A stretch of 64,000 nt of DNA from an uncultured Bacteroidota bacterium (GTDB lineage: Bacteria; Bacteroidota; Bacteroidia; Flavobacteriales; Schleiferiaceae), in assembly GCA_913057235.1 (NCBI GenBank), contig CAJXNI010000008.1, positions 1 through 64,000 of the forward strand, written 5' to 3'. Under the pieces are notes generated by a model. The model was not told where the DNA came from. It did not search any database and saw only the letters and a program-made list of their open reading frames with translations. The translations under genes and the position numbers were made by a program. Position 1 is the first letter of the stretch, and the number at the start of each line of letters is the position of its first letter. Positions 1-64,000 of this stretch are shown in pieces.

Positions 1-1
1 G

Positions 2-860
2 CACCAAAGCGATAAGCACTCCAAGGGCATTAGCACTTGGACGCACCTGGTAAGTATGCTTTTTATGCAGCTGGGACATTTAGACTCCTTGCGAGATATT
101 CAAAATGGTCTGCGCAGTCTTTCTGCTTCAAAGAACCATTTAAACATAGGCAAAGTGCCCCGTAAGTCCTCTTTAAGCTAATTGAACGCCAAACGGAATG
201 CGGATTTTTTCCAGGATTTGTATTTTGATTTGCTTAGCCAGCTTGAACCTTCCTTAAAGCGACAAAGGCATTACGCTCACCGTTTAAAACGCAAGGTGTT
301 CTTGATGGACTGGAGTGTTATTCCACTTTGTCTGAGTCTGTTTGATTGGGCCAAGTACCGCACCAGCAAAGGGGCCTTAAAGTTACACGCAGTGCTGGAC
401 TATGAAAATAGCTTGCCCAGCTACGCCTATTTAAGTGACGGTAAAATGGCCGATATCAATGCTGCAAAACCATTAAGTTTTAGCTCAGGCTCGGTACTGG
501 CGGTCGATCGTGGCTATGTGGACTTTGAGTGGTTATTTAATTTGGACAGCAGACACCATTGACGAGCTATACAAAGCCCGCTGGGACATTGAGGTGTTTT
601 TTAAGCATCTCAAACCACTGTTTCGCGTAAAGAGCTTTGTGGGTACCTCGGCTAATGCCGTACGCATACAGATGTGGTGCGCTATGATTGCCATGCTGTT
701 GCTAAGATACCTCAAAAGCAAAGCACAATATCCTTGGCACCTCTCTAATTTGATCACCTCTTTAAGGCTTAACCTGTATGCTAAAATATCGCTGGAAAAC
801 TGGATCAATAAACCCTTTGAAGAACGCGAAATACCTCCAGCCCAAATGGCCCTTTTTTGA
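2..860 (+). pseudogene. Decayed IS4-family transposase, cut by the left edge
   Basis: Conceptual translation in frame 2 gives an IS4-type DDE transposase with an N-terminal domain (2-178). An in-frame TAA follows at 179-181, then the first catalytic region with VLAVDRGYVDFEWL at about 490-540. The reading frame then shifts and roughly a hundred codons of the central catalytic domain appear to be missing. The C-terminal part resumes in frame 3 with YKARWDIEVFFKHLK (about 570-615), which fits the Y-(2)-R-(3)-E-(6)-K signature of the IS4 family exactly. With a stop, a frameshift and an internal deletion, the gene cannot make an active enzyme. I did not find convincing terminal inverted repeats, and the 5' end lies outside the window. 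Confidence 0.85.
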
Positions 861-986
861 CCCTTAGGGGATATATTTGAAAAATAGCTGTTTTGCAATG
901 GTAACTCACTGGATACCACTAGCCAAATTTAAGAAGCTAAAACGTTTTGGACGGGTGTGGTATTGAATAGCAAAAGTCAATATTAA

Positions 987-1220
987 CCCCCCCATCGGCT
1001 ACTCTCCAATCAGCAGTTAGGCCGAAACTTCAATGATTACATTAATGGATTGCGTATTGAAGCGTTTATTCAGCACTATCAGAAACCAGAGAGTCAGCAA
1101 TTCACATTATTGGCCCTGGCCCATGATTGTGGCTTTAACTCCAAGGCCACCTTTAATAGGGCCTTTAAAAAGGAAAAAGGCCTCAGCCCTAAAGACTACT
1201 TAGAGCGATTTGAAAAATAA
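987..1220 (+). pseudogene. AraC-family regulator fragment (C-terminal HTH only)
   Basis: An open frame of about 77 codons ending at TAA 1218-1220 encodes only the C-terminal AraC/XylS DNA-binding domain. Visible hallmarks are LGRNFNDYINGLRIE for the first HTH and CGFNSKATFNRAFKKEKGLSPKDYL for the second. There is no start codon upstream in this frame before the TAA at 984-986, and the sensor domain is absent. It sits directly behind the transposase remnant, so it is probably debris of an old insertion or deletion rather than a gene in use. Confidence 0.75.
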
Positions 1221-1285
1221 TTCTACCCCTATAAAGGGACTTTGGAGTTTCACAATTTATTTTATCTTTGACGCCCTTAAAAAAC

Positions 1286-1394
<109 letters not shown>

Positions 1395-1409
<15 letters not shown>

Positions 1410-1649
1410 GTTTACATACTGTACTCTAAAAAATGGGATCAGTATTACATTGGTAGTACCACTGATTTGATGCAACGCGTGGAGGCTCATAATCTGGGCA
1501 GAAACAAATCCACCCGAGGTGGGGCTCCATGGATAGTTCAATACCAAAAACAATACGAATCTCCCAAAGAAGCTCGTCAACAAGAATACGCTCTAAAGAA
1601 AAAAAAGAGCCGTAAATACATTGAGTGGCTTATTAGCTCAGCTGGCTAG
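1395..1649 (+). CDS. Small GIY-YIG nuclease-domain protein (UPF0213-like)
   Basis: This 84-residue protein is a stand-alone GIY-YIG domain of the kind common in Bacteroidota. It has VYILYS (the GIY strand), YYIGST (the YIG strand), an Arg in QRVEAHN and a catalytic-type Glu in EARQQEY, followed by a basic KKKKSRKYIEWL helix. The length fits the family. The ATG lies inside the T-tract of the tRNA-Ala terminator. The last five residues (ISSAG) and the stop codon are supplied by the D-arm of the second, broken tRNA copy. The family includes DNA-repair-like and homing-type endonucleases. Its real activity is unknown, and its placement inside a duplicated tRNA unit suggests a selfish or recombination-linked history. 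Confidence 0.8.
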
Positions 1650-1704
1650 TGCGCCCCGAAAGCTTTCGGGGAGGTCATCGGTTCGACTCCGATATTCTCC
1701 ACCA
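1632..1704 (+). pseudogene. Broken second copy of tRNA-Ala
   Basis: This copy keeps the D arm, variable region, T arm, 3' acceptor strand and CCA of the tRNA at 1286. The 5' acceptor strand is replaced by the end of the GIY-YIG gene (GGCTTAT cannot pair with ATTCTCC). The anticodon arm is replaced by CCCCGAAAGCTTTCGGGG, a perfect 18-nt palindrome that leaves no seven-base anticodon loop. It should not work as a tRNA. Confidence 0.85.
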
Positions 1705-1709
1705 AATTT

Positions 1710-1738
1710 AAAACCACCCATAGCGGTGGTTTTTTTAT
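1710..1738 (+). terminator. Duplicate terminator hairpin
   Basis: The same AAACCACC/GGTGGTTT stem, loop and T-tract occur here as after the intact tRNA. It would end any transcript of the GIY-YIG gene. Confidence 0.8.
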
Positions 1739-1751
1739 GGAGAAGCCTTGC

Positions 1752-2018
1752 TGTCCGCAAAATATCAAAACCTTGTTCTATGCTTTTTAGCCAGTGGTCT
1801 GCCTACTGTGGACTATAAAAAAATTAATCCTTATTCATCCTTCGATACAACTCGTAATGCTTCGGGGCACTCAGGTTGACAATGAAGTGTAAGCAGGTTA
1901 AAAGCGGCAAATAAGGTGGCTACTCTACAGCCAGGATTTCTAGCTTTTGGGCTATCTGAAAAAAACTAAAACCCTTATCTGTGGTCTGCGGACTGTCGAC
2001 TATGGACTAAAAAAATCC
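1752..2018. other. Intergenic scar with short dispersed repeats, no gene
   Basis: No credible coding frame is present. Two related short motifs occur at about 1796-1824 and 1983-2013 (GTCTGC...ACTGTnGACTAT...ACTATAAAAAAAT type). A fragment at about 1842-1881, read on the minus strand, resembles the TGTCA-CCTGAGTGC...TATCGAAGG repeats found at 26177 and 26291. The stretch looks like degenerate repeat debris. Confidence 0.5.
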
Positions 2019-3203
2019 CTACATCCAACGCTGCCACTCACGCACCATTTTTTGGTGGCTCCAGTTTTTCACCGGGCCCAGGTTAGAGAGCCCAATCACA
2101 GAATTGAGCATCGGTGGAAACTGCAGCGTTTTTTGCAAAGCATAACCGGCTCTGATTTCACTTTTATAATACCGGTACATGTGGTCAGCGTAGCTGCTCA
2201 AATCATAATTCTTGGTTTCCAAAGCCTCGGCAATATGCTCACTGCAAATGCGGGCGCTCATCATGCCCGTGCCAATGCCTTTACCGGTAAAAGGCTCTAT
2301 CATGCCCCCGGCATCGCCTATTAAGGCGTAGCGATTACCGCCAATCTCCCGGGCTTTAGTGAGTGTGGGCAGGCCCCAGCCTTTGGGTTTCTCCAGGGCC
2401 TCGGCCTCTTCAAACATTACTTTTACATGCGGATTTTGCTCCATCACCACCGGAAGCAATTTCTTCAGGTTCACCTTGCGTTTGGAGATGGCGGTGCTTA
2501 CCATACCCAAGCCCACGTTGGCGCTCTTGTTTTCTAAAGGAAAGGCCCAGAAGTAACCAGGTAAAAGTTTTTTATCAAAGAAAAATTCCAAGTGATTGCC
2601 CTCATTAAAACCCGTTACTCCTTGATAGTACACGCGCAAGGCAGCAATTAAATTGGGCTTTTGCCGATAGTGTGGCAAGCCTAGTGCCTTGGTCACCACG
2701 GGCTTTTCACCCTCAGCCCCAATAACCATTTTGGCTTTAAGCCGATGGTGGCCTGCATGATTTTGATAGGCCACTTCCACGCCATCGGCTTTGGGTTCCA
2801 AATCGGTAACCTTAGTATTAAGCCACAGCTCTCCAGAACCGTTTTCAGGTAAAGTCTCAATTAAAAATTGATCGAGCTCCAATCTGCGCGCAGTGTAAAA
2901 CGGGGCATATTCAAAACCATCGTCTCTAAAGTCATAACGAAGTTCTTTGCCATTAGGCGCCCTAAAGCAAAAACCCCAGGAGGGTAACATGCCAGGGGCA
3001 GTAGCAAACTTGTGGCGCAAGGCAGGGTCAATGCGCAGCAAAACGTTAAGGACATCTAAAGTAATGCCGTCTCCACAAATTTTATCGCGTGGAAACGCAT
3101 CTTTCTCAATAAGAACGTGATCAATATGGCGCTTATGCAAAAAATGCGAAAGGGTAGCTCCGGCCGGACCACCACCTACAATGCATACGTCTGTTGAAAG
3201 CAT
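2019..3203 (-). CDS. Geranylgeranyl-reductase-family FAD-dependent oxidoreductase
   Basis: This 394-residue flavoprotein reduces C=C bonds of prenyl chains in characterised relatives. The N-terminus has the dinucleotide-binding loop GGGPAG (residues 10-15). It also shows CGDG at 43-46, the family's YxWxFP-type motif YFWAFP at 217-222 followed by VGLGM, and the second FAD motif GDAGG at 296-300. Length and motif order are normal. It lies 34 bp behind the cyclic-nucleotide-domain gene, so the two probably share an Fnr-controlled promoter. The natural substrate cannot be read from sequence; a menaquinone or isoprenoid side chain is only a guess. Confidence 0.85.
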   Translation of the reverse strand: MLSTDVCIVGGGPAGATLSHFLHKRHIDHVLIEKDAFPRDKICGDGITLDVLNVLLRIDPALRHKFATAPGMLPSWGFCFRAPNGKELRYDFRDDGFEYAPFYTARRLELDQFLIETLPENGSGELWLNTKVTDLEPKADGVEVAYQNHAGHHRLKAKMVIGAEGEKPVVTKALGLPHYRQKPNLIAALRVYYQGVTGFNEGNHLEFFFDKKLLPGYFWAFPLENKSANVGLGMVSTAISKRKVNLKKLLPVVMEQNPHVKVMFEEAEALEKPKGWGLPTLTKAREIGGNRYALIGDAGGMIEPFTGKGIGTGMMSARICSEHIAEALETKNYDLSSYADHMYRYYKSEIRAGYALQKTLQFPPMLNSVIGLSNLGPVKNWSHQKMVREWQRWM

Positions 3204-3237
3204 AGAAGTAATTAGGCCCGAAAGATACTAAGGCTTA

Positions 3238-3684
3238 CTATTTTAATAGCACTTCTGCGTGAGAATAGAGCAGGGATTTGTATGAAGCTAAATGGTAAAG
3301 GACTTGCTGATTAATAAGTTTTCGAAAATGGGGTTTGCCTCTAAAAGCATTAAAGCACCCTTCATTAATAAATAAGGTACTTAGCTCTGGCGTGGCGGTG
3401 ACTACATTAAAAGGATGCTGCTCAGCGTTTAAGAAACAATCAAGGCCTGCCATATCGCCTGCGCCTAAGTCAATTAGCGCTTTTTCCGGAACCACTATTT
3501 CGGCTCTGCCAGAGAGAATCCAATAAAAACCCAGAGGGCGGTCACCAGCTTTAAATAATTTTTCCCCGGAACCACTAAAGTCAATCTGACTGCTGGTAAA
3601 GATTATAGCCTCCAGCAAATCACGCTCTGCCTTGAAAGGAAGTACCTCCAGCAAATCATTTACCTTTTTTTGAATAGCGTTCAC
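3238..3684 (-). CDS. Cyclic-nucleotide-binding-domain protein without HTH
   Basis: This 148-residue protein has a single cNMP-binding-type beta-roll (about residues 25-115). It shows GEKLFKAGDRPLGFYWILSGRAEIV, the typical start of a Crp-like sensor, but ends without the usual winged helix. It starts at GTG 3684, 18 nt below a -7-like element (TACTTTAG) that is preceded by an Fnr-type box at 3734-3745. The glycine/arginine pattern of a true cAMP pocket is not obvious, so the ligand is unknown. It is the first gene of a probable two-gene operon with the geranylgeranyl-reductase homologue. Confidence 0.75.
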   Translation of the reverse strand: MNAIQKKVNDLLEVLPFKAERDLLEAIIFTSSQIDFSGSGEKLFKAGDRPLGFYWILSGRAEIVVPEKALIDLGAGDMAGLDCFLNAEQHPFNVVTATPELSTLFINEGCFNAFRGKPHFRKLINQQVLYHLASYKSLLYSHAEVLLK

Positions 3685-3702
3685 GGCATAGAAATTATAC
3701 CG

Positions 3703-3710
3703 CTAAAGTA
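3703..3710 (-). promoter_or_regulatory. -7 element for the 3238-3684 operon
   Basis: On the minus strand the sequence is TACTTTAG, one mismatch from TAnnTTTG. Its last G (3703) is 36.5 nt from the centre of the Fnr-type box at 3734-3745 and 18 nt before the GTG start. Confidence 0.55.
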
Positions 3711-3733
3711 GAAGGGGGCTTTGGGCTAATCTA

Positions 3734-3745
3734 TGATTTTTATCA
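3734..3745 (-). promoter_or_regulatory. Fnr-type operator
   Basis: TGATTTTTATCA is a TGAT-N4-ATCA palindrome matching the Fnr core. It lies between the fnr-like gene and the cyclic-nucleotide-domain gene. Its spacing to the -7 element equals that at ctpA and ccoS. Confidence 0.65.
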
Positions 3746-3772
3746 GGTGAGGATACGCTTGATGAAATAGAA

Positions 3773-4471
3773 TTACTCAAATACCAGGGCTTCAGAACGC
3801 AGGGCTACCCGATCTATAATTTTAACCTTACGCCCTTTCGTTTCAATCAGTCCTTCGGCTCTTAAACCTGAAATTAAACGGATGGCAGACTCGGTAGCCG
3901 TTCCCACCATGTTAGCTATTTCTTCTCGGGTAAGCTTTATATCTACAAAGCCATCTTCATCTTCGCCAAAGGTAGCGCGTAAGATCAAGAAAATTTCAGC
4001 CAGCCGTTCTTTCACATTTTTCTGAGCCAGGCTAGTAATCATTTTACCCGCTTCGCCCAACTCTTGACAAGAAAGCTTTAGCACGTTTAACGAAAACTTA
4101 GGATTATCTTGAATTACCTGAAAAAATGAAGACTTAGGGATGTAGCAGCAGTAGGTATCATCTAAGGCGCTAATGGAGGCGCTAATGGGCTCATCACTTA
4201 AAATGCTGCGGTAACCAACCATATCACCAGCTGTGGCAAAGCGCATAATTTGCTCCTTGCCTTCAGTACCTAACTTAAACAACTTTAGCTTGCCCTTGTG
4301 AATACAGTAAACCCCCTGCGGACGGGCCCCTTCCTGTAAAATTGTTTGGCCCTTTTTAAAGCTTACACAGGATTTTAACTTGCTGATTTTGTCGAGGCTT
4401 TCTGCAGATAAATCATTAAACACGCTGTTTGGATGATTTTTACAGAGCTGACAATTTACCGGAGGTTCCAA
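3773..4471 (-). CDS. Crp/Fnr-family transcriptional regulator (Fnr-like)
   Basis: This is a cNMP-type sensor domain plus a C-terminal winged helix (LTREEIANMVGTATESAIRLIS). The recognition helix keeps Glu and Arg four residues apart (TESAIR), the pair that reads TGA half-sites in Crp and Fnr. Near the N-terminus is CxxC (NCQLC). Another Cys lies in GVYCIHKG and a CC pair in TYCCYIP aligns with the fourth cluster Cys of E. coli Fnr. The third E. coli Cys position is Ser here, so oxygen sensing by an Fe-S cluster is plausible but unproven. I prefer the TTG start at 4471 (232 residues, normal for the family). The only ATG (4570) would add 33 unrelated residues and cross the Fnr box. It is divergent from ctpA. 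Confidence 0.85.
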   Translation of the reverse strand: MEPPVNCQLCKNHPNSVFNDLSAESLDKISKLKSCVSFKKGQTILQEGARPQGVYCIHKGKLKLFKLGTEGKEQIMRFATAGDMVGYRSILSDEPISASISALDDTYCCYIPKSSFFQVIQDNPKFSLNVLKLSCQELGEAGKMITSLAQKNVKERLAEIFLILRATFGEDEDGFVDIKLTREEIANMVGTATESAIRLISGLRAEGLIETKGRKVKIIDRVALRSEALVFE

Positions 4472-4502
4472 AAGATAATTTATTTTAATTCTGTTAAAGG
4501 TA

Positions 4503-4514
4503 TGATATAAGTCA
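4503..4514 (+). promoter_or_regulatory. Fnr-type operator in the ctpA/fnr divergent region
   Basis: TGATATAAGTCA is a TGA-N6-TCA palindrome with one mismatch from TGAT-N4-ATCA. Its centre is 36.5 nt before the last G of the CAATTTTG element at 4538-4545. It could serve ctpA as activator site and fnr for autoregulation. Confidence 0.6.
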
Positions 4515-4537
4515 TGTCTTTTCAAACAAAACTCTTG

Positions 4538-4545
4538 CAATTTTG
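4538..4545 (+). promoter_or_regulatory. -7 element of ctpA/ccoI
   Basis: CAATTTTG differs from TAnnTTTG only at the first base. Transcription would begin around 4550, which places the ATG at 4514 upstream of the transcript and favours the GTG at 4550. Confidence 0.5.
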
Positions 4546-4549
4546 TATC

Positions 4550-6919
4550 GTGCCAAAAAGTAATACCCATATTTTAGAGTGCAGCCACTGCCAACAACCT
4601 GTAAAAGAGAAAATTGAAGGCTTAAACCCCGATAGGGTTTATTGCTGCTACGGCTGTAAAGTGGTGGATGAAATGCTTTGCAACTCCGCTTCTGTATTTA
4701 GCAAGGAGCACCTCAACCTTAATGATTTTGCCTACCTAGACGAGGCTAAAATCAGAGCCTCCCTTTTAGCTTTTGATGAAGGGGGAGTGGCTAAAGCCAG
4801 ACTGCATTTACCGGCCATTCACTGTTCCAGCTGTATTTTTTTGCTGGAAAATCTACCGCAAGTGGAAGCGGCCATTTTAAATGTACAAATACATTTTGCC
4901 CGTAAGGAGGCCAATATCACTTTTAAAAGTGACGAAATTACTTTGTCTAAAGTTGCGGCTATTTTGGAATACATTGGCTACCGGCCCGATTTTCAAACCC
5001 AACTGGGCGGGAAAAAGAAAACCAAAAACCGCCTAATTTTACAGCTAGGCGTGGCGGGCTTTTTCTTTGGAAACATCATGCTCTTGGCGCTGCCCGAGTA
5101 TTTTGACAGCCAAATGGCCAACGATCAAACCTTGCAAAGTTTCTTCCGCTATTTAATGCTGGGTTTTAGTCTGCCAGTGGTACTTTACAGTGGGCAAGAT
5201 TATTTTAAAAATGCTTTTAAATCTTTAAGGGCGGGTGCTCTAAGTATTGACTTACCCATTGCCTTAGGCATTACCGTTTTACTGGCACGCAGCTCTTATG
5301 AAGTGCTCTCGGCCACGGGTTCGGGTTATTTTGATAGCCTGGCCGGACTTATTTTCTTCCTTTTGGTGGGTAAATGGTACCAGCATAAAACCTATCAAAA
5401 TTTCACCTTTGATCGGGATCTGCGTTCTTTTTTGCCTCTTTCTGCTAACCGTGTTTTAAAAAATGGCACGGAAAAGCCGGTAGCTATTGATGATCTCGCT
5501 CAAGGCGATGTGATTCGTGTACGCCAAGGAGAAGTTTTGCCAGCTGATGCCCTGCTGCTAGACCCATCCACGCAAGTGGACTACAGCTACCTAACCGGTG
5601 AAGCCGCCCCAATAGAAAAAATAAAAGGGGAACTGATTTATGCCGGAGCGCGTTTAAAAGGGGCGGCTGCCCAATTGGAGGTAAGCAAAACTGTTGACCA
5701 CAGTTACCTCAGCTCACTGTGGAGCCAGGAAAGTTTTAGCAAAACGCAGCACAAAAACCAACAAACCTTTACCGATAAGGTGAGCCAATATTTTACACCC
5801 ACTATTATCCTTATTGCTATGGTGGCGGGCGGTTTATGGTACCTACAAGATCCTGGCAAGGGTGTACAGGTTTTTACCGCGGTACTGATTGTGGCTTGCC
5901 CCTGTGCCTTGGCTTTAGCCGAGCCTTTTGCCAACGGCAGCCTCATGCGCTGGTTTGGTCGCCACGGTTTCTTTTTAAAAAATAGTGCGGTTTTAAGCCG
6001 CCTTTCTAAAATTGAACACCTGGTGTTTGACAAAACCGGTACAGTTACCCGTCCCAATGCCATTCAGGTGCAATGGCAGGGAGATCACCTGGCTTTTGCC
6101 GATAAACTGGCCATTGGCAGCATTGCTCAAAATGCCCAACATCCCTTGGCCAAAGCCTTGCTTCATTTTTTGGAAATTACCAAAGCACAAGGGTCTAAAG
6201 CTTTAAATTTTACCGAAGCTTCAGGTGTAGGGGTTACCGCTGAGGTAGATCAACAATATTACCGGCTAGGTAAAGCAAGTTATTTAGGCTTGGAAGATGA
6301 AGCACCCACCACCGCTGTTTACGTAGAAAAAAACGGGCAGGTATTGGGCTATTTTAGCTTCTACCAGGAAGCCCGTGAAGAGCTGGAACCCATGTTAGAA
6401 GATCTTACATCCTATTACCGCATTTCGTTGTTAAGTGGCGATAACCAAGCCGAAGAACAGCGCTTTGCCAAGATTTTTCCGCCTGAAGCCAAGCTGGTTT
6501 TTAACCAAAACCCGCATGATAAATTGGGCTACCTGAAAAACCTGCAAGCACAAGGCCAAAAGGTGCTCATGCTAGGCGATGGCCTCAATGATGCCGGAGC
6601 TTTGCAACAAAGCGAAGTAGGTGTGAGCCTCTGTGAGAAAAACGTAAACTTTTTCCCAGCCAGCGATGCCCTCCTGCAAGCTGATTCTTTTCAAAAATTA
6701 CGCGGCTTTATGGCTTTGGCGCGCATGAATAAAAAAGTAATTCTTTGGGCTTTCGCCATTTCATTTGCTTACAACCTGGTGGGCTTAAGTTTTGCGGCGG
6801 CCGGTTTTTTGAGCCCTTTAGTAGCAGCTATTTTAATGCCGGTGAGTTCTGTAAGCATTGTGCTATTCACTACGCTGTTAAATGGCTATTTAAGCCGTAA
6901 AGCCTTGGGTCGCTTTTAG
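4550..6919 (+). CDS. ccoI: Cu(+)-translocating P-type ATPase for cbb3 oxidase assembly (CcoI/CtpA/FixI type)
   Basis: This heavy-metal P1B-ATPase exports copper needed to mature the cbb3 oxidase. In the longer 801-residue reading from ATG 4514, the N-terminus carries a Cys-rich finger (CSHC 23-26, CCYGC 44-48) typical of the CcoI group. An HMA copper site follows (CSSC 104-107). Then come the TGE actuator motif (361-363), the CPC membrane motif (462-464), the phosphorylation site DKTGT (Asp506), an HP motif (QHPLAKAL) and the hinge GDGLND. All catalytic residues are present. The start is uncertain: ATG 4514 overlaps the Fnr box and lies before the predicted transcription start, so GTG 4550 is preferred. 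The cbb3 operon itself is 12 kb away but carries the same box geometry. Confidence 0.9.
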   Translation: MPKSNTHILECSHCQQPVKEKIEGLNPDRVYCCYGCKVVDEMLCNSASVFSKEHLNLNDFAYLDEAKIRASLLAFDEGGVAKARLHLPAIHCSSCIFLLENLPQVEAAILNVQIHFARKEANITFKSDEITLSKVAAILEYIGYRPDFQTQLGGKKKTKNRLILQLGVAGFFFGNIMLLALPEYFDSQMANDQTLQSFFRYLMLGFSLPVVLYSGQDYFKNAFKSLRAGALSIDLPIALGITVLLARSSYEVLSATGSGYFDSLAGLIFFLLVGKWYQHKTYQNFTFDRDLRSFLPLSANRVLKNGTEKPVAIDDLAQGDVIRVRQGEVLPADALLLDPSTQVDYSYLTGEAAPIEKIKGELIYAGARLKGAAAQLEVSKTVDHSYLSSLWSQESFSKTQHKNQQTFTDKVSQYFTPTIILIAMVAGGLWYLQDPGKGVQVFTAVLIVACPCALALAEPFANGSLMRWFGRHGFFLKNSAVLSRLSKIEHLVFDKTGTVTRPNAIQVQWQGDHLAFADKLAIGSIAQNAQHPLAKALLHFLEITKAQGSKALNFTEASGVGVTAEVDQQYYRLGKASYLGLEDEAPTTAVYVEKNGQVLGYFSFYQEAREELEPMLEDLTSYYRISLLSGDNQAEEQRFAKIFPPEAKLVFNQNPHDKLGYLKNLQAQGQKVLMLGDGLNDAGALQQSEVGVSLCEKNVNFFPASDALLQADSFQKLRGFMALARMNKKVILWAFAISFAYNLVGLSFAAAGFLSPLVAAILMPVSSVSIVLFTTLLNGYLSRKALGRF

Positions 6920-6959
6920 CAAAAACCGCTAAGGGGCCTCCTTATTCAAGGGCAACTTT

Positions 6960-6967
6960 TAATTTTG
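6960..6967 (+). promoter_or_regulatory. -7 element abutting the thioredoxin gene
   Basis: TAATTTTG matches TAnnTTTG perfectly and ends 4 nt before the ATG at 6972. The thioredoxin gene would therefore have its own promoter and an almost leaderless transcript. Confidence 0.5.
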
Positions 6968-6971
6968 TAGC

Positions 6972-7280
6972 ATGCAAAGTTTAAAAGCTATTCAGGAAGA
7001 ACCGTTGGCTTTGCTCTACTTCTGGCAAAGCCAATGTGGTGTGTGTCAGGCGCTGGAGCCCAAGGTGGCAGATTTGGTGTCTCAACACTTTAACCAGCTT
7101 CCCTTTTTTAGGCTTAAAGCCGATGAGCACAAGGCCTTCATGGGCCAATTACGTATGCTAAGCGTACCAGGTATTCTACTGCTTGCGCAAGGAAAAGAAC
7201 TCTATCGAGCCAACGGACTGGTGCATCTTAAGCAGCTAGAATCAAAAATAGCCCCGGCCTATGCGGCTTTCTACAACTAA
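6972..7280 (+). CDS. Thioredoxin-family protein
   Basis: This 102-residue single-domain protein has the thioredoxin fold. LLYFWQSQCGVCQALEPKV holds the CxxC redox motif CGVC in the usual place after the second strand, and SVPGILLL supplies the cis-proline. There is no signal peptide, so it should act in the cytoplasm. It follows ctpA by 52 bp but has a good TAnnTTTG element directly before its ATG. A link to copper or oxidase biogenesis is suggested only by position. CGVC is unlike the classical CGPC, so its redox partner and potential may differ. Confidence 0.8.
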   Translation: MQSLKAIQEEPLALLYFWQSQCGVCQALEPKVADLVSQHFNQLPFFRLKADEHKAFMGQLRMLSVPGILLLAQGKELYRANGLVHLKQLESKIAPAYAAFYN

Positions 7281-7281
7281 A

Positions 7282-7311
7282 AAAGCCACCCGGCTTCCGC
7301 AAGATGGCTTT
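7282..7311. terminator. Hairpin between convergent genes
   Basis: AAAGCCA pairs with TGGCTTT, and an inner CGG-CTT-CCG can also pair. It lies between the thioredoxin gene and the converging hydrolase gene and could stop transcription from the left. The T-tract is short. Confidence 0.5.
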
Positions 7312-7334
7312 AATACTAGGTAGCAGAAGGGGAG

Positions 7335-8288
7335 CTACAATTTTAAAAACTCCTTTACTTTTTCGTTAAAAAACGTAGGCTGCTCAAACTGTACAAAATG
7401 CCCGGCCTCAGGTACCATGTGCAGGGTGCTATTAGGCAAACGTTCATGCCCCTGCTTAGCTATGGTTTCCGTTCTACCCTTGGTTAAGAAACGGTTGGGT
7501 ATCAAGCGATCGGCTTCCCCAAAGAAAATGAGTACCGGTTGTTCAATTTGCGGCAAGTATTCATACACGGGCCGGTCTACCATGGCTTTGATAGACTGCG
7601 CTACAATATAGGCGTAGCCTTCAAAATCTTCAGCGCTGCGCATAGCAATACGGTCTTCAATCATAAATTGCGCTTCCTCTGGAAAATCGTAAAAGTTGAT
7701 TTCCACATTCTCCTGAATTTGCTTGGGCTTTACCGCCAAGGTAAGCGTAGGCGTGGCTATGTCTCGAAACCAGGCTTTCTCACCATCATGAAACTCTTCA
7801 AATCCGGCCGGAGCCGCCAACACTAGTTTTTGTACTCTTTTAGGGTGGGTTAAGGCGGCCACCAAGGTAATTTGTCCGCCCATAGAGTGCCCGCCCATGG
7901 CAAATTGTTCCAGGCCTAAACTGTCGGCTAATTCCATTACCGTGGCCACGTAAAACTCCATGCTTCCCGCCCAAGGGCCTTTAGAAGATTTACCGTAACC
8001 GGGTAAATCCAGAGCAATGACCCGCATGTGTTTTCGCAGCTCCACAATATTGCGCTTCCAGGCGGGAATGTAACTGCCCAAGCCGTGTACTAAAATTAAG
8101 GTTTGGCTGCCACTACCCTCGTCTACGTAGGCAACCTCAGCTCCACTGCTCAGTACTTGGCGTTGTACCTCAAAGGGGTATTGCAAATCTTTTTGCATGC
8201 TTTGCATGGGTGCTAAATTTTGGTAGGGACTGCAAGCCACCAGTGCGGCTAAACTTAAAATTGAAAGGATTTTTTGCATGCTGTACAT
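7335..8288 (-). CDS. Alpha/beta-hydrolase lipoprotein
   Basis: This 317-residue protein starts with a lipoprotein signal peptide (LSLAALVAC, lipobox Cys at about residue 19). The hydrolase fold follows: HGLG as oxyanion strand, GHSMGGQ as nucleophile elbow, an Asp in FFGEADRLIP and the catalytic His in EAGHFVQFEQP. The substrate is not predictable; esters or lipids at the periplasm are likely. The ATG lies 1 bp after the stop of the upstream barrel-protein gene, so the two are probably co-translated; ATG 8279 is an alternative start. Confidence 0.85.
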   Translation of the reverse strand: MYSMQKILSILSLAALVACSPYQNLAPMQSMQKDLQYPFEVQRQVLSSGAEVAYVDEGSGSQTLILVHGLGSYIPAWKRNIVELRKHMRVIALDLPGYGKSSKGPWAGSMEFYVATVMELADSLGLEQFAMGGHSMGGQITLVAALTHPKRVQKLVLAAPAGFEEFHDGEKAWFRDIATPTLTLAVKPKQIQENVEINFYDFPEEAQFMIEDRIAMRSAEDFEGYAYIVAQSIKAMVDRPVYEYLPQIEQPVLIFFGEADRLIPNRFLTKGRTETIAKQGHERLPNSTLHMVPEAGHFVQFEQPTFFNEKVKEFLKL

Positions 8289-8289
8289 C

Positions 8290-9861
8290 TTAAAACATTA
8301 ACCATTTGTAAGCCAGAAAAACCGTCCAGGGGTTGGTAGGCCTGTCATTTACGCCCCCGTTAACCACCTGAGCATCGTAAAAGTCACCCAGCCACAGGTG
8401 GGCTGCATGCAGCTCAAAATTCATGTACACAAAAGGCGACCAGCTGATGCGTGCATTGAGCTCTGTGCCCAGTTGATTGCCCCCATTAGTAGGGCTCACA
8501 TTGCTCATGGCCCAGGCGCCACCCACTTTAAAATTCAACTTATCAGGAATGATATCTTTATGGGCATTGAGGGTGCCGCCCATGAGGCCGTAGCCCAAAT
8601 TAGACACGTCATTTACAGCCGACACAAAACGGTTGACCACATTTCCGTGCGGGAATAGGATGTAGGCGCCATGGCTAATCCAAACACTTACGGGACTACC
8701 CCAGTTGTTACCGGTTAATACCCCACTAAAGCGATTGTCATTAATCCCATTGGGATCACCAGAAGTGTAGATGAAATCCGCTTCAATAACATCTCCTGCG
8801 GTAAGGCCGTAGCGGTAACCCAATTTGGTGTTTACTGTGTAACCGCCAATGCTGGCCCTTTGGAAGTAATCTTCACCGTTATCTGAAAGCGTATCTACCG
8901 AGCCCAAATTGTAGTTCACAAAACCGGTGGCTCTAAAGCGGTCACTCACGTAGTCTGGATTACGGGTGAAAAATGAACCCACCCAAAGTACATCAGCCCG
9001 ATACTGCGCACCGCCTAAAGGAAACCTAAAGGACCCGTTGTAATTACTAAGGGTACTATTTAGGCCCTGCCCCAGAATGGAGGGGCCGCCCTCACCATTG
9101 GCACGGTCGCGTACGTAATTCACGCTGGCACCGAAGCTCCAATGTTTAGAGATGTCTCGGTCATACATCACTTCGTACATGCTCACGTCATCTCGTTGCT
9201 GAATTTGATTTTCATAAAACTTCCAGGCGCCCCACTTCCAACGTTGATAATCTCCGTTGTAACGAATGGTAACTCCGGTGGCATCCGTACCCCAAAACAT
9301 CAGGCGGTAACCGGTATTGGTAAGGGTTCCAAATAGGGTGCGGTACGGGTTGTAAGGCGAATCAAACATGCGCTGTAAGCCTAAGTTTACCGACCAGTTA
9401 CGCCAAGGGCGCAATTCCAGCTCCACATTTTGCGTTTGCAGGTTCACCTGATCGGCTGAAACGCCACCCCCAAAATTGCCCCCGGTGCCGTAGGCTGCAT
9501 CGCCCCAAGTGAAATCAATTTCAAATGAAGCTCTTAAAATAGCCTTCCCATTAAACAGCTTAGGCTGATAAATGAAAAAAGGCAGCAACCTTTGCTCTAC
9601 ATAATAGGAAGTACTGGTATCACTGGTAGTGGTGGTATTTTGGCCAAAAAGCCGACCAAAAACCTGCCCCTTTAAAAAGTCATTGGTGGGATAATAATTC
9701 CCGGAAACGGCCTGTGAATACCAGTAGGCAATGAACTGAAACTCCCGCTCGTGATCTTGGGGCAGCTCTTGATCAAAAACGCGCAAGTCTCCCCTTGGAT
9801 CTGTTTGAGCAAAAACCCAACAGGCACTAAAAAAAAGTAAACTGAAAATGGACTTTTTCAT
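8290..9861 (-). CDS. Predicted outer-membrane beta-barrel protein
   Basis: I do not recognise a named family. From the ATG at 9861 (523 residues) there is a clear signal peptide (MKKSIFSLLFFSACWVFAQ). A long run of alternating hydrophobic/aromatic strands follows, rich in Trp, Tyr, Gly and Asn, ending in Phe (AYKWLMF), as expected for an outer-membrane barrel. The general look resembles porins of the alginate-export type. It is translated just ahead of the hydrolase lipoprotein with a 1-bp gap, which suggests a joint role in uptake and cleavage of some substrate. An upstream in-frame ATG at 9903 would add 14 residues that do not resemble a signal peptide. Confidence 0.7.
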   Translation of the reverse strand: MKKSIFSLLFFSACWVFAQTDPRGDLRVFDQELPQDHEREFQFIAYWYSQAVSGNYYPTNDFLKGQVFGRLFGQNTTTTSDTSTSYYVEQRLLPFFIYQPKLFNGKAILRASFEIDFTWGDAAYGTGGNFGGGVSADQVNLQTQNVELELRPWRNWSVNLGLQRMFDSPYNPYRTLFGTLTNTGYRLMFWGTDATGVTIRYNGDYQRWKWGAWKFYENQIQQRDDVSMYEVMYDRDISKHWSFGASVNYVRDRANGEGGPSILGQGLNSTLSNYNGSFRFPLGGAQYRADVLWVGSFFTRNPDYVSDRFRATGFVNYNLGSVDTLSDNGEDYFQRASIGGYTVNTKLGYRYGLTAGDVIEADFIYTSGDPNGINDNRFSGVLTGNNWGSPVSVWISHGAYILFPHGNVVNRFVSAVNDVSNLGYGLMGGTLNAHKDIIPDKLNFKVGGAWAMSNVSPTNGGNQLGTELNARISWSPFVYMNFELHAAHLWLGDFYDAQVVNGGVNDRPTNPWTVFLAYKWLMF

Positions 9862-9971
9862 GAAAATGAATTTGAGATGCCGTAAAACAAAACACCTCAA
9901 CACCCTAGATCAAAACCTTGGTAGTGATGAGCTATGGCATTGAGGTATCCAAAATGGAATTGGTGAGGTTT

Positions 9972-10490
9972 TTACTCTACGCTTTGATAGGTTTGAATAT
10001 TCAGCGATCCTAACGCTACACCACCCGAACCTGAGCTACCAAATCCATCAGCAGGATTAGGAGGCGTAGCACCTATATCTGGGCTGGTTTGTACCACTTC
10101 GTAGGTCATAGTATTCCCTTCTATTTTAAACATGCCCTCACTAGTTAATGCCGCTGGTGCCGACTGATTTACGGTAATGGTCCAAATATCATTTATCCCG
10201 CTCTCTTCTTGAGAATACGTTCCGGTTAACGTAAGACTTGCTCCGGTAGTATCATATTGCTCTACGGTGTAAGTCATATCTGTTCTAAATTCAGCGTAAA
10301 TAGAATCGGTACCAAAAAGGTTAGCCAACAAGGGCGCCACATTGGTGCCGCTACTTTGCCACTCACCCTGAATGCCCACCATTTGGGGGGTATTGTTGTC
10401 ATTATTGTTGTTGTCTTCCTCTTCTTCTGAACAAGAGCTGAAGGCCAAAACGGAAGCCAAGGCCAGGCTCCATAGTTTTAAATTTTTCAT
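9972..10490 (-). CDS. Surface-type lipoprotein, lipocalin-like
   Basis: This 172-residue protein has a lipobox ending SSC, followed at once by SEEEED and an Asn-rich tract. An acidic run next to the acylated Cys is the Bacteroidota lipoprotein export signal, so the protein probably faces outward. The body (GEWQSSGT..., then FRTDMTYTVEQYDTTGASLTLTGTYS) resembles lipocalin-like beta proteins of this phylum. It stands alone, with separate untranslated regions on both sides. No function can be assigned. Confidence 0.7.
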   Translation of the reverse strand: MKNLKLWSLALASVLAFSSCSEEEEDNNNNDNNTPQMVGIQGEWQSSGTNVAPLLANLFGTDSIYAEFRTDMTYTVEQYDTTGASLTLTGTYSQEESGINDIWTITVNQSAPAALTSEGMFKIEGNTMTYEVVQTSPDIGATPPNPADGFGSSGSGGVALGSLNIQTYQSVE

Positions 10491-10638
10491 GGTAGATTGT
10501 AATTTAATTTTAAATGGTTACAAAGTTCCAAATTAAGACAGTGTTAAGGTTTTAGTACCCTTCTAAATTGATGCTAAAACCTGACTTTTTATATTTTACA
10601 GACTTAATATGACCATATACACCTCACTTTCAATGACT

Positions 10639-12084
10639 TTAAATATCCGCCAAAAGGGCTGACTGTATACTTTTAATCACCTTTGGGTCTACGGGTTTTA
10701 GTTCTTCAAAAATGGCCAGTAAGCGGTTTTTACGGCTGGTCCATTGGGTGTTACCCGATAGTGCCAAGCTCATTTCAGCCTCTAAATCTTCTGCACTTAA
10801 GGCCTCATCAACATAACGGGCCAAAGCCACGTACCAACTTATGGTGGGCAAATAGCTGGGCCTGTTTTTATTGGATTTTTCTCTCTGCAAAATTTTAAAA
10901 CGCTTGGTAAGGTAAAGCAAACGACCGTACTTTTCCTGAATCATAAGCGCCCTAAAATAGGCCACAAAAAATAAGTGCCATCGAGAGCCCAGCACTTCCT
11001 TCGGATAGGCCTTGAGGTAAGATTCTGCAAAGTCTTCTGCGTCTGCTGCACGCCCTAAATCGGTCATGCATTTTAAATAAAAAGCAATGAACCCTATTTT
11101 GGTATGCCGGTTGCTGGTTTGGCGCAGCTCTGGAAATGCCTCTCGCAAAAGCTGCAAGGCCTCTTCACTTTTGCCTTGCCGCAGTAAAACGGCACTTAAA
11201 TTAGTGAGGTAAAAAAGGTAATCTGTGTTTTTAAAACGTAAGGATAGGTAGCCAAACTGCTCAGCCTCATCTAAGCTGCTAAAACGGCTAAGCATCAAAA
11301 GACGGTTGGCATAAAAATTGGCCAAAATTCTGCGGCTGTAAAACCGGCCCTGCTTAAAAGCCTCATCCATAAAAGCGTAAATTTCTTCCAGCGGTTTTCG
11401 TTGCCCGGTATTTAAGTAAATGAAGGCCAGGCGCACAAAAGCAGCATATTGATTCATGCCATCTAGCTGCGGGTGGTAAAGCACTTCTCTTAAAAACTGC
11501 TCGTGTGCATTTAACTGCTTACTGCGCGAATGGTACTGTCCTACAATTTCTGAGGTGATGCCTTGCAGCTTTTGAAAAATTGTTTCGCTCTGCTCGTACT
11601 GAGAGCGGTACTTTTGCAAGTAGGCATTCACTTTTTCATCGGTTTTCTCGCGTAGCCTAATCAGTAAAAAGTGCTCATAGTGTCTTAGCAACTCGTAAAT
11701 CTTTCTGAAATAATGATGCCGCGGAGTACCTAACCTTAACCAACGCTGTACTTCTTTTTCAGTGGCCACGTCTACCTCATCTAAAAGCACTTTGGTCTCC
11801 AGCTGGGTAATGGTACGTAATTGCTCGTCTACGTTGGCTTCTGCTAGTTTTTGCTCAATCCACTTTTTTAGATTGGAGTATTTACGCTTGTCTATGCGGC
11901 TAGGGTATTTTTTGGGCTTTTGCCGATGCTCTAGATTGTAGAGCATCACCGTCATAATTTCATGGTTTTCAGGGTTTTGAAAATTTTGCACGCTTTGCAG
12001 GTAATACACCTCATGCGGAAAGAGGTTAGTAGCAAATTGCGTAAAGCGAGCCAAAGGCTTTTTCATGCGCCTAAGTAACGGCAT
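10639..12084 (-). CDS. Hypothetical helical repeat protein (TPR-like)
   Basis: I do not recognise this 481-residue protein. It has no signal peptide or membrane segment. It is rich in Leu, Arg, Tyr and Glu and looks all-helical. The segment at about 265-340 (Leu/Ala helices such as LTNLSAVLLRQGKSEEALQLLREAFPEL) is TPR-like. It may belong to the lineage-restricted proteins of unknown function found in Flavobacteriia. It starts 41 bp after the acyl-CoA ligase gene and could be the last gene of that operon. ATG 12066 (MKKPLARF) is an alternative start. Confidence 0.7.
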   Translation of the reverse strand: MPLLRRMKKPLARFTQFATNLFPHEVYYLQSVQNFQNPENHEIMTVMLYNLEHRQKPKKYPSRIDKRKYSNLKKWIEQKLAEANVDEQLRTITQLETKVLLDEVDVATEKEVQRWLRLGTPRHHYFRKIYELLRHYEHFLLIRLREKTDEKVNAYLQKYRSQYEQSETIFQKLQGITSEIVGQYHSRSKQLNAHEQFLREVLYHPQLDGMNQYAAFVRLAFIYLNTGQRKPLEEIYAFMDEAFKQGRFYSRRILANFYANRLLMLSRFSSLDEAEQFGYLSLRFKNTDYLFYLTNLSAVLLRQGKSEEALQLLREAFPELRQTSNRHTKIGFIAFYLKCMTDLGRAADAEDFAESYLKAYPKEVLGSRWHLFFVAYFRALMIQEKYGRLLYLTKRFKILQREKSNKNRPSYLPTISWYVALARYVDEALSAEDLEAEMSLALSGNTQWTSRKNRLLAIFEELKPVDPKVIKSIQSALLADI

Positions 12085-12124
12085 TTGCTTAAAAAGTGCA
12101 ATGGCTAAGGCGGGTGGGGCAGGC

Positions 12125-13594
12125 TTAGGTTAGGGCTTTTTTATTGATTTTGCCACTATCGGTTTTGGGTAACACAAGGCGGTGCTCAAAGTATTTAGGC
12201 ACTTTAAATTTGGCCAAACCTTCTTGCGCAAATGATTTAAGATCTGCTAAATCCAGTGGCTCCTGCGCTGCGTAAAACGCCTTGCCCACTTCGCCCCATT
12301 TTTCATCGGATACACCCACCACGGCCACCTCCTTTACCGCGGGGTGTGTAATAAGGTGGCGCTCTACCTCAGCCGGAAATACGTTTTCTCCCCCAGAAAT
12401 AAACATGTTTTTTATCCGGTCTACTACGTAAAGGTAGCCCTCTTCGTCTTGCTTTAAGAGGTCTCCGGTTTTAAACCAATCGCCTGAAAAACTTTTGGCG
12501 GTAGCCTCGGGGTTTTGCCAGTAACCGGGCGTTACCACCGGTCCGCGCAGCCATAATTCACCTATCTCATCGGCCTGAGCCTCTTGGCCATCTTCCTTCA
12601 TCAACTTGGCATCTATGTAAAAATTGGGGAAGCCAATAGAGCCCTGCTTGCGTATGGCATCGACTGCAGCCAAAGAGGTTACGTTGGTGCCTACTTCTGT
12701 TAAACCATAGCCTTGCCGGATGTACACCTTTTTTTGAGCCCACTTCTCAATCAGCGGAATGGGCAGGGCTTCACCGCCCACAATAAAATAGCGTAAATGA
12801 GGTAATTGGATGTGCATAAAAAGCGTACTATCGGCCAGCATGCCCACCATGGTGGGTACTGCCATAAAAAGCGTAGCACGCTGTTCAGCCAAAAGTTGCA
12901 GCGTTTCTTCGGGTTCAAATTTTGGCTGCAGGCACACCGAAGCGCCAAAATGCAAAAAAGGGGTGGTTAAGACATTCCACCCTCCAGTATGAAAAGGCGG
13001 CATCACCATTACGGTATGATCTTGGGCCGTAATGTTTAGTCTCAAAGCGGTGTTTACGCTGTTCCAAAACATCATTTTGTGGGTATACAAAACGCCTTTG
13101 GGAAAACCGGTGCTGCCACTGGTGTATAAAATAAAAGCCGGGTCTTCCAGCTGCGGTGCTTCGCCCGGATAGATTTCCTGGCCGCCATTTTCCACTTCTT
13201 CAATGGTCTCCAGTGCTTGAGTCTTAAGGGCTTGAGGAGCCGCTTTTTGGGCAAGGTTGGCAAACTTCTCTTGGTATAGAAACAAACTCGGTTGGCAGTC
13301 TTCTAGCTGATAGGTAATTTCTGGAGCGGCCAAACGGTAGTTGAGGGGCACCAATATGAAACCCATTTTTTGCATGGCGGCAAAAAGGGTGAAATAGCCG
13401 GGCGTAAACTCCGCTAGCACGGCAATGCGATCGCCTTTTTGAATATTCCAATTTTCACTCAACTCCAGCGCTAGCGCTTCGCCTTTAAAATGCAGCTGCT
13501 GGTAGCTGAGCTCGGTCTTGCTATTTGAGCAGCTTATGGCCACCTTGTGGGGGCTGTACACGTTCCATTTTTTAAACCAATCAACCGTTGGCAT
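12125..13594 (-). CDS. AMP-forming acyl-CoA synthetase
   Basis: This 489-residue ANL-superfamily ligase activates a carboxylic acid through an acyl-adenylate to its CoA thioester. It shows the P-loop YTSGSTGFPKG, the A5-type GYGLTEVGTN, the GDLLKQDEEGYLYVVDR hinge, the GGENVFPAEVE motif and the catalytic Lys near the end in TDSGKINK. The length is in the short range of the family. Its first 14 nt overlap the end of the symporter gene, so transport and activation of the same acid are probably coupled. Chain length and substrate are not evident. Confidence 0.85.
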   Translation of the reverse strand: MPTVDWFKKWNVYSPHKVAISCSNSKTELSYQQLHFKGEALALELSENWNIQKGDRIAVLAEFTPGYFTLFAAMQKMGFILVPLNYRLAAPEITYQLEDCQPSLFLYQEKFANLAQKAAPQALKTQALETIEEVENGGQEIYPGEAPQLEDPAFILYTSGSTGFPKGVLYTHKMMFWNSVNTALRLNITAQDHTVMVMPPFHTGGWNVLTTPFLHFGASVCLQPKFEPEETLQLLAEQRATLFMAVPTMVGMLADSTLFMHIQLPHLRYFIVGGEALPIPLIEKWAQKKVYIRQGYGLTEVGTNVTSLAAVDAIRKQGSIGFPNFYIDAKLMKEDGQEAQADEIGELWLRGPVVTPGYWQNPEATAKSFSGDWFKTGDLLKQDEEGYLYVVDRIKNMFISGGENVFPAEVERHLITHPAVKEVAVVGVSDEKWGEVGKAFYAAQEPLDLADLKSFAQEGLAKFKVPKYFEHRLVLPKTDSGKINKKALT

Positions 13595-15098
13595 GGGCTC
13601 TGTTCTTTAAAAGTGATTGCAAAATAAGCGCTACCGCCACTGAGGCTAAAATAGCTATGGTAGCTGGCACAGCCGGGTTTCGCACTTCGGTTTGCATGTA
13701 GGCCCCTAATCTAAAGTAGTAAATTGAAAAATGCACCAACACTGCGGTAAGCGATCCGGCAATAGCCGCCTGAGCCTTAAAGTTCTTAAAAAATAAGCCA
13801 ATGCCCACCGGCACAAAGGCCGCGGCAAAATAGGCATACACGCCATTTTGGGCCAAAATAGCTACGCTCAAATCGGGTTCCAAAATTTGGCGGTAACTCA
13901 TGGCTATGGTTATTCCCGCCAAGGCTACAATCACCCAACGGTTTAAAGCCACCTGCTTTTTGAGCTCCGCTAAAGTGGTAGCTGGTTTTCGGCCACTCAG
14001 GGGCAAAATTAAATCGGCTGTTATGGTAGTAGATAAAGATTGGATAAGCCCTTCTAAAGTTGACATGCCCGCGGCCAAGAGACCCAAAACCACCACCAAG
14101 CCTAAATAGACGGGAAATTCTTGTACTACGTAGGTAGACACCACCGCATCAGGCGGAAGCATTTCACCATTTACGGTGAGGTCTGGAAACTGCAAACGGG
14201 CGTACAAACCCACTACCACCACACTAAAAAACAAAAGCTCTACTACTACCCCGGTAATCAGGTACTTATTTACCTGACTGTTTCTTTTAAGCAGCAAAGA
14301 TTTGGTGATGATATGCGGTTGCAAAATAATGGCTACGCCAATGACAGCCTGGCAAAAAATAATCTCAAAATAATCTCTAAACAGCGGACTATCGGGTACG
14401 GTGGTGCTTACCAGACTAGGCTTTATGGCCTTTAGTTTTTCAAGAAAACCGTGCACGCCCTGGCTAAAGTGCTCATACCCCGATCCCAGTAAAATAACCG
14501 CTACCACTAACATGAGCACTGCTTGAATGGTGTTGGTATAAACCATGCTGTTGGCACCACCAAACATCATGTAACCAAACACGAAAATCACCAACCCCAC
14601 CAACACGTAAAGCGGGTCTGCATTTAAAGATTTGGAGAGTACCTGGGTTAAGCCTACGGCAATGAGAATGATAAAGGTGATCAGCAGCAAGGAAAGGAAG
14701 GCAAAAAAACGTTCCAGCACTTTGCTGTTAAAGCGGGTGCCCATCCACTGCGCCATAGTAAGTGCTTTGGTGGTGTTACCTTGGGTTCTAAAGCGTTTGG
14801 TAAGCACAATTAAAGAAACCATGGCCGAGAGGGGTAGCACCACTGCGTAGGCAATTACTCCGGCCATACCAAAATAGGCGATTAAGCCCGGATTAATAAT
14901 AAAGGTAGCGGCACTGGTCATGCTGGCCGCTAGAGCCAAACCCACGGCTACGGGCGAAAAGGCCACGCTGCCCAGGGCATAATCTGCCATGTTTTGGGTT
15001 TTACGCGCCCCGGCTACCACAAAATACAGCAGGGTACCCATAAAAAGCACTAATAATACTGCGGTACTCCAAACCATATTTGGGGTGGCTACGGTCAT
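13581..15098 (-). CDS. Sodium/solute symporter (SSS family)
   Basis: This 505-residue integral membrane protein has about 13 hydrophobic segments and the SSS signature region (YALGSVAFSPVAVGLALAASMTSAATFIINPG near residues 40-70, and GLLAAGMSTLEGLIQSLSTTITADLI near 340). It resembles the monocarboxylate/pantothenate branch of Na+-coupled transporters. The ATG overlaps the stop of the KASIII-like gene as TAATG, and its own end overlaps the acyl-CoA ligase. By context it probably imports a carboxylic acid used by the rest of the operon. Confidence 0.85.
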   Translation of the reverse strand: MTVATPNMVWSTAVLLVLFMGTLLYFVVAGARKTQNMADYALGSVAFSPVAVGLALAASMTSAATFIINPGLIAYFGMAGVIAYAVVLPLSAMVSLIVLTKRFRTQGNTTKALTMAQWMGTRFNSKVLERFFAFLSLLLITFIILIAVGLTQVLSKSLNADPLYVLVGLVIFVFGYMMFGGANSMVYTNTIQAVLMLVVAVILLGSGYEHFSQGVHGFLEKLKAIKPSLVSTTVPDSPLFRDYFEIIFCQAVIGVAIILQPHIITKSLLLKRNSQVNKYLITGVVVELLFFSVVVVGLYARLQFPDLTVNGEMLPPDAVVSTYVVQEFPVYLGLVVVLGLLAAGMSTLEGLIQSLSTTITADLILPLSGRKPATTLAELKKQVALNRWVIVALAGITIAMSYRQILEPDLSVAILAQNGVYAYFAAAFVPVGIGLFFKNFKAQAAIAGSLTAVLVHFSIYYFRLGAYMQTEVRNPAVPATIAILASVAVALILQSLLKNRAHANG

Positions 15099-16087
15099 TA
15101 ATAGCGAATTAAGCTTCCGGCAAAAGCCAAGCCTCCGCCCGAACCTATGAGCATGATGTAATCGCCTCTCTGAATTTTGTTCTGCTCTACCGCCAGATTT
15201 AAGGCCATGGGAATAGCCGCTGACCCGGTGTACCCATATTTATGCATAATGGTAATGGCGCGGTCATGAGGCAAATCCAGAATATCCAGCATGCCCCAAA
15301 TGGCGTTAATATTGATCTGAGTCATGAAAAACATTTTCACCTCGCGTACTTGAATTTTGGCTCTGGCCGCCAGCTCCCGGGCTATGCTACTCCACATTTC
15401 GGGGTTTAGTTCAGTAGGAAAGCGTTTTACAAACTTAAGTTTGTGATCTCCTTGAGCTACCACTTCAGCATTAGAAGGAGTTTTAGTAGCGCCCGCGTAA
15501 ATGCCCATCCAAGAGTGGTACTCGCCTTTGGTCACCTGCATGGCGGCCATTTGCCCCGAGGCACCCGCATCCAGGGCATCAAGAATTACAGCCCCTGCCC
15601 CATCGGCAAAAAGGGTGGCCGTTTTTTTATCGTTTACGTTCAGGTATTTACTCATACCATAGGCGCCAATCACCAAAACTTTTTGGTAATGCTCGTCTGC
15701 GGCCATGTATTTGTGAGCAGTGTCTAGCGCACTTACAAAACCGGCGCAAGCGGTATTCACATCAAAGCTGGCGGCTCCAGTGGCTTTAAGCCGATCTTGC
15801 AGTACGCTGGCCGTACTGGGCGATATGTACTCCGGTGTGTCGGTTGCTACAATGATTAGGTCTAAGCTATCGGCTGCCAAGCCGGCTCTTTCCAAAGCTT
15901 GCAAGGCCGCTTTTTCGCAAAGGTCTGCTACGCCTTGCCCTTGGGTTAGCCAGCGCCTCTCGTAAATGTGCACATTTTCTTGCAGCCAGGTGTCTACATC
16001 TTCACCCAATTGCTCATTAAACCAACTATTAGGCACCACTTTGGCCGGTACAGCCATGCCCGTGCTGCGTATGGAGGCGTAATTCAT
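15098..16087 (-). CDS. KASIII-like (FabH-family) protein with altered catalytic triad
   Basis: This 329-residue thiolase-fold protein aligns with FabH along its whole length. The nucleophile is present (NTACAGF, Cys114). At the FabH His-Gln-Ala-Asn position the sequence reads TQIN (Thr256), and at the Asn of the GNTSAAS motif it reads GYTGSAA (Tyr286). Two of the three catalytic residues of a decarboxylating condensing enzyme are therefore replaced. It may be an acyltransferase or another thioester-handling member rather than an initiating ketoacyl synthase. It starts 10 bp after the SDR gene and shares TAATG with the symporter. Confidence 0.8.
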   Translation of the reverse strand: MNYASIRSTGMAVPAKVVPNSWFNEQLGEDVDTWLQENVHIYERRWLTQGQGVADLCEKAALQALERAGLAADSLDLIIVATDTPEYISPSTASVLQDRLKATGAASFDVNTACAGFVSALDTAHKYMAADEHYQKVLVIGAYGMSKYLNVNDKKTATLFADGAGAVILDALDAGASGQMAAMQVTKGEYHSWMGIYAGATKTPSNAEVVAQGDHKLKFVKRFPTELNPEMWSSIARELAARAKIQVREVKMFFMTQININAIWGMLDILDLPHDRAITIMHKYGYTGSAAIPMALNLAVEQNKIQRGDYIMLIGSGGGLAFAGSLIRY

Positions 16088-16097
16088 AATTGAGAAA

Positions 16098-16832
16098 TTA
16101 AATGGTTACTGCCCCGTCTACACTTAAACAGGTGCCCGAAATAAAAGCCGCTTCTTCAGAAGCTAAAAAGGCATAGGCATTTGCAATATCTTCAGGGGTG
16201 CCCAAACGCTTTAGCGGTGCTTTGTCTTCCATCATTTTCAGCACCTTTTCCGGCATGGATTTTACCATATCTGTAGCGATGAAACCTGGAGCCACGGCAT
16301 TAACGGTTACTCCGTATTTTCCCAATTCTTTAGCCCAGGTTTTGGTCATGCCGATGACCCCCGCCTTAGTGGCCACATAATTGGTTTGTCCAAAATTGCC
16401 GTAAAGGCCTACCACTGATGAGGTGTTGATGATACGGCCATAGCCTTGCTCTTTAAAGTAAGGAGCTACGGCCCGGGTGCCCGTGAAAACCCCTTTAAGA
16501 TTTACGTTTAGGACCTGATCAAACTGCTCATCGGTCATTTTTAAAAGGGTAGCATCGCGTGTGATGCCGGCATTATTTACCAAAATATGTAGGGCGCCAA
16601 AGTCCTGCACCACTTGGGCTACTGCAGCATTTACGGCTTCAGAGTTGGTAGTATCTACTTGGTAGAACCGGGCCTGCTCACCTAGTTCATCGGCACAAGC
16701 TAAACCCTCGGTTTCTTTTACATCCCAAATGGCTACCTGAGCTCCTTCTTGAATAAATTTTTGCGCAGCTGCTTTTCCTATACCTGAGGCGCCACCGGTA
16801 ATGATAGCTACCTTCTTTTCCAGTCTTTTCAT
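16098..16832 (-). CDS. SDR-family oxidoreductase, FabG/PhaB-like
   Basis: From ATG 16832 the protein has 244 residues, the normal size for a classical short-chain dehydrogenase. It has the NADP(H) loop TGGASGIG, NNAG, the catalytic Ser (SSVVG) and YVATK with the YxxxK pair. The C-terminal segment reads GTPEDIANAYAFLASEEAAFISGTCLSVDG, as in 3-oxoacyl-ACP or acetoacetyl-CoA reductases. It is the first gene of a four-gene operon with a KASIII-like protein, a symporter and an acyl-CoA ligase. A 3-oxoacyl thioester substrate is therefore likely, but whether it is ACP- or CoA-bound is open. The ATG at 16934 would add a non-conserved 34-residue leader. Confidence 0.85.
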   Translation of the reverse strand: MKRLEKKVAIITGGASGIGKAAAQKFIQEGAQVAIWDVKETEGLACADELGEQARFYQVDTTNSEAVNAAVAQVVQDFGALHILVNNAGITRDATLLKMTDEQFDQVLNVNLKGVFTGTRAVAPYFKEQGYGRIINTSSVVGLYGNFGQTNYVATKAGVIGMTKTWAKELGKYGVTVNAVAPGFIATDMVKSMPEKVLKMMEDKAPLKRLGTPEDIANAYAFLASEEAAFISGTCLSVDGAVTI

Positions 16833-17028
16833 GATGTATTTTTGTTGGAGGCAAGAAACCAAAGAATGGCGGCTCTTGGCTAAAAAAGCACTGAAAAATA
16901 AAGGCTGATTAAAAGGATATTGAAAGCCCCGCAAACACGCTTAACTGTTTATTATCAATTATTTGTGCCCTCAAATCTAGGGGCTGACTTTGTCTCTTAA
17001 ATGTGCTTGGCATTTACCCCACTGCCCG

Positions 17029-18591
17029 CTAAAGCAAATAATCAGTGCGGATAAAGCTACTTTCTTCACTAGAAACTACTTTGCGCACCAATTGCTTCTG
17101 TTCGGCCTTTGCCGCTACCAGGGTGCGGATGGAAAAAGAGCGCAGGGCATCATGCACACTTAAAGTGCCCACCGCACTGTCTTTACGTCCGGTAAAAGGT
17201 AAATAATCAGGCCCCCTTTGGCAAGAAGCATTGATATTTACCCGGCACACCTGGTTCACCATATTATCCACCGCATAGGCAATGGTAGACTGGTCATCAC
17301 TGAAGAGACTACACTGCTGACCGTAGTCGGATTGGGCTATGCTCTTCATTACTTCCTCTAAGTCACTGTAAGGCACCACTGGTACCACAGGACCAAATTG
17401 CTCTTCATGATAAATGCGCATTTTTTCTGTAACGGGGTAAAGCACAGCCGGGAAAAAAGAGGTGTCATTCACGCGCCCTCCTTTTTGATTGGCCATTTGA
17501 GCCCCCTGCTCCAGGGCATCTTGCACATACTCTTCCATAGCCTCTACCTTGCCACGCTCAGGCAAGGGTGTTAAAGGTGCGTTGGTGGCCGGATGGTCTA
17601 ATTTTAAAGCATCTACTGCGGCCGTAAAGCGCTGCATAAAATCATCTGCCACATTTTTGTGCACAAAAATGATTTTGAGGGCTGTACAACGCTGCCCATT
17701 GTAGCTTAAGGCGCCATTAATGCATTCTTTTACGGCTAAATCTAAATTAGCGTTTTCAAAGACGATGGCGGGATTCTTGGCTTCCAGCCCTAAAATTTGG
17801 CGCAACCGATTGGGTTTAGGGTGTTGAGAAACTATGGCGTTGCTGCTTTTGGAATTACCGATTAGGGCCAATACATCAACCTTTCCCGTAGCCATTATGG
17901 GGCCCGCTAAGGTTCGGCCCCGACCGAAAACAATGTTTACCACTCCAGGAGGAAAAGCTTCCTTAAAGGCCTCTACCAAAGGCGTAAGCAAAAGCACCCC
18001 GTACTTAGCCGGCTTAAAAATTACCGTGTTGCCCATAAGCAAAGCGGGTATGAGCAGGCAAAAGGTCTCATTCAAAGGGTAATTGTAAGGCCCCAGGCAA
18101 AGAACTACTCCCAGGGGGCCTCTGCGCACCTGACTTATGATGCCATCTTTGGAGGCTATGTGCGAGCCCTCTCGGTCCATCTTTTTATATTCTTCTACGG
18201 TGTCCCGGATGTAATCTACCGTTCGGTCAAACTCTTTATAAGCAGTGCTTTTATTCTTGGCAATTTCCCACATGAGCAGGTTGCTTACCCGCTCTCTTTG
18301 GGCCTCCATTAGATTCAGGAACTTTTCCATGGCCGCCACCCGCTCAGCCGAACTGGCGGTAGGCCAGGCGCCTCGGCCATTCTGATAAGCCTTCTGGGCA
18401 GCCTCTAAAGCCTCAATTCCAACTTCGGTATCAAGCAGTGGAGCCGCGCCTAAATGGGTTTTGGCAACTTTGCCTTGAGCGTCTACCACTCCCATAGGAG
18501 AGTAAATTTGCTCAAAATCTCCTGTCCAGGTTTTAATCTTGCCGTTCACTAAATACTGATCCCACGTAAATGCCTTGGGTGCTGTTTCCAT
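17029..18591 (-). CDS. gapN: NADP-dependent glyceraldehyde-3-phosphate dehydrogenase (GapN type)
   Basis: This 520-residue aldehyde dehydrogenase belongs to the non-phosphorylating GAPDH group, which oxidises glyceraldehyde-3-phosphate to 3-phosphoglycerate and makes NADPH. It shows the general-base region (LGLEAKNPAIVFENA), the catalytic Cys in YNGQRCTALK, the substrate-pocket segment NINASCQRGPDYLPFTGRKDS typical of GapN, and EEQFGPVVPV. It is transcribed away from the cbb3 operon. A perfect -7 element (TAAATTTG, minus strand, 18740-18733) lies upstream, giving a leader of about 135 nt. Confidence 0.85.
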   Translation of the reverse strand: METAPKAFTWDQYLVNGKIKTWTGDFEQIYSPMGVVDAQGKVAKTHLGAAPLLDTEVGIEALEAAQKAYQNGRGAWPTASSAERVAAMEKFLNLMEAQRERVSNLLMWEIAKNKSTAYKEFDRTVDYIRDTVEEYKKMDREGSHIASKDGIISQVRRGPLGVVLCLGPYNYPLNETFCLLIPALLMGNTVIFKPAKYGVLLLTPLVEAFKEAFPPGVVNIVFGRGRTLAGPIMATGKVDVLALIGNSKSSNAIVSQHPKPNRLRQILGLEAKNPAIVFENANLDLAVKECINGALSYNGQRCTALKIIFVHKNVADDFMQRFTAAVDALKLDHPATNAPLTPLPERGKVEAMEEYVQDALEQGAQMANQKGGRVNDTSFFPAVLYPVTEKMRIYHEEQFGPVVPVVPYSDLEEVMKSIAQSDYGQQCSLFSDDQSTIAYAVDNMVNQVCRVNINASCQRGPDYLPFTGRKDSAVGTLSVHDALRSFSIRTLVAAKAEQKQLVRKVVSSEESSFIRTDYLL

Positions 18592-18761
18592 CCTTTTTAT
18601 TTATTAATTTAACTCCATTCACAAAGCCCTCTTCTCTACTCATCTTCAAAAAAAGCGTAAGGCTAAGTTATACTATACTATTAGGGCGCGCCTTGAGGTT
18701 TATTCCCCATACCGCTGATTTTTAAATGATTCCAAATTTACATTACAGAGCCTAAAAACCC

Positions 18762-18773
18762 TGATAAATATCA
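18762..18773 (+). promoter_or_regulatory. Fnr-type operator of the cbb3 operon
   Basis: TGATAAATATCA is a perfect TGAT-N4-ATCA palindrome. Its centre is 36.5 nt before the last G of the -7 element TACTTTTG. That would put it near -41.5 relative to the start of transcription, the position for a class II activator. Confidence 0.8.
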
Positions 18774-18796
18774 TTCTTTAGACTTTGCCTGCCTAA

Positions 18797-18804
18797 TACT
18801 TTTG
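18797..18804 (+). promoter_or_regulatory. -7 element of the ccoS-tauE operon
   Basis: TACTTTTG matches TAnnTTTG. It lies 27 nt before the ccoS ATG, and no good -33 TTTG is apparent, as expected for an activator-dependent promoter. Confidence 0.7.
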
Positions 18805-18831
18805 ACCTCGTTAAAAATTAAATAGCGGTAC

Positions 18832-18990
18832 ATGTCGGCCATTTACATCTTAATTTCCGTAAGCTTTTTAGTAGCCATTGCCTTTTTGGGGGCCTTTATA
18901 TGGAGTATAAAAAGCGGTCAGTATGACGATGATTATTCGCCCAGCGTGCGCATGTTGAAAGAAAATCCAAACAACAAATCCGAATCTTAA
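18832..18990 (+). CDS. ccoS: cbb3 oxidase maturation protein CcoS
   Basis: This 52-residue protein has one N-terminal transmembrane helix (IYILISVSFLVAIAFLGAFIW). The FIWSIKSGQYDDDY segment after the helix is the hallmark of CcoS (typically W-x4-GQ-x-D/E-D). The short hydrophilic tail ends in NPNNKSES. CcoS is needed for cofactor insertion into cbb3 oxidase. It is the first gene behind the Fnr-type promoter and lies 16 bp upstream of ccoNO. Confidence 0.9.
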   Translation: MSAIYILISVSFLVAIAFLGAFIWSIKSGQYDDDYSPSVRMLKENPNNKSES

Positions 18991-19006
18991 CGCAATTTTA
19001 TAGACT

Positions 19007-21148
19007 ATGCAAGCAGAGACGTTTAAGTATGATAACCGCACCGTAAGAGACTTTACGGTGGCCACCATTTTTTGGGGGGTAATTGGCCTTCTGGTAGGAG
19101 TGCTGGTAGCTTCGCAACTGGTGTTTCCAGATTGGAACGTAGCCTCCTGGCTTACGTTTGGTCGCTTAAGAGCACTTCACACCAATGGAGCCATTTTTGC
19201 CTTTGTAGGTAACGCCATTTTTGCGGGCGTGTACTACTCACTGCAAAGGTTGCTGAAAACCCGTATGGCCAGTGACTTACTCAGCCGCATTCACTTTTGG
19301 GGCTGGCAGCTCATCATTGTTTCAGCCGTAATTACCTTACCGCTGGGTCTAACCTCATCTAAAGAATACGCAGAACTGGAATGGCCTATTGATATTGCCA
19401 TAGCGCTGGTATGGGTAATTTTTGGGGTGAACATGTTTTGGACCATTCTTAAACGGAGAGAGCGCCATTTATACGTGGCCATTTGGTTCTACATTGCCAC
19501 CTTTGTTACCGTTGCGGTGTTGCACATTGTTAACAACCTGGAACTTCCGGTGGGTGCCTTTAAATCCTATTCCATTTTTGCGGGGGTACAAGACGCCTTG
19601 GTGCAATGGTGGTACGGCCATAACGCGGTAGCCTTCTTCCTTACCACCCCGGTTTTAGGTCTCATGTACTACTTTGTGCCTAAAGCGGCTAATCGCCCGG
19701 TATACTCATACCGTCTCTCAATTGTGCACTTCTGGGCTCTGATTTTCATCTACATTTGGGCCGGACCCCACCACTTGCTTTACACCAGCTTACCCGCTTG
19801 GGCGCAAAGCTTAGGCACGGTGTTCTCTATCATGCTCATTTTCCCTAGCTGGGGTGGTATGATTAACGGATTACTCACCTTGCGTGGGGCTTGGGATAAG
19901 GTGCGCGACAGTGCGGTACTCAAATTCTTTGTTGTGGCCATTACCGCCTACGGTATGAGCACGCTTGAAGGCCCACTACTTTCTTTGAAAAACTTGAACG
20001 CCATTGCCCACTACACCGATTGGATTCCGGCCCACGTGCACATTGGCACCCTAGGCTGGAACGGGTTCATGATTTTTGGGATGATCTACTGGATGATGCC
20101 CAAACTCTATCGCACCAGCCTATTTTCTGAAAAGCTAGCCAACGCCCACTTTTGGATAGGCACCTTAGGCATTTTACTTTGGGCTTTACCGATGTACGTA
20201 AGCGGTTTTACCCAAAGCTTAATGTGGAAAGAATTTAACCCTGACGGCACCCTGGTTTACGGCAACTTTTTAGAAACCGTTACCCAACTTATGCCTCTGT
20301 ATGCCTTGCGCGCCATTGGTGGTACCTTGTACGTTACCGGTATGCTAATTATGGTGGTGAACATTGTACGCACCGTACGCAGCGGCAGCTTCCAGGCTGA
20401 GGAAGAAGACAGTGCCTTGCCTCTGGAAGCCACTGAGGCCGGTCACAAAGGAGAGCACTGGCACCGTTGGATTGAAAGAAAGCCTGTACAACTAATGGTT
20501 TGGGCTACCGTAGCCATTTTAATTGGTGGCATCATTGAAATCGTACCTACTATAATGGTGAAAAGCAATATCCCCACTATAGAAAGCGTAAAACCTTACA
20601 CGGCCTTAGAGCTAGAAGGTAGAGACCTGTACATCCGGGAAGGTTGTAACGCCTGCCACTCGCAAATGGTAAGACCCTTCCGGAGTGAGGTAGCCCGTTA
20701 TGGCGAATACTCTAAAGCAGGGGAGTTTGTGTACGATCATCCGTTCTTGTGGGGTAGCAAACGTACCGGTCCAGACCTGCACCGCGTGGGTGGCAAGTAC
20801 CCACACAGCTGGCATTACAATCACATGATTGAACCTACCAGCATGAGCCCAGGCTCAATAATGCCTACTTATGAGTGGTTGGCTACCAGTGCACTAGACA
20901 CCACTTCTACAAAAGCCAAACTACGGGCCATGGCATCACTAGGCGTGCCTTACACCCAGGGCTACATAGACAGTGCTCATTTTTACATGCAGCAGCAGGC
21001 CAATGCCATTGCCAGCGAGCTTATGGAGCAAATGGAAGATGTGGAAGTAAGCCCCAATGAAGAAATGGTAGCGTTAATTGCTTATCTGCAACGCTTGGGT
21101 ACGGATATTAAGGCGCAACCCGAAAACAATGAAACGGCTTTAAAATAA
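19007..21148 (+). CDS. ccoNO: Fused cbb3-type cytochrome c oxidase subunit I/II (CcoNO)
   Basis: This 713-residue fusion contains both the catalytic and the c-type subunit of cbb3 oxidase. The CcoN part (about 1-460) has 12 or so membrane helices and the metal-ligand histidines. His58 (LHTNGA) and His345 are low-spin heme candidates, His205 (YGHNAV) and His255/256 (GPHHLLY) are CuB ligands, and His343 lies in AHVHIG. The CcoO part (about 490-713) begins with a membrane anchor and carries one heme c site, CNACH (547-551), followed by QMVRPF. The fusion is typical of Bacteroidota. The enzyme reduces O2 with high affinity in the inner membrane. Confidence 0.97.
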   Translation: MQAETFKYDNRTVRDFTVATIFWGVIGLLVGVLVASQLVFPDWNVASWLTFGRLRALHTNGAIFAFVGNAIFAGVYYSLQRLLKTRMASDLLSRIHFWGWQLIIVSAVITLPLGLTSSKEYAELEWPIDIAIALVWVIFGVNMFWTILKRRERHLYVAIWFYIATFVTVAVLHIVNNLELPVGAFKSYSIFAGVQDALVQWWYGHNAVAFFLTTPVLGLMYYFVPKAANRPVYSYRLSIVHFWALIFIYIWAGPHHLLYTSLPAWAQSLGTVFSIMLIFPSWGGMINGLLTLRGAWDKVRDSAVLKFFVVAITAYGMSTLEGPLLSLKNLNAIAHYTDWIPAHVHIGTLGWNGFMIFGMIYWMMPKLYRTSLFSEKLANAHFWIGTLGILLWALPMYVSGFTQSLMWKEFNPDGTLVYGNFLETVTQLMPLYALRAIGGTLYVTGMLIMVVNIVRTVRSGSFQAEEEDSALPLEATEAGHKGEHWHRWIERKPVQLMVWATVAILIGGIIEIVPTIMVKSNIPTIESVKPYTALELEGRDLYIREGCNACHSQMVRPFRSEVARYGEYSKAGEFVYDHPFLWGSKRTGPDLHRVGGKYPHSWHYNHMIEPTSMSPGSIMPTYEWLATSALDTTSTKAKLRAMASLGVPYTQGYIDSAHFYMQQQANAIASELMEQMEDVEVSPNEEMVALIAYLQRLGTDIKAQPENNETALK

Positions 21149-21154
21149 TCAGGT

Positions 21155-21352
21155 ATGCTTAAATACATAAAACATAACATGGAAACCATTGATGGGGTAG
21201 AAATATTCCCCATCATTTCCTTCCTCATTTTCTTCACGCTGTTTGTAGGCGTGCTGGTATACGTAATACGTAAAGACAAAAAAAGCATAGAAGAAGTGAG
21301 CCTATTGCCACTAGATAACACCAACAACCACAGCCATGAAGAACGTAAATAG
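21155..21352 (+). CDS. ccoQ: cbb3 oxidase subunit CcoQ
   Basis: This 65-residue protein has a single membrane helix (FPIISFLIFFTLFVGVLVYVI) followed by a charged RKDKKSIEEVSLLPLDNT tail, as in CcoQ/FixQ. It starts 6 bp after ccoNO and its end overlaps the ccoP start by 17 bp. An internal ATG at 21179 is possible, but the MLKYIKHNMETIDG start fits relatives I know from this phylum. Confidence 0.85.
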   Translation: MLKYIKHNMETIDGVEIFPIISFLIFFTLFVGVLVYVIRKDKKSIEEVSLLPLDNTNNHSHEERK

Positions 21353-22307
21353 ATTACTACTAGCATTTGTGCTACTGCTTATGGTAGGTGCTCTTGCCAC
21401 CAGCCTGCTTAGCCCTGAAAACTCGGTAGAGTTACTAGCCAACCCGGTTAACTGGCTGGTACTTACCGCTGGCTTTTTCCTCATTATTGCCTTTATGGCC
21501 ACCTTCCAGGCCTTAGATGCCATGAAATACATGCTGGCTAAAAAAGAAGGACGCCTTCCGGCCGAGGAACCCGAGGACCAGGAAGAAGACGAATGGCTCT
21601 CTGGCATCATGCAAAAGCTTACCGATGCCACCCCGGTTGAGGAAGAAGAAAAAGTGGCCACTGATCATGAGTATGACGGCATTCGCGAATTGGATAACAA
21701 TCTGCCTCCCTGGTGGCTGGCGGGCTTTTACATCTCCATTGTTTTTGCAGTGGTATACCTGTTACGCTACCACGTTTTCCAAAGCGCCCCTCTACCTGAG
21801 GAGGAATTTAAAATTGAAATGGCTGAGGCCGAAGCCGCTAAAGAGGAGTACCTGGAAACGGCTGCCAACCTGGTAGATGAAAGCAATGTGGCTATGGTAG
21901 AAAGTGACTCGCGTATATTAGAAGGCGAAGCCATTTTTACAAAGAACTGTGCCGTTTGCCACGCCAAAGATGGCGGTGGTGGCGTAGGTCCTAACCTTAC
22001 CGATAACTACTGGATTCACGGAGCCAAAATTGCCGATGTGTTTAGCACCATCAAATACGGGGTTCCCGCCAAGGGTATGATTCCCTGGAAAGACCAGTTG
22101 AGCCCAGCGCAAATGCAAGACGTAGCTAGTTACGTAATGACTTTAAAAGACACTACGCCTGCTAAGCCTAAAGAGCCGCAGGGTGAATTGGTAACTGAAG
22201 AAGCTATGGAAACTCCTGCCGCGGAAGAAGCAAGCGATCGCAGCGCTACCGAAAGTGGCGACTCTACCGCTACTCCCACTGAAGAAGAAGCCCTAACCAG
22301 CTTATAA
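21336..22307 (+). CDS. ccoP: cbb3 oxidase subunit III (CcoP), mono-heme form
   Basis: This 323-residue protein has two N-terminal membrane helices (about 6-26 and 38-60), a second hydrophobic pair around 126-147, and a single cytochrome c domain with CAVCH (205-209). PNLTDNYWIHG follows, and a Met ligand is probable in AKGMIPW. Proteobacterial CcoP has two CxxCH sites; only one is present here. The tail after residue 275 is long, acidic and low-complexity (Glu, Thr, Ala, Ser). CcoP passes electrons from soluble donors to CcoO. It overlaps ccoQ and is followed 1 bp later by ccoG. Confidence 0.93.
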   Translation: MKNVNRLLLAFVLLLMVGALATSLLSPENSVELLANPVNWLVLTAGFFLIIAFMATFQALDAMKYMLAKKEGRLPAEEPEDQEEDEWLSGIMQKLTDATPVEEEEKVATDHEYDGIRELDNNLPPWWLAGFYISIVFAVVYLLRYHVFQSAPLPEEEFKIEMAEAEAAKEEYLETAANLVDESNVAMVESDSRILEGEAIFTKNCAVCHAKDGGGGVGPNLTDNYWIHGAKIADVFSTIKYGVPAKGMIPWKDQLSPAQMQDVASYVMTLKDTTPAKPKEPQGELVTEEAMETPAAEEASDRSATESGDSTATPTEEEALTSL

Positions 22308-22308
22308 A

Positions 22309-23754
22309 ATGGCACAAGACACGGAAAAACTATTGCAGGAGACCCTTGAGAAAGATGAGTCTTTTCGTGATTCAATAGGCACCATTGACGAGAAGGGTGA
22401 ACGAAATTTTCTGTTCCCTAAAAAGCCCAGTGGCTTTTACACCCAAAGAAGGCAATGGGTAAGCTACGGTTTACTGGCCATATTTTTTGCCATACCCTTT
22501 ATACGAATCAACGGCCAGCCCTTTCTCATGCTCAATGTGCTGGAACGCAAATTTGTAATCTTCGGGCAAATTTTCTGGCCCGAAGATTTCTTCATTTTTG
22601 TGCTGGCCATGATTATTGGGGTGCTCTTTGTAGCGGTATTTACCGTGGCCTTTGGCCGGTTATTCTGCGGTTGGGTATGCCCCCAAACCATTTTTATGGA
22701 GCACGTTTTCCGTAGAATTGAATACTGGATAGATGGCGACCGTAACCAACAATTACGCTTAAAGCGGATGAAATGGAATGCCGAAAAAATCCGCAAGCGC
22801 GTACTTAAAAACGGTATTTTCTTTGGCATCAGCTTTATCATTGCCAACTTCTTTTTGCAGTACATCATCGGCCAGCAAGCCTGGTGGGAAATTGTAAGCG
22901 ATGACCCAGCTCAACACATTTCCGGTCTCACCAGTATGCTGGTTTTTTCTGGAGTGTTCTTTTTTGTATTTGCCTGGTTTAGAGAACAAGCCTGCATAAT
23001 TGTTTGCCCTTACGGGCGATTGCAAGGCGCCCTATTAGATCGCAATTCCGTAGTAATTGCCTATGATTACCTGCGCGGTGAAAAACGCGGGAAATTCCGT
23101 AAAAAAGAAGACCGCAACGCAGCTGGTAAAGGTGATTGCATTGATTGCGGCCAGTGTGTAGATGTGTGCCCCACCGGCATCGACATCCGCAACGGCACCC
23201 AGCTAGAGTGCATTAACTGCACCGCTTGCATTGATGCCTGCGACAATATTATGGATAAGATTAACAAGCCCCGGGGCCTTATCCGCTATGATTCTGAAAA
23301 CAACATTGCCGAAGGCAAGAAAACGATTTTCACCACGCGTGTAAAGGCCTACATTGGTGTGTTGGCGGTGCTTTCTGGTATTTTCACCTACTTACTCTTT
23401 AGCCGTGCCCAGGTAGAGGCCATTTTCTTGCGTATGCCTGGCCAACGCTATGAAAAGGTAGATGCCAACACCTACAGCAATGCCTACAACTTTAAACTGC
23501 TCAATAAAACCCCTGACGCTAAAACCTATCGCTTTGCATTAATAGATCCTGCTGGGGGTAAGCTAACCACCGCGGGTGGGGAAAGCATTGCGGTAAAAGC
23601 CAGTGCCCTGGCCGAAGGTGCGGTGGTAATTTATTTGCAAAAAAGCCAAATGGAAGGCACCAGTACTGAATTGGAAATTGGCGTGTACGAAGGAGAGCAG
23701 CTGGTAGAAACCATTAGCACCAATTTTACCGGACCTTTAGTGAAACCCAAATAA
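22309..23754 (+). CDS. ccoG: cbb3 oxidase accessory ferredoxin-like protein CcoG (RdxA/FixG)
   Basis: This 481-residue membrane protein has several helices in its N-terminal half, with Cys motifs FCGWVCPQT and CIIVCPYG. It then has a 2[4Fe-4S] ferredoxin domain (CIDCGQCVDVCPTG and CINCTACIDACD). A C-terminal membrane segment (about 343-362) and a periplasmic Ig-like domain (FixG C-terminal type) follow. In other bacteria CcoG reduces Cu(II) for oxidase assembly. All cluster cysteines are present. It is in the middle of the cco operon with 1 bp and 7 bp gaps. Confidence 0.93.
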   Translation: MAQDTEKLLQETLEKDESFRDSIGTIDEKGERNFLFPKKPSGFYTQRRQWVSYGLLAIFFAIPFIRINGQPFLMLNVLERKFVIFGQIFWPEDFFIFVLAMIIGVLFVAVFTVAFGRLFCGWVCPQTIFMEHVFRRIEYWIDGDRNQQLRLKRMKWNAEKIRKRVLKNGIFFGISFIIANFFLQYIIGQQAWWEIVSDDPAQHISGLTSMLVFSGVFFFVFAWFREQACIIVCPYGRLQGALLDRNSVVIAYDYLRGEKRGKFRKKEDRNAAGKGDCIDCGQCVDVCPTGIDIRNGTQLECINCTACIDACDNIMDKINKPRGLIRYDSENNIAEGKKTIFTTRVKAYIGVLAVLSGIFTYLLFSRAQVEAIFLRMPGQRYEKVDANTYSNAYNFKLLNKTPDAKTYRFALIDPAGGKLTTAGGESIAVKASALAEGAVVIYLQKSQMEGTSTELEIGVYEGEQLVETISTNFTGPLVKPK

Positions 23755-23761
23755 GAAGGAT

Positions 23762-24214
23762 ATGAAAAAATGGAAAATGAATTGGGGAACCGGGCTGGCC
23801 ATAGTGTTAGGCCTCTTTGTCTTGAGCATGGCTTACACCATGTATTTAGTTACCCAGCAACGCTATGACCTGGTAACCGCAGATTACTACGAAAAGGAAT
23901 TGGCCTATCAGGAAACCATTGACCGGCAAGAAAACGCCCTCGCTTTAAGCGGAAAAAGTGCCCTTAAGATGGTAGATGGCAAAATACAATTGCAATTTCC
24001 GCAAGAGCTCATCGGGCAAACCGCCCAAGCCCACATAGAGCTGTACTGCCAAACCGATGCCCGCAAAGATTTTACCCTTAAGGAAGAAAACTGGACGGTG
24101 GCGCACGTTCACTTACCGGCTCAAAAAATGACTACTGGCAAATGGATTGCCAAGGTTAAGCTAGACACCCAAGACCAACAGTATTATTTTGACCCCTCTT
24201 TGGTAATTCCATGA
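23762..24214 (+). CDS. ccoH: FixH/CcoH family protein
   Basis: This 150-residue protein has one membrane helix (about 9-30, WGTGLAIVLGLFVLSMAYTMYLV). A periplasmic domain follows containing the FixH-type segment LVTADYYEKELAYQETIDRQENA. CcoH binds and stabilises assembly intermediates of the cbb3 oxidase. The last 4 nt overlap the start of the TauE/SafE gene (ATGA), so the two are translationally coupled. Confidence 0.88.
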   Translation: MKKWKMNWGTGLAIVLGLFVLSMAYTMYLVTQQRYDLVTADYYEKELAYQETIDRQENALALSGKSALKMVDGKIQLQFPQELIGQTAQAHIELYCQTDARKDFTLKEENWTVAHVHLPAQKMTTGKWIAKVKLDTQDQQYYFDPSLVIP

Positions 24215-24903
24215 TTTGGTTAGCCCTCAGCTTTGGTTTAGTCTCTAGCCTGCACTGCGTAGCCATGTGCGGGCCTTTGCAAGCAGTGGTTATGGGGCAA
24301 TGGTTGCAAAGTAAAAACCGTTACAACTGGTTTATTTACCACGGGGGGCGCTTTTTCACCTACGCTCTTTTGGGTGCGGGGGCGGCTTTAGCCGGAAAAG
24401 CCTTTGGCCTACCCCACTGGCAAAGCCAGTTTACGCTAGTGGCAGGCCTGGTACTGCTGTTTGGTTATTTCGGCTTTAAAGCCCTCAAGTGGGATCAGAA
24501 ATTATTTGCCTTAATCACTCCTTTTCTGCATCGGCTTAGGCCCAAGGCGCAGAAAGGCGGAGCTAAAAACAAGCTTTGGTATTTTTCAAGCGGGGCGGTA
24601 AATGGTCTTTTACCTTGTGGGATGGTGTATGCGGCACTTTTGCCAGCCATAGCCTCTAACAGCCTTTGGCAAGGCGCCACCTACATGCTTGGGTTTGGCC
24701 TGGGCACTCTGCCGCTGCTCTTGGGGTTTAATTGGTTTAGCAACAGCCTTATGCTGCGCTTTGGCCGCTGGGTACCGCGCCTCATTCCCCTAACCGTGGT
24801 GGTAATCTCCGCCCTCTTGATTTTGCGAGGCTTACAACTGGATATTCCTTTTATTTCGCCTCCGGAGCCTGCCGCTACGGCTGGTGCCGAAGGGTGCCAG
24901 TAG
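24211..24903 (+). CDS. Sulfite exporter TauE/SafE-family membrane protein of cco operons
   Basis: This 230-residue protein has about six membrane segments. Near the N-terminus is SLHCVAMCGPLQ, the HC-x3-CGP motif of the small TauE/SafE-like proteins that accompany CcoI/CcoG in many genomes. A second conserved segment is NGLLPCGMVYAAL. The cysteines and methionines suggest copper handling during oxidase assembly rather than sulfite export. It is the last gene of the cco operon and faces the converging serine hydrolase gene, with 12 bp between their stops. Confidence 0.85.
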   Translation: MIWLALSFGLVSSLHCVAMCGPLQAVVMGQWLQSKNRYNWFIYHGGRFFTYALLGAGAALAGKAFGLPHWQSQFTLVAGLVLLFGYFGFKALKWDQKLFALITPFLHRLRPKAQKGGAKNKLWYFSSGAVNGLLPCGMVYAALLPAIASNSLWQGATYMLGFGLGTLPLLLGFNWFSNSLMLRFGRWVPRLIPLTVVVISALLILRGLQLDIPFISPPEPAATAGAEGCQ

Positions 24904-24915
24904 AATTTCTTTATT

Positions 24916-26064
24916 TCAATACCCAAAATATTTGAGTGCCTCCTGCGCGTACAATTCAAAATCTTGTGGATGCGGGCTGTCATCGGCTTTCGGTAAACGC
25001 TGGTGGCCCAAGCGTACCACTACCAAATTTTGCTCAGGAAACACCATCACGTACTGCCCCAAAATACCGCGCATGTACACCACCGGACTGCCAAAGCCTT
25101 TGAGCTGGCGCCAAAAGCTGAAGCTGTAATGCGGCACGGGACTCGCCTGGTACAAGCGTTTTACAAAACTACTGTCTAACAACTGGCGGCCTTGCCAATT
25201 TCCTTTCCGCAAAATCAATTGGCCAAAGCGGGCAAAGTTTTTAGCATCACTGTTAAAGCAACAGTAGTTCAACTCCATGCCAGCTTCGCTATCTACATGC
25301 CAGCTGGCATTACGCGTAGCGCCCATAGGTTGCCAAAGCCATTCACTGGCTAACTGGCTTAAAGTTTTGCCGGTAGCTTCGCGCAAGCATAAACCTAAAA
25401 GCTGGGTGGCCCCGCTTTGGTATTCAAAAGAAGCTCCCGGCTCCTGCACCACCGGTACCTCATTGAGCATTAAATCTTGGATATCCTGGCCGTAGTAGGC
25501 ACGGGCGGTTATGTCAAAAGGGTTTTGGTAATGCTCATTCCACTGCAAGCCGGCCGTCATATTAGCCAGGTGTTGCAATTCAAGCTGGGCTTTGTACGCA
25601 CCCGATAAGCCGGGTAAAATATCTTGCACCTTTTGATCCCAGCCGGTGAAAATTCCTTTTTGAATGGCCATCTGCGCAAGCATGGCTGTTATGGATTTGG
25701 CCATGGAAAAGCTGTTGGTTTGAGAGCTGTCTGAGAAGCCTTGCCAATAACGCTCCACCAAAAGGCTGTCGTTTTTGATTACCACAAAGGCAATACTCGC
25801 GGTAGCTTCCAAGGTTTTAGCCAGGGTATCGCTTAAGCTTTGTTGGTTGTACTGTTGGGCTTTGGGCCAAGCCTGCCCAGCTGATGCGGTTACGGTACGC
25901 TGATCAAAAAACTGCTTATCGGTAATGGTGGCACTGGTTTCACCGTGCAGGTAGGTGGCCCAAACCCCTTTTAACAAATACTGGTTGCCGGTAACAAATG
26001 CCACCAAAATGGTAATGACCAACACCACCGTGAGGCTGAGTAAAAACTTAATAAAACCTTTCAT
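24916..26064 (-). CDS. Serine hydrolase (beta-lactamase-fold, class C-like)
   Basis: This 382-residue protein has an N-terminal membrane anchor (about 6-26). The penicillin-binding/beta-lactamase fold follows. The SxxK motif is SMAK (Ser120-Lys123), the Tyr motif is FEYQS, and the third motif region reads VVRLGHQRL. It most resembles EstB/AmpC-like hydrolases of unknown substrate common in Bacteroidota, not a true beta-lactamase. The C-terminal half contains NFARFGQLILRKGNWQGRQLL, typical of this family. It stands alone, with a repeat-rich region upstream. Confidence 0.85.
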   Translation of the reverse strand: MKGFIKFLLSLTVVLVITILVAFVTGNQYLLKGVWATYLHGETSATITDKQFFDQRTVTASAGQAWPKAQQYNQQSLSDTLAKTLEATASIAFVVIKNDSLLVERYWQGFSDSSQTNSFSMAKSITAMLAQMAIQKGIFTGWDQKVQDILPGLSGAYKAQLELQHLANMTAGLQWNEHYQNPFDITARAYYGQDIQDLMLNEVPVVQEPGASFEYQSGATQLLGLCLREATGKTLSQLASEWLWQPMGATRNASWHVDSEAGMELNYCCFNSDAKNFARFGQLILRKGNWQGRQLLDSSFVKRLYQASPVPHYSFSFWRQLKGFGSPVVYMRGILGQYVMVFPEQNLVVVRLGHQRLPKADDSPHPQDFELYAQEALKYFGY

Positions 26065-26176
26065 AGATCTGATAGATGAGTGAGGCTAAAATAGCCATTA
26101 CTTTGCAGCTAAAGCAAGCAGGTACGGAACAGGCAACCGTGACTGCGATCAGCAACCATACCTTCCTAAATCACAT

Positions 26177-26263
26177 TGTCATCCTGAGTGCTGGACCATA
26201 GCGAGAGCGTATCGAAGGGTGACGTTTGATTTTTCGAGAAGCTAAACCTACCCCGTCTGCTGC
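26177..26263 (+). repeat. Dispersed intergenic repeat, copy A
   Basis: This copy is about 87 nt and nearly identical to 26291-26377. It starts GTCATCCTGAGTGC and ends in a shared ACCCCGTCTGCTGC block. The outer parts GTCATCCT and AGGGTGAC can pair to form a long hairpin. A degraded relative lies on the minus strand at about 1842-1881. Confidence 0.75.
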
Positions 26264-26290
26264 CAGAATAGAAGCCTGCTTAAAGCGCAG

Positions 26291-26377
26291 TGTCACCCTG
26301 AGTGCCCGACCATAGTGAGGGCGCATCGAAGGGTGACGTTTGATTTTTCGAGAAACTAAACCTACCCCGTCTGCTGC
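26291..26377 (+). repeat. Dispersed intergenic repeat, copy B
   Basis: This is a direct repeat of 26177-26263. Here the arms GTCACCCT and AGGGTGAC pair perfectly. Two further palindromes follow: GCTGCTGCGCAGCAGC (26373-26388) and CCCCTTCC-AGT-GGAAGGGG (26391-26409). The whole 26065-26433 gap has no gene and looks like a mobile or structural repeat site. Confidence 0.75.
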
Positions 26378-26433
26378 TGCGCAGCAGCCACCCCTTCCAG
26401 TGGAAGGGGAATGTAGGACTTCTAATAAACTAA

Positions 26434-27138
26434 CTAAGAAGTAAATTCTACTGCAAACAAATCCTGAAAATGGTACAGAACTTTTTCTTGCACTTCGGCC
26501 ATGGGAAGTGGGTGGCCAAGCTCTTTTTGCAAGGAGGTTACATCCTTATCAGCAATGCCGCAGGGTACAATTTTAGAAAACCAGTCTAAATTGGTATTCA
26601 CGTTAAAAGCCCAGCCATGCATGGTAACCCAGCGACTGGCGCGAATGCCTAGGGCGCAAATTTTGCGAGCGGAGGGCTTCCCTACATCCAGCCAAACGCC
26701 AGTTTCTCCTTTGGAGCGATCGCCTTGTAAACTATAGTCATGCAAAACGCGAATAAAGACTTCTTCTAACAAAAACAAGTAGCGGTGTATGTCACTAAAA
26801 AAATGATCAAGGTCTAAAATGGGATAACCTACCAATTGGCCTGGACCATGAAAAGTGATATCGCCCCCGCGATTGATTTTAAAAAACTCCGCTCCCAAGC
26901 GTTTTAGCTCATCCTGCGAAAGCAGTAGATTTTTAAGGTCACCACTTTTGCCAATAGTATACACCGGAGGATGCTCACATAGCAACAAATGATTTTGGGT
27001 GCTTTGTCTTTCATCTTGTGGTAGCTTCCGATTGGCCATTTTAAGATCAATGGTTTGCTGGAAAAGCTTTTGCTGGAGATCCCAGGCGGGCTGGTAAGCA
27101 ATACGCCCTAACTCCTGGAGCTGAACAGGTGTTTTTAT
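26434..27138 (-). CDS. lipB: Octanoyltransferase LipB, apparently AUA-initiated
   Basis: LipB moves an octanoyl group from ACP to lipoyl domains. Visible motifs are HPPVYTIGKSG, RGGDITFHGPGQLVGYPI, the catalytic Lys in ARKICALGI and the catalytic Cys in IVPCGI. The first ATG (27039) would remove about 33 conserved residues. The frame upstream encodes VQLQELGRIAYQPAWDLQQ, the normal LipB start, and has no ATG, GTG or TTG. ATA at 27138-27136 overlaps the stop of the upstream isomerase gene (ATAA), matches the family's usual first residue and is the best start candidate. A sequencing error or an atypical start elsewhere is possible. Confidence 0.88.
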   Translation of the reverse strand: MKTPVQLQELGRIAYQPAWDLQQKLFQQTIDLKMANRKLPQDERQSTQNHLLLCEHPPVYTIGKSGDLKNLLLSQDELKRLGAEFFKINRGGDITFHGPGQLVGYPILDLDHFFSDIHRYLFLLEEVFIRVLHDYSLQGDRSKGETGVWLDVGKPSARKICALGIRASRWVTMHGWAFNVNTNLDWFSKIVPCGIADKDVTSLQKELGHPLPMAEVQEKVLYHFQDLFAVEFTS

Positions 27139-28145
27139 AGCGGAATTTTGGATAGTTCTGATTTTAGAAGATCTATAGACTTAATGTCCATAATGTCTAC
27201 TTGGTTCAATTCAGAGAGGTAAAAAGACACCCAATCACCCAGGTGGATTAAGTACATGGCCCTTTGGATGGGTGTTTCGCCTTTACTCCATACCTCAAAA
27301 ACATGAGGGGTTTTTTGGCCAATAATTTCTTTTATGATTTCAATGCGCTTTTGATTACGCTCATAATCGCTGGTGTTGCGCAGAAAAATAGCACTAAATT
27401 GCGGGGAGCCTCTTTCCCAGCCTACCAATTCATTGTGATTCATTTCGGGAATCACCGCATCCCAGCAGAGCATTTTGGCGTTTTCATTCAGTTGCTGACG
27501 CCAGCGGGCGCCTATGCCTCCATTGCCATCTACGGTTAGAATTTGAGCGGTAGTATCCTTTAGTTGGTCGGCTAAATCTTTAGCTTCCGCTTGAAGCGCG
27601 CTTGATTCATGGTTTATGAGAGCAACCGACTTTTCCAGCTCAGTCTTCACATCCACATCGGCCAGACCGTAAAACTTAAAATAGTGCAACAAAAAAGAGA
27701 AGCTGTAACCAAACATGCTGCGCGGTGGGTTACCGCCTTTCATACTGAGGCAATTATAACCCTCCTCTTCAGCTATTTCCTTCACCTTACCACCCGAGGC
27801 AATGCAGGCCACCATGGCCCCTTTTTGTTGGGCATGGCTCAAGGCCGATAAGGTCTCCTCGGTATTTCCGCTGTAGCTGCAAACCAATACTAAGGTGGTT
27901 TCACCCACAAAGGCCGGAATCATATAATCTTTGTTTACTACCACTGGCACGGAGCACAAGGGTGCCACTAAATCAGCCACAATGCTACCGCCTATGCCTG
28001 AGCCTCCTAATCCGGTAATAAGCACATTATGGATGGCTTTTTGAGTAGGCTTAAGTTGAGTAGTCTGCGCAATAGTTAGGGCTTGCTGAAGGTGTGCGGG
28101 AAAATCTGAAATTAACTGCTTCACTATTTTTTCTTTAAGGCTCAA
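27135..28145 (-). CDS. Bifunctional phosphoglucose/phosphomannose isomerase (SIS domain)
   Basis: This 336-residue protein has two SIS domains. The first contains LITGLGGSGIGGSIVADL and CSYSGNTEETLSAL, which grip the sugar phosphate. NHNELVGWE and the C-terminal GDWVSFYLSELNQVDIMDI segment place it with the archaeal-type bifunctional PGI/PMI enzymes that many Bacteroidota use. It would interconvert glucose-6-P or mannose-6-P with fructose-6-P in the cytoplasm. The TTG start at 28145 falls inside a TAGCTTTG promoter-like element, so GTG 28124 (VKQLISDFP) may be the real start. The stop overlaps the presumed lipB start. Confidence 0.85.
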   Translation of the reverse strand: MSLKEKIVKQLISDFPAHLQQALTIAQTTQLKPTQKAIHNVLITGLGGSGIGGSIVADLVAPLCSVPVVVNKDYMIPAFVGETTLVLVCSYSGNTEETLSALSHAQQKGAMVACIASGGKVKEIAEEEGYNCLSMKGGNPPRSMFGYSFSFLLHYFKFYGLADVDVKTELEKSVALINHESSALQAEAKDLADQLKDTTAQILTVDGNGGIGARWRQQLNENAKMLCWDAVIPEMNHNELVGWERGSPQFSAIFLRNTSDYERNQKRIEIIKEIIGQKTPHVFEVWSKGETPIQRAMYLIHLGDWVSFYLSELNQVDIMDIKSIDLLKSELSKIPL

Positions 28146-28275
28146 AGCTAAAAGAAACCCGTAAATTATGGATTAATGCCCCCCTAAAGTTAAGACCCTA
28201 AATTTTAAGTCCTCTTTTGCAAGTTATCCATTAATATAGGATATTGCCGACAAATTAACCACACTTAACTTTAGT

Positions 28276-29238
28276 ATGAAAAGAGTATTTTTAGTAGGGC
28301 TTTTAGTAGGTCTAGGATTTCAGGGGTTCTCACAGGAAGAGGAGCGCACCATTAAGTTTGAGAATGGCCGTACGGCCACCTATCAGTTTTTAACCAATGA
28401 CCCTGCCTACATTAGCCCCTGGTATGCGGGAGTAGGTGTCTACATTAATCGCTTTGGTATGGGAGGGCAGCTGGAAGGCAGCTATCAATTTGACAAAATT
28501 AGATTGGACGCCAGCCTGCAAATTGGCACCCACCTTGACTTTTTGATTGATTATGATGACAATTCTGCTTCTGATGAAATAGGCCTCTTTACCAATTTTA
28601 ATCTAGACGCGCGGTATCCACTCCTTGAGCGTATAAAGACCAAAGAAGCTAACATTACCATAGATCAAGAGTCCACTGGCTATAACGTAACAACCAATTA
28701 TCTGGTAAAACAAAAGCTAAGCTACAAACGCAGTCTTAACGCCATTGGCGGTTTGCAATTTATAGATAGAGCGGTGGCCCAAGCAGTTGATTTAAACGCA
28801 AGCGATAACACCAATACCCAAGGCCCAAACTATTTTGTAGGGAGTGTTAGCAATGTAAATCTTAAACTCGGCTTGTCTTATGATTTGGGCACGGCCTATG
28901 CCTACAAACTTGATGGTGACGTGCGCCTGGTTTATGCCCAAACTAGCTTTTATGCCAATGTATTAGTAGGGATGGCCACTACTGAAACCGCATATAACGA
29001 TCAAACCGCTTCTGGCGTGGAAGAAGTTTCAAGCGGCTATGATGATCCTGAGGTTTCTCCTTTTGGGGTGCTGGTAGGATATAAGGCCATGTACAATTAT
29101 TCAGGTGCCAAGAATTTTATAATGGGCTGGGGACTAGAAGGCGGCTTACTTCCTGGCTTAGCCGATGATAGCAATTGGTATGCAGGCTTTAATTATAGTA
29201 TTGGTCTCGTTCCTGATATTAAGAAGGGCATAAAGTAA
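28276..29238 (+). CDS. Predicted outer-membrane beta-barrel protein
   Basis: This 320-residue protein has a signal peptide (MKRVFLVGLLVGLGFQGFSQ). Repeated amphipathic strands rich in Gly, Tyr, Asp and Asn follow. I recognise no named family. A near-consensus -7 element (TAACTTTA, 28266-28273) ends 2 nt before the ATG, so the message should be nearly leaderless. It is a single-gene unit closed by a strong terminator. A role in the outer membrane is the only safe inference. Confidence 0.7.
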   Translation: MKRVFLVGLLVGLGFQGFSQEEERTIKFENGRTATYQFLTNDPAYISPWYAGVGVYINRFGMGGQLEGSYQFDKIRLDASLQIGTHLDFLIDYDDNSASDEIGLFTNFNLDARYPLLERIKTKEANITIDQESTGYNVTTNYLVKQKLSYKRSLNAIGGLQFIDRAVAQAVDLNASDNTNTQGPNYFVGSVSNVNLKLGLSYDLGTAYAYKLDGDVRLVYAQTSFYANVLVGMATTETAYNDQTASGVEEVSSGYDDPEVSPFGVLVGYKAMYNYSGAKNFIMGWGLEGGLLPGLADDSNWYAGFNYSIGLVPDIKKGIK

Positions 29239-29261
29239 AAACAAGCCCTCACAAAGCATTA

Positions 29262-29296
29262 AAAAGCTGCTTGCCTAAAGGCAAGCAGCTTTTTTG
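29262..29296 (+). terminator. Strong rho-independent terminator
   Basis: The stem AAAAGCTGCTTGCC pairs with GGCAAGCAGCTTTT around a TAAA loop and is followed by Ts. It ends the transcript of the barrel gene at 28276-29238. Confidence 0.9.
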
Positions 29297-29351
29297 ATTG
29301 TCGTCAAGCAATCCATAAAAAACGCTAACCAGAAATCTCAGCGTGGCCATT

Positions 29352-30020
29352 TTAAAAGTCTGACTTAGCCCATCTTAAATCAATATTTGGATACTCTTTT
29401 TGTGCAAGGCTATGCAGGGTTGTAGGCAATTCTTGCGCTACCCACATGAATAAAAGCAGCAAAGTGGCCAAAGCCCAGTGAATAGTAGAGCTTGTGGAAG
29501 AGTCTGAAAAGAGGTAAAGATTACTAAGCGGCAGATAAACAAGAAAGTAGAAGTAAGACCCCACACTTGAAAGCGAGCGCTTTACCAAAAAGTAAGGAGT
29601 GTTACGCCAGCGCCAGTGCAGGTATAAGGCCTGCCCAACCAACAGTATCACCAAACTAGCCAAAAGCACATCAATGCTTGACACGTAGGTTGTGACTACC
29701 CAAGCCAGACCTACAGCGCCTAATGCTTTCAGCACCAGCGGCCAAGAGAGAAGTCTAAGGCCTAAACGGCCTAAAGTTTTTAGCACCTTTTTCTCCACCC
29801 GGTTTTCTGCCGCCAAAAGATACTTTCTGAAGCCGGCTTTACCACCAAATCTTTGGTGTGCCTGCATTAAAGCTTCTTGAAAAGTTAATTGAGGGTGTTG
29901 CTCCTGAATATGGCTTACAGCCGATGCAAAATGATCAATAAGCTCAGTCTGTAGGTCTAGGTACTTAATATCAAACTGATTGAGGTAATTGTGGATGATT
30001 TTTAGTTGCGCTTTTTGCAT
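29352..30020 (-). CDS. Membrane protein paired with a PadR regulator
   Basis: This 222-residue protein has a soluble helical N-terminal region (about 1-85, with LQTELIDHFASAV and FQEALMQAHQRFGG), reminiscent of the HAAS-type domains encoded next to PadR genes. At least four membrane helices follow. The ATG overlaps the stop of the padR-like gene by one base. Such pairs often act as a regulator with a membrane sensor, but I cannot name the signal. Confidence 0.7.
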   Translation of the reverse strand: MQKAQLKIIHNYLNQFDIKYLDLQTELIDHFASAVSHIQEQHPQLTFQEALMQAHQRFGGKAGFRKYLLAAENRVEKKVLKTLGRLGLRLLSWPLVLKALGAVGLAWVVTTYVSSIDVLLASLVILLVGQALYLHWRWRNTPYFLVKRSLSSVGSYFYFLVYLPLSNLYLFSDSSTSSTIHWALATLLLLFMWVAQELPTTLHSLAQKEYPNIDLRWAKSDF

Positions 30021-30346
30021 TAGCTAGGTCTTAAAAGTTGTTGAATAGCTGCGGTAAATTGAGCCAGTTCTGTACCTTCTTGCCGGGCTACCTTCTTTCC
30101 TTTTTCACTTAAGCGGTAGTATTTTCTTTGCCGGCCAGATACTTCTCTAAATTCACTTTCCAGCAAGCCTCTGGCTTCTAACTTATGCAGAGCAGGATAG
30201 AGCGCAGCCTCCTTCACTAAAATTTGCTGCTGGGTTACAGTGCTCAGGTGTTTGATTATTTGGTAGCCATACATCTGGCCCCTATCGGCTAAAAGCCTTA
30301 AAATTAATGTTTGTAGAGTACCTTTTAAAAAGTTGTTCTTGAGCAC
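30020..30346 (-). CDS. PadR-family transcriptional regulator
   Basis: This 108-residue winged-helix protein shows the PadR core LKGTLQTLILRLLADRGQMYGYQIIKHL and ALYPALHKLEARGLLESEF, followed by RKYYRLSEKGKK. It has only a short C-terminal dimerisation helix, as in subfamily 2. It should repress its own operon with the overlapping membrane-protein gene. Confidence 0.9.
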   Translation of the reverse strand: MLKNNFLKGTLQTLILRLLADRGQMYGYQIIKHLSTVTQQQILVKEAALYPALHKLEARGLLESEFREVSGRQRKYYRLSEKGKKVARQEGTELAQFTAAIQQLLRPS

Positions 30347-30393
30347 GACCCAAATATACCTAATAAAATTAGGTGTGCAAGACTTCAGAAACC

Positions 30394-30987
30394 CTAATCT
30401 TTAAAAACGCTCTTTTGATACAGTATGAGCAACCCTACGCCACAGCTAATAGAAAAGTCGGCCAGATTAAAAACGGGCCTAAAGAAAATAAAATAATCAC
30501 CTCCCCAAAAAGGCAACCACTCTGGCAAATAGCCTTTGTACAGCGGAAAGTAAAACATGTCTACCACCTTACCGAACAAAAAACCGGCATAGCCTCCGCC
30601 TTCGGGTAAGAAAGTTGCTACTTGCCCATAGCTATCGCTGAAAAGCAAACCATAAACAGCTGAATCAATAATATTGCCTAAGGCCCCTGCTAAAACTAAG
30701 GAAACGGCCACAATGGCCCCGGTTTTCACTTTCTTTTGCACCAGGGTGCGCAGCCAGTAAAAAATAAAGCCCACGGTAATAATGCGGAATATGCTCAGCA
30801 CCAATTTGCCCCAATTGCCCCCAAATTCAAAGCCAAAGGCCATGCCCGGGTTTTCAGTGAAGTGAATAATAAACCAATCGGTAATGACAATATCCTCACC
30901 CAGGTACATGTTTGTTTTAATCCAAATTTTTAGGGCTTGATCGGCTATTAAAATGGCCAGCACCAACAAGAGGGCTTTTTTTAACAC
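30394..30987 (-). CDS. lspA: Lipoprotein signal peptidase II
   Basis: This 197-residue aspartyl protease of the inner membrane cleaves prolipoproteins. It has four membrane helices, with the catalytic Asp residues in LAGALGNIIDSAVYG and FNLADFSISCG. It is a little longer than E. coli LspA because of an extracytoplasmic loop (about 113-155), as is usual in Bacteroidota. Its ATG lies immediately after the stop of the DksA-like gene, so they form an operon. Confidence 0.95.
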   Translation of the reverse strand: MLKKALLLVLAILIADQALKIWIKTNMYLGEDIVITDWFIIHFTENPGMAFGFEFGGNWGKLVLSIFRIITVGFIFYWLRTLVQKKVKTGAIVAVSLVLAGALGNIIDSAVYGLLFSDSYGQVATFLPEGGGYAGFLFGKVVDMFYFPLYKGYLPEWLPFWGGDYFIFFRPVFNLADFSISCGVGLLILYQKSVFKD

Positions 30988-31365
30988 TTACTGCTTGTTT
31001 TTGGCTTCTATGCTTAAAGTGGCGTGGGGTACTAGTTTCAATCGCTCCTTGCCAATGAGTTTACCGGTTACTCGGCAAATGCCATAGGTTTTATTCTCAA
31101 TACGCTTAAGCGCATTTTTCAAGTCTCGAATAAACTTTTCCTGACGAGCCGCTAACTGGCTGTTGGCCTCTTTACTCATGGTGTCACTACCCTCTTCAAA
31201 AGCTTTGAAGGTGGGAGAGGTATCATCAGTGCCATTGTTTTTATCGTTGGCAAAGTTTTCCTTTAACCGGTCCAGGTCGTCTAAGGCCTTGGTAATTTTA
31301 TCTTCAATGATGGCTTTGAATTCGGCTAAATCCTCATCTGAGTAGCGTACTTGTTGATCTGACAT
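30988..31365 (-). CDS. TraR/DksA-family protein with degenerate zinc finger
   Basis: This 125-residue protein has the coiled-coil N-terminal part of DksA-like proteins and the C-terminal YGICRVTGKLIGKERLKLVPHATLSIEAK segment. Of the four zinc-binding Cys of DksA only one (YGIC) is kept; the others are Thr, Ser and Ala-type residues. It may still bind RNA polymerase through the coiled coil. The degenerate finger is common in this phylum as far as I know. It lies between ileS and lspA in the same direction. Confidence 0.85.
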   Translation of the reverse strand: MSDQQVRYSDEDLAEFKAIIEDKITKALDDLDRLKENFANDKNNGTDDTSPTFKAFEEGSDTMSKEANSQLAARQEKFIRDLKNALKRIENKTYGICRVTGKLIGKERLKLVPHATLSIEAKNKQ

Positions 31366-31442
31366 GATGGTAAACTGTTTTAACTATCTATTTAAACGCA
31401 AAAGGGGTTTTTGAAGCGATCAAATATAAAATTTTAACGCAA

Positions 31443-34400
31443 TTAGCGCTTGCTAATTGCAATCCGGGTAACCACTTCATCAAATTCAACGGGCGTTGCT
31501 TGCTGCAAGTCCTTTTCCCAAATGATCTCATGCGCCAATACTTCCTCCTTGATGTAGTCTTTGTTGGCCTGCACCGCGGGTAAAAGAACCTGATTATCAG
31601 CAATTTTGAGGTCAATTCTGTCGGTAACTTCCAGGCCGCTGTCTTTTCTTAGATTCTGAATGCGATTCACCAATTCACGGGCCATACCTTCATAACGCAG
31701 ATCTTCGTTTAATGTGATATCCAACGCTACCGTAAGGTGGTCTTCGGTCATTACCAGCCAGCCGGGGATGTCATCAGTGGTGATGTTCACGTCCTCTTCT
31801 GTGAGCACTACCTTTTCATCGCCAATGCTCAATTCGTAACGGCCTTCATCCTCCAGCTTTTGGATGTCTTCCTGGCCGAATTTACCTACCTCACCGGCAA
31901 TCTGTTTCATCAGCTTGCCATACTTCGGCCCCAGCTTTTTAAAGTCGGGCTTGATGCGTTTTACCAATACGCCCGAAACATCGCGCAGGATTTCCAGCTC
32001 TTTAACGTTCACCTCGGAAAGTACGATCTCTTGAACGCTTTCAATCAGTTCTACCACATCGTCCTTGAGGGCGGGAACCATCATTTTTTGCAGGGGCTGG
32101 CGCACTTTGATGGACTCCTTCTTGCGTAGCGCAAAAACCATAGAGCTCAACTGGCGGGCCATGGCCATGCGCTCATTCAAGTGCTCATCAATCAGCTCCT
32201 TTTTGGCCTCGCTGAGGTAAGTGAGGTGTACCGACTCTTCCTTATTGTCTGCGGGAAGGTGCTCCGTCAGGTTTTGGTACAGCCAATCTGCGAAGAATGG
32301 CGATACCGGGCTGATGAGCTGACTGAGGGTGAAGAGGCATTCGTACAGCGTCTCGTAGGCCATCTGCTTGTCCTCGTTCATCTCGCCTTTCCAGAAGCGT
32401 CTGCGGCAAAGACGAACATACCAGTTGCTCAGTTCTTCGTCTACAAAGTTTTGCATGGCGCGAGTAGCGCGGGTAGGCTCGTAGGCCGAAAAACTTTCGC
32501 GCACGTTCTGCTTCAGGACTTGCAGTCGTGAGAGAATCCAGCGGTCCAGTTCGGGGCGGTCTCCCACCTTGGTAAGATTAGCCGAATCCCATTCAAATTC
32601 GTCAATATTCGCGTAAAGCGAGAAGAAGCTGTAGGTGTTGTACAGGGTTCCAAAGAATTTGCGCTGCACTTCGGCCACCCCTTCCAGGTCAAACTTGAGG
32701 TTGTCCCAGGGCTGCGCGTTGCTCATCATATACCAGCGCACGGCATCCACACCATATTTTTCAATGGTTTCGAATGGGTCTACCGCATTGCCGAGCCGCT
32801 TGCTCATCTTCTGGCCGTTCTTATCGAGAACGAGCCCGTTGCTCACCACGTTTTTGTAGGCCACCGAATCGAATACCAATCCGGCAATGGTGTGCAAGGT
32901 GTAGAACCAGCCGCGGGTTTGATCCACGCCTTCCGCAATAAAATCAGCGGGATACTGATCCTTGAATTTCTCCTTGTTTTCAAATGGGTAGTGGTGCTGG
33001 GCGTAAGGCATGCTGCCACTGTCAAACCACACATCGATGAGGTCATTCTCGCGTCTCATCGGTTCACCTTTGCTCGACTTCAGCACCACTTTGTCCACAA
33101 TGTGGCGGTGCAGGTCTAAGGTGTTGTAATTTTCTTCAGAAAGATCTCCGGGCGTAAAATCCAGGAAGGGGTGGCTGTCCATCAGGCCGGCTTCCACGGC
33201 TTCATCGCAGGCTTGCTTTAGCTCCTCCACGGTGCCGAAGATCCTGCGTTCGCTACCATCTTCGGTGCTCCAGATGGGCAGTGGGATACCCCAGTAGCGA
33301 GAGCGGCTCAGGTTCCAGTCGTTGGCATTCTCCAGCCAGTTGCCAAAGCGGCCTTCACCGGTGCTCTTTGGCTTCCAGTTAATGGTTTTGTTGAGATCTA
33401 CCAGACGCTGCTTGTGGCTGGTCACGTTTACAAACCAGCTGTCTAGGGGGTAGTACAACACAGGTTTGTCGGTACGCCAGCAGTGGGGGTAGCTGTGTTC
33501 GTACTTTTCAACTTTAAAAGCCTTGTTTTCTTCTTTCAGTTTGATGGCGATTTCCACGTCCACGGATTTCTCAGGCGCTTCACCCGCTTCGTAGTATTCA
33601 TTCTTCACGTACTTACCGGCAAACTCGCCCATTTCAGGCCGGAAGCGACCCTGGAGGTCTACCAGTGGCACGAGGTTTTTGCCTTCGTCCAGTACCAGCA
33701 TCGGTGGGATTTCAGGCATAGCCTGCTTGGCCACCAGGGCGTCATCGGCACCAAAAGTAGGCGCGGTGTGCACGATACCGGTACCGTCTTCGGTGGTCAC
33801 AAAATCACCGGCAATCACGCGGAAAGCGTTTTCAGGATTTTGGTAGGGCTTGGCGTAGGGCAGCAGCTGCTCGTAGCGAAGTTCCAGCAGGTCTTCACCG
33901 CGGCCTTCCCACACCACGCGCCACGGAATGTTTTTGCCTTTCTGGTCGTAATCTTCCAGCGGCTGATCCTTTTGCTCTTCCTTAAAATATTTGGAAACGA
34001 GGTTTTGCGCCAACAGCACTTTTTGGGGCTCGTGGGTATACTGGTTAAAAGTTTCAATCATCTGGTACACAATGCTCTTCCCTACCGTGAGTGCGGTGTT
34101 GGAGGGTAGTGTCCAGGGGGTGGTGGTCCAGGCCAGAAAGTACACCTTGTCGGTCATTTTCACGGCATCACCAAAGGTTTTTTCGAAGCGTTCATCGCGC
34201 TCCAGCGGAAACTGTGCCACCACTGAAGTGTCCTTGACATCGCGGTAGCAGCCAGGCATATTCAGCTCGTGTGAACTAAGCCCCGTACCGGCCGCAGGCG
34301 AGTAAGGTTGGATGGTGTAGCCTTTGTACATTAGGTCTTTGTCCCAAAGTTGCTTGAGCAGCCACCACACGGTTTCCATATATTTGGGCTTATAGGTGAT

Positions 34401-34850
34401 GTATGGATCCTCCATGTCCACCCAGTAGCCCATCTTCTCGGTGAGATCGTTCCACACATCTGTGTAGCGCATCACCGCTTTTTTGCAGGCTTCATTGTAC
34501 TCCTCCACAGAGATCTTCTCACCGATGTCCTCCTTGGTAATGCCCAACTCCTTTTCCACGCCCAGTTCTACTGGGAGGCCGTGGGTATCCCAGCCGGCTT
34601 TACGTTTTACCTGGTAGCCTTCCAGCGTTTTGAAGCGGCAGAAAATATCCTTAATGGCGCGCGCCATTACGTGGTGAATGCCCGGCAGGCCGTTGGCCGA
34701 GGGAGGCCCTTCGTAAAAGGTGAATGAGGGCTTTCCTTCGCGGGAGGAAATACTTTTCTCGAAGGTTTTATTTTCTTTCCAGAATTGCAGAATCTGCTTG
34801 TTGATCTCCGACAGATTCAAGTGCTTGTATTCGGGATACTTACGCGCCAT
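31443..34850 (-). CDS. ileS: Isoleucyl-tRNA synthetase
   Basis: This 1135-residue class I synthetase charges tRNA-Ile. It shows the HIGH-region PPSANGLPGIHHVMARAIKD, the editing domain with TTPWTLPSNTAL, WFDSGSMPYAQ and the KMSKR loop GQKMSKRLGNAVDP. The length corresponds to the long eukaryotic-like form found in Bacteroidota, which lacks the C-terminal zinc finger of E. coli IleS. The local GC content and codon choice look somewhat different from neighbouring genes. A good promoter element (TAACTTTG) lies 24 nt before the ATG. Confidence 0.97.
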   Translation of the reverse strand: MARKYPEYKHLNLSEINKQILQFWKENKTFEKSISSREGKPSFTFYEGPPSANGLPGIHHVMARAIKDIFCRFKTLEGYQVKRKAGWDTHGLPVELGVEKELGITKEDIGEKISVEEYNEACKKAVMRYTDVWNDLTEKMGYWVDMEDPYITYKPKYMETVWWLLKQLWDKDLMYKGYTIQPYSPAAGTGLSSHELNMPGCYRDVKDTSVVAQFPLERDERFEKTFGDAVKMTDKVYFLAWTTTPWTLPSNTALTVGKSIVYQMIETFNQYTHEPQKVLLAQNLVSKYFKEEQKDQPLEDYDQKGKNIPWRVVWEGRGEDLLELRYEQLLPYAKPYQNPENAFRVIAGDFVTTEDGTGIVHTAPTFGADDALVAKQAMPEIPPMLVLDEGKNLVPLVDLQGRFRPEMGEFAGKYVKNEYYEAGEAPEKSVDVEIAIKLKEENKAFKVEKYEHSYPHCWRTDKPVLYYPLDSWFVNVTSHKQRLVDLNKTINWKPKSTGEGRFGNWLENANDWNLSRSRYWGIPLPIWSTEDGSERRIFGTVEELKQACDEAVEAGLMDSHPFLDFTPGDLSEENYNTLDLHRHIVDKVVLKSSKGEPMRRENDLIDVWFDSGSMPYAQHHYPFENKEKFKDQYPADFIAEGVDQTRGWFYTLHTIAGLVFDSVAYKNVVSNGLVLDKNGQKMSKRLGNAVDPFETIEKYGVDAVRWYMMSNAQPWDNLKFDLEGVAEVQRKFFGTLYNTYSFFSLYANIDEFEWDSANLTKVGDRPELDRWILSRLQVLKQNVRESFSAYEPTRATRAMQNFVDEELSNWYVRLCRRRFWKGEMNEDKQMAYETLYECLFTLSQLISPVSPFFADWLYQNLTEHLPADNKEESVHLTYLSEAKKELIDEHLNERMAMARQLSSMVFALRKKESIKVRQPLQKMMVPALKDDVVELIESVQEIVLSEVNVKELEILRDVSGVLVKRIKPDFKKLGPKYGKLMKQIAGEVGKFGQEDIQKLEDEGRYELSIGDEKVVLTEEDVNITTDDIPGWLVMTEDHLTVALDITLNEDLRYEGMARELVNRIQNLRKDSGLEVTDRIDLKIADNQVLLPAVQANKDYIKEEVLAHEIIWEKDLQQATPVEFDEVVTRIAISKR

Positions 34851-35259
34851 GGAGTGCTTTCATTTTAAGGGCGGCAAAGTTACTAATTTAGGAGGGTTTT
34901 TAGACCGGATGTTGAGCGTCTTGCCGAGGGGTGGAAGATGAGCTAAATCTGAAGTTGGCACTCCAATAAAATCATAATGATTTTGGAATCTAATCCAGAG
35001 AAAGTATAATAATTTTGGATTTAGTGATTTTATAAGATATTCCCCTTTGTCCCTTTTGGGTTTCTATTTTAATAATTCAATTCCTGGAATCCAATATCCT
35101 TAGGGTTTCCAAAGCTCGAGCCTGGCAGATTAGGTGGCCGTAAAAACGGAGCCTTTGGCCACAAATCCCGCTCAAAATTTAGTTGGCGCATGTGCGCAGG
35201 GGTTTACGAAAAGCATCCTAGACATTTTTCCTATTTTCGGGCCAACCCTTCTATAAATT
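34851..35259. other. Intergenic region between divergent ileS and receptor-channel genes
   Basis: No coding frame can be supported. It holds the ileS promoter near 34875-34882 and an AT-rich middle part with a near-palindrome AAAATCATAATGATTTT (34968-34984). I recognise no RNA family or repeat here. Confidence 0.5.
34875..34882 (-). promoter_or_regulatory. -7 element of ileS
   Basis: On the minus strand TAACTTTG, followed by CCGCC, matches TAnnTTTG. It ends 24 nt before the ileS ATG. Confidence 0.55.
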
Positions 35260-36297
35260 ATGCGCAAAATACTTTTTCTTCTACCCCTTCTGGGGATGAC
35301 TTTTCTACTGAAAGCCCAAGACTCTGCCCTAACTATAGGCATACGCGAGAGCTTACCTTTTGTAAAAACGCACCCGGGAGAACAGCCTTCGGGCATCTCG
35401 GTAAACTTTTGGGAACTAGTAGATAACAACGTGCCGGCCCGTGTAATATTTAAAGAATACGAGAGCCTACACGAACTTACTTCGGGTTTAAAAAATGGGG
35501 AGGTAGACCTCAGCATCAATCCCCTAACGGTGACCGATCAGCGTATGCAGTTTTTAGACTTTTCGCAACCGTACTATATTTCAGGCACGGCCATGGTGCG
35601 CAAAAAACAGAACATTTGGTTTCGGTTTTTGGCCAATGTTTTTAGCTGGCGATTTTTTTCAGCCGCGGCTATTCTGCTGGGTATTATTTTCCTTTTTGGC
35701 ATGCTTATTTGGCTTTTTGAACGCACTAAAAATCAGGAGCAGTTTCACCAGGGTGCGCGCGGTTTAGCCGATGGCTTTTGGTGGAGCGCAGTAACCATGA
35801 CTACCGTAGGGTATGGCGACAAGGCCCCGCAAACCCGGGGCGGAAGAATTGTGGGCTTTATTTGGATGTTTGCCGCAATTTTGATGATTTCGGGTTTAAC
35901 GGCCGGTATAGCATCGGCTTTGACCGTAACCACCCTAGAGAATACCATTCAAACGGTTGAGGACTTAAAGCGCTTTAAAACCGGAACGGTGGGTGGCAGC
36001 AGCAGTGATTCCTATCTAAAATTATTCTCGGTGGAGCCCCGTGAATATAAAACGGTTAAAGAAGGACTGCAAGCAGTGGAAGATGGTGAGCTGGACGTTT
36101 TTGTTTACGATCGTCCTATTTTAGAACATTATTTAGCCACCCATAATTTAGGGAAGCTTTTTGTTTTGGAAAAAAACCTCAAGACAGATTACTACAGTTT
36201 TAGCTATCCTAAAGGCAGCCCCCTGCGTGATGCGCTGGATCCACACATTGTAAAGGCGCTAAAATCACAAAGGTGGAATGAGCAATTGAACCAATGA
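35260..36297 (+). CDS. Prokaryotic ionotropic glutamate-receptor-like potassium channel
   Basis: This 345-residue protein has a signal peptide (to about residue 20). The first lobe of a periplasmic ligand-binding domain spans 22-115. A membrane helix lies at about 133-153, a pore loop with the K+ selectivity filter TTVGYGD at 181-187, a second membrane helix at about 195-222, and the second ligand-binding lobe at 225-345. This is the order S1-M1-P-M2-S2 of GluR0-type receptors. The ligand-binding domain is of the amino-acid-binding type. It should be a ligand-gated K+ channel of the inner membrane. The gene stands alone. Confidence 0.9.
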   Translation: MRKILFLLPLLGMTFLLKAQDSALTIGIRESLPFVKTHPGEQPSGISVNFWELVDNNVPARVIFKEYESLHELTSGLKNGEVDLSINPLTVTDQRMQFLDFSQPYYISGTAMVRKKQNIWFRFLANVFSWRFFSAAAILLGIIFLFGMLIWLFERTKNQEQFHQGARGLADGFWWSAVTMTTVGYGDKAPQTRGGRIVGFIWMFAAILMISGLTAGIASALTVTTLENTIQTVEDLKRFKTGTVGGSSSDSYLKLFSVEPREYKTVKEGLQAVEDGELDVFVYDRPILEHYLATHNLGKLFVLEKNLKTDYYSFSYPKGSPLRDALDPHIVKALKSQRWNEQLNQ

Positions 36298-36434
36298 AAA
36301 GGCTTTTGTTCGTTATCAATTGATTAGAGACTGAGTATTTCTGCACAAGCTACTTTTAGTAATTTTGATCCAATCAAGATTAAGCATTACGGTTTTTCTT
36401 CTTTTTCTTGTGCATGCTAATTTTTAGAACATCC

Positions 36435-37322
36435 ATGAAAAAATTTATTATTTCCAGTCTCGCGCTCAGTTTTTTAATATCCTGCAATTCATCGGCCCCC
36501 GAGCCCCAGGAAAATGGTGAAGCTACCAATACCACCGCTCCTAAGGCTGAGCCTTTAAAAGGAACCTTAGAGGAACTTTGGGAAACGGATACGCTGCTAA
36601 ACACCAATGAGTCTGTTCTGTACAATCCAGAAGATGGTTTGCTGTACGTGAGTTGCATAGCCGGGCAGCCCACTAATGAAGATGGGGGGGGATTTATAGC
36701 CAAGGTTAAAGCTAACGGCCAAATAGCGGAACAAAAATGGGCTGAGGGCCTGAGCGCACCCAAGGGCATGGCCATTTTGAATGGCAAACTCTACGTAACC
36801 GATATTAACCGATTAGTGGCCATTTCTTTAGAAGACCCTAGCCAGCGTGAGGCTTACCCCGTTGAGGGAGCCATTTTTTTAAACGATGTTACCGTGCTGA
36901 ATGACAGGGTTTTTTTTAGCGACATGCAAACCGGTAAAATTCACCAACTGGAGAATAATACCGTCTCTACCCTTATTGAGAATCGTGATGGTATTAACGG
37001 GCTCACTGTGGTAAACGGCAAGTTGTACGGACTGGATGGTATGGGTTTTCATGCGTTTCCGCTGGATGGCTCTAACCCCCAAACTATTAACCGTTCATTT
37101 ACGGGCGGAGATGGCCTGGAGCACGTAGAAGACAGCACCTTTATTGCCAGCCGCTGGCAAGGCGAAATATGGCTTTTAAGAGGTTCTGAATCTTACAAAA
37201 TGCTAGACAGTAAGGCAGATGAAGTGCAAACGGCAGACCTTGGTTATTTTCCTAAAAAGCGTTTGGTGTTGGTACCGCGCTTTTTCAGCAATAAGGTAAC
37301 GGCCATGCGCCTAAACTACTAG
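36435..37322 (+). CDS. SMP-30/gluconolactonase-like beta-propeller lipoprotein
   Basis: From ATG 36435 the protein has a lipoprotein signal peptide (LALSFLISC) and about 295 residues. The body consists of repeated blades with patterns such as VLYNPEDGLLYVSC, GMAILNGKLYVTD, DVTVLNDRVFFSD and GLTVVNGKLYGLD, as in SMP-30/NHL-type propellers. Metal ligands of active lactonases cannot be confirmed. The stop codon overlaps the stop of the convergent subtilase gene (CTAG). Confidence 0.8.
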   Translation: MKKFIISSLALSFLISCNSSAPEPQENGEATNTTAPKAEPLKGTLEELWETDTLLNTNESVLYNPEDGLLYVSCIAGQPTNEDGGGFIAKVKANGQIAEQKWAEGLSAPKGMAILNGKLYVTDINRLVAISLEDPSQREAYPVEGAIFLNDVTVLNDRVFFSDMQTGKIHQLENNTVSTLIENRDGINGLTVVNGKLYGLDGMGFHAFPLDGSNPQTINRSFTGGDGLEHVEDSTFIASRWQGEIWLLRGSESYKMLDSKADEVQTADLGYFPKKRLVLVPRFFSNKVTAMRLNY

Positions 37323-40300
37323 TACCAAAAGAGTTTGATCCTTTGCTGGTTTTGGCTTTGAGCCGAAACTTCCACCACATAAATACCCCGGGGCAAGGCA
37401 CCGGCAAAATGTCTTTGTTCCTTATCTTTTTGCCTAAACTGAGCCAGAAGCTGACCGTTTAGGTTATAGACCCCTATTTGGAGGTTTTGCTTGTACGGAT
37501 TGGTGACCACCAAAAATTGGTCGCTTCGCCTCACTTGTATGGGCTGGTTTTTTTGAAGCTTTTGGTCTCCCAAACCCGTGGCTTTTTTAAAGTGCAGGAA
37601 AAAACGGTTTTTGAGCGAATCGGGTTGGGCTATGGAAAACTGATACCGGGGGTGTAAATCAAGAATTTGCAAAGTGTCAACTTGGCGATCTTCCAGCCAA
37701 ACTTGGTAGGAGGGGTCCCATTGATTCAGAGAATCTAAAGTAATAACGTAGGGCCCAGGTAGGCCGGCATAAGCTTCTAAGGCCACGGTAAAATCACTAA
37801 GCCTTAACCGAGGGAAACCTTGTATGCCAAAGGCCTGACTATTCAGAAGGGAGTAAAAAGAGAGGTTGGGATTTCCGCTAAATTTTAAGGCATCATAGAG
37901 TCTGTCGCGGCCGAAGGTGGCATCGGGTAAGAACCCAATCAAAAGTTGATTGCTAAGGGTGCTGTCTTTGCGCAAACTTAGCCAAAGCTGTTGTTTTTGA
38001 GCGTTCTTAAAAAATTGTGCATTGCTGGTTGCCGCTCGCATCGCATTGGAGAATTCAACCTCGGTTAAGGCCGATTGAGCCTGCACAAAAAAGCCCTGAC
38101 TGCTTTGCACGTAGTCGTCAGGCGCCTCATTGTTATTGCCACTTATCGCTCCGGTGTAATTCCAAATGGCGTAGTCTTGATTGGTGTTATTCCCGTTACC
38201 GTTAAATGCGCTCACGGGAGTGGAATGGTTCCAAAAATAGAGGGCCCCAAAAAGATTGGGATTGGCGTCTATAAAGGCGGTGCTGCTAATGGGTGAAGGA
38301 TAGGGATTACCCACCAGCATGAAATCATTGGCGGCAGCACTTTCGGAGTAGGTAACCGCTCCGTTGTTAACCTGGCCCGAAAAAGTACGGTTTTCGTTAA
38401 AATTTTGGGCGCTGCTATTTACAGTGGGCGTGGTGGCGTAACCACGGCCAGGCGTCATTATTTGGTTACCGGCTTTTAATTGCCAGCTAGGTGATGCTGA
38501 GGGAGTGTATTGATAAAAGTCATTAGGATTAGCGCCTGCAAAAACGTGGCCCATGGTTGCCGTATCAACCGTTGCCGACCAATACTGAAAGCGCGAGTGA
38601 TCCACTAAATTGCCAGTGTTGCGGGTTACGTGGTAAACTCCATTACCATGGTTTAAATCCTCAGGATGGGTTTGAACTAATGCGCCTGCATTGGCGATAT
38701 TAAACACACCATTGTTTTTTATTGCACCAGCAACTTCCAGAATTCGACTGCTGCCAATGTCAATTTGCGCGTTACTTTCTATTTCCAGTAGGCCATTGGG
38801 GTTGGCCAATTCCCAATCGGCTGATAACTGGCCTTGGTGGCCATTTTGCACCACAAAGTGGTCTCCACTTTCAAAAGTAGCGGGGGCAAAACCTGAGCCA
38901 TTGCGCTCACTATTCCAGTTAGCCAGATCATTTAGATTACAACCCGTAGAGCAAGCCGCCACGCTGTAGTAACTGCCTTGTGCGCCCGTAATTATTAAAC
39001 TGTACACCTGGTCAGAAGCCAGGGAGCCTTCATGATTTAAAATGAGCGTGTAGGTCTGCCCGGCCACCGGGTTGGCCAGGTAAATTTGCTCCACATTATC
39101 GCGGTCATTGTCACCTGTGGTGGCTGCAGCCGATGGGTTGCTGGGGTCTAAAACGTAAGGTAAAGTGGTGATGGTGCCATCATTTAGCGTGATGTCCAGG
39201 TCATTCACCAAACGAGGCGTAGTGGAATTAAGGGCGTTCTGCGAGGGTCCGGGCTCATCGGTGTAAGCCAGGGTAATACGCAAAGGCCGGTTGCCCGCGG
39301 CTTTAAAACTAAAGCTTTGCTGGTTGCCATTGGCTAGGGTGTCTTCCAGAATAGTTTGCGGGTTGAGGGTGTCTTGCGAAATCACCTCAGCGGCATCGGC
39401 TGCGCTTAGTAAACCCCAACCAAACCGGTAATCGGGGCCGGTTGCCGTTCCGCACTCCCGGGCGGTGTGAATGGCCAAAGCCTTTAAGGTAGAAGCCCGC
39501 ATAGGAACATTGCTATGGGTTTCCAGGTAATGCTCTTGCAACAGAGCTAGGCTACCGGTGACGTTGGGCGCGCTCATGGAGGTGCCGCTAGAGAAGTAAT
39601 AATCGTTATCGCTAAGAGCACCACTGGATTCCAGTGAAATACCATTTCCAACTAGGTCCGGCTTAATACGGCCATCATCGGTAGGGCCAAAATTGGAGAA
39701 GGAGGCCAGGCTCACACTACCAGGCCCCGTATAATTTAGTACATCATTCACAGCCCCGATTGTCAAAATATTTTTGGCATTCCCCTTCCAGCCTATTCCG
39801 TCAAAGTCATCGTTACCGCCATCCTTTTCAGGGCTGCGCTTAGGGTCTGAAGAGTCATAAATAAAAGGGGTGTTGTCTCCTGCATAGTAATACGTGTTCC
39901 CGTCTGAACCAGGGAAACCGGGAGGAAAGTCATTGCGGTCATTTCCAGCCGACTTTATGATAAGATAAAAGGGAGCATTTTTAGCTATTTCATCCTGTCT
40001 ACGCGCCTCCCAATAAGTATACGCGCCAAAGCCTACATCTTCTTTAAAACTATATGAAGTATCGCCCCACCATTCATTTCCGTTCCATCCTGTGAGAAAG
40101 CCATAGGAGTGATTAGATAGAAGCAGGCCACTGGCGGCTGCATCAATCATTTCACTCTCATCATAGTTCCAGTCATAAGCGTCAAGAACTGCCCCTGGGG
40201 CCATGCCTTTAGCACTGGTATTTCCAGTGCCATCACCAATAAGAGTACCGGCCACATGGGTGGCATGGTTTGATAAAACTGAGGGTGTGTCTCTTTGGGT

Positions 40301-40729
40301 CACCCTACCTAGTAGCTGCTCATGGGTAGCCCTGACTGCTCCCCCATCCCACTCTCCAATAGTAATGCCACTTCCGTCTAGTTTTAAACCGGCTGCACCC
40401 CCGCTGTAAAGCTGGTTGGTTTGGGTGCTTATAGCCGCATCACTGTTATAAGTAATTAAATACATGGGGTGCCCCTGCCGGATCTTCACCAATTGAACTC
40501 TACGGCCGTCTTGGGTGGTAAAGCGTATAGGCTGATTGTTTTCCTCTGCCCATTGTTGCACCTCTATAAAATCCAGGCTGTCCTGAATTTTTTGCGCTTC
40601 GGCCATTTGCCGCAAGGCTTCTAGATTGCTGTGCTCTTGAATATACCTTACCGCATCAGCATTTTGGCCGGCCAATGACTGACTGATTACCAAAAAAACG
40701 GATAAATATAAAAGTCCTCTAGCGCTCAT
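37319..40729 (-). CDS. Secreted subtilisin-like S8 protease with T9SS type A sorting domain
   Basis: This 1136-residue protein has a signal peptide (cleavage near residue 21) and a prodomain-like region to about 105. The S8 catalytic domain has Asp128 (GEWDGG), His155 (NHATHVAGT), the oxyanion Asn (KSAGNDRN) and Ser in SSGTSMSAPNVTG. A P-domain-like beta region follows, then a long beta-rich region. The last 75 or so residues match a T9SS type A C-terminal domain (NLNGQLLAQF ... LPRGIYVVEV). It should be exported across the outer membrane. Its ATG overlaps the stop of a 52-codon ORF upstream (ATGA). Confidence 0.93.
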   Translation of the reverse strand: MSARGLLYLSVFLVISQSLAGQNADAVRYIQEHSNLEALRQMAEAQKIQDSLDFIEVQQWAEENNQPIRFTTQDGRRVQLVKIRQGHPMYLITYNSDAAISTQTNQLYSGGAAGLKLDGSGITIGEWDGGAVRATHEQLLGRVTQRDTPSVLSNHATHVAGTLIGDGTGNTSAKGMAPGAVLDAYDWNYDESEMIDAAASGLLLSNHSYGFLTGWNGNEWWGDTSYSFKEDVGFGAYTYWEARRQDEIAKNAPFYLIIKSAGNDRNDFPPGFPGSDGNTYYYAGDNTPFIYDSSDPKRSPEKDGGNDDFDGIGWKGNAKNILTIGAVNDVLNYTGPGSVSLASFSNFGPTDDGRIKPDLVGNGISLESSGALSDNDYYFSSGTSMSAPNVTGSLALLQEHYLETHSNVPMRASTLKALAIHTARECGTATGPDYRFGWGLLSAADAAEVISQDTLNPQTILEDTLANGNQQSFSFKAAGNRPLRITLAYTDEPGPSQNALNSTTPRLVNDLDITLNDGTITTLPYVLDPSNPSAAATTGDNDRDNVEQIYLANPVAGQTYTLILNHEGSLASDQVYSLIITGAQGSYYSVAACSTGCNLNDLANWNSERNGSGFAPATFESGDHFVVQNGHQGQLSADWELANPNGLLEIESNAQIDIGSSRILEVAGAIKNNGVFNIANAGALVQTHPEDLNHGNGVYHVTRNTGNLVDHSRFQYWSATVDTATMGHVFAGANPNDFYQYTPSASPSWQLKAGNQIMTPGRGYATTPTVNSSAQNFNENRTFSGQVNNGAVTYSESAAANDFMLVGNPYPSPISSTAFIDANPNLFGALYFWNHSTPVSAFNGNGNNTNQDYAIWNYTGAISGNNNEAPDDYVQSSQGFFVQAQSALTEVEFSNAMRAATSNAQFFKNAQKQQLWLSLRKDSTLSNQLLIGFLPDATFGRDRLYDALKFSGNPNLSFYSLLNSQAFGIQGFPRLRLSDFTVALEAYAGLPGPYVITLDSLNQWDPSYQVWLEDRQVDTLQILDLHPRYQFSIAQPDSLKNRFFLHFKKATGLGDQKLQKNQPIQVRRSDQFLVVTNPYKQNLQIGVYNLNGQLLAQFRQKDKEQRHFAGALPRGIYVVEVSAQSQNQQRIKLFWY

Positions 40730-40884
40730 TTAAACTGCAAAATTGATTTGTACTCCATCTCCCGGGCTAAAGGTACAAAAGACCGCGGGTTATCGAATTT
40801 AAAACCTATGTAAATCAGAATGTTGAGTAAGAGAAGAAAGCTAGCCCAAAAGCCTGCCGCCTGGCCGGATCTAACGAAACCCAT
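40726..40884 (-). CDS. Possible 52-residue membrane peptide coupled to the subtilase gene
   Basis: The frame from ATG 40884 to TGA 40726 encodes 52 residues with one hydrophobic helix (FWASFLLLLNILIYIGF, about 12-28) after a short Arg/Gln start. Its TGA overlaps the ATG of the protease gene as ATGA, the usual sign of translational coupling. A promoter-like TAGGTTTT (40911-40904, minus strand) lies 19 nt upstream. I know no family for it. It could be a real small protein or a leader that sets the translation of the protease. Confidence 0.4.
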   Translation of the reverse strand: MGFVRSGQAAGFWASFLLLLNILIYIGFKFDNPRSFVPLAREMEYKSILQFK

Positions 40885-40922
40885 GGTAGTTGAATCTCGT
40901 CTAAAAACCTATGGGTGAAAGC

Positions 40923-41159
40923 CTATATTTTAGATTTAGGGTCTCCGCCCGATGGTTTTTGCGCAGAAGGAACATCGCACTGTCCTGAACCTCCGCACCC
41001 CACATTCCAAAGCGCTTGGTAGGCCAGCCAAACACCAATTATCAAAAAAAGGTAGGTGCCACTTTTAAAGGCGTCATAAAAAAGAAAAAGCGCCAGGCTT
41101 AAACGCAGCGTGCGCGTTAAAGTCCAGGGCGCTTTCAAGTTTTGTACAAAATTTTGCAT
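40923..41159 (-). CDS. DUF2892-type small membrane protein
   Basis: This 78-residue protein has two membrane helices (about 16-29 and 31-49) and an NVGCGGSGQCDVP tail, like the YgaP-type DUF2892 domain that is often joined to rhodaneses. Here it is a separate gene whose ATG overlaps the rhodanese stop as TAATG. In YgaP the two parts are fused, so these products may interact at the membrane in sulfur transfer. Confidence 0.75.
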   Translation of the reverse strand: MQNFVQNLKAPWTLTRTLRLSLALFLFYDAFKSGTYLFLIIGVWLAYQALWNVGCGGSGQCDVPSAQKPSGGDPKSKI

Positions 41160-41494
41160 TAGGGCTTCACCAAGGCATTCACAGCGGTCCAACCACCTCC
41201 GTTTTCACATTCAATGCCGTGCTGGCGTAAATAAGCCGTAGCCTGACCCGAACGACCACCGCTGGCGCAGCATAGCACTACTGGCTTGTCCATTTCCTGA
41301 ATTTCGTCTACATGGTTGCTAATTAGATTCAAAGGAATGTTTTTAGAACCGGCCACGTGGCCACCGGCAAACTCGGCGGGCGTGCGCACGTCAATTATGG
41401 CCGCTCCTTCTTGAATCATTTTTTGCACTTGCTGACTGCTATTTCCCCCTCCAGGGTTACCAAATAATCTCATGTTTAAAATATTTTTTGGCAA
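41159..41494 (-). CDS. Rhodanese-like sulfurtransferase
   Basis: This 111-residue single rhodanese domain shows AAIIDVRTPAEFAGGHVAGSKNIPLN and the active-site loop VLCCASGGRSGQA, in which the second Cys is the persulfide carrier. There is no signal peptide. It is followed by an overlapping DUF2892 gene, which suggests a membrane-bound pair. Confidence 0.9.
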   Translation of the reverse strand: MPKNILNMRLFGNPGGGNSSQQVQKMIQEGAAIIDVRTPAEFAGGHVAGSKNIPLNLISNHVDEIQEMDKPVVLCCASGGRSGQATAYLRQHGIECENGGGWTAVNALVKP

Positions 41495-41569
41495 ACCTAG
41501 CGCGCCCGGCTTTTTATGGCAGTAACTTTAGTTACCCACCTAAGCTTAGGCTCTAGCCCTTCCAGGGCT

Positions 41570-41986
41570 TTAAACCAAGTCTGCCACACACTTCAATTCA
41601 ATGGCAATGGGGGTGGGTAAAGAATCTATGGCAATGGTAGTGCGGCAGGGCTTGGGGTCTACGTCTTTAAAATAGTCTGCATACAGGCGGTTAAAAGTTT
41701 GAAAATCTCTTTTCATGTCTACCAGAAAAACCTGGATGTCTACCAGTTTATCCCAGCGGCTGCCGTGTTCTTCTAGAATGGCCTTAACGTTGGCAAATAC
41801 CGAGTGTACTTGATCTTCAAAACTAAAAGCCTTGAAATTGCCGTTGTGATCCAACTCCAATCCGGGTACACCCGAATCATTGGCATCACTGCCGGCTATA
41901 CGCGGACCCACTCCGCTTAAAAATAGAAGACCGCCTGCCTGACGGGCCAAGGGATACGAACCTACGGGTTTGGGAGCTTTACTCAT
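41570..41986 (-). CDS. RidA (YjgF/UK114) family protein
   Basis: This 138-residue protein has the RidA fold with the conserved Arg in PKPCRTTIAIDSLPTPIAIELK and the VQVFLVDM-type strand. It starts 2 bp after the lysS stop. Compared with classical RidA it carries an insertion with NDSGVPGLELDHNGNFKAFSFEDQ, similar to the 2-aminomuconate-deaminase branch of the family. Imine or enamine hydrolysis is likely; a role in tryptophan breakdown is a guess without neighbours to support it. Confidence 0.85.
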   Translation of the reverse strand: MSKAPKPVGSYPLARQAGGLLFLSGVGPRIAGSDANDSGVPGLELDHNGNFKAFSFEDQVHSVFANVKAILEEHGSRWDKLVDIQVFLVDMKRDFQTFNRLYADYFKDVDPKPCRTTIAIDSLPTPIAIELKCVADLV

Positions 41987-41988
41987 AA

Positions 41989-43725
41989 TTAGTTATTTTC
42001 AGAATTCCAGGTTTGCACTTCTTCCAGTTGTAAGGCCGGTAGGTCTAGTTTGTTCTTTTTTCGGTAACCATTCATTTTCTGATGAACCTGAGTAGCTTTC
42101 TGTTTTTTGAACTCCTCAACCGTACCGTACGCGGCCAGCACGTGCTCACTCCAGTTAGCGGGTACGCCTTGCTTTTCAAAATCGGCTTTACTGGGTAGTT
42201 GCGGCTTTTTTTCCGGACGCATTTGCGGGAAAAAGAGCACTTCTTGAATAGAGGCATTATTGGTTAAAAGCATGGCCAGGCGGTCAATGCCGATGCCCAT
42301 ACCCGAGGTGGGCGGCATGCCGTATTCCAAAGCACGCAAAAAGTCTTGGTCTATAAACATGGCCTCGTCATCGCCTTTTTCAGAAAGCTTGAGCTGCTCC
42401 TCAAAGCGGGCCCGCTGATCAATAGGGTCATTCAACTCGCTGTAGGCATTGGCCAGTTCCTTTCCGTTAATCATTAACTCAAAGCGCTCGGTATAATCGG
42501 GGTTTTCCCGATGGCGCTTGCACAAGGGCGACATTTCAACTGGATAATCGGTAATGAAAGTTGGCTGCACGTAGTTGGGTTCGCACTTCTCGCCAAAAAT
42601 TTCATCAATGAGTTTGCCCTTGCCCATAGTGTCATCGGTTTCAATGCCCAGCTCCTGGCAAGCGGCCTTTAATTCTGCTTCACTTTTAGCGTCAATATCA
42701 AAACCGGTGTGCTCTAAAATGGCATCACGCATGCTAATGCGCTTAAAAGGCTGCCCAAAATCAATTTCTTTATCGCCAAAAGGCACTTTGGTAGCGCCAT
42801 TGTTTACCGCCTTTACCACGTGTACCAACATTTTTTCAGTGAAGTCCATCATCCAGAAGTAGTCTTTGTAGGCCACGTAAATTTCCATTACGGTAAACTC
42901 TGGGTTATGGGTGCGGTCCATACCCTCATTGCGGAAATCCTTTGAAAATTCATACACGCCCTCATAGCCGCCTACAATCAAACGTTTTAGGTAAAGCTCA
43001 TTAGCAATGCGCAAGTAAAGCGGCATGTTTAGGGCATTGTGGTGTGTTATAAAAGGCCGTGCCGCTGCCCCGCCTGGTATGGGCTGCAAAATGGGGGTTT
43101 CTACTTCTAAATAGCCATACTGATTGAAGAACTCACGCATGGCATTTAAAATGCGGGTACGCTTGGCAAAGGTTTCACGTACCCCTTCATTTACCACCAA
43201 ATCAACATAGCGCATACGGTAGCGTTGCTCCGGATCGGTAAAAGCGTCATACACGTTGCCCTCTTCATCTTTTTTAACCACGGGCAAGGGTTTTAAAGAC
43301 TTACTTAAAACCGTAAGCTCTTGCACCTGCAGGGTAATTTCGCCCATGCGGGTGCGGAAAATGAACCCTTTCACTCCAATGAAGTCACCAATGTCTAGGT
43401 GCTTCTTAAACACGTCATTGTAAAGGGCTTTGTCGTCTCCAGGGCAAATTTCATCACGGTTTAGGTACAACTGAATACGGCCAGTGGAGTCCATCAGGTC
43501 CGCAAAAGAGGCTTTACCCATAATGCGTTTGGTCATGATACGGCCGGCCAAGCTTACCGCCTTAAATTCTTGATTCGCTTCATCATCGGCAAAAGCCTCT
43601 AGCAAAGGGGCCGCATGATGGGTAGTTTCAAATTCTGCTGCAGGATAAGGATCAATACCCAAATCTCTCAGGGCTTTTAAAGATTCTCTGCGCTGTAATT
43701 CCTGCTCCGACAAATGCTCACTCAT
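41989..43725 (-). CDS. lysS: Lysyl-tRNA synthetase, class II
   Basis: This 578-residue protein has an N-terminal OB-fold for anticodon binding (about 55-175). The class II catalytic core contains motif 2 ([20 protein letters not shown]) and motif 3 ([12 protein letters not shown]). A C-terminal extension of about 70 residues ([20 protein letters not shown]) is usual in Bacteroidota. A good -7 element (TACCTTTG, 43752-43745) stands 19 nt before its ATG. ridA follows in the same transcript. Confidence 0.97.
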
Positions 43726-43744
43726 GACCTTAAAAAATTTCGCG

Positions 43745-43752
43745 CAAAGGTA
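43745..43752 (-). promoter_or_regulatory. -7 element of lysS
   Basis: On the minus strand TACCTTTGCGCG matches the strong Bacteroidota form TACCTTTGC. It lies inside the longest possible reading of the divergent DUF2809 gene, which speaks for a later start of that gene. Confidence 0.6.
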
Positions 43753-43800
43753 AAACCTTCTTTGGGTTTAGATAGACACTTGGCTATTGAGAAACAAGGT

Positions 43801-44223
43801 GTGTACTTTTACATCAATCCCCTACTTTCATTGAAACGGAATCGGCTTCAATATTTTATCGCTCTGATTGTAGTGATCTTTTTCGGGCTTACATCACGCC
43901 AAGAGTGGGTGCCCTTTTGGTTGTATCCTTATTTGGGTGATACGCTTTACGCCTTGATGTGTTATATGGGTTTCGCCTTCATTTTTAGGCGCTGGGCCCC
44001 TTTAAAAATAGCGGGCCTTAGTTTTATGTTTTGCGTGCTTATTGAATTTAGCCAATTATACCAAGCCCCTTGGCTTAATGAAATTAGAAGCTATCGCCTG
44101 GGAGCGCTAATTTTAGGGAACGGTTTTTTGGTGAGCGATTTATTTTGCTACGCTTTGGGAGTCAGCGTGGCGCTACTTCTTGAAGAAAAAGCTTTAAAGC
44201 AGAAGCTCTTTATTGGGGCTTGA
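43801..44223 (+). CDS. DUF2809-type small integral membrane protein
   Basis: From GTG 43801 the protein has 140 residues and four membrane segments. It carries the DUF2809 pattern LTSRQEWVPFWLYPYLGDTLYALMCYMGFAF and later VLIEFSQLYQAPWLNEIRSYRLGALILG. The frame is open back to ATG 43714, but that would run through the lysS promoter and add non-conserved residues. The function is unknown. Confidence 0.75.
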   Translation: MYFYINPLLSLKRNRLQYFIALIVVIFFGLTSRQEWVPFWLYPYLGDTLYALMCYMGFAFIFRRWAPLKIAGLSFMFCVLIEFSQLYQAPWLNEIRSYRLGALILGNGFLVSDLFCYALGVSVALLLEEKALKQKLFIGA

Positions 44224-44279
44224 TTTTAAACAAAGCTGCCCTGTTTTGCCAGCTTTGTACTTATCCCTATTTTTAGAAA

Positions 44280-44591
44280 ATGAAATCAACCAAAAGACCT
44301 ACCCAGGCCAAGCATTTGGTATTGTTAACCTTGGGGTATAGCACAGTTAGCCTCTACCTACTTTTTGCTGCCCTAGGCTTTTACACGCCTATCTCAAATG
44401 CTGCCCAGTGGTACTCCATTGTAAGCGTCTTCACCTTAGGGCTTTTGGCGGCAGATATGCTTCAACATAAAATTTACCACCGTACATTTTGGCTTTTGAA
44501 TTTGCTGCTGTTCACACCGCTAACGGCTCCATTATACCTTTTTCAAAGAAACCGCCTCATCCGTTTAGGGCAGCGCTTCAACAGGCCCTAG
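44280..44591 (+). CDS. Hypothetical small membrane protein
   Basis: This 103-residue protein has three membrane helices (about 12-32, 42-60 and 68-90) and basic ends. I recognise no family. It lies between the DUF2809 gene and a barrel-protein gene, all on the plus strand with gaps of 56 and 18 bp, so these may be transcribed together. Confidence 0.6.
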   Translation: MKSTKRPTQAKHLVLLTLGYSTVSLYLLFAALGFYTPISNAAQWYSIVSVFTLGLLAADMLQHKIYHRTFWLLNLLLFTPLTAPLYLFQRNRLIRLGQRFNRP

Positions 44592-44609
44592 TTTCTAAAT
44601 TTTAGCTGC

Positions 44610-45302
44610 ATGAAAAAAATAGCTTTTGCCCTTTTCGCCTTACTCCTCTTTTTAGGCTTTTCAGCCGATGCCCAGCTTAAGCCCAATTTCAAAGACTGGT
44701 TTTTTTACGATGTGGCGGTGTTGCAATACCTGGATGCACCGGCAGGAATGGAGCAGCAGTGGTTTAGCAACGGTCATTACTTTAGCCTAATGGCGCAAAG
44801 CCAGTTTGGAAAGCATTTTGCCCTGGGCTATGGCTTAGGCTTTAGCTCAGAGAATTTTCACAACAACATGCGTATTCGTACCCTGGAACAAAGTGGTGAC
44901 GAAACCTACCATACGCTCCCCGATACCAGTTTTGAAAGTAACCGGCAAAACCTGGGGTACTTATGGGTGCCTTTGGAATTGCGTTTTAAGGGCAGGGCTA
45001 ATTCTAAGGGACAGTTTTTTCGGTTCTACTTAGGAGCTAAGCTGGGTTTGAGAGTACGCAGTTACCACGAATTTGAAACCCAGTTAGTGAAACAACGGTA
45101 CTACAATTTTGAAGACCTGGCCCGCCTGCGCGGTGATGCCTACCTGCGCATTGGTTTTGATAACCTAAGCCTGTTTGCCAGCTATAGCTTTACTGAACTT
45201 TTCACGCAAGGTGAGCTCATTTACGCTACCCCAAATCAAATTGAGCAAAATTCGCTTCGCAGCATCCGACCTATAGCCCTGGGCGTTTCCATTAGTCTCT
45301 AA
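44610..45302 (+). CDS. Predicted outer-membrane beta-barrel protein
   Basis: This 230-residue protein has a signal peptide (MKKIAFALFALLLFLGFSADAQ). It continues with about eight amphipathic strands (for example HFALGYGLGFSSENF, FFRFYLGAKLGLRVRSY and LRIGFDNLSLFASYSF) and ends PIALGVSISL. It resembles the PorT-like/OmpA-barrel class of Bacteroidota without a specific hit. Its stop codon coincides with the start of a 53-bp repeat that recurs at the end of the PAP2-like gene at 48121. Confidence 0.7.
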   Translation: MKKIAFALFALLLFLGFSADAQLKPNFKDWFFYDVAVLQYLDAPAGMEQQWFSNGHYFSLMAQSQFGKHFALGYGLGFSSENFHNNMRIRTLEQSGDETYHTLPDTSFESNRQNLGYLWVPLELRFKGRANSKGQFFRFYLGAKLGLRVRSYHEFETQLVKQRYYNFEDLARLRGDAYLRIGFDNLSLFASYSFTELFTQGELIYATPNQIEQNSLRSIRPIALGVSISL

Positions 45303-45352
45303 TGCCAATACATAAGCGTAAATACCATAAGCAGCCCGGTAAAAAAGCCAAT
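45300..45352 (+). repeat. 53-bp direct repeat, left copy
   Basis: Identical over 53 nt to 48121-48173. In the right copy the repeat is the last 17 codons of the PAP2-like gene; here it is a stranded fragment behind the barrel gene. The pair brackets a 2.8-kb segment with two genes. Confidence 0.9.
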
Positions 45353-45458
45353 ACTACCAGTTCGCTGGCTTCATTAATCCAATAGACGCAAGTTTTTTTA
45401 AAGACTTGTGCTCTGGTTCATTGATTCAATGCGCAAAAGGAACTTCAAAGGATATCTT

Positions 45459-46025
45459 TTAAAACTGAAACCCAATACTCAAATTAGGTAAAATGGCAGT
45501 ATTATCACGAATCTCTGTATTGTAAACTTCTCCGAATTGATAGATAAACTCTACCCCTGTGCCCAGAAAGTATTTTTGGTTTGCGCCAAAATGGTAGCGA
45601 TAATAAAGTGCTGAATTAAATCCATGGTAGTCTATAAATGAAGTGAGCTCCTCAAAAGGTGGTTGAAGAAAGGTGTCATCAATTTTTCTTAGATCAAAAT
45701 AATACGTGTAGCCCAGTCTTAAACCAATTTGGTGCTTTACCCCATATTCTATTAAACCAAAAACAGGTAATGCATTATCGCCAATCCTGCCAGCTTCTGA
45801 TGAACCTAGATAAGAACCTGTACCAAAACCAATTCCGAAGCCCACCGTCCAAAGCTCATTATTAAACGGCTTCATTAGTCTGGTGTAGGTAGTGCTGGTT
45901 AAAACCCTATGGCTCACTAAATTAAAAGATACACGGTTCTTTGCTTTAGGAAAGGGCGTTGTTTCTTGCGCCCAAACATTCAAACCTAAAAAGCTGGCGA
46001 TTACAAACAATGCTAGTTTTTTCAT
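45459..46025 (-). CDS. Predicted outer-membrane beta-barrel protein in the inserted segment
   Basis: This 188-residue protein has a signal peptide (MKKLALFVIASFLGLNVWAQ) and a small barrel (strands such as ELWTVGFGIGFGTGSYL, HQIGLRLGYTYYFDL and YFLGTGVEFIYQFG). It ends SIGFQF with a terminal Phe, the usual outer-membrane signature. I recognise no family. It is 41 bp downstream of a T9SS protein gene in the same direction, and both lie between the two 53-bp repeats. Confidence 0.7.
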   Translation of the reverse strand: MKKLALFVIASFLGLNVWAQETTPFPKAKNRVSFNLVSHRVLTSTTYTRLMKPFNNELWTVGFGIGFGTGSYLGSSEAGRIGDNALPVFGLIEYGVKHQIGLRLGYTYYFDLRKIDDTFLQPPFEELTSFIDYHGFNSALYYRYHFGANQKYFLGTGVEFIYQFGEVYNTEIRDNTAILPNLSIGFQF

Positions 46026-46066
46026 TTTATCAATTTTTTTGTGTTTTACTTGTGTTTATTTAGAAT

Positions 46067-47695
46067 TTACCGGAGTAAATGGAGGGTTTGGTGAACTTCA
46101 TCTTCCACAAAATTACCCTCTTCATTCAACCCACTATAGACGATGCGAATAATATACATGCCTGCCGGAGCGTTTCCACCATCCCAGGCTTGGTCAGGAT
46201 CTTTAGTTTTAAAAACAACCTGCCCCCATCGGTTGGCAATCTGAAAGTCGTAGCTTTCAAAATTGCACTTAGTTACCGGTTTAAAAACATCATTCAAACC
46301 ATCGCCATTAGGAGTAAATGAATTGGCCAAGAAAAATTTACAAACGCAGCGCTCAAAAACTACCTCAATGGAGTCTCGGTATTTACCGCATGGGTGGTCT
46401 ATCTCTACCCAGTACCAACCATCATTTGAAACGGTTAAAGTAGAATCTACTGAAATCTCGCTCCAGCGATATGGTGCCCTTGGCTCACGTTGCATGGTTA
46501 ACTTTAAATCTCTACCTAAACACACCGGTTCAGGTTCTTCAATTTCGTAGTCACTAGGCTTAGAGGCATAGATAAAGATGCTGTCAGATTTAGTACAGCC
46601 ATCTTTAACTGCGGTAAGTTTGTACCAACCCGTCTGGCTTATTTTAATGCTTGATGCAAACTGACCCGTATGCGCCCACCAAGAAGTATCGGCACTAGGC
46701 ACTGGGTTTTGTAGGCTAAAGGTGTCTTGAGAGCAAATGGAGATGTTTTCACCTAAATCAAAAGAAAAATCTTCAACCGCAACGTAGGTTTGCAAAGTGT
46801 CAAAACTCCCGTAAAAGTTAACCAAGGTGTTTTCTAGCGCTCTAAATTTAAAAACACTATCGGTACCCAAAATAAAGCTGGAATTGTTGGCTTTAGCCCA
46901 AGCGTGGTTTTCTTCACCCGTGGCTATTAGCTGGGCGGTATCGCCCCGGCAAACTCTAATGGTATCGGGCACACGGGGGTTTAGAATACGCACCTTTACG
47001 TCATCAACAAAATAAGGCGAACCACCCCCCAACAGTTCCCAGCCGTACACAGGCAATATATAGGGGCTTTGCCTATCTGGGTAAAAATTGCCGATAGTTA
47101 AATAATCGTAATCTGCCTCACTAATAAAGGTGCCTGAAACTTTTAGCCAATTTACCGTATCTGTTACTAAGCTATCTAAATTAATTTGTGGTCTAGCTGC
47201 CAGTAAGCCGCGGCTGTTCTCAAAAGGTTGGGTGGGGCTAAACCACATGCCATGCTGCCCACCCGGAAAACTAACTGACTCTGTACGGCAACAATCATAA
47301 CCGTGCCATGAAATCCAAAACTCCGCATAAACTTTGGCTCGTTTAGGGATTGTGCGCTTTATTTTTACAGAAACATATTCTCTTTCGTTAACAAACTCTA
47401 CAATGGCGTTACGGTACGAGATAGTTGTGTAGATAGCCATAGCCTTACCCGTGCGTGGTTGCTGATAGCGATTAGGATTGGGCGAAGCCCAATTGGGGTT
47501 AAGGTCAATAGCATCTACATGGCAAGCAAAAGGCTCTGATAAATTGGGAGAAAACCAATGATCTAGATTGCTGCTAAAATCAGGTGCATCAGTAGGCAAG
47601 TGATTCATTGCCTCAAAGCTAGCATTGGGCACAAGGTTTTGCGCTAAACATAAATTAACTAAAAAAGTAAAGATTAAAGCAGAAAGGTATTTCAC
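46067..47695 (-). CDS. Secreted T9SS type B (gliding-motility-associated C-terminal) protein
   Basis: This 542-residue protein has a signal peptide (VKYLSALIFTFLVNLCLAQ, GTG start). An N-terminal carbohydrate-binding-like or jelly-roll region begins NLVPNASFEAMNHLP, a pattern frequent in Bacteroidota surface proteins. Ig-like repeats follow, and the C-terminal sorting domain reads FLANSFTPNGDGLNDVFKPV ... FQIANRWGQVVFKT ... APAGMYIIRI. It should be exported by T9SS and attached to the surface. Together with the small barrel gene it forms the cargo of the 2.8-kb insertion. Confidence 0.9.
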   Translation of the reverse strand: MKYLSALIFTFLVNLCLAQNLVPNASFEAMNHLPTDAPDFSSNLDHWFSPNLSEPFACHVDAIDLNPNWASPNPNRYQQPRTGKAMAIYTTISYRNAIVEFVNEREYVSVKIKRTIPKRAKVYAEFWISWHGYDCCRTESVSFPGGQHGMWFSPTQPFENSRGLLAARPQINLDSLVTDTVNWLKVSGTFISEADYDYLTIGNFYPDRQSPYILPVYGWELLGGGSPYFVDDVKVRILNPRVPDTIRVCRGDTAQLIATGEENHAWAKANNSSFILGTDSVFKFRALENTLVNFYGSFDTLQTYVAVEDFSFDLGENISICSQDTFSLQNPVPSADTSWWAHTGQFASSIKISQTGWYKLTAVKDGCTKSDSIFIYASKPSDYEIEEPEPVCLGRDLKLTMQREPRAPYRWSEISVDSTLTVSNDGWYWVEIDHPCGKYRDSIEVVFERCVCKFFLANSFTPNGDGLNDVFKPVTKCNFESYDFQIANRWGQVVFKTKDPDQAWDGGNAPAGMYIIRIVYSGLNEEGNFVEDEVHQTLHLLR

Positions 47696-48119
47696 GGTTA
47701 ATGTTTAGATGGTACTCTCAAACCCAAGAGCTAACCATTTACATAAAGGCTAAATTCAAGACAATGGTATTTCAATTTCTTAAGACTAAAGCAAAATAAT
47801 CTGTTAAAAAAAGTACCGCAGTTAACTATTTTGCTCTTTTATAAACTGATGAATTATTGACAAGATGTAAAACTATATCAAATTCTATTATTGTAAAACA
47901 ATACTTACAAATATGCCACTTGTTTGATAGTGAAAAACTTACAAGTTACTAATGCATAAAAACTAATAGGAGCTGGGGCTAGCAGCTTGGAGAATAAACC
48001 TATTTCCCCTTCATTTCAGATAAAGTAGTTCATGCCTTAAGGAACTTGCTTCTGTTTACAAGTAAATCAATTAACTGCGCTATTGCTGAGCTTTCTTCAA
48101 TAAGAGTTTAGACCTTTGA
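47696..48119. other. AT-rich intergenic end of the inserted segment
   Basis: This stretch of about 420 bases is visibly richer in A and T than its surroundings and has no supportable frame on either strand. It presumably holds the promoter of the T9SS protein gene. I see no inverted repeats or recombinase site next to the right 53-bp repeat. Confidence 0.5.
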
Positions 48120-48722
48120 TTAATGCCAATACATAAGCGTAAATACCATAAGCAGCCCGGTAAAAAAGCCAATGCTGAGTTCTGCAAAGGTGTGCGCTTT
48201 CAACTGATATCGGGCGGAAGCCAAAATACCACTGGCTACCGTTACCCCTAACACCAGCGGTAAAAAATTAAGGCTGTATTTTAAAGACATGGCCAGCACC
48301 AGGCCTAAAAAACCGCCTATGCCCGCCAAATGAGCGCTGGGTTTTAAAAAGCTGAGTAAAATTAAATGCACCACAATTACCGCGGCTGAGGCCAATAGAA
48401 AGAAATAGGCTTCTTGCAGGGTTTCAATTTTCTCTAGTAGAACGGCCGTAAAGTAAAAGCTTACTGCACCAAAGGTATAGGGTAACCTGCGGTCTTTGGC
48501 CTTATCCATAAGCAAGCTGCCCACTACCTTGAACCTGAAAAGCAAGAGACTAACCGCCACCGGAATTACGTAGGTACCGCAAAAAACCAAGCCTAAGGTG
48601 TAAAGTATAATTTTGGAGGGAAAGTGGTACACCGGCAGTTTTAACACCAAAAAAACACCCAAAAGCGGAAAGATAGCCGGGTGTAAAATCAGAGATAAAA
48701 ACTTGGCAACCTTGGTTTTCAA
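48120..48722 (-). CDS. PAP2-like integral membrane protein
   Basis: From TTG 48722, which follows the rpoN stop by 1 nt, the protein has about 200 residues and six membrane helices. The three phosphatase blocks of the PAP2 superfamily can be traced: K(x)DRRLPY for KxxxxxxRP, KPSAHLAG for PSGH, and ARYQLKAHTFAEL for SRxxxxxHxxxD (Glu in place of Asp). It may dephosphorylate a lipid phosphate such as a polyprenyl or phosphatidyl intermediate, but the motifs are divergent. Its last 17 codons are duplicated at 45300-45352. Confidence 0.7.
   Translation of the reverse strand: MKTKVAKFLSLILHPAIFPLLGVFLVLKLPVYHFPSKIILYTLGLVFCGTYVIPVAVSLLLFRFKVVGSLLMDKAKDRRLPYTFGAVSFYFTAVLLEKIETLQEAYFFLLASAAVIVVHLILLSFLKPSAHLAGIGGFLGLVLAMSLKYSLNFLPLVLGVTVASGILASARYQLKAHTFAELSIGFFTGLLMVFTLMYWH
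48121..48173 (+). repeat. 53-bp direct repeat, right copy
   Basis: This copy lies inside the 3' end of the PAP2-like gene and matches 45300-45352 exactly. Placing the two copies on top of each other rebuilds a simple tail-to-tail junction between the barrel gene (ending 45302) and the PAP2-like gene. Confidence 0.9.
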
Positions 48723-48723
48723 A

Positions 48724-50184
48724 TTAGAGCTCTTTACGTAAACGCGCCACTGGAATATCCAGTTGCTCACGGTATTTAGCCACCGTTCTGCGGGCAATGG
48801 GGTAGCCTTTTTCTTTAAGCAGAGCCGCCAACTTATCGTCTGTTAGTGGTTTTTTCTTGTCTTCTTCTGCTACAGACTCTTCCAGAATTTTTTTAATCTC
48901 TCGCGTACTTACGTCCTCACCGGCCTCGTTTTTCATGCTTTCACTAAAAAACTCCTTTATGAGAAAGGTGCCGTAGGGCGTAGAAACATATTTATTACTG
49001 GCTACCCGGGAAACGGTAGAGATGTCCATGCCAATTTCATCGGCAATATCTTTTAAAATCATGGGGCGCAGATTGCGCTCATCTCCGGTAAGGAAATAGT
49101 CTTTTTGAAAATTCATAATGGCGCCCATGGTGAGCATAAGCGTCTGCTGGCGCTGCTTAATGGCTTCAATAAACCAGCGCGCCCCGTCTAGCTTTTGCTT
49201 CACAAAACGCACCGCTTCTTTTTGAGATTTAGACTTGTCTTTGCTGCTTTTATAATCTTCCAGCATGCTGCGGTACTCACGGCTCACGTTTAACTCCGGA
49301 GCGTTACGGGCATTGAGGCTAAGCTCTAATTCTCCGTCTTCTACGGTAATGGTAAAATCAGGAATTACCTCCTGCACGCTGCGGGCGGTGTTGCTACTGC
49401 TGTTGCCTGGCTTAGGGTTTAGGCGGGTTATTTCATCTAAGGCGTCTCGTAATTGATCTTCATCAATCTCCAGCCTATCCATTAATTTTTGGTAGTGCTT
49501 TTTTATAAAATCGTTGAAATACTGATCTAAAATTTGCCGGGCCGCTTTAACGGTAGCTGTTTGCTCTTTACGTTTTAGCTGAAGGTACAGGCATTCTTGT
49601 AAATCACGGGCGCCTACTCCGGCCGGGTCTAATTCCTGTACCCGCTTGAGCACCTTTTCCAGATGCGCTTCTTCGGTAAAAATATTTTGGGTAAAAGCCA
49701 GGTCATCTACTATGGCGCGCAGTTCCCTGCGGATGTAACCGTCTTCATCAATATTGCCCACCAGGTAGTCAGCAATTTGGCGGTCTTGATCACTCAGGGT
49801 TAAAGTGCTGATTTGATTTTGGAGGTATTCTGTAAATGTAGTTCCTCCGGTGATGGGTATTTTGGTTTCCTCATCGTCAGCCGAGTAATTATTCGCTCGC
49901 AGTCTGTAGTCTGGAGTTTCGTCATCACTCAGGTACTCATCTACGTTTATTTCTTCGGCTTCAATGCTTTCGGTGCCTTCCTCTTCAAAATCATTGCTTT
50001 CCAAGTCGGCCTCCAAGCTCTCTTCCGTCTCTTCACGCCCCTCATCTAAGGCAGGGTTTTCTTCCAGCTCTTCCTTGATTTTTTGCTCCAGTGCCTGCGT
50101 GGGCAACTGAATCAGCTTCATCAACTGTATTTGTTGAGGCGATAGTTTTTGTAAGAGTTTCTGACTAAGCTGCTGCTTTAGCAT
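48724..50184 (-). CDS. rpoN: RNA polymerase sigma-54 factor
   Basis: This 486-residue protein has region I (LKQQLSQKLLQKLSPQQIQLMKLIQLPTQALEQKI), which contacts enhancer-binding ATPases. An acidic region II (about 40-90) and the core-binding region III follow. The C-terminal DNA-binding part has the RpoN box ARRTVAKYRE near the end. All regions are intact. The PAP2-like gene follows after 1 nt. Confidence 0.96.
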   Translation of the reverse strand: MLKQQLSQKLLQKLSPQQIQLMKLIQLPTQALEQKIKEELEENPALDEGREETEESLEADLESNDFEEEGTESIEAEEINVDEYLSDDETPDYRLRANNYSADDEETKIPITGGTTFTEYLQNQISTLTLSDQDRQIADYLVGNIDEDGYIRRELRAIVDDLAFTQNIFTEEAHLEKVLKRVQELDPAGVGARDLQECLYLQLKRKEQTATVKAARQILDQYFNDFIKKHYQKLMDRLEIDEDQLRDALDEITRLNPKPGNSSSNTARSVQEVIPDFTITVEDGELELSLNARNAPELNVSREYRSMLEDYKSSKDKSKSQKEAVRFVKQKLDGARWFIEAIKQRQQTLMLTMGAIMNFQKDYFLTGDERNLRPMILKDIADEIGMDISTVSRVASNKYVSTPYGTFLIKEFFSESMKNEAGEDVSTREIKKILEESVAEEDKKKPLTDDKLAALLKEKGYPIARRTVAKYREQLDIPVARLRKEL

Positions 50185-50402
50185 AGGGCTAATTTCAAGG
50201 ACTACTAAATTAAAAAAGGGCTCCGGCCTATCAAAAATTTTGCCGAAATTTCATTTTAGAAAATAGCAAAGCCTGTGCCTAAATACGGTGCCTTGGTGTA
50301 AGCGTCTTTATGGCAGCGGTTTAAATTTGCTTTAGGTTTGAACTCAGCCCCCCAACGCTTTCATCGGCAAAAGCGTAAACCACTAAACTTTTTAACCTTA
50401 CC

Positions 50403-51012
50403 ATGGCCAAACGCAGCTTGTTTACTTTTTTAGTTTTAATCTGGGGTGTTTTTCCTTTTGCCTGTGCCTTTTGCGGTGGCGGAGGCGGCTCTTGCCCTTG
50501 CGATATGCCCAAGAGTTTATGATTTTAGAGTGTTGAGCATGGAAGCCCAGGTTTACGATGCCAATTTTATAGAGGCTAATCCGAGCTATTGGTACCAGAA
50601 AGATAGCCTTAGCCTCTACTTTGGCTTTGATGAAACCGAGACCGTGTATGCGGCTGCAAGGCCCGCCCTCGGTCAGAATTTATACGCCTGCTCACCAGCA
50701 GAGCCTATGGCCACCAATGGTATTACACGATTTGCTTTACATTCTTCTGAATTCCTTATAATTAATGGCGATACAGTGCCTACCGGCAGTAATTTAAATG
50801 ACTACTTCCAGTTTGGAAACTCACGCAGCTTTGGCCGCAGCTATTCGGAATTTTTTCAAGTGGCGCATCAGCAAACGGTAGAGCCTCGCTTTCAAGCCTG
50901 GTGGAATACCGAGTTGAATGACTCCTTGTCTCTAAACCTCAGCGCTAACTTTTACTTTAATGACAGCACGCAGTCACGCGTGGAAAATATCCGCTTTAAG
51001 CTGAAACCCTAA
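50403..51012 (+). pseudogene. Lipoprotein-like gene with an apparent frameshift after the signal peptide
   Basis: ATG 50403 opens a typical lipoprotein leader (MAKRSLFTFLVLIWGVFPFAC) followed by FCGGGGGSCPCDMPKSL and a TGA. The rest of the gene is open in the next frame (50446-51012), which reads ICPRVYDFRVLSMEAQVYDANFIEANP and continues to KLKP. The leader in that second frame (MFFLLPVPFAVAEAALALA) is a weaker signal peptide. A single-base change between about 50487 and 50512 would join the good leader to the body. It may be a mutation, a sequence error or a real start at GTG 50446 in frame. The body is an unknown beta-rich protein of about 165 residues. Confidence 0.55.
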
Positions 51013-52436
51013 AAGGCTGCATTGCCCGGAGTGCGCGGAAAAGGAATTACATCACGAATGTTGCCCATGCCGGTTACAAAGAGCACCAAACGCTCAAAGC
51101 CCAGGCCAAAACCGCTGTGCTCACAAGTGCCAAATTTGCGGGTGTCCAGGTACCAGCTTAGCTCTTCCTCGTCAATGTTGAATTCTTTCATTTTGGCTAG
51201 CAACACATCATGGCGCTCTTCTCTTTGCGAGCCCCCCACAATTTCGCCAATGCCCGGGAATAAAATATCCATGGCCCGCACGGTTTTCTCATCTTCATTG
51301 AGGCGCATGTAAAAGGCCTTAATTTTAGCCGGATAATCAAAAAGTATAACCGGGGCCTTAAAGTGCTTTACCAAAAACTTCTCGTGCTCACTTTGCAGGT
51401 CTGCGCCCCACTCTTCAATCAGGTATTGGAATTTCTTCTTTTTGTTGGGTTTAGAGTTGCGTAGAATTTCAATGGCCTCTGTGTAGCTCACCCTGCGGAA
51501 GTTGTTCTCGGCCACAAATTGGAGTTTTTCCAAAAGAGGCATGGCACTGCGCTCCGTCTGAGGTTTTGTTTTTTCCTCATCCAGCAGGCGCTTTTCTAGA
51601 AACTCCAAGTCTTCACGACAATGCTCCAGCGCAAAACGAATCACGTATTTTAAAAAGTCTTCGGCCAAATCCATGTTGTCTTCCAGGTTGGCGAAAGCCA
51701 CCTCGGGCTCAATCATCCAAAACTCCGCTAAGTGGCGGGCGGTGTTGGAATTCTCGGCTCTAAAAGTGGGGCCAAAAGTGTAGACTTTGCCTAAGCCCAT
51801 CGCGCCAAGCTCTGCTTCTAATTGACCCGAAACGGTAAGGTTGGTTTCTTTTCCAAAAAAGTCTTCTTTGTAATCGATGGCGCCCTCTGGTGTTAGAGGT
51901 GGGTTCTTTTTATCTAGAATGGAGACGTTGAACATTTCACCGGCACCCTCGGCATCACTACCGGTGATGATGGGCGTGTGCAAATTAAAGAAGCCCTTTT
52001 GGTGAAAGTATTGGTGGATGGCAAAACTCAAGTTGTGGCGCACCCGCATGATGGCGCCAAAAGTATTGGTGCGCATGCGCAGGTGGGCCACCTCACGCAA
52101 AAACTCCAGGGAATGCTTTTTAGGTTGCAGGGGATAGTGCTCAGCGGAGCTTTCGCCCAAAACGGCCAGCTCTGTTACCTGCAACTCTACATCTTGGCCC
52201 CGCCCTTGAGAGCTTACCAAATCACCCGTAAGCTGGAGAGCGGCACCGGTAGTCACTTTGCGCAATAATGGCTCTTCAAAATTTTCAAAATCTACTACCG
52301 CTTGCAAGGTTTTTAAGCAACTGCCATCGCTTAAAGCAATAAAACGATTGCTTCTAAAGGTGCGTACCCAAGCATTTAGGCTAAGGGTAGATCCTACAGG
52401 TTTTTTCTCTAGAATTTCTTTGATAGACTGCGCCAT
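51009..52436 (-). CDS. asnS: Asparaginyl-tRNA synthetase
   Basis: This 475-residue class IIb synthetase has an OB-fold anticodon domain (about 15-105), motif 2 (FGPTFRAENSNTARHLAEFWMIEPE) and motif 3 (GFGLGFERLVLFVTGM). An insertion around 260-310 (EKRLLDEEKTKPQTERSAMPLLEKL) is the usual AsnS insert of this phylum. The stop overlaps the end of the convergent lipoprotein-like gene. A weak promoter-like AATTTTTG ends 4 nt before the ATG. Confidence 0.97.
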   Translation of the reverse strand: MAQSIKEILEKKPVGSTLSLNAWVRTFRSNRFIALSDGSCLKTLQAVVDFENFEEPLLRKVTTGAALQLTGDLVSSQGRGQDVELQVTELAVLGESSAEHYPLQPKKHSLEFLREVAHLRMRTNTFGAIMRVRHNLSFAIHQYFHQKGFFNLHTPIITGSDAEGAGEMFNVSILDKKNPPLTPEGAIDYKEDFFGKETNLTVSGQLEAELGAMGLGKVYTFGPTFRAENSNTARHLAEFWMIEPEVAFANLEDNMDLAEDFLKYVIRFALEHCREDLEFLEKRLLDEEKTKPQTERSAMPLLEKLQFVAENNFRRVSYTEAIEILRNSKPNKKKKFQYLIEEWGADLQSEHEKFLVKHFKAPVILFDYPAKIKAFYMRLNEDEKTVRAMDILFPGIGEIVGGSQREERHDVLLAKMKEFNIDEEELSWYLDTRKFGTCEHSGFGLGFERLVLFVTGMGNIRDVIPFPRTPGNAAF

Positions 52437-52559
52437 GTCTCAAAAATTTTAGGCGGCAAAGGTCTGTATTTTTTTAAACCACCCTACACCTAGGAACAGA
52501 AACTTGATACACTGTGGAAACTTTTTTATTTTTTTAGTTTCCTGGTGAAATAAGTTTAC

Positions 52560-52567
52560 TAGTTTTG
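52560..52567 (+). promoter_or_regulatory. -7 element of the efflux operon
   Basis: TAGTTTTG matches TAnnTTTG and ends 9 nt before the tetR ATG at 52577. This rules out the in-frame TTG at 52565 as the start. The gene product may repress this promoter; I did not find a clear operator palindrome. Confidence 0.5.
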
Positions 52568-52576
52568 CGCCCGACT

Positions 52577-53203
52577 ATGGAAAAAATGGAGCACGAAATA
52601 TTAATGACCGCCATGGAAATGTTTGGTAAATACGGCCTTAAGCCCGTTACCATGGATGACCTGGCGGGTGAATTAAACATTTCTAAAAAAACACTTTACA
52701 AATACGTTAAGAACAAGCAAGACCTTGTACAACAAACTGTAAAAGAGGTTTTTACGCACATTAGTCAACACATGCATGAGGTTAAAGCTACTTCTGAAGA
52801 TGCCATTGATGAGCTTTTTAAACTAGATGAAGTAGTGTGTTCTACTGTAGAGAATTACAATCACAGTTTGCAGTTTCAGCTTAAGCGTTATTACCCCGAG
52901 ATACACGGCTGGCTAGAGGGCAAGCGTAAAGACATGGTACTGGGGCTTATTGGTAGCAACATAAAAAACGGGGTGCGTGAAGGCCTGTACCGCCCAGATC
53001 TTAATCAGGAAATTATTACCCTACTCTACTACAGCCGCATGGTGGTTTTAATTGGGGAAGAAATTGAACCCTTTAAAAATTACGACACGAAAGAAGTGAT
53101 GCGTGAAATTCTTGTGTACCACATACGGGGCATGGCCACCGCCCAAGGGCTTGAAAAATTAGAACAGCGATTAAAACTAAATACTGAAAATGAAAAAAAC
53201 TAG
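52577..53203 (+). CDS. TetR/AcrR-family transcriptional regulator
   Basis: From ATG 52577 this 208-residue protein has the N-terminal HTH (ILMTAMEMFGKYGLKPVTMDDLAGELNISKKTLYKYVKNKQDLV) and an all-helical ligand domain. It is the first gene of an efflux operon and overlaps the TolC-like gene by 14 bp. It should sense a pump substrate and repress the operon. Confidence 0.92.
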   Translation: MEKMEHEILMTAMEMFGKYGLKPVTMDDLAGELNISKKTLYKYVKNKQDLVQQTVKEVFTHISQHMHEVKATSEDAIDELFKLDEVVCSTVENYNHSLQFQLKRYYPEIHGWLEGKRKDMVLGLIGSNIKNGVREGLYRPDLNQEIITLLYYSRMVVLIGEEIEPFKNYDTKEVMREILVYHIRGMATAQGLEKLEQRLKLNTENEKN

Positions 53204-54542
53204 CATTTTACTGCTCAGCCTTCTTAGCTCGGCCTTGTGGGGTCAGGCGCAAGAGCCTAGTACGCTAAGCTTTTCTTTAGCTGAAGCCGAGCAATACGCG
53301 GCTGAAAATGGCTACAATGTATTAGACCGGCAGAAAGAAGTTGAGAAGGCCCGGCAAACCATCCGGGAAACCGCGGCCATTGGCCTTCCACAAATCAGCA
53401 CCACTTTTGGCTACAGTTACAATGCACAAATTCAAGAGCAGCCCATTCCTGCACAGTTTGTGAACCCCAACGCGCCAGAGGGTGAATTTATAACTCTACC
53501 CTTTGGGGTAGCACATCAAAACCAGGCCCAGGTTCAGGTAAATCAACTGATTTTAGATGCCAGCTATTTTGTGGCTCTGCGCGCCACGCGGGTCTTTAAA
53601 GAAACCAAAAGACTGGAAAAGGAAACAGCAGAAATTGATGCGCGTAAAAATGCCGCTCAGGCTTATTATGCAGTGCTGGTGGCCCAAAAAAGCTACGACA
53701 TTATTAAGAATAATTTAGCAACCACTCAAGACAATTTTGCCGAAACGCGCAAGCTGTATGAAAATGGCTTTGTAGAACAGCAAGATGCTGATCAGCTGGA
53801 GATTTTGGTGAACAACCTGCAGGCTGGCTTGCAAAATGCCGAGCGTCAAGTAACACTGGCCTTGCAGGTATTTAAGTTTAACCTGGGTATACCGCTGGAG
53901 CGCGATGTACAGCTTACCCAAAACCTGGATGAGTTGCTGTTTGACCAAAAAACGGGTGAGGCGCTTATTAATCAAAATTTTAGCGTAGAAGAGCACATTG
54001 CCTACCGTTCGGTGCTTTCGCAAGAAAAGGGCGCCCAGCTGCAAGTAGCCAATGAACGGGCGGCCTACTACCCAAAGCTCAACGGCTTTATCAATCACAC
54101 CCAAAGCAATTTTGCCAATGACTTTGACCAGTCTTTTAGTTTCAACACATTTTGGATACCCGGCACCACCATTGGAGCAAGCTTAAGCTGGACTCTCTTT
54201 ACCGGTTTTGCCCGCGATGCCAGAGTACAAAAGGCCAAAGTAGATTTAGACCGCGTGCAAATAGCAAAGTCAAGCACTGCCAACCAATTGAATTTAAACT
54301 ACCAGCAAGCACGCAGCGATTTTTCATTTGCCTTAGATAATTACAATAACAAAAAGCGCAACATGAAACTCACTGAACGTGTGTTTAACCAAACTACCAA
54401 AAAATACCGCGAGGGCATCAGCTCCAGCTTAGAGCTTACCCAGGCGCAAAACCAATACCTGCAGGCCGAAAGCGATTATGTAAACGCTTTAATGAATCTG
54501 CTTAACGCAAAAGAATCTTTAGAAAACGCCCTAGGCAATTAG
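53190..54542 (+). CDS. TolC-family outer-membrane efflux protein
   Basis: This 450-residue protein has a signal peptide (to about residue 21). The two long helical-hairpin repeats of outer-membrane factors follow (first: LAEAEQYAAENGYNVLDRQKEVEKARQTI; second: NLNYQQARSDFSFALDNYNNKK). The second half contains KYREGISSSLELTQAQNQYLQAESDY, a hallmark of the family. It provides the outer-membrane channel of the tripartite pump encoded here. Confidence 0.93.
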   Translation: MKKTSILLLSLLSSALWGQAQEPSTLSFSLAEAEQYAAENGYNVLDRQKEVEKARQTIRETAAIGLPQISTTFGYSYNAQIQEQPIPAQFVNPNAPEGEFITLPFGVAHQNQAQVQVNQLILDASYFVALRATRVFKETKRLEKETAEIDARKNAAQAYYAVLVAQKSYDIIKNNLATTQDNFAETRKLYENGFVEQQDADQLEILVNNLQAGLQNAERQVTLALQVFKFNLGIPLERDVQLTQNLDELLFDQKTGEALINQNFSVEEHIAYRSVLSQEKGAQLQVANERAAYYPKLNGFINHTQSNFANDFDQSFSFNTFWIPGTTIGASLSWTLFTGFARDARVQKAKVDLDRVQIAKSSTANQLNLNYQQARSDFSFALDNYNNKKRNMKLTERVFNQTTKKYREGISSSLELTQAQNQYLQAESDYVNALMNLLNAKESLENALGN

Positions 54543-54561
54543 CAATTAATAGACTATAAAA

Positions 54562-55698
54562 ATGAGAAAACTTACCCCCCTTTTAGCCCTGCTTTTTTTA
54601 GCTGCTTCTTGCGGTAACCCTTCCGGTGATGGCTCTTTGGCCGACAATAAGGCCTCTTTGGAAGAAAAGAAAAAAGAACTGGCAGAACTCCAGGCTGAAA
54701 TTAAAACGCTGGAAGAAAAAATCAAGAGCCAAGATACCACCAGCAAGGCTGAAAAGCTTACACCTGTAGCTACCAAAAAAGTGCAAACAACTACCTTCAA
54801 TCACTACTTACAAATAACCGGTACGGTTAGCAGTCAAGAGAATGTGTTGCTTAGTGCAGAATCTATGGGCCGGGTGGTGAGCATTCCCGTTAAGGAAGGT
54901 GAAAAAGTAAGTAAGGGCCAAACTTTGGTGGCTCTTAATGCCGATGCTTTAAAAGAACAGTTGCAAGAAGCGCAGGCCTCTTATGACTTAGCCAAAACCA
55001 CCTTTAAACGCAGGCAACGATTGTGGAAAGACAGTATTGGGTCTGAAATACAATACTTAAATGCCCAAACGCAATTTAAGGCGGCCAAAAATCGCTTGGG
55101 CCAAATAAAGGCTCAATTAGACAATTCCACCATCTCATCTCCTATTAATGGGCGGGTAGACGAGATTACCGTAAACACGGGTGAGTTTTTAGCCATGGGT
55201 ACCCCGGTAGTACGGGTGGTAGATATGGAAAACCTTGAAGTAGAAGCTGAAATTTCTGAAGACTACCTGGGCGATATTCAGGTAGGAGACTCGGTTCACG
55301 TAACTATTGATGCCCTGGGTTTAGAACAAGTACAGCCGGTAATTTTCACCAGCCAGTACATTAATCCCAACAACCGCAGTTTTAAAATTAAGGTAAAGCT
55401 TAACAATAGCAACCAGCTTATTAAGCCCAATCTTTTGGCCAGTTTGCGCATACGTGACTACCAAAACCCTGCGGCTTTAGCTGTGCCCAGTATGGCCATA
55501 AAACAAGATTTAACCGGTGAGTACCTGTTTGTAATTGAGCAAAATAATGGTGAAAATGTGGTAGCCAAACGCTACATCACCAAGGGCTTAACTTCTAATG
55601 ATCAAACCGAAGTGCTGGAAGGGCTTACTCCCTCAGACCTGGTAGTCACATCAGGTTATAACCTGGTGGCAGCAGGCCAGGCAGTAACCTTAAAGTAA
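54562..55698 (+). CDS. RND efflux periplasmic adaptor (membrane fusion protein)
   Basis: This 378-residue lipoprotein (lipobox LLFLAASC) has a coiled coil at 30-55 (ASLEEKKKELAELQAEIKTLEEKI). The lipoyl/barrel-sandwich segments are GRVVSIPVKEGEKVSKGQTLVAL and ISSPINGRVDEITVNTGEFL, and beta-barrel and membrane-proximal domains follow. The extra N-terminal coiled coil before the lipoyl part is unusual in length but seen in Bacteroidota adaptors. It links the inner-membrane pump to the TolC-like channel. Confidence 0.93.
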   Translation: MRKLTPLLALLFLAASCGNPSGDGSLADNKASLEEKKKELAELQAEIKTLEEKIKSQDTTSKAEKLTPVATKKVQTTTFNHYLQITGTVSSQENVLLSAESMGRVVSIPVKEGEKVSKGQTLVALNADALKEQLQEAQASYDLAKTTFKRRQRLWKDSIGSEIQYLNAQTQFKAAKNRLGQIKAQLDNSTISSPINGRVDEITVNTGEFLAMGTPVVRVVDMENLEVEAEISEDYLGDIQVGDSVHVTIDALGLEQVQPVIFTSQYINPNNRSFKIKVKLNNSNQLIKPNLLASLRIRDYQNPAALAVPSMAIKQDLTGEYLFVIEQNNGENVVAKRYITKGLTSNDQTEVLEGLTPSDLVVTSGYNLVAAGQAVTLK

Positions 55699-55722
55699 TT
55701 GACAGAATTTTAAAAAACTTGT

Positions 55723-58700
55723 ATGGCATCAAAAACAAAAAGGGAGTTTAAGCTAAGCTCTCTGGCCCTTAATAACACCATCAGCGTGTTTATCCTATCG
55801 GCCCTGCTTATACTTTTTGGCATCTACTCTTACCGCACCATGCCTAAAGAGAGTTTCCCAGAAATAGTGTTTCCACTCATTTACGTGCAAACACCTTACG
55901 CGGGCAACACACCCACTGATATTGAGAATCTCATCACTCGTCCGCTAGAAAAAGAAATAAAAGAGGTAGACGGCATTAAAGAGATGAATTCTGAAAGCGT
56001 GCAGGATGTTTCGATCATTAACGTAGAGTTTAACATTGATGTAGATACCGAGCGTGCTTTACAAGATGTAAAAGATGCAGTAGACCGGGCCAAGAGCGAT
56101 CTTCCTAATGATTTAGACCAAGACCCTGTGGTGCTGGACATAGATCTGAGCCGCATTCCCATTCTTAACATCAACCTCTCAGGTGATTATTCCATCGATG
56201 ATCTGGTGGATTATGCCGAAAACCTACAAGATGAGATTGAAGAACTCCCCGAAATTTCAGAGGCCACCATTACGGGTGACAAAGAAAAAGAGGTACAGGT
56301 TAACGTAGACCTGCCCAAGCTCAAAGCCAATGAACTTAGCTTCAATGACATTCAGCAGGCCATAGCCTCAGAGAACATTAACATTGGGGCCGGTGACATT
56401 CTTTTGGGTAAAACCCGAAGAAGCATCCGTACCGATGCGGAATTTGAGAGTATGGAAGAAATCCGCAACGTAATTGTAAAACACGAGAATGGCAATATCG
56501 TGTACCTCAAAGATGTAGCTGACGTGCTCTTTACCTACAAAGAGGTAGAAAGTTTTGCGCGTTTAGATGGCGAGCAAGTGGTTTCACTTAACGTGATTAA
56601 GAAAAGCGGTGAAAACCTCCTAGAGGCTACCGATAAAATTCGGGAAATCTTGCAACAAGCCAAAGGCAAGAACCTTCCAGAAGATTTAAAGGTCACCATC
56701 ACCAATGATCAGAGTAAGCAAACCCGTAACCAAATTGCCAACCTGGAGAACTCCATTATTTCGGGCGTTATTCTGGTAACCTTGGTCCTCTTGTTTTTTC
56801 TGGGGCTGCGTAATGCCACTTTCGTGGGATTGAGCATCCCCTTCTCCATGTTTATTAGCTTCCTGCTTTTGAGCGCCCTGGGCATTACCCTTAATTTTAT
56901 TGTGCTTTTCTCCTTGATATTGGCCCTGGGGATGCTGGTAGACAACGCCATTGTTACTATAGAAAACATCTACCGGCTTTATGACGAGGAAGGACTAAGC
57001 TCTTTTGAGGCCGCCAAGCAAGGGGTGGGTGAAATAGCGGTGCCTATCATCAGCTCTACTGCCACCACCTTAGCGGCTTTTTTCCCACTGTTGTTCTGGG
57101 ACGATATTATTGGTGAGTTTATGGGCTACCTGCCGCGCACCTTGATTATTGTGTTAGGCTCCTCCCTCTTTGTGGCCTTGGTTATTAATCCGGTTATTGC
57201 CTCGCAATTCATAAAGAAACAAGATTTAGATCGAAAACCCAACCACCGCAAGGCCTTACTTTGGGCGGCTGTTTTTGGCCTAATTGGGATTGTTCTGCTG
57301 TTTACCCAGTCTTTTGGTTTCGGTAATTTCATGTTGGTATTAACTTTAGGAATTTTACTATTTACCTATGCCTTAGAGCCCCTTTCAAGATGGTTTCAAA
57401 AGAGCTTGCTGCCTAAGCTAGAGGGCTTTTACAAAAAGAGCCTCAACTATGCCTTATCAGGTGTCAAACCCTACCTAATTGTCTTGGGCACGGTGTTATT
57501 AATGGTATTTTCCGTATTCTTCTATTTTAAGCTATCGCAGCCCAAAATCGTGTTCTTTCCGGTAAACGAGCCCAATTACATAAACGTTTTTGTTGAAGTG
57601 CCTTTAGGCACTGATGTGGTGGCCACCGATAGCACCACTCAGTTGGTAGAAGAAAAACTGGAAGACATTCTAGAACCCTACCACAAAAAAGGCTTGATAG
57701 AAAGCGTGGTAACCAACGTAGGTGCTGAGACGGCTAGCCAGAACGAGTTTGGCGGTGGCGGACAAAATACGCCTAACAAAGCCCGCATTACCATCTCATT
57801 TGTTGAATATGAATTTAGGGAGGGTATAAAAACCACCGATATCCAACGGGAAGTAACCAAAAAATTGGTGAACTGGATGCCGGGTGTGCGCATCTCGGTT
57901 GAGAAAGAGCAGAACGGACCACCCACTGGCCGCCCCATTAACATTGAAATTATTGGCGACCAGTTTGATCAACTGATTGCCACGGCTGATACCGTAAAAC
58001 GCACCATTGAAAACGCCAGTATTGAGGGTATTGAAGGTCTACAAGTAGACTTGGAAACCAACAAACCTGAAATGTTGGTTAAAATTGATAGAGACCGTGC
58101 GCGCAGACTGGGGGTAAGCACCCAACAAGTGGCCCTGGCCATGCGCACCGCCCTTTACGGCAGTGAAGCCAGCAAATACAAAGAAGGGGAAGATGACTAC
58201 CCCATTGAAGTGCGGCTAAAGAAAGAATTCCGCTACAGCGTGGCCAGCCTAATGAATCAACTGGTGACTTTCCGCTCTCAGGCCTCTGGACAAATTGTAC
58301 AAGTACCCATTAGTGCGGTTGCCAGCTATGAATTTAAAAATAGCTATAACTCTATTAAACGTAAAGATGCCGAACGGGTAATTACCATTTACTCTAACAT
58401 TATTGAAGGCTACAATGACACAGAGGTAAATAATGAAATTAAGGAGGTAATGGCCAACTTTGAGCTACCAGATGGATACAGCCTTAAATACACGGGAGCC
58501 CAACAAGAACAGCAAGAGAGCTCCGCTTTCTTAACCACCGCTCTGCTTATTGCTGTGGCCCTCATTACCATCATATTGGTATCACAGTTTAACTCGGCCA
58601 GCAAGCCATTCATTATTATCCTCACCGTGCTTTTTAGCACCATTGGGGTATTCTTGGGCTTGGGCATCTTTCAAATGGAGTTTGTAGTAATTATGACCGG

Positions 58701-59142
58701 TATTGGCATTGTTTCCTTGGCGGGAATTGTGGTAAACAACGGCATTGTGCTTATTGACTTTATTGAGTTAAGCCGCGCTCGTTTACGCGAGAAAAAAGGC
58801 GTAACTGATAAGCAGCTTAATGATGCTGACCTACGCGAAGCCATTGAGCTTGGCGGTATGACCCGCTTAAGACCCGTACTGCTTACCGCCATTACCACTG
58901 TGCTAGGGTTGCTTCCTTTGGCCGTAGGGCTTAACATAGATTTCTTTGGGCTTTTAAACGAATACGACCCTAATATTTATTTTGGTGGCGATAACGCCAT
59001 TTTCTGGAGCCCCATGGCCTGGACTGTAATTTTTGGTCTGGTATTTGCGACATTCTTAACGTTAATTGTTGTACCAGTACTGTATTTATTACTGGAACGG
59101 TTGAACCGAGGAACGCAAAAGCTTTTCTCAAAATTAACATAG
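55723..59142 (+). CDS. RND efflux transporter permease
   Basis: This 1139-residue inner-membrane pump has 12 membrane helices and two large periplasmic loops. The proton-relay Asp pair lies in the fourth helix region (LILALGMLVDNAIVTIENIYR). The second half mirrors it with GIVSLAGIVVNNGIVLIDFIELSR, where Asn replaces the Asp, as in many AcrB/CusA relatives. The first large loop begins PEIVFPLIYVQTPYAGNTPTDIENLITRPLE. Substrates cannot be predicted. It is the last gene of the operon, closed by a strong terminator at 59166. Confidence 0.95.
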   Translation: MASKTKREFKLSSLALNNTISVFILSALLILFGIYSYRTMPKESFPEIVFPLIYVQTPYAGNTPTDIENLITRPLEKEIKEVDGIKEMNSESVQDVSIINVEFNIDVDTERALQDVKDAVDRAKSDLPNDLDQDPVVLDIDLSRIPILNINLSGDYSIDDLVDYAENLQDEIEELPEISEATITGDKEKEVQVNVDLPKLKANELSFNDIQQAIASENINIGAGDILLGKTRRSIRTDAEFESMEEIRNVIVKHENGNIVYLKDVADVLFTYKEVESFARLDGEQVVSLNVIKKSGENLLEATDKIREILQQAKGKNLPEDLKVTITNDQSKQTRNQIANLENSIISGVILVTLVLLFFLGLRNATFVGLSIPFSMFISFLLLSALGITLNFIVLFSLILALGMLVDNAIVTIENIYRLYDEEGLSSFEAAKQGVGEIAVPIISSTATTLAAFFPLLFWDDIIGEFMGYLPRTLIIVLGSSLFVALVINPVIASQFIKKQDLDRKPNHRKALLWAAVFGLIGIVLLFTQSFGFGNFMLVLTLGILLFTYALEPLSRWFQKSLLPKLEGFYKKSLNYALSGVKPYLIVLGTVLLMVFSVFFYFKLSQPKIVFFPVNEPNYINVFVEVPLGTDVVATDSTTQLVEEKLEDILEPYHKKGLIESVVTNVGAETASQNEFGGGGQNTPNKARITISFVEYEFREGIKTTDIQREVTKKLVNWMPGVRISVEKEQNGPPTGRPINIEIIGDQFDQLIATADTVKRTIENASIEGIEGLQVDLETNKPEMLVKIDRDRARRLGVSTQQVALAMRTALYGSEASKYKEGEDDYPIEVRLKKEFRYSVASLMNQLVTFRSQASGQIVQVPISAVASYEFKNSYNSIKRKDAERVITIYSNIIEGYNDTEVNNEIKEVMANFELPDGYSLKYTGAQQEQQESSAFLTTALLIAVALITIILVSQFNSASKPFIIILTVLFSTIGVFLGLGIFQMEFVVIMTGIGIVSLAGIVVNNGIVLIDFIELSRARLREKKGVTDKQLNDADLREAIELGGMTRLRPVLLTAITTVLGLLPLAVGLNIDFFGLLNEYDPNIYFGGDNAIFWSPMAWTVIFGLVFATFLTLIVVPVLYLLLERLNRGTQKLFSKLT

Positions 59143-59165
59143 TAAGTTAAGGTTTGGTTGATTGG

Positions 59166-59200
59166 TAAAGTCTCGCTGAATATTCAGCGAGACTTTTTTT
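59166..59200 (+). terminator. Strong terminator after the efflux operon
   Basis: A perfect 28-nt palindrome (59168-59195; arms AAGTCTCGCTGAAT and ATTCAGCGAGACTT) is followed by Ts. It separates the efflux operon from dxs. Confidence 0.95.
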
Positions 59201-59217
59201 GGTTCCACCGTAGACCT

Positions 59218-59250
59218 TTTGTTGCTGCAAACTTTAAGCACTTACCTTTG
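59218..59250 (+). promoter_or_regulatory. dxs promoter
   Basis: TTTG (59218-59221), 21 nt spacing and TACCTTTG (59243-59250) match the Bacteroidota -33/-7 consensus. The -7 element ends 6 nt before ATG 59257, so the leader is extremely short. Confidence 0.65.
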
Positions 59251-59256
59251 CCAACT

Positions 59257-60912
59257 ATGGCTTTTCCTCTTTTAGATACCATCTCCTCTCCTGTTCAATT
59301 AAGGAGTTTAGCACCCAGTAAATTGGCTGCACTGTGCCAAGAATTAAGGCAGTTTCTTTTGGAGAAAACCCGGACCAAAGCGGGCCACATTAAAAGTAGT
59401 TTAGGAGTTACCGAACTCACGGTGGCCTTGCATTACGTGTACAAAACTCCCAAAGACATTCTTATTTGGGACGTAGGCCACCAGGCCTATGTACATAAAA
59501 TTATAACCGACCGTAAAGATCGCTTTCACACCAACCGCCTCAAAAATGGAATCACCGGTTTTACCAACCGGCAAGAAAGCCCTTTTGATCCTTTTGGAGC
59601 AGGGCACAGCTCCACCTCTGTTTCGGCTTTAGCCGGATTTTGGAAGGCGGGTCAATTGAGCCAAAAACAACGCAAATACGTGGCGGTAATTGGCGATGGC
59701 GCTTTAACCGGGGGTATGGCCTTTGAAGCACTCAACTATTTAGGCGAGCAGCAAGCCAACTGCCTTATTATTCTTAATGACAATAAAAGCAGCATAGACC
59801 CTAACGTGGGTGCTTTAAACCATTTAAATTCATACCAGGCTTTTGCCGAAAGCCTGGGATTCAGCTTTCATGAAGTGACTGCGGGCAATGATGTGCAAGC
59901 GCTGGTAAACGTTTTGCAAGATTTAAAAAAGCATAAAGGTCCTGTGTTTTTAAAGGTACGCACCCAAAAAGGTTTGGGCTTTAGAACGTTTGAATCTCAC
60001 CTCAAAAAAACTGAAGTAAAGACCTTTCAAAATTTATTTGGCCAAAAGGTGCATCACCTTATGGCGCAGGACCCACGAGTGGTGGTGCTGAGTCCGGCTA
60101 TGCTCAGCGGTGCCGATTTAAAGCTTGCCCAGGCAGCCTTTCCAGAGCGTGTAATAGACGTAGGCATAGCTGAACAGCATGTAGTAACCATGGCCGCAGG
60201 CTTAGCAGCCGATGGTTATTATCCAATTGTTCACCTCTACAGCACCTTTGCCCAGCGGGCGCTTGATCAAATCATTCATGATGTGGTCTTACAAAAATTA
60301 CCAGTACTTTTTTGTTTAGACCGGGCTGGACTAGTAGGCGCAGATGGCCCCACCCACCATGGCGTTTTTGATATAAGCCTGCTGGCCAGCTTACCACATT
60401 TAGAACTTTGGGCACCGGCCAGCGGTCTTGCCCTGGCAGAACAACTTGAGCATTGCGTAAGCCAGCGCAAGTTGGCCGCTATTAGATATCCAAAAGATGA
60501 GGTAGCCTATGAAATCCCCCCTTTAGACTCGACAAGCTTAGCCCCCAGCTGGTGGAAAAAAGGACATACGCGCTGTGTTGTTAGTTACGGCAGTTTAGCG
60601 GCTCAGGCCCAGGCCGCAGTACAAAACAGTGAGTATGCCCATTTAAACATTCCCTGTTTAAAGCCCTTTCCGGCCCAGGTACTCCAAAGTTTACTCGCAC
60701 CCTTCCAAAAATTAATCACGGTAGAAGAAAACATGGCTCAGGGAGGCCTGGGTGCTTGTGTTCAGCAAATGATTGCGCAAGGCAGCTGGTCGGGTACGCA
60801 CCGGGCACTAGGCCTGCCTGACCAATTTGTAGGCCAGGGTAGCCGCCAAGAATTGCTCACTGATTGCCAACTGGATGCCGCTGGCATTGCCGCTGCGCTG
60901 AAACATCTCTAG
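59257..60912 (+). CDS. dxs: 1-deoxy-D-xylulose-5-phosphate synthase
   Basis: From ATG 59257 the enzyme has 551 residues, shorter than the 620 of E. coli but in line with short Bacteroidota forms. It condenses pyruvate and glyceraldehyde-3-phosphate in the first step of the MEP pathway. The thiamin-diphosphate motif is GDGALTGGMAFEALNYLGEQQANCLIILNDN, the catalytic Glu lies in DVGIAEQHVVTMAAG, and DRAGLVGADGPTHHGVFD follows. The in-frame ATT-type start at 59158 would run through the upstream terminator and the promoter, so it is rejected. The stop overlaps the convergent ribE stop by 4 bp. Confidence 0.93.
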   Translation: MAFPLLDTISSPVQLRSLAPSKLAALCQELRQFLLEKTRTKAGHIKSSLGVTELTVALHYVYKTPKDILIWDVGHQAYVHKIITDRKDRFHTNRLKNGITGFTNRQESPFDPFGAGHSSTSVSALAGFWKAGQLSQKQRKYVAVIGDGALTGGMAFEALNYLGEQQANCLIILNDNKSSIDPNVGALNHLNSYQAFAESLGFSFHEVTAGNDVQALVNVLQDLKKHKGPVFLKVRTQKGLGFRTFESHLKKTEVKTFQNLFGQKVHHLMAQDPRVVVLSPAMLSGADLKLAQAAFPERVIDVGIAEQHVVTMAAGLAADGYYPIVHLYSTFAQRALDQIIHDVVLQKLPVLFCLDRAGLVGADGPTHHGVFDISLLASLPHLELWAPASGLALAEQLEHCVSQRKLAAIRYPKDEVAYEIPPLDSTSLAPSWWKKGHTRCVVSYGSLAAQAQAAVQNSEYAHLNIPCLKPFPAQVLQSLLAPFQKLITVEENMAQGGLGACVQQMIAQGSWSGTHRALGLPDQFVGQGSRQELLTDCQLDAAGIAAALKHL

Positions 60913-61502
60913 GCGTCTCGCATTTCCAACAAGCGAGCTACATATTTGCCCACAATATCAAATTCCAGGTTCACCTGATGGCCTTTTTCTAGATACTTAA
61001 AAACGGTGTGCTCATAGGTGTAAGGGATAATGGCGACTGAAAAGCTTTGCCTCTCAGAACGCACTACCGTGAGACTCACCCCATTTACGGTAATAGATCC
61101 TTTTGGCACGGTAACGTGCTCAGCCTGAGCGGGGTGCTCAAAATGAAACTCCCAACTGCCTTCTTTCTCTTCTAAGCCGGTGCAAGTGGCTACCGTATCT
61201 ACATGCCCCTGCACAATATGACCGTCTAGCCGCCCGTTCATGGGCATACAGCGCTCAATGTTCACTTTGGCGCCTTTAACCAGCCCCCCTAAATTACTGC
61301 GCTGCAAGGTTTCTTCAATGGCCGTAACGGTGTACTCATTTTGATTAATGTGCACCACAGTTAAGCAAACCCCATTATGGGCCACACTTTGATCAACTTT
61401 AAGCTCTTGGGTAAAGCTGCATTGCAGAGTCAAGTGCAAATTGCCCCCTTCTTGCCGGGTGTCTGTCACCTCAGCCATTTCTTCTATTATACCTGTAAAC
61501 AT
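60909..61502 (-). CDS. ribE: Riboflavin synthase, alpha subunit
   Basis: This 197-residue protein consists of two similar lumazine-binding barrels. The start MFTGIIEEMAEV, the first-barrel NGVCLTVV and the second-barrel motif GSITVNGVSLTVV are diagnostic. It dismutates two 6,7-dimethyl-8-ribityllumazine molecules to riboflavin. The gene begins 11 bp after a large T9SS protein gene in the same direction. Confidence 0.96.
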   Translation of the reverse strand: MFTGIIEEMAEVTDTRQEGGNLHLTLQCSFTQELKVDQSVAHNGVCLTVVHINQNEYTVTAIEETLQRSNLGGLVKGAKVNIERCMPMNGRLDGHIVQGHVDTVATCTGLEEKEGSWEFHFEHPAQAEHVTVPKGSITVNGVSLTVVRSERQSFSVAIIPYTYEHTVFKYLEKGHQVNLEFDIVGKYVARLLEMRDA

Positions 61503-61513
61503 GCTTGAATTAG

Positions 61514-64000
61514 TTAACGAAACAGATGGACAAATCCGGCCACCACTTGTTCATTGGTAGCTTCTAAAGATTTTGGAACAAAAGTAGCTACATAGTAATA
61601 CACCCCCTGAGCTGCTGGCTGCCCGCTAAGCTGCACGGTGCCATCCCAGCCATTGACCACAAAGTCTTCTAAACTAGCTGAGCGATACACCGTAGTCCCC
61701 CAGCGATTGTAAATGTCTACTTGCAGGCTTTCCAGTTGATTGTAATTAAGGGGGAGAAATAAATCGCTGGTGCCATCGCCATTAGGCGTAAATACGTTTG
61801 GGAATTGCAGCTCAAAACAGCTTTCCAGGCAAGCTTCTTCACTCAGCGGACTTTCATTGGCCTCGCCACCGGCATCAAAGTTGGCATCATCTACGGCCGT
61901 AGCGGCAAAACAGCCAAATAACTGTCCGTCATTAACCAGCACAATAGTGCTGTCATTGCCCGTTCTAAACGTGTAAGCGGGGTTAGCGCCAAAAGAACCG
62001 GTAGGGGTTCTGAAATAGATATTTATCTGTTTTACATCATTGGGGCAGCCCTGATTCTTGGGCATTTGCCAACTTACCAAAATAGTATCGGGGCACACCG
62101 TACGTAAACTTATAAGGGGTGTACAAGGTGCGATGGTGTCACGCGCCAGCGCACAAGCAATTTGGCTGCGGTTTTCAATATTTGGCAAGCTATCATTGGC
62201 GGTGTATCTTCCGTAGGCCTTTACGCGGTAACAATATTCCTCGCCATTCACCAACCCGGTATCGGTGTAAACTGGGTTAAAGCTTTCTGCAATACTATCA
62301 AAAGTGCCGCTGCCGGTTGGATTCTCTCTAAAAATCACAAAGCGCTCATTGAGCCATGGGGTATTGTGGGTCATATTTAAAACTACGGCTTCATCTTGAC
62401 CCCGAGGCTTGAGGAATATAGTGGAAGCGGGACTGGAAGAACCCACAAAAGTTTGGTCTGTTCCAGAATATAAGTCTACCCGATAGTTATAGCCCAAATC
62501 TTGGGTGTTTAAACTTTGGTGTTGATAGGCGGTGTCCTCCAGCCCGTTAATGCGGGTAAGCTCAGAGAAGTCCGTGCCATTAATGCTATCTGAAACCAGT
62601 AATCGATATTGGTAAGGCGGTGGAAAAAGGGTGGAATCAAATTCAGGTGGAGCAATCCACTCTACCCGCACAGAGCCGGTTGATGTTGACGTGCTTTCCA
62701 CATCAGCTTTGGTAATAAGTGGTAAAGATAGCGGCAGGCTGGCGCAAAACTCCTGACTGGCGTAGCTTTGCGCTTCATCTTCAAAATAGGCTACCACCAT
62801 GTAGCAGTATTGTACCCCAATCTCCAGATCATTGGTATCTAAATACGCAGTGTCTAAAACACCTTGGGTGTTAGAGTCTAAAAATGTGTACCCCGTATAC
62901 TCGGGCACCCCGGTTTCGCAAGAATCGGGTATAAACCCAAAGGCGGCCTCTCTGCGGTAAATCAGATAGCCTTGTGCGTCTCGGCAAAAGTTAGAATTCC
63001 AGTTTAAAGCCAGTCCTCCCCCTTCTGATTGCGCAGCCGGGTTTTTAGGAGCCGGAGCAATAACTGTTATTTCCGTGGTGTATAAATCGGCCAGGGGTGT
63101 TTCGTTTCGGTCGGCTGGAATATCTTGTGCCTTAAAGGTAATTTGGTGCGGTAGCCTTTTTACATGCGTGCAGGCCGTATTCCACACAAAAGTATGGGTA
63201 AGAGGCTCAGAGCCTGTGCGATTAAAGGGCTGAGCTTCTGGTGCTATCTCAAAAGGAGCGCCAAAAGCACTCAGCTCAATATCGTCTCCATCAGGGTCTG
63301 TGGCCGTTACCGGAAAGCTTATGGTTTGCCCGGACTCTACACAAAAGGGCCCCACCGGTTGAATAACGGGAGGTTCATTACCGCAGTCTTCAATGTCTAT
63401 TTGTAAATCTCGGGTTACAAAACCAATTTTGGTGTAGCGGCCGTTGCGGTTTTTACGCCATTCAATAATTTCAAAGGCAAAATTGTATTGCCCGGGATTT
63501 TGGGGCACATCCCATATCAGTGTCCCATCTCTAGGGTCTATTTGCACACTGTCTTGCACAAATTGTGCATCATAAATAGTGGGCAGGGCTGCACCTCCGG
63601 TAGTACGGCTAGGCACCAACCGATAAGAAAGACTATCGCCATCCAAATCTACCGCACCGGCATTATGCTCAAAACGTTTGCGTAAACAACCCCGTTCTAT
63701 AGGCGGGTTGGTAAGAATAGGCGAGCTGTTAGCCCCTAAACTCCCGCCAACAAAAAGCTCGGTTTCAATGTAGAAAGGTACCTGGTCGCTATTGATAATA
63801 TTACTAATACCCGCATTGCGGTTTTGGTCTTCTACAGATAGCGTGTATTGACCGGGCGAACCGTAAGTATGCTCTCCTATGTAGATATTCTTTTTAATCT
63901 CATTAGCAGGGTCAATAATTTCCCCATCACGCGCTCCATCGCTGCAAAGGCTGGAGCCCCCATTGGCACGTTTCAACACACTGGTCTCACCAGGTTCGCC
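61514..64000 (-). CDS. Large T9SS type B surface protein, cut by the right edge
   Basis: The frame is open to the window edge, so the N-terminus is missing; the visible part has about 828 residues. It contains cadherin/Ig-like segments (AVDLDGDSLSYRLVPS, VTATDPDGDDIELSAFG), then fibronectin-III-like repeats (AYLDTNDLEIGVQYCYMVVAYFEDEAQ and similar). The C-terminal sorting domain reads LQFPNVFTPNGDGTSDLFLPL ... VDIYNRWGTTVYRS ... AAQGVYYYVATF. It should be secreted by T9SS and anchored on the surface, with a probable adhesive role. The upstream part may hold a gliding-associated repeat region. Confidence 0.9.
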   Translation of the reverse strand, partial: GEPGETSVLKRANGGSSLCSDGARDGEIIDPANEIKKNIYIGEHTYGSPGQYTLSVEDQNRNAGISNIINSDQVPFYIETELFVGGSLGANSSPILTNPPIERGCLRKRFEHNAGAVDLDGDSLSYRLVPSRTTGGAALPTIYDAQFVQDSVQIDPRDGTLIWDVPQNPGQYNFAFEIIEWRKNRNGRYTKIGFVTRDLQIDIEDCGNEPPVIQPVGPFCVESGQTISFPVTATDPDGDDIELSAFGAPFEIAPEAQPFNRTGSEPLTHTFVWNTACTHVKRLPHQITFKAQDIPADRNETPLADLYTTEITVIAPAPKNPAAQSEGGGLALNWNSNFCRDAQGYLIYRREAAFGFIPDSCETGVPEYTGYTFLDSNTQGVLDTAYLDTNDLEIGVQYCYMVVAYFEDEAQSYASQEFCASLPLSLPLITKADVESTSTSTGSVRVEWIAPPEFDSTLFPPPYQYRLLVSDSINGTDFSELTRINGLEDTAYQHQSLNTQDLGYNYRVDLYSGTDQTFVGSSSPASTIFLKPRGQDEAVVLNMTHNTPWLNERFVIFRENPTGSGTFDSIAESFNPVYTDTGLVNGEEYCYRVKAYGRYTANDSLPNIENRSQIACALARDTIAPCTPLISLRTVCPDTILVSWQMPKNQGCPNDVKQINIYFRTPTGSFGANPAYTFRTGNDSTIVLVNDGQLFGCFAATAVDDANFDAGGEANESPLSEEACLESCFELQFPNVFTPNGDGTSDLFLPLNYNQLESLQVDIYNRWGTTVYRSASLEDFVVNGWDGTVQLSGQPAAQGVYYYVATFVPKSLEATNEQVVAGFVHLFR

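Follow-up and report, generated by a model that had tools for sequence, protein, structure and literature searches.

Insertion with long target duplication has been reported for restriction-modification genes in strains of Helicobacter pylori (Nobusato et al. 2000, Gene 259:99; PMC1643837, PMC3031569, PMC4978471). It is also described in PMC2749054 and PMC3154945. The long duplication is said to be "frequently associated" with restriction-modification cargo (PMC1643837). Direct repeats matching the empty target site also flank transposed non-transposon genes in Arabidopsis, which have been explained by circles from tandem duplicates (PMC2869330). The locus described here lies in a stretch of 64,000 nucleotides (the window) from the draft genome of an uncultured member of the Schleiferiaceae (2.83 Mb, 49 contigs, 99.97% complete). 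It is a clear, isolated case of a known but poorly explained gene movement in bacteria, with an unusual cargo and host. Probably, a foreign two-gene unit was inserted into the 3' end of a PAP2-like gene at the point where this gene and its neighbour, barrel1, had a 4-nt overlap, and some 53 bp of the target was duplicated in the process. The features of the locus, in window coordinates, are as follows.

44610-45302, plus strand: barrel1, the native neighbour on the left, which encodes an outer-membrane beta-barrel (PF13568); R1 begins with the three bases of its TAA stop.
45300-45352, no strand: R1, left copy of the 53-bp direct repeat, putative target duplication; non-coding except for the barrel1 stop.
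45353-48120, no strand: putative inserted segment, 2768 bp of unique DNA, 39.6% G+C.
45459-46025, minus strand: barrel2, 188 aa, predicted to form an 8-stranded beta-barrel and without a match in Pfam or NCBIfam.
46067-47695, minus strand: T9SS cargo protein, 542 aa, with a C-terminal type B sorting domain (PF13585 CHU_C, TIGR04131).
47696-48120, minus strand: AT-rich region (31% G+C) upstream of the T9SS gene, at the right end of the insert; presumed promoter.
48120-48719, minus strand: gene for a PAP2-like membrane protein, the native neighbour on the right and apparent source of the repeat; its TAA stop uses insert base 48120.
48121-48173, no strand: R2, right 53-bp copy; last 17 codons of the PAP2-like gene and two stop bases.
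48724-50184, minus strand: rpoN (sigma-54), whose position beside the PAP2-like gene is conserved in relatives.

The preliminary description of this DNA reported an exact 53-bp direct repeat, in which the last 17 codons of the PAP2-like gene recur on the stop codon of the barrel gene. Sequence comparison within the window confirms both points: R1 and R2 are identical at 53/53 bp with a spacing of 2821 bp, and R1 starts at the barrel1 TAA (45300-45302). The chance expectation for such a repeat is ~10^-22 pairs in 64 kb. A 27-mer of the repeat, allowed up to three mismatches, matches only R1 and R2 in the whole 2.83-Mb genome. Past the repeat end the first base differs and the following two agree; the duplicated tract may therefore originally have been 56 bp, with one base changed later. 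The exact identity had also been taken to suggest a recent event. The identity stands, but it excludes, at 95%, only a divergence of more than ~5.5% per site; with anything up to that value allowed, it argues only weakly for recency. A degenerate PAP2 copy beside R1 was considered, since a tblastn match extended there, but the DNA beyond the repeat does not align and this candidate was rejected.

The flanking genes have a native arrangement which is preserved elsewhere in the family. Four relatives (G007, G012, G016 and G018), each from another genus, have barrel1 and the PAP2-like gene adjacent and convergent beside rpoN, with neither insert nor repeat; the empty site is thus established at the level of the family, not of the strain. 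Gene coordinates suggest the same empty arrangement in two further genomes of the order, G025 and G037. G012 and G016 show a 4-nt overlap of the two stop codons, which lie 86 bp apart in G018 and 230 bp apart in G007. In the window, the PAP2-like coding sequence runs from 48123 to 48719 with its stop at 48120-48122, the T at 48120 being an insert base. When the insert and one repeat are removed, the barrel1 TAA (45300-45302) and a PAP2 TAG (45299-45301) again overlap by 4 nt, in a register identical to that of G012 and G016. Both repeats therefore stand in native context, which indicates a target that was duplicated and not imported; on this sequence context, the 53 bp is taken to be host DNA and not something brought in by the insert. 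It had been proposed that collapsing the repeats rebuilds a tail-to-tail gene pair and that relatives should be searched for an empty site. Both proposals are borne out, and the insertion reading is supported by the empty site in four genera and by the native stop overlap. The comparison revealed neither relatives which always carry both genes of the segment without the repeat nor a different ancestral order. It should be noted that the name "PAP2-like" derives from a weak, below-cut-off match to PF01569 in one orthologue only. When GTDB contigs were searched with PAP2, no close relative turned up.

The segment between the repeats differs in composition from its surroundings. Its G+C content of 39.6% is the lowest among 245 windows of the same size (mean 46.0, sd 2.3), and the 425 bp upstream of the T9SS gene has 31.1% G+C, in agreement with the earlier remark that one end is AT-rich. 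In GC3, barrel2 falls below every one of the 412 ORFs sampled from the genome, and the T9SS gene ranks at the 6th percentile. The codon score of the T9SS gene is ordinary (40th percentile); the foreignness of the segment therefore rests on G+C and GC3.

As described earlier, the segment carries a small barrel protein and a T9SS surface protein, and barrel2 and the secreted CHU_C protein are its sole two genes. Neither a transposase nor an integrase is encoded, which agrees with the claim that no recombinase is present. The claim that inverted repeats are absent holds for the segment ends; imperfect internal inverted matches exist. An IS or composite transposon was rejected on the lack of a transposase and of terminal inverted repeats and on the length of the duplication: IS and composite transposons duplicate ~2-14 bp, for which 53 bp is too long. 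The promoter of the T9SS gene is presumed to lie in the AT-rich region, where consensus matches are not above chance. The T9SS gene and barrel2 look like one transcription unit, since they run in one direction. The insert as a whole looks like a complete unit, comprising an AT-rich upstream region, a T9SS CHU_C protein and a predicted barrel. The structure model of barrel2 is an 8-stranded barrel (mean pLDDT 65, medium confidence), and a structure search with it returned generic outer-membrane barrels only, none at E <= 0.001. The pair probably functions as a surface protein with an outer-membrane partner.

Homologous pairs are rare. Among 88 genomes of the family the T9SS-barrel pair is found in two others. 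In G047 the identities are 55% and 40% and the genes stand in the same order; in G017 the identities are 44% and 34% and the order is reversed. Both lie at loci unrelated to this site and have no flanking repeats. A sample of 398 genomes of the order yielded no further pair, and 395 genomes of the class gave weak partial matches only; an alignment search with the T9SS protein recovered the G017 contig again and nothing else. From these sequence matches, the patchy spread would fit horizontal gain of a functional pair. In G047, an IS3-type transposase pair and a protein with a sorting-domain-like C-terminus are located directly upstream of the homologous pair (L087:6284-8616). A viral origin of the insert was also considered and rejected; the repeat and the protein have no match in IMG/VR, and phages and plasmids gave generic matches only.

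Long repeats were surveyed in stretches of this genome (G000) totalling 838 kb and in 3 x 400 kb (1.2 Mb) of relatives. No other gene-flanking long repeat of comparable kind occurs in the 838 kb, where the remaining long repeats come from a duplicated tRNA, from tandem-like repeats at short spacing and from a pair of T9SS paralogues. The 1.2 Mb of relatives contains mostly paralogue or tandem repeats and a few repeat pairs with weakly similar flanks; none is as clean as the case described here. The event is single, and these samples do not indicate that the process is common. One relative has a 32-bp exact direct repeat with dissimilar flanks, its copies 463 bp apart (G003:C1:2387669 and 2388132); this is a possible smaller insertion of the same type.

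Several other features were seen in this genome. At 1286-1744 of the window, a tRNA-Ala(GGC) is followed by a GIY-YIG nuclease ORF (1395-1649, PF01541) which ends inside a second, broken tRNA-Ala copy. Exact repeats of 74 bp and 18 bp link the two copies, and in the second CCCCGAAAGCTTTCGGGG stands in place of the anticodon arm; the region looks like a tandem duplication of the tRNA and the nuclease ORF. A DDE-type transposase at 1-860 is apparently broken, in at least two frames. Exact direct repeats of 30 and 22 bp at 26211-26377, both spaced 114 bp, are probably an imperfect tandem repeat. Elsewhere in the genome (L114:15216-19474, on G000:C3), two adjacent paralogous genes for secreted proteins with T9SS-type C-terminal ends have a common 23-bp exact stretch.

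The main rival to insertion with target duplication is site-specific integration, in which the repeats would be the attL and attR of a small integrase-less islet, which a tyrosine recombinase supplied in trans would have placed at the 3' end of the PAP2-like gene. Exact repeats of this length that lie at the 3' end of a gene and restore it are a typical feature of attL/attR and are shared with tyrosine-integrase genomic islands, and with eight tyrosine recombinase matches in the genome a trans-acting integrase is conceivable. However, the insert is very small and, with two genes only, holds no integrase, and, in a further difference from such islands, no other att copy is seen: the genome has no third copy of the repeat, which shows no similarity to integrase loci. 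Nor do the pairs of G047 and G017 have flanking repeats, and in the stretches examined of the relatives' PAP2 loci the PAP2 tail is never repeated downstream. Site-specific integration is considered unlikely.

A Campbell-type single crossover would leave an identical final structure if the circle already carried the 53-bp PAP2 tail, as would the acquisition, from a related strain, of the entire locus in its rearranged form. Such integration has been invoked for gene transposition in Arabidopsis (PMC2869330). The circle would have to carry exactly this tail, but the single genomic pair of repeats offers no third copy, the repeat is absent from IMG/VR contigs, and plasmid records show only generic similarity to the T9SS protein; import merely shifts the origin to another strain. 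These routes are judged improbable, and somewhat more so than integration in trans. An assembly artefact, in which a misjoin duplicated 53 bp and misplaced the cassette, is scarcely credible even for a draft of 49 contigs: the insert lies well inside a 110-kb contig, genes are intact at both joins, the cassette genes have neighbouring homologues in family members, and the assembly is 99.97% complete with 0.2% contamination.

For insertion with target duplication, the route by which the duplication formed is inferred as follows. A DNA fragment would first enter the cell, perhaps by natural transformation; ComEC is encoded in the genome, so DNA uptake is possible. The PAP2 tail may then have suffered a break, or a fork may have stalled there, with repair taking place around the fragment; either a template switch or the filling-in of ends with a wide stagger would have copied the 53 bp to both sides. 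This would proceed without Ku, which is not detectable in the genome; classical NHEJ is therefore unlikely, and any end joining would be alternative end joining or template switching. The barrel1 stop and the last 17 codons of the PAP2-like gene are kept. Neither gene is broken, because the duplicated copy restores the PAP2 end which the insertion would cut off. The product would be harmless and would persist because the duplication spans the gene overlap and the entire PAP2 tail that would otherwise be lost. RecA-dependent recombination between the repeats would also be able to remove the insert.

The entry of a gene unit into a densely packed genome is recorded here with unusual clarity: the 4-nt overlap of the ancestral genes, the target duplication and the unit of foreign appearance are all readable. 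It is conceivable, as a speculation to which little weight is given, that Bacteroidota have an uncharacterised, recombinase-free mode of inserting surface-protein units which duplicates tens of bp and helps to spread T9SS cargo. If true, such insertion would permit entry into overlapping genes without harm.

Among described systems, the Arabidopsis transposed genes share with this locus the insertion of non-transposon genes and flanking repeats that match an empty target, but they belong to a eukaryote and have been explained by circles from tandem duplicates (PMC2869330). The structure here matches insertion with long target duplication: in both, a gene unit that carries no transposase has entered a bacterial chromosome and the target shows a long duplication. 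The 53-bp exact repeat is far beyond the length of transposon target duplications, the insert lacks transposase, integrase and terminal inverted repeats, and relatives in four genera carry a single-copy target without the insert, a comparison made at family level. The comparison here is thus between genera, whereas in the earlier reports it is between strains of H. pylori. The cargo also differs, being restriction-modification genes in Helicobacter and a T9SS CHU_C protein with a small barrel in this member of the Bacteroidota. Since restriction-modification cargo is described as only "frequently associated" with the long duplication (PMC1643837), the different cargo does not exclude membership. 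This case extends a phenomenon known mainly from Helicobacter restriction-modification genes to a surface-protein pair of the T9SS kind, carried by a genome that lacks a detectable Ku.
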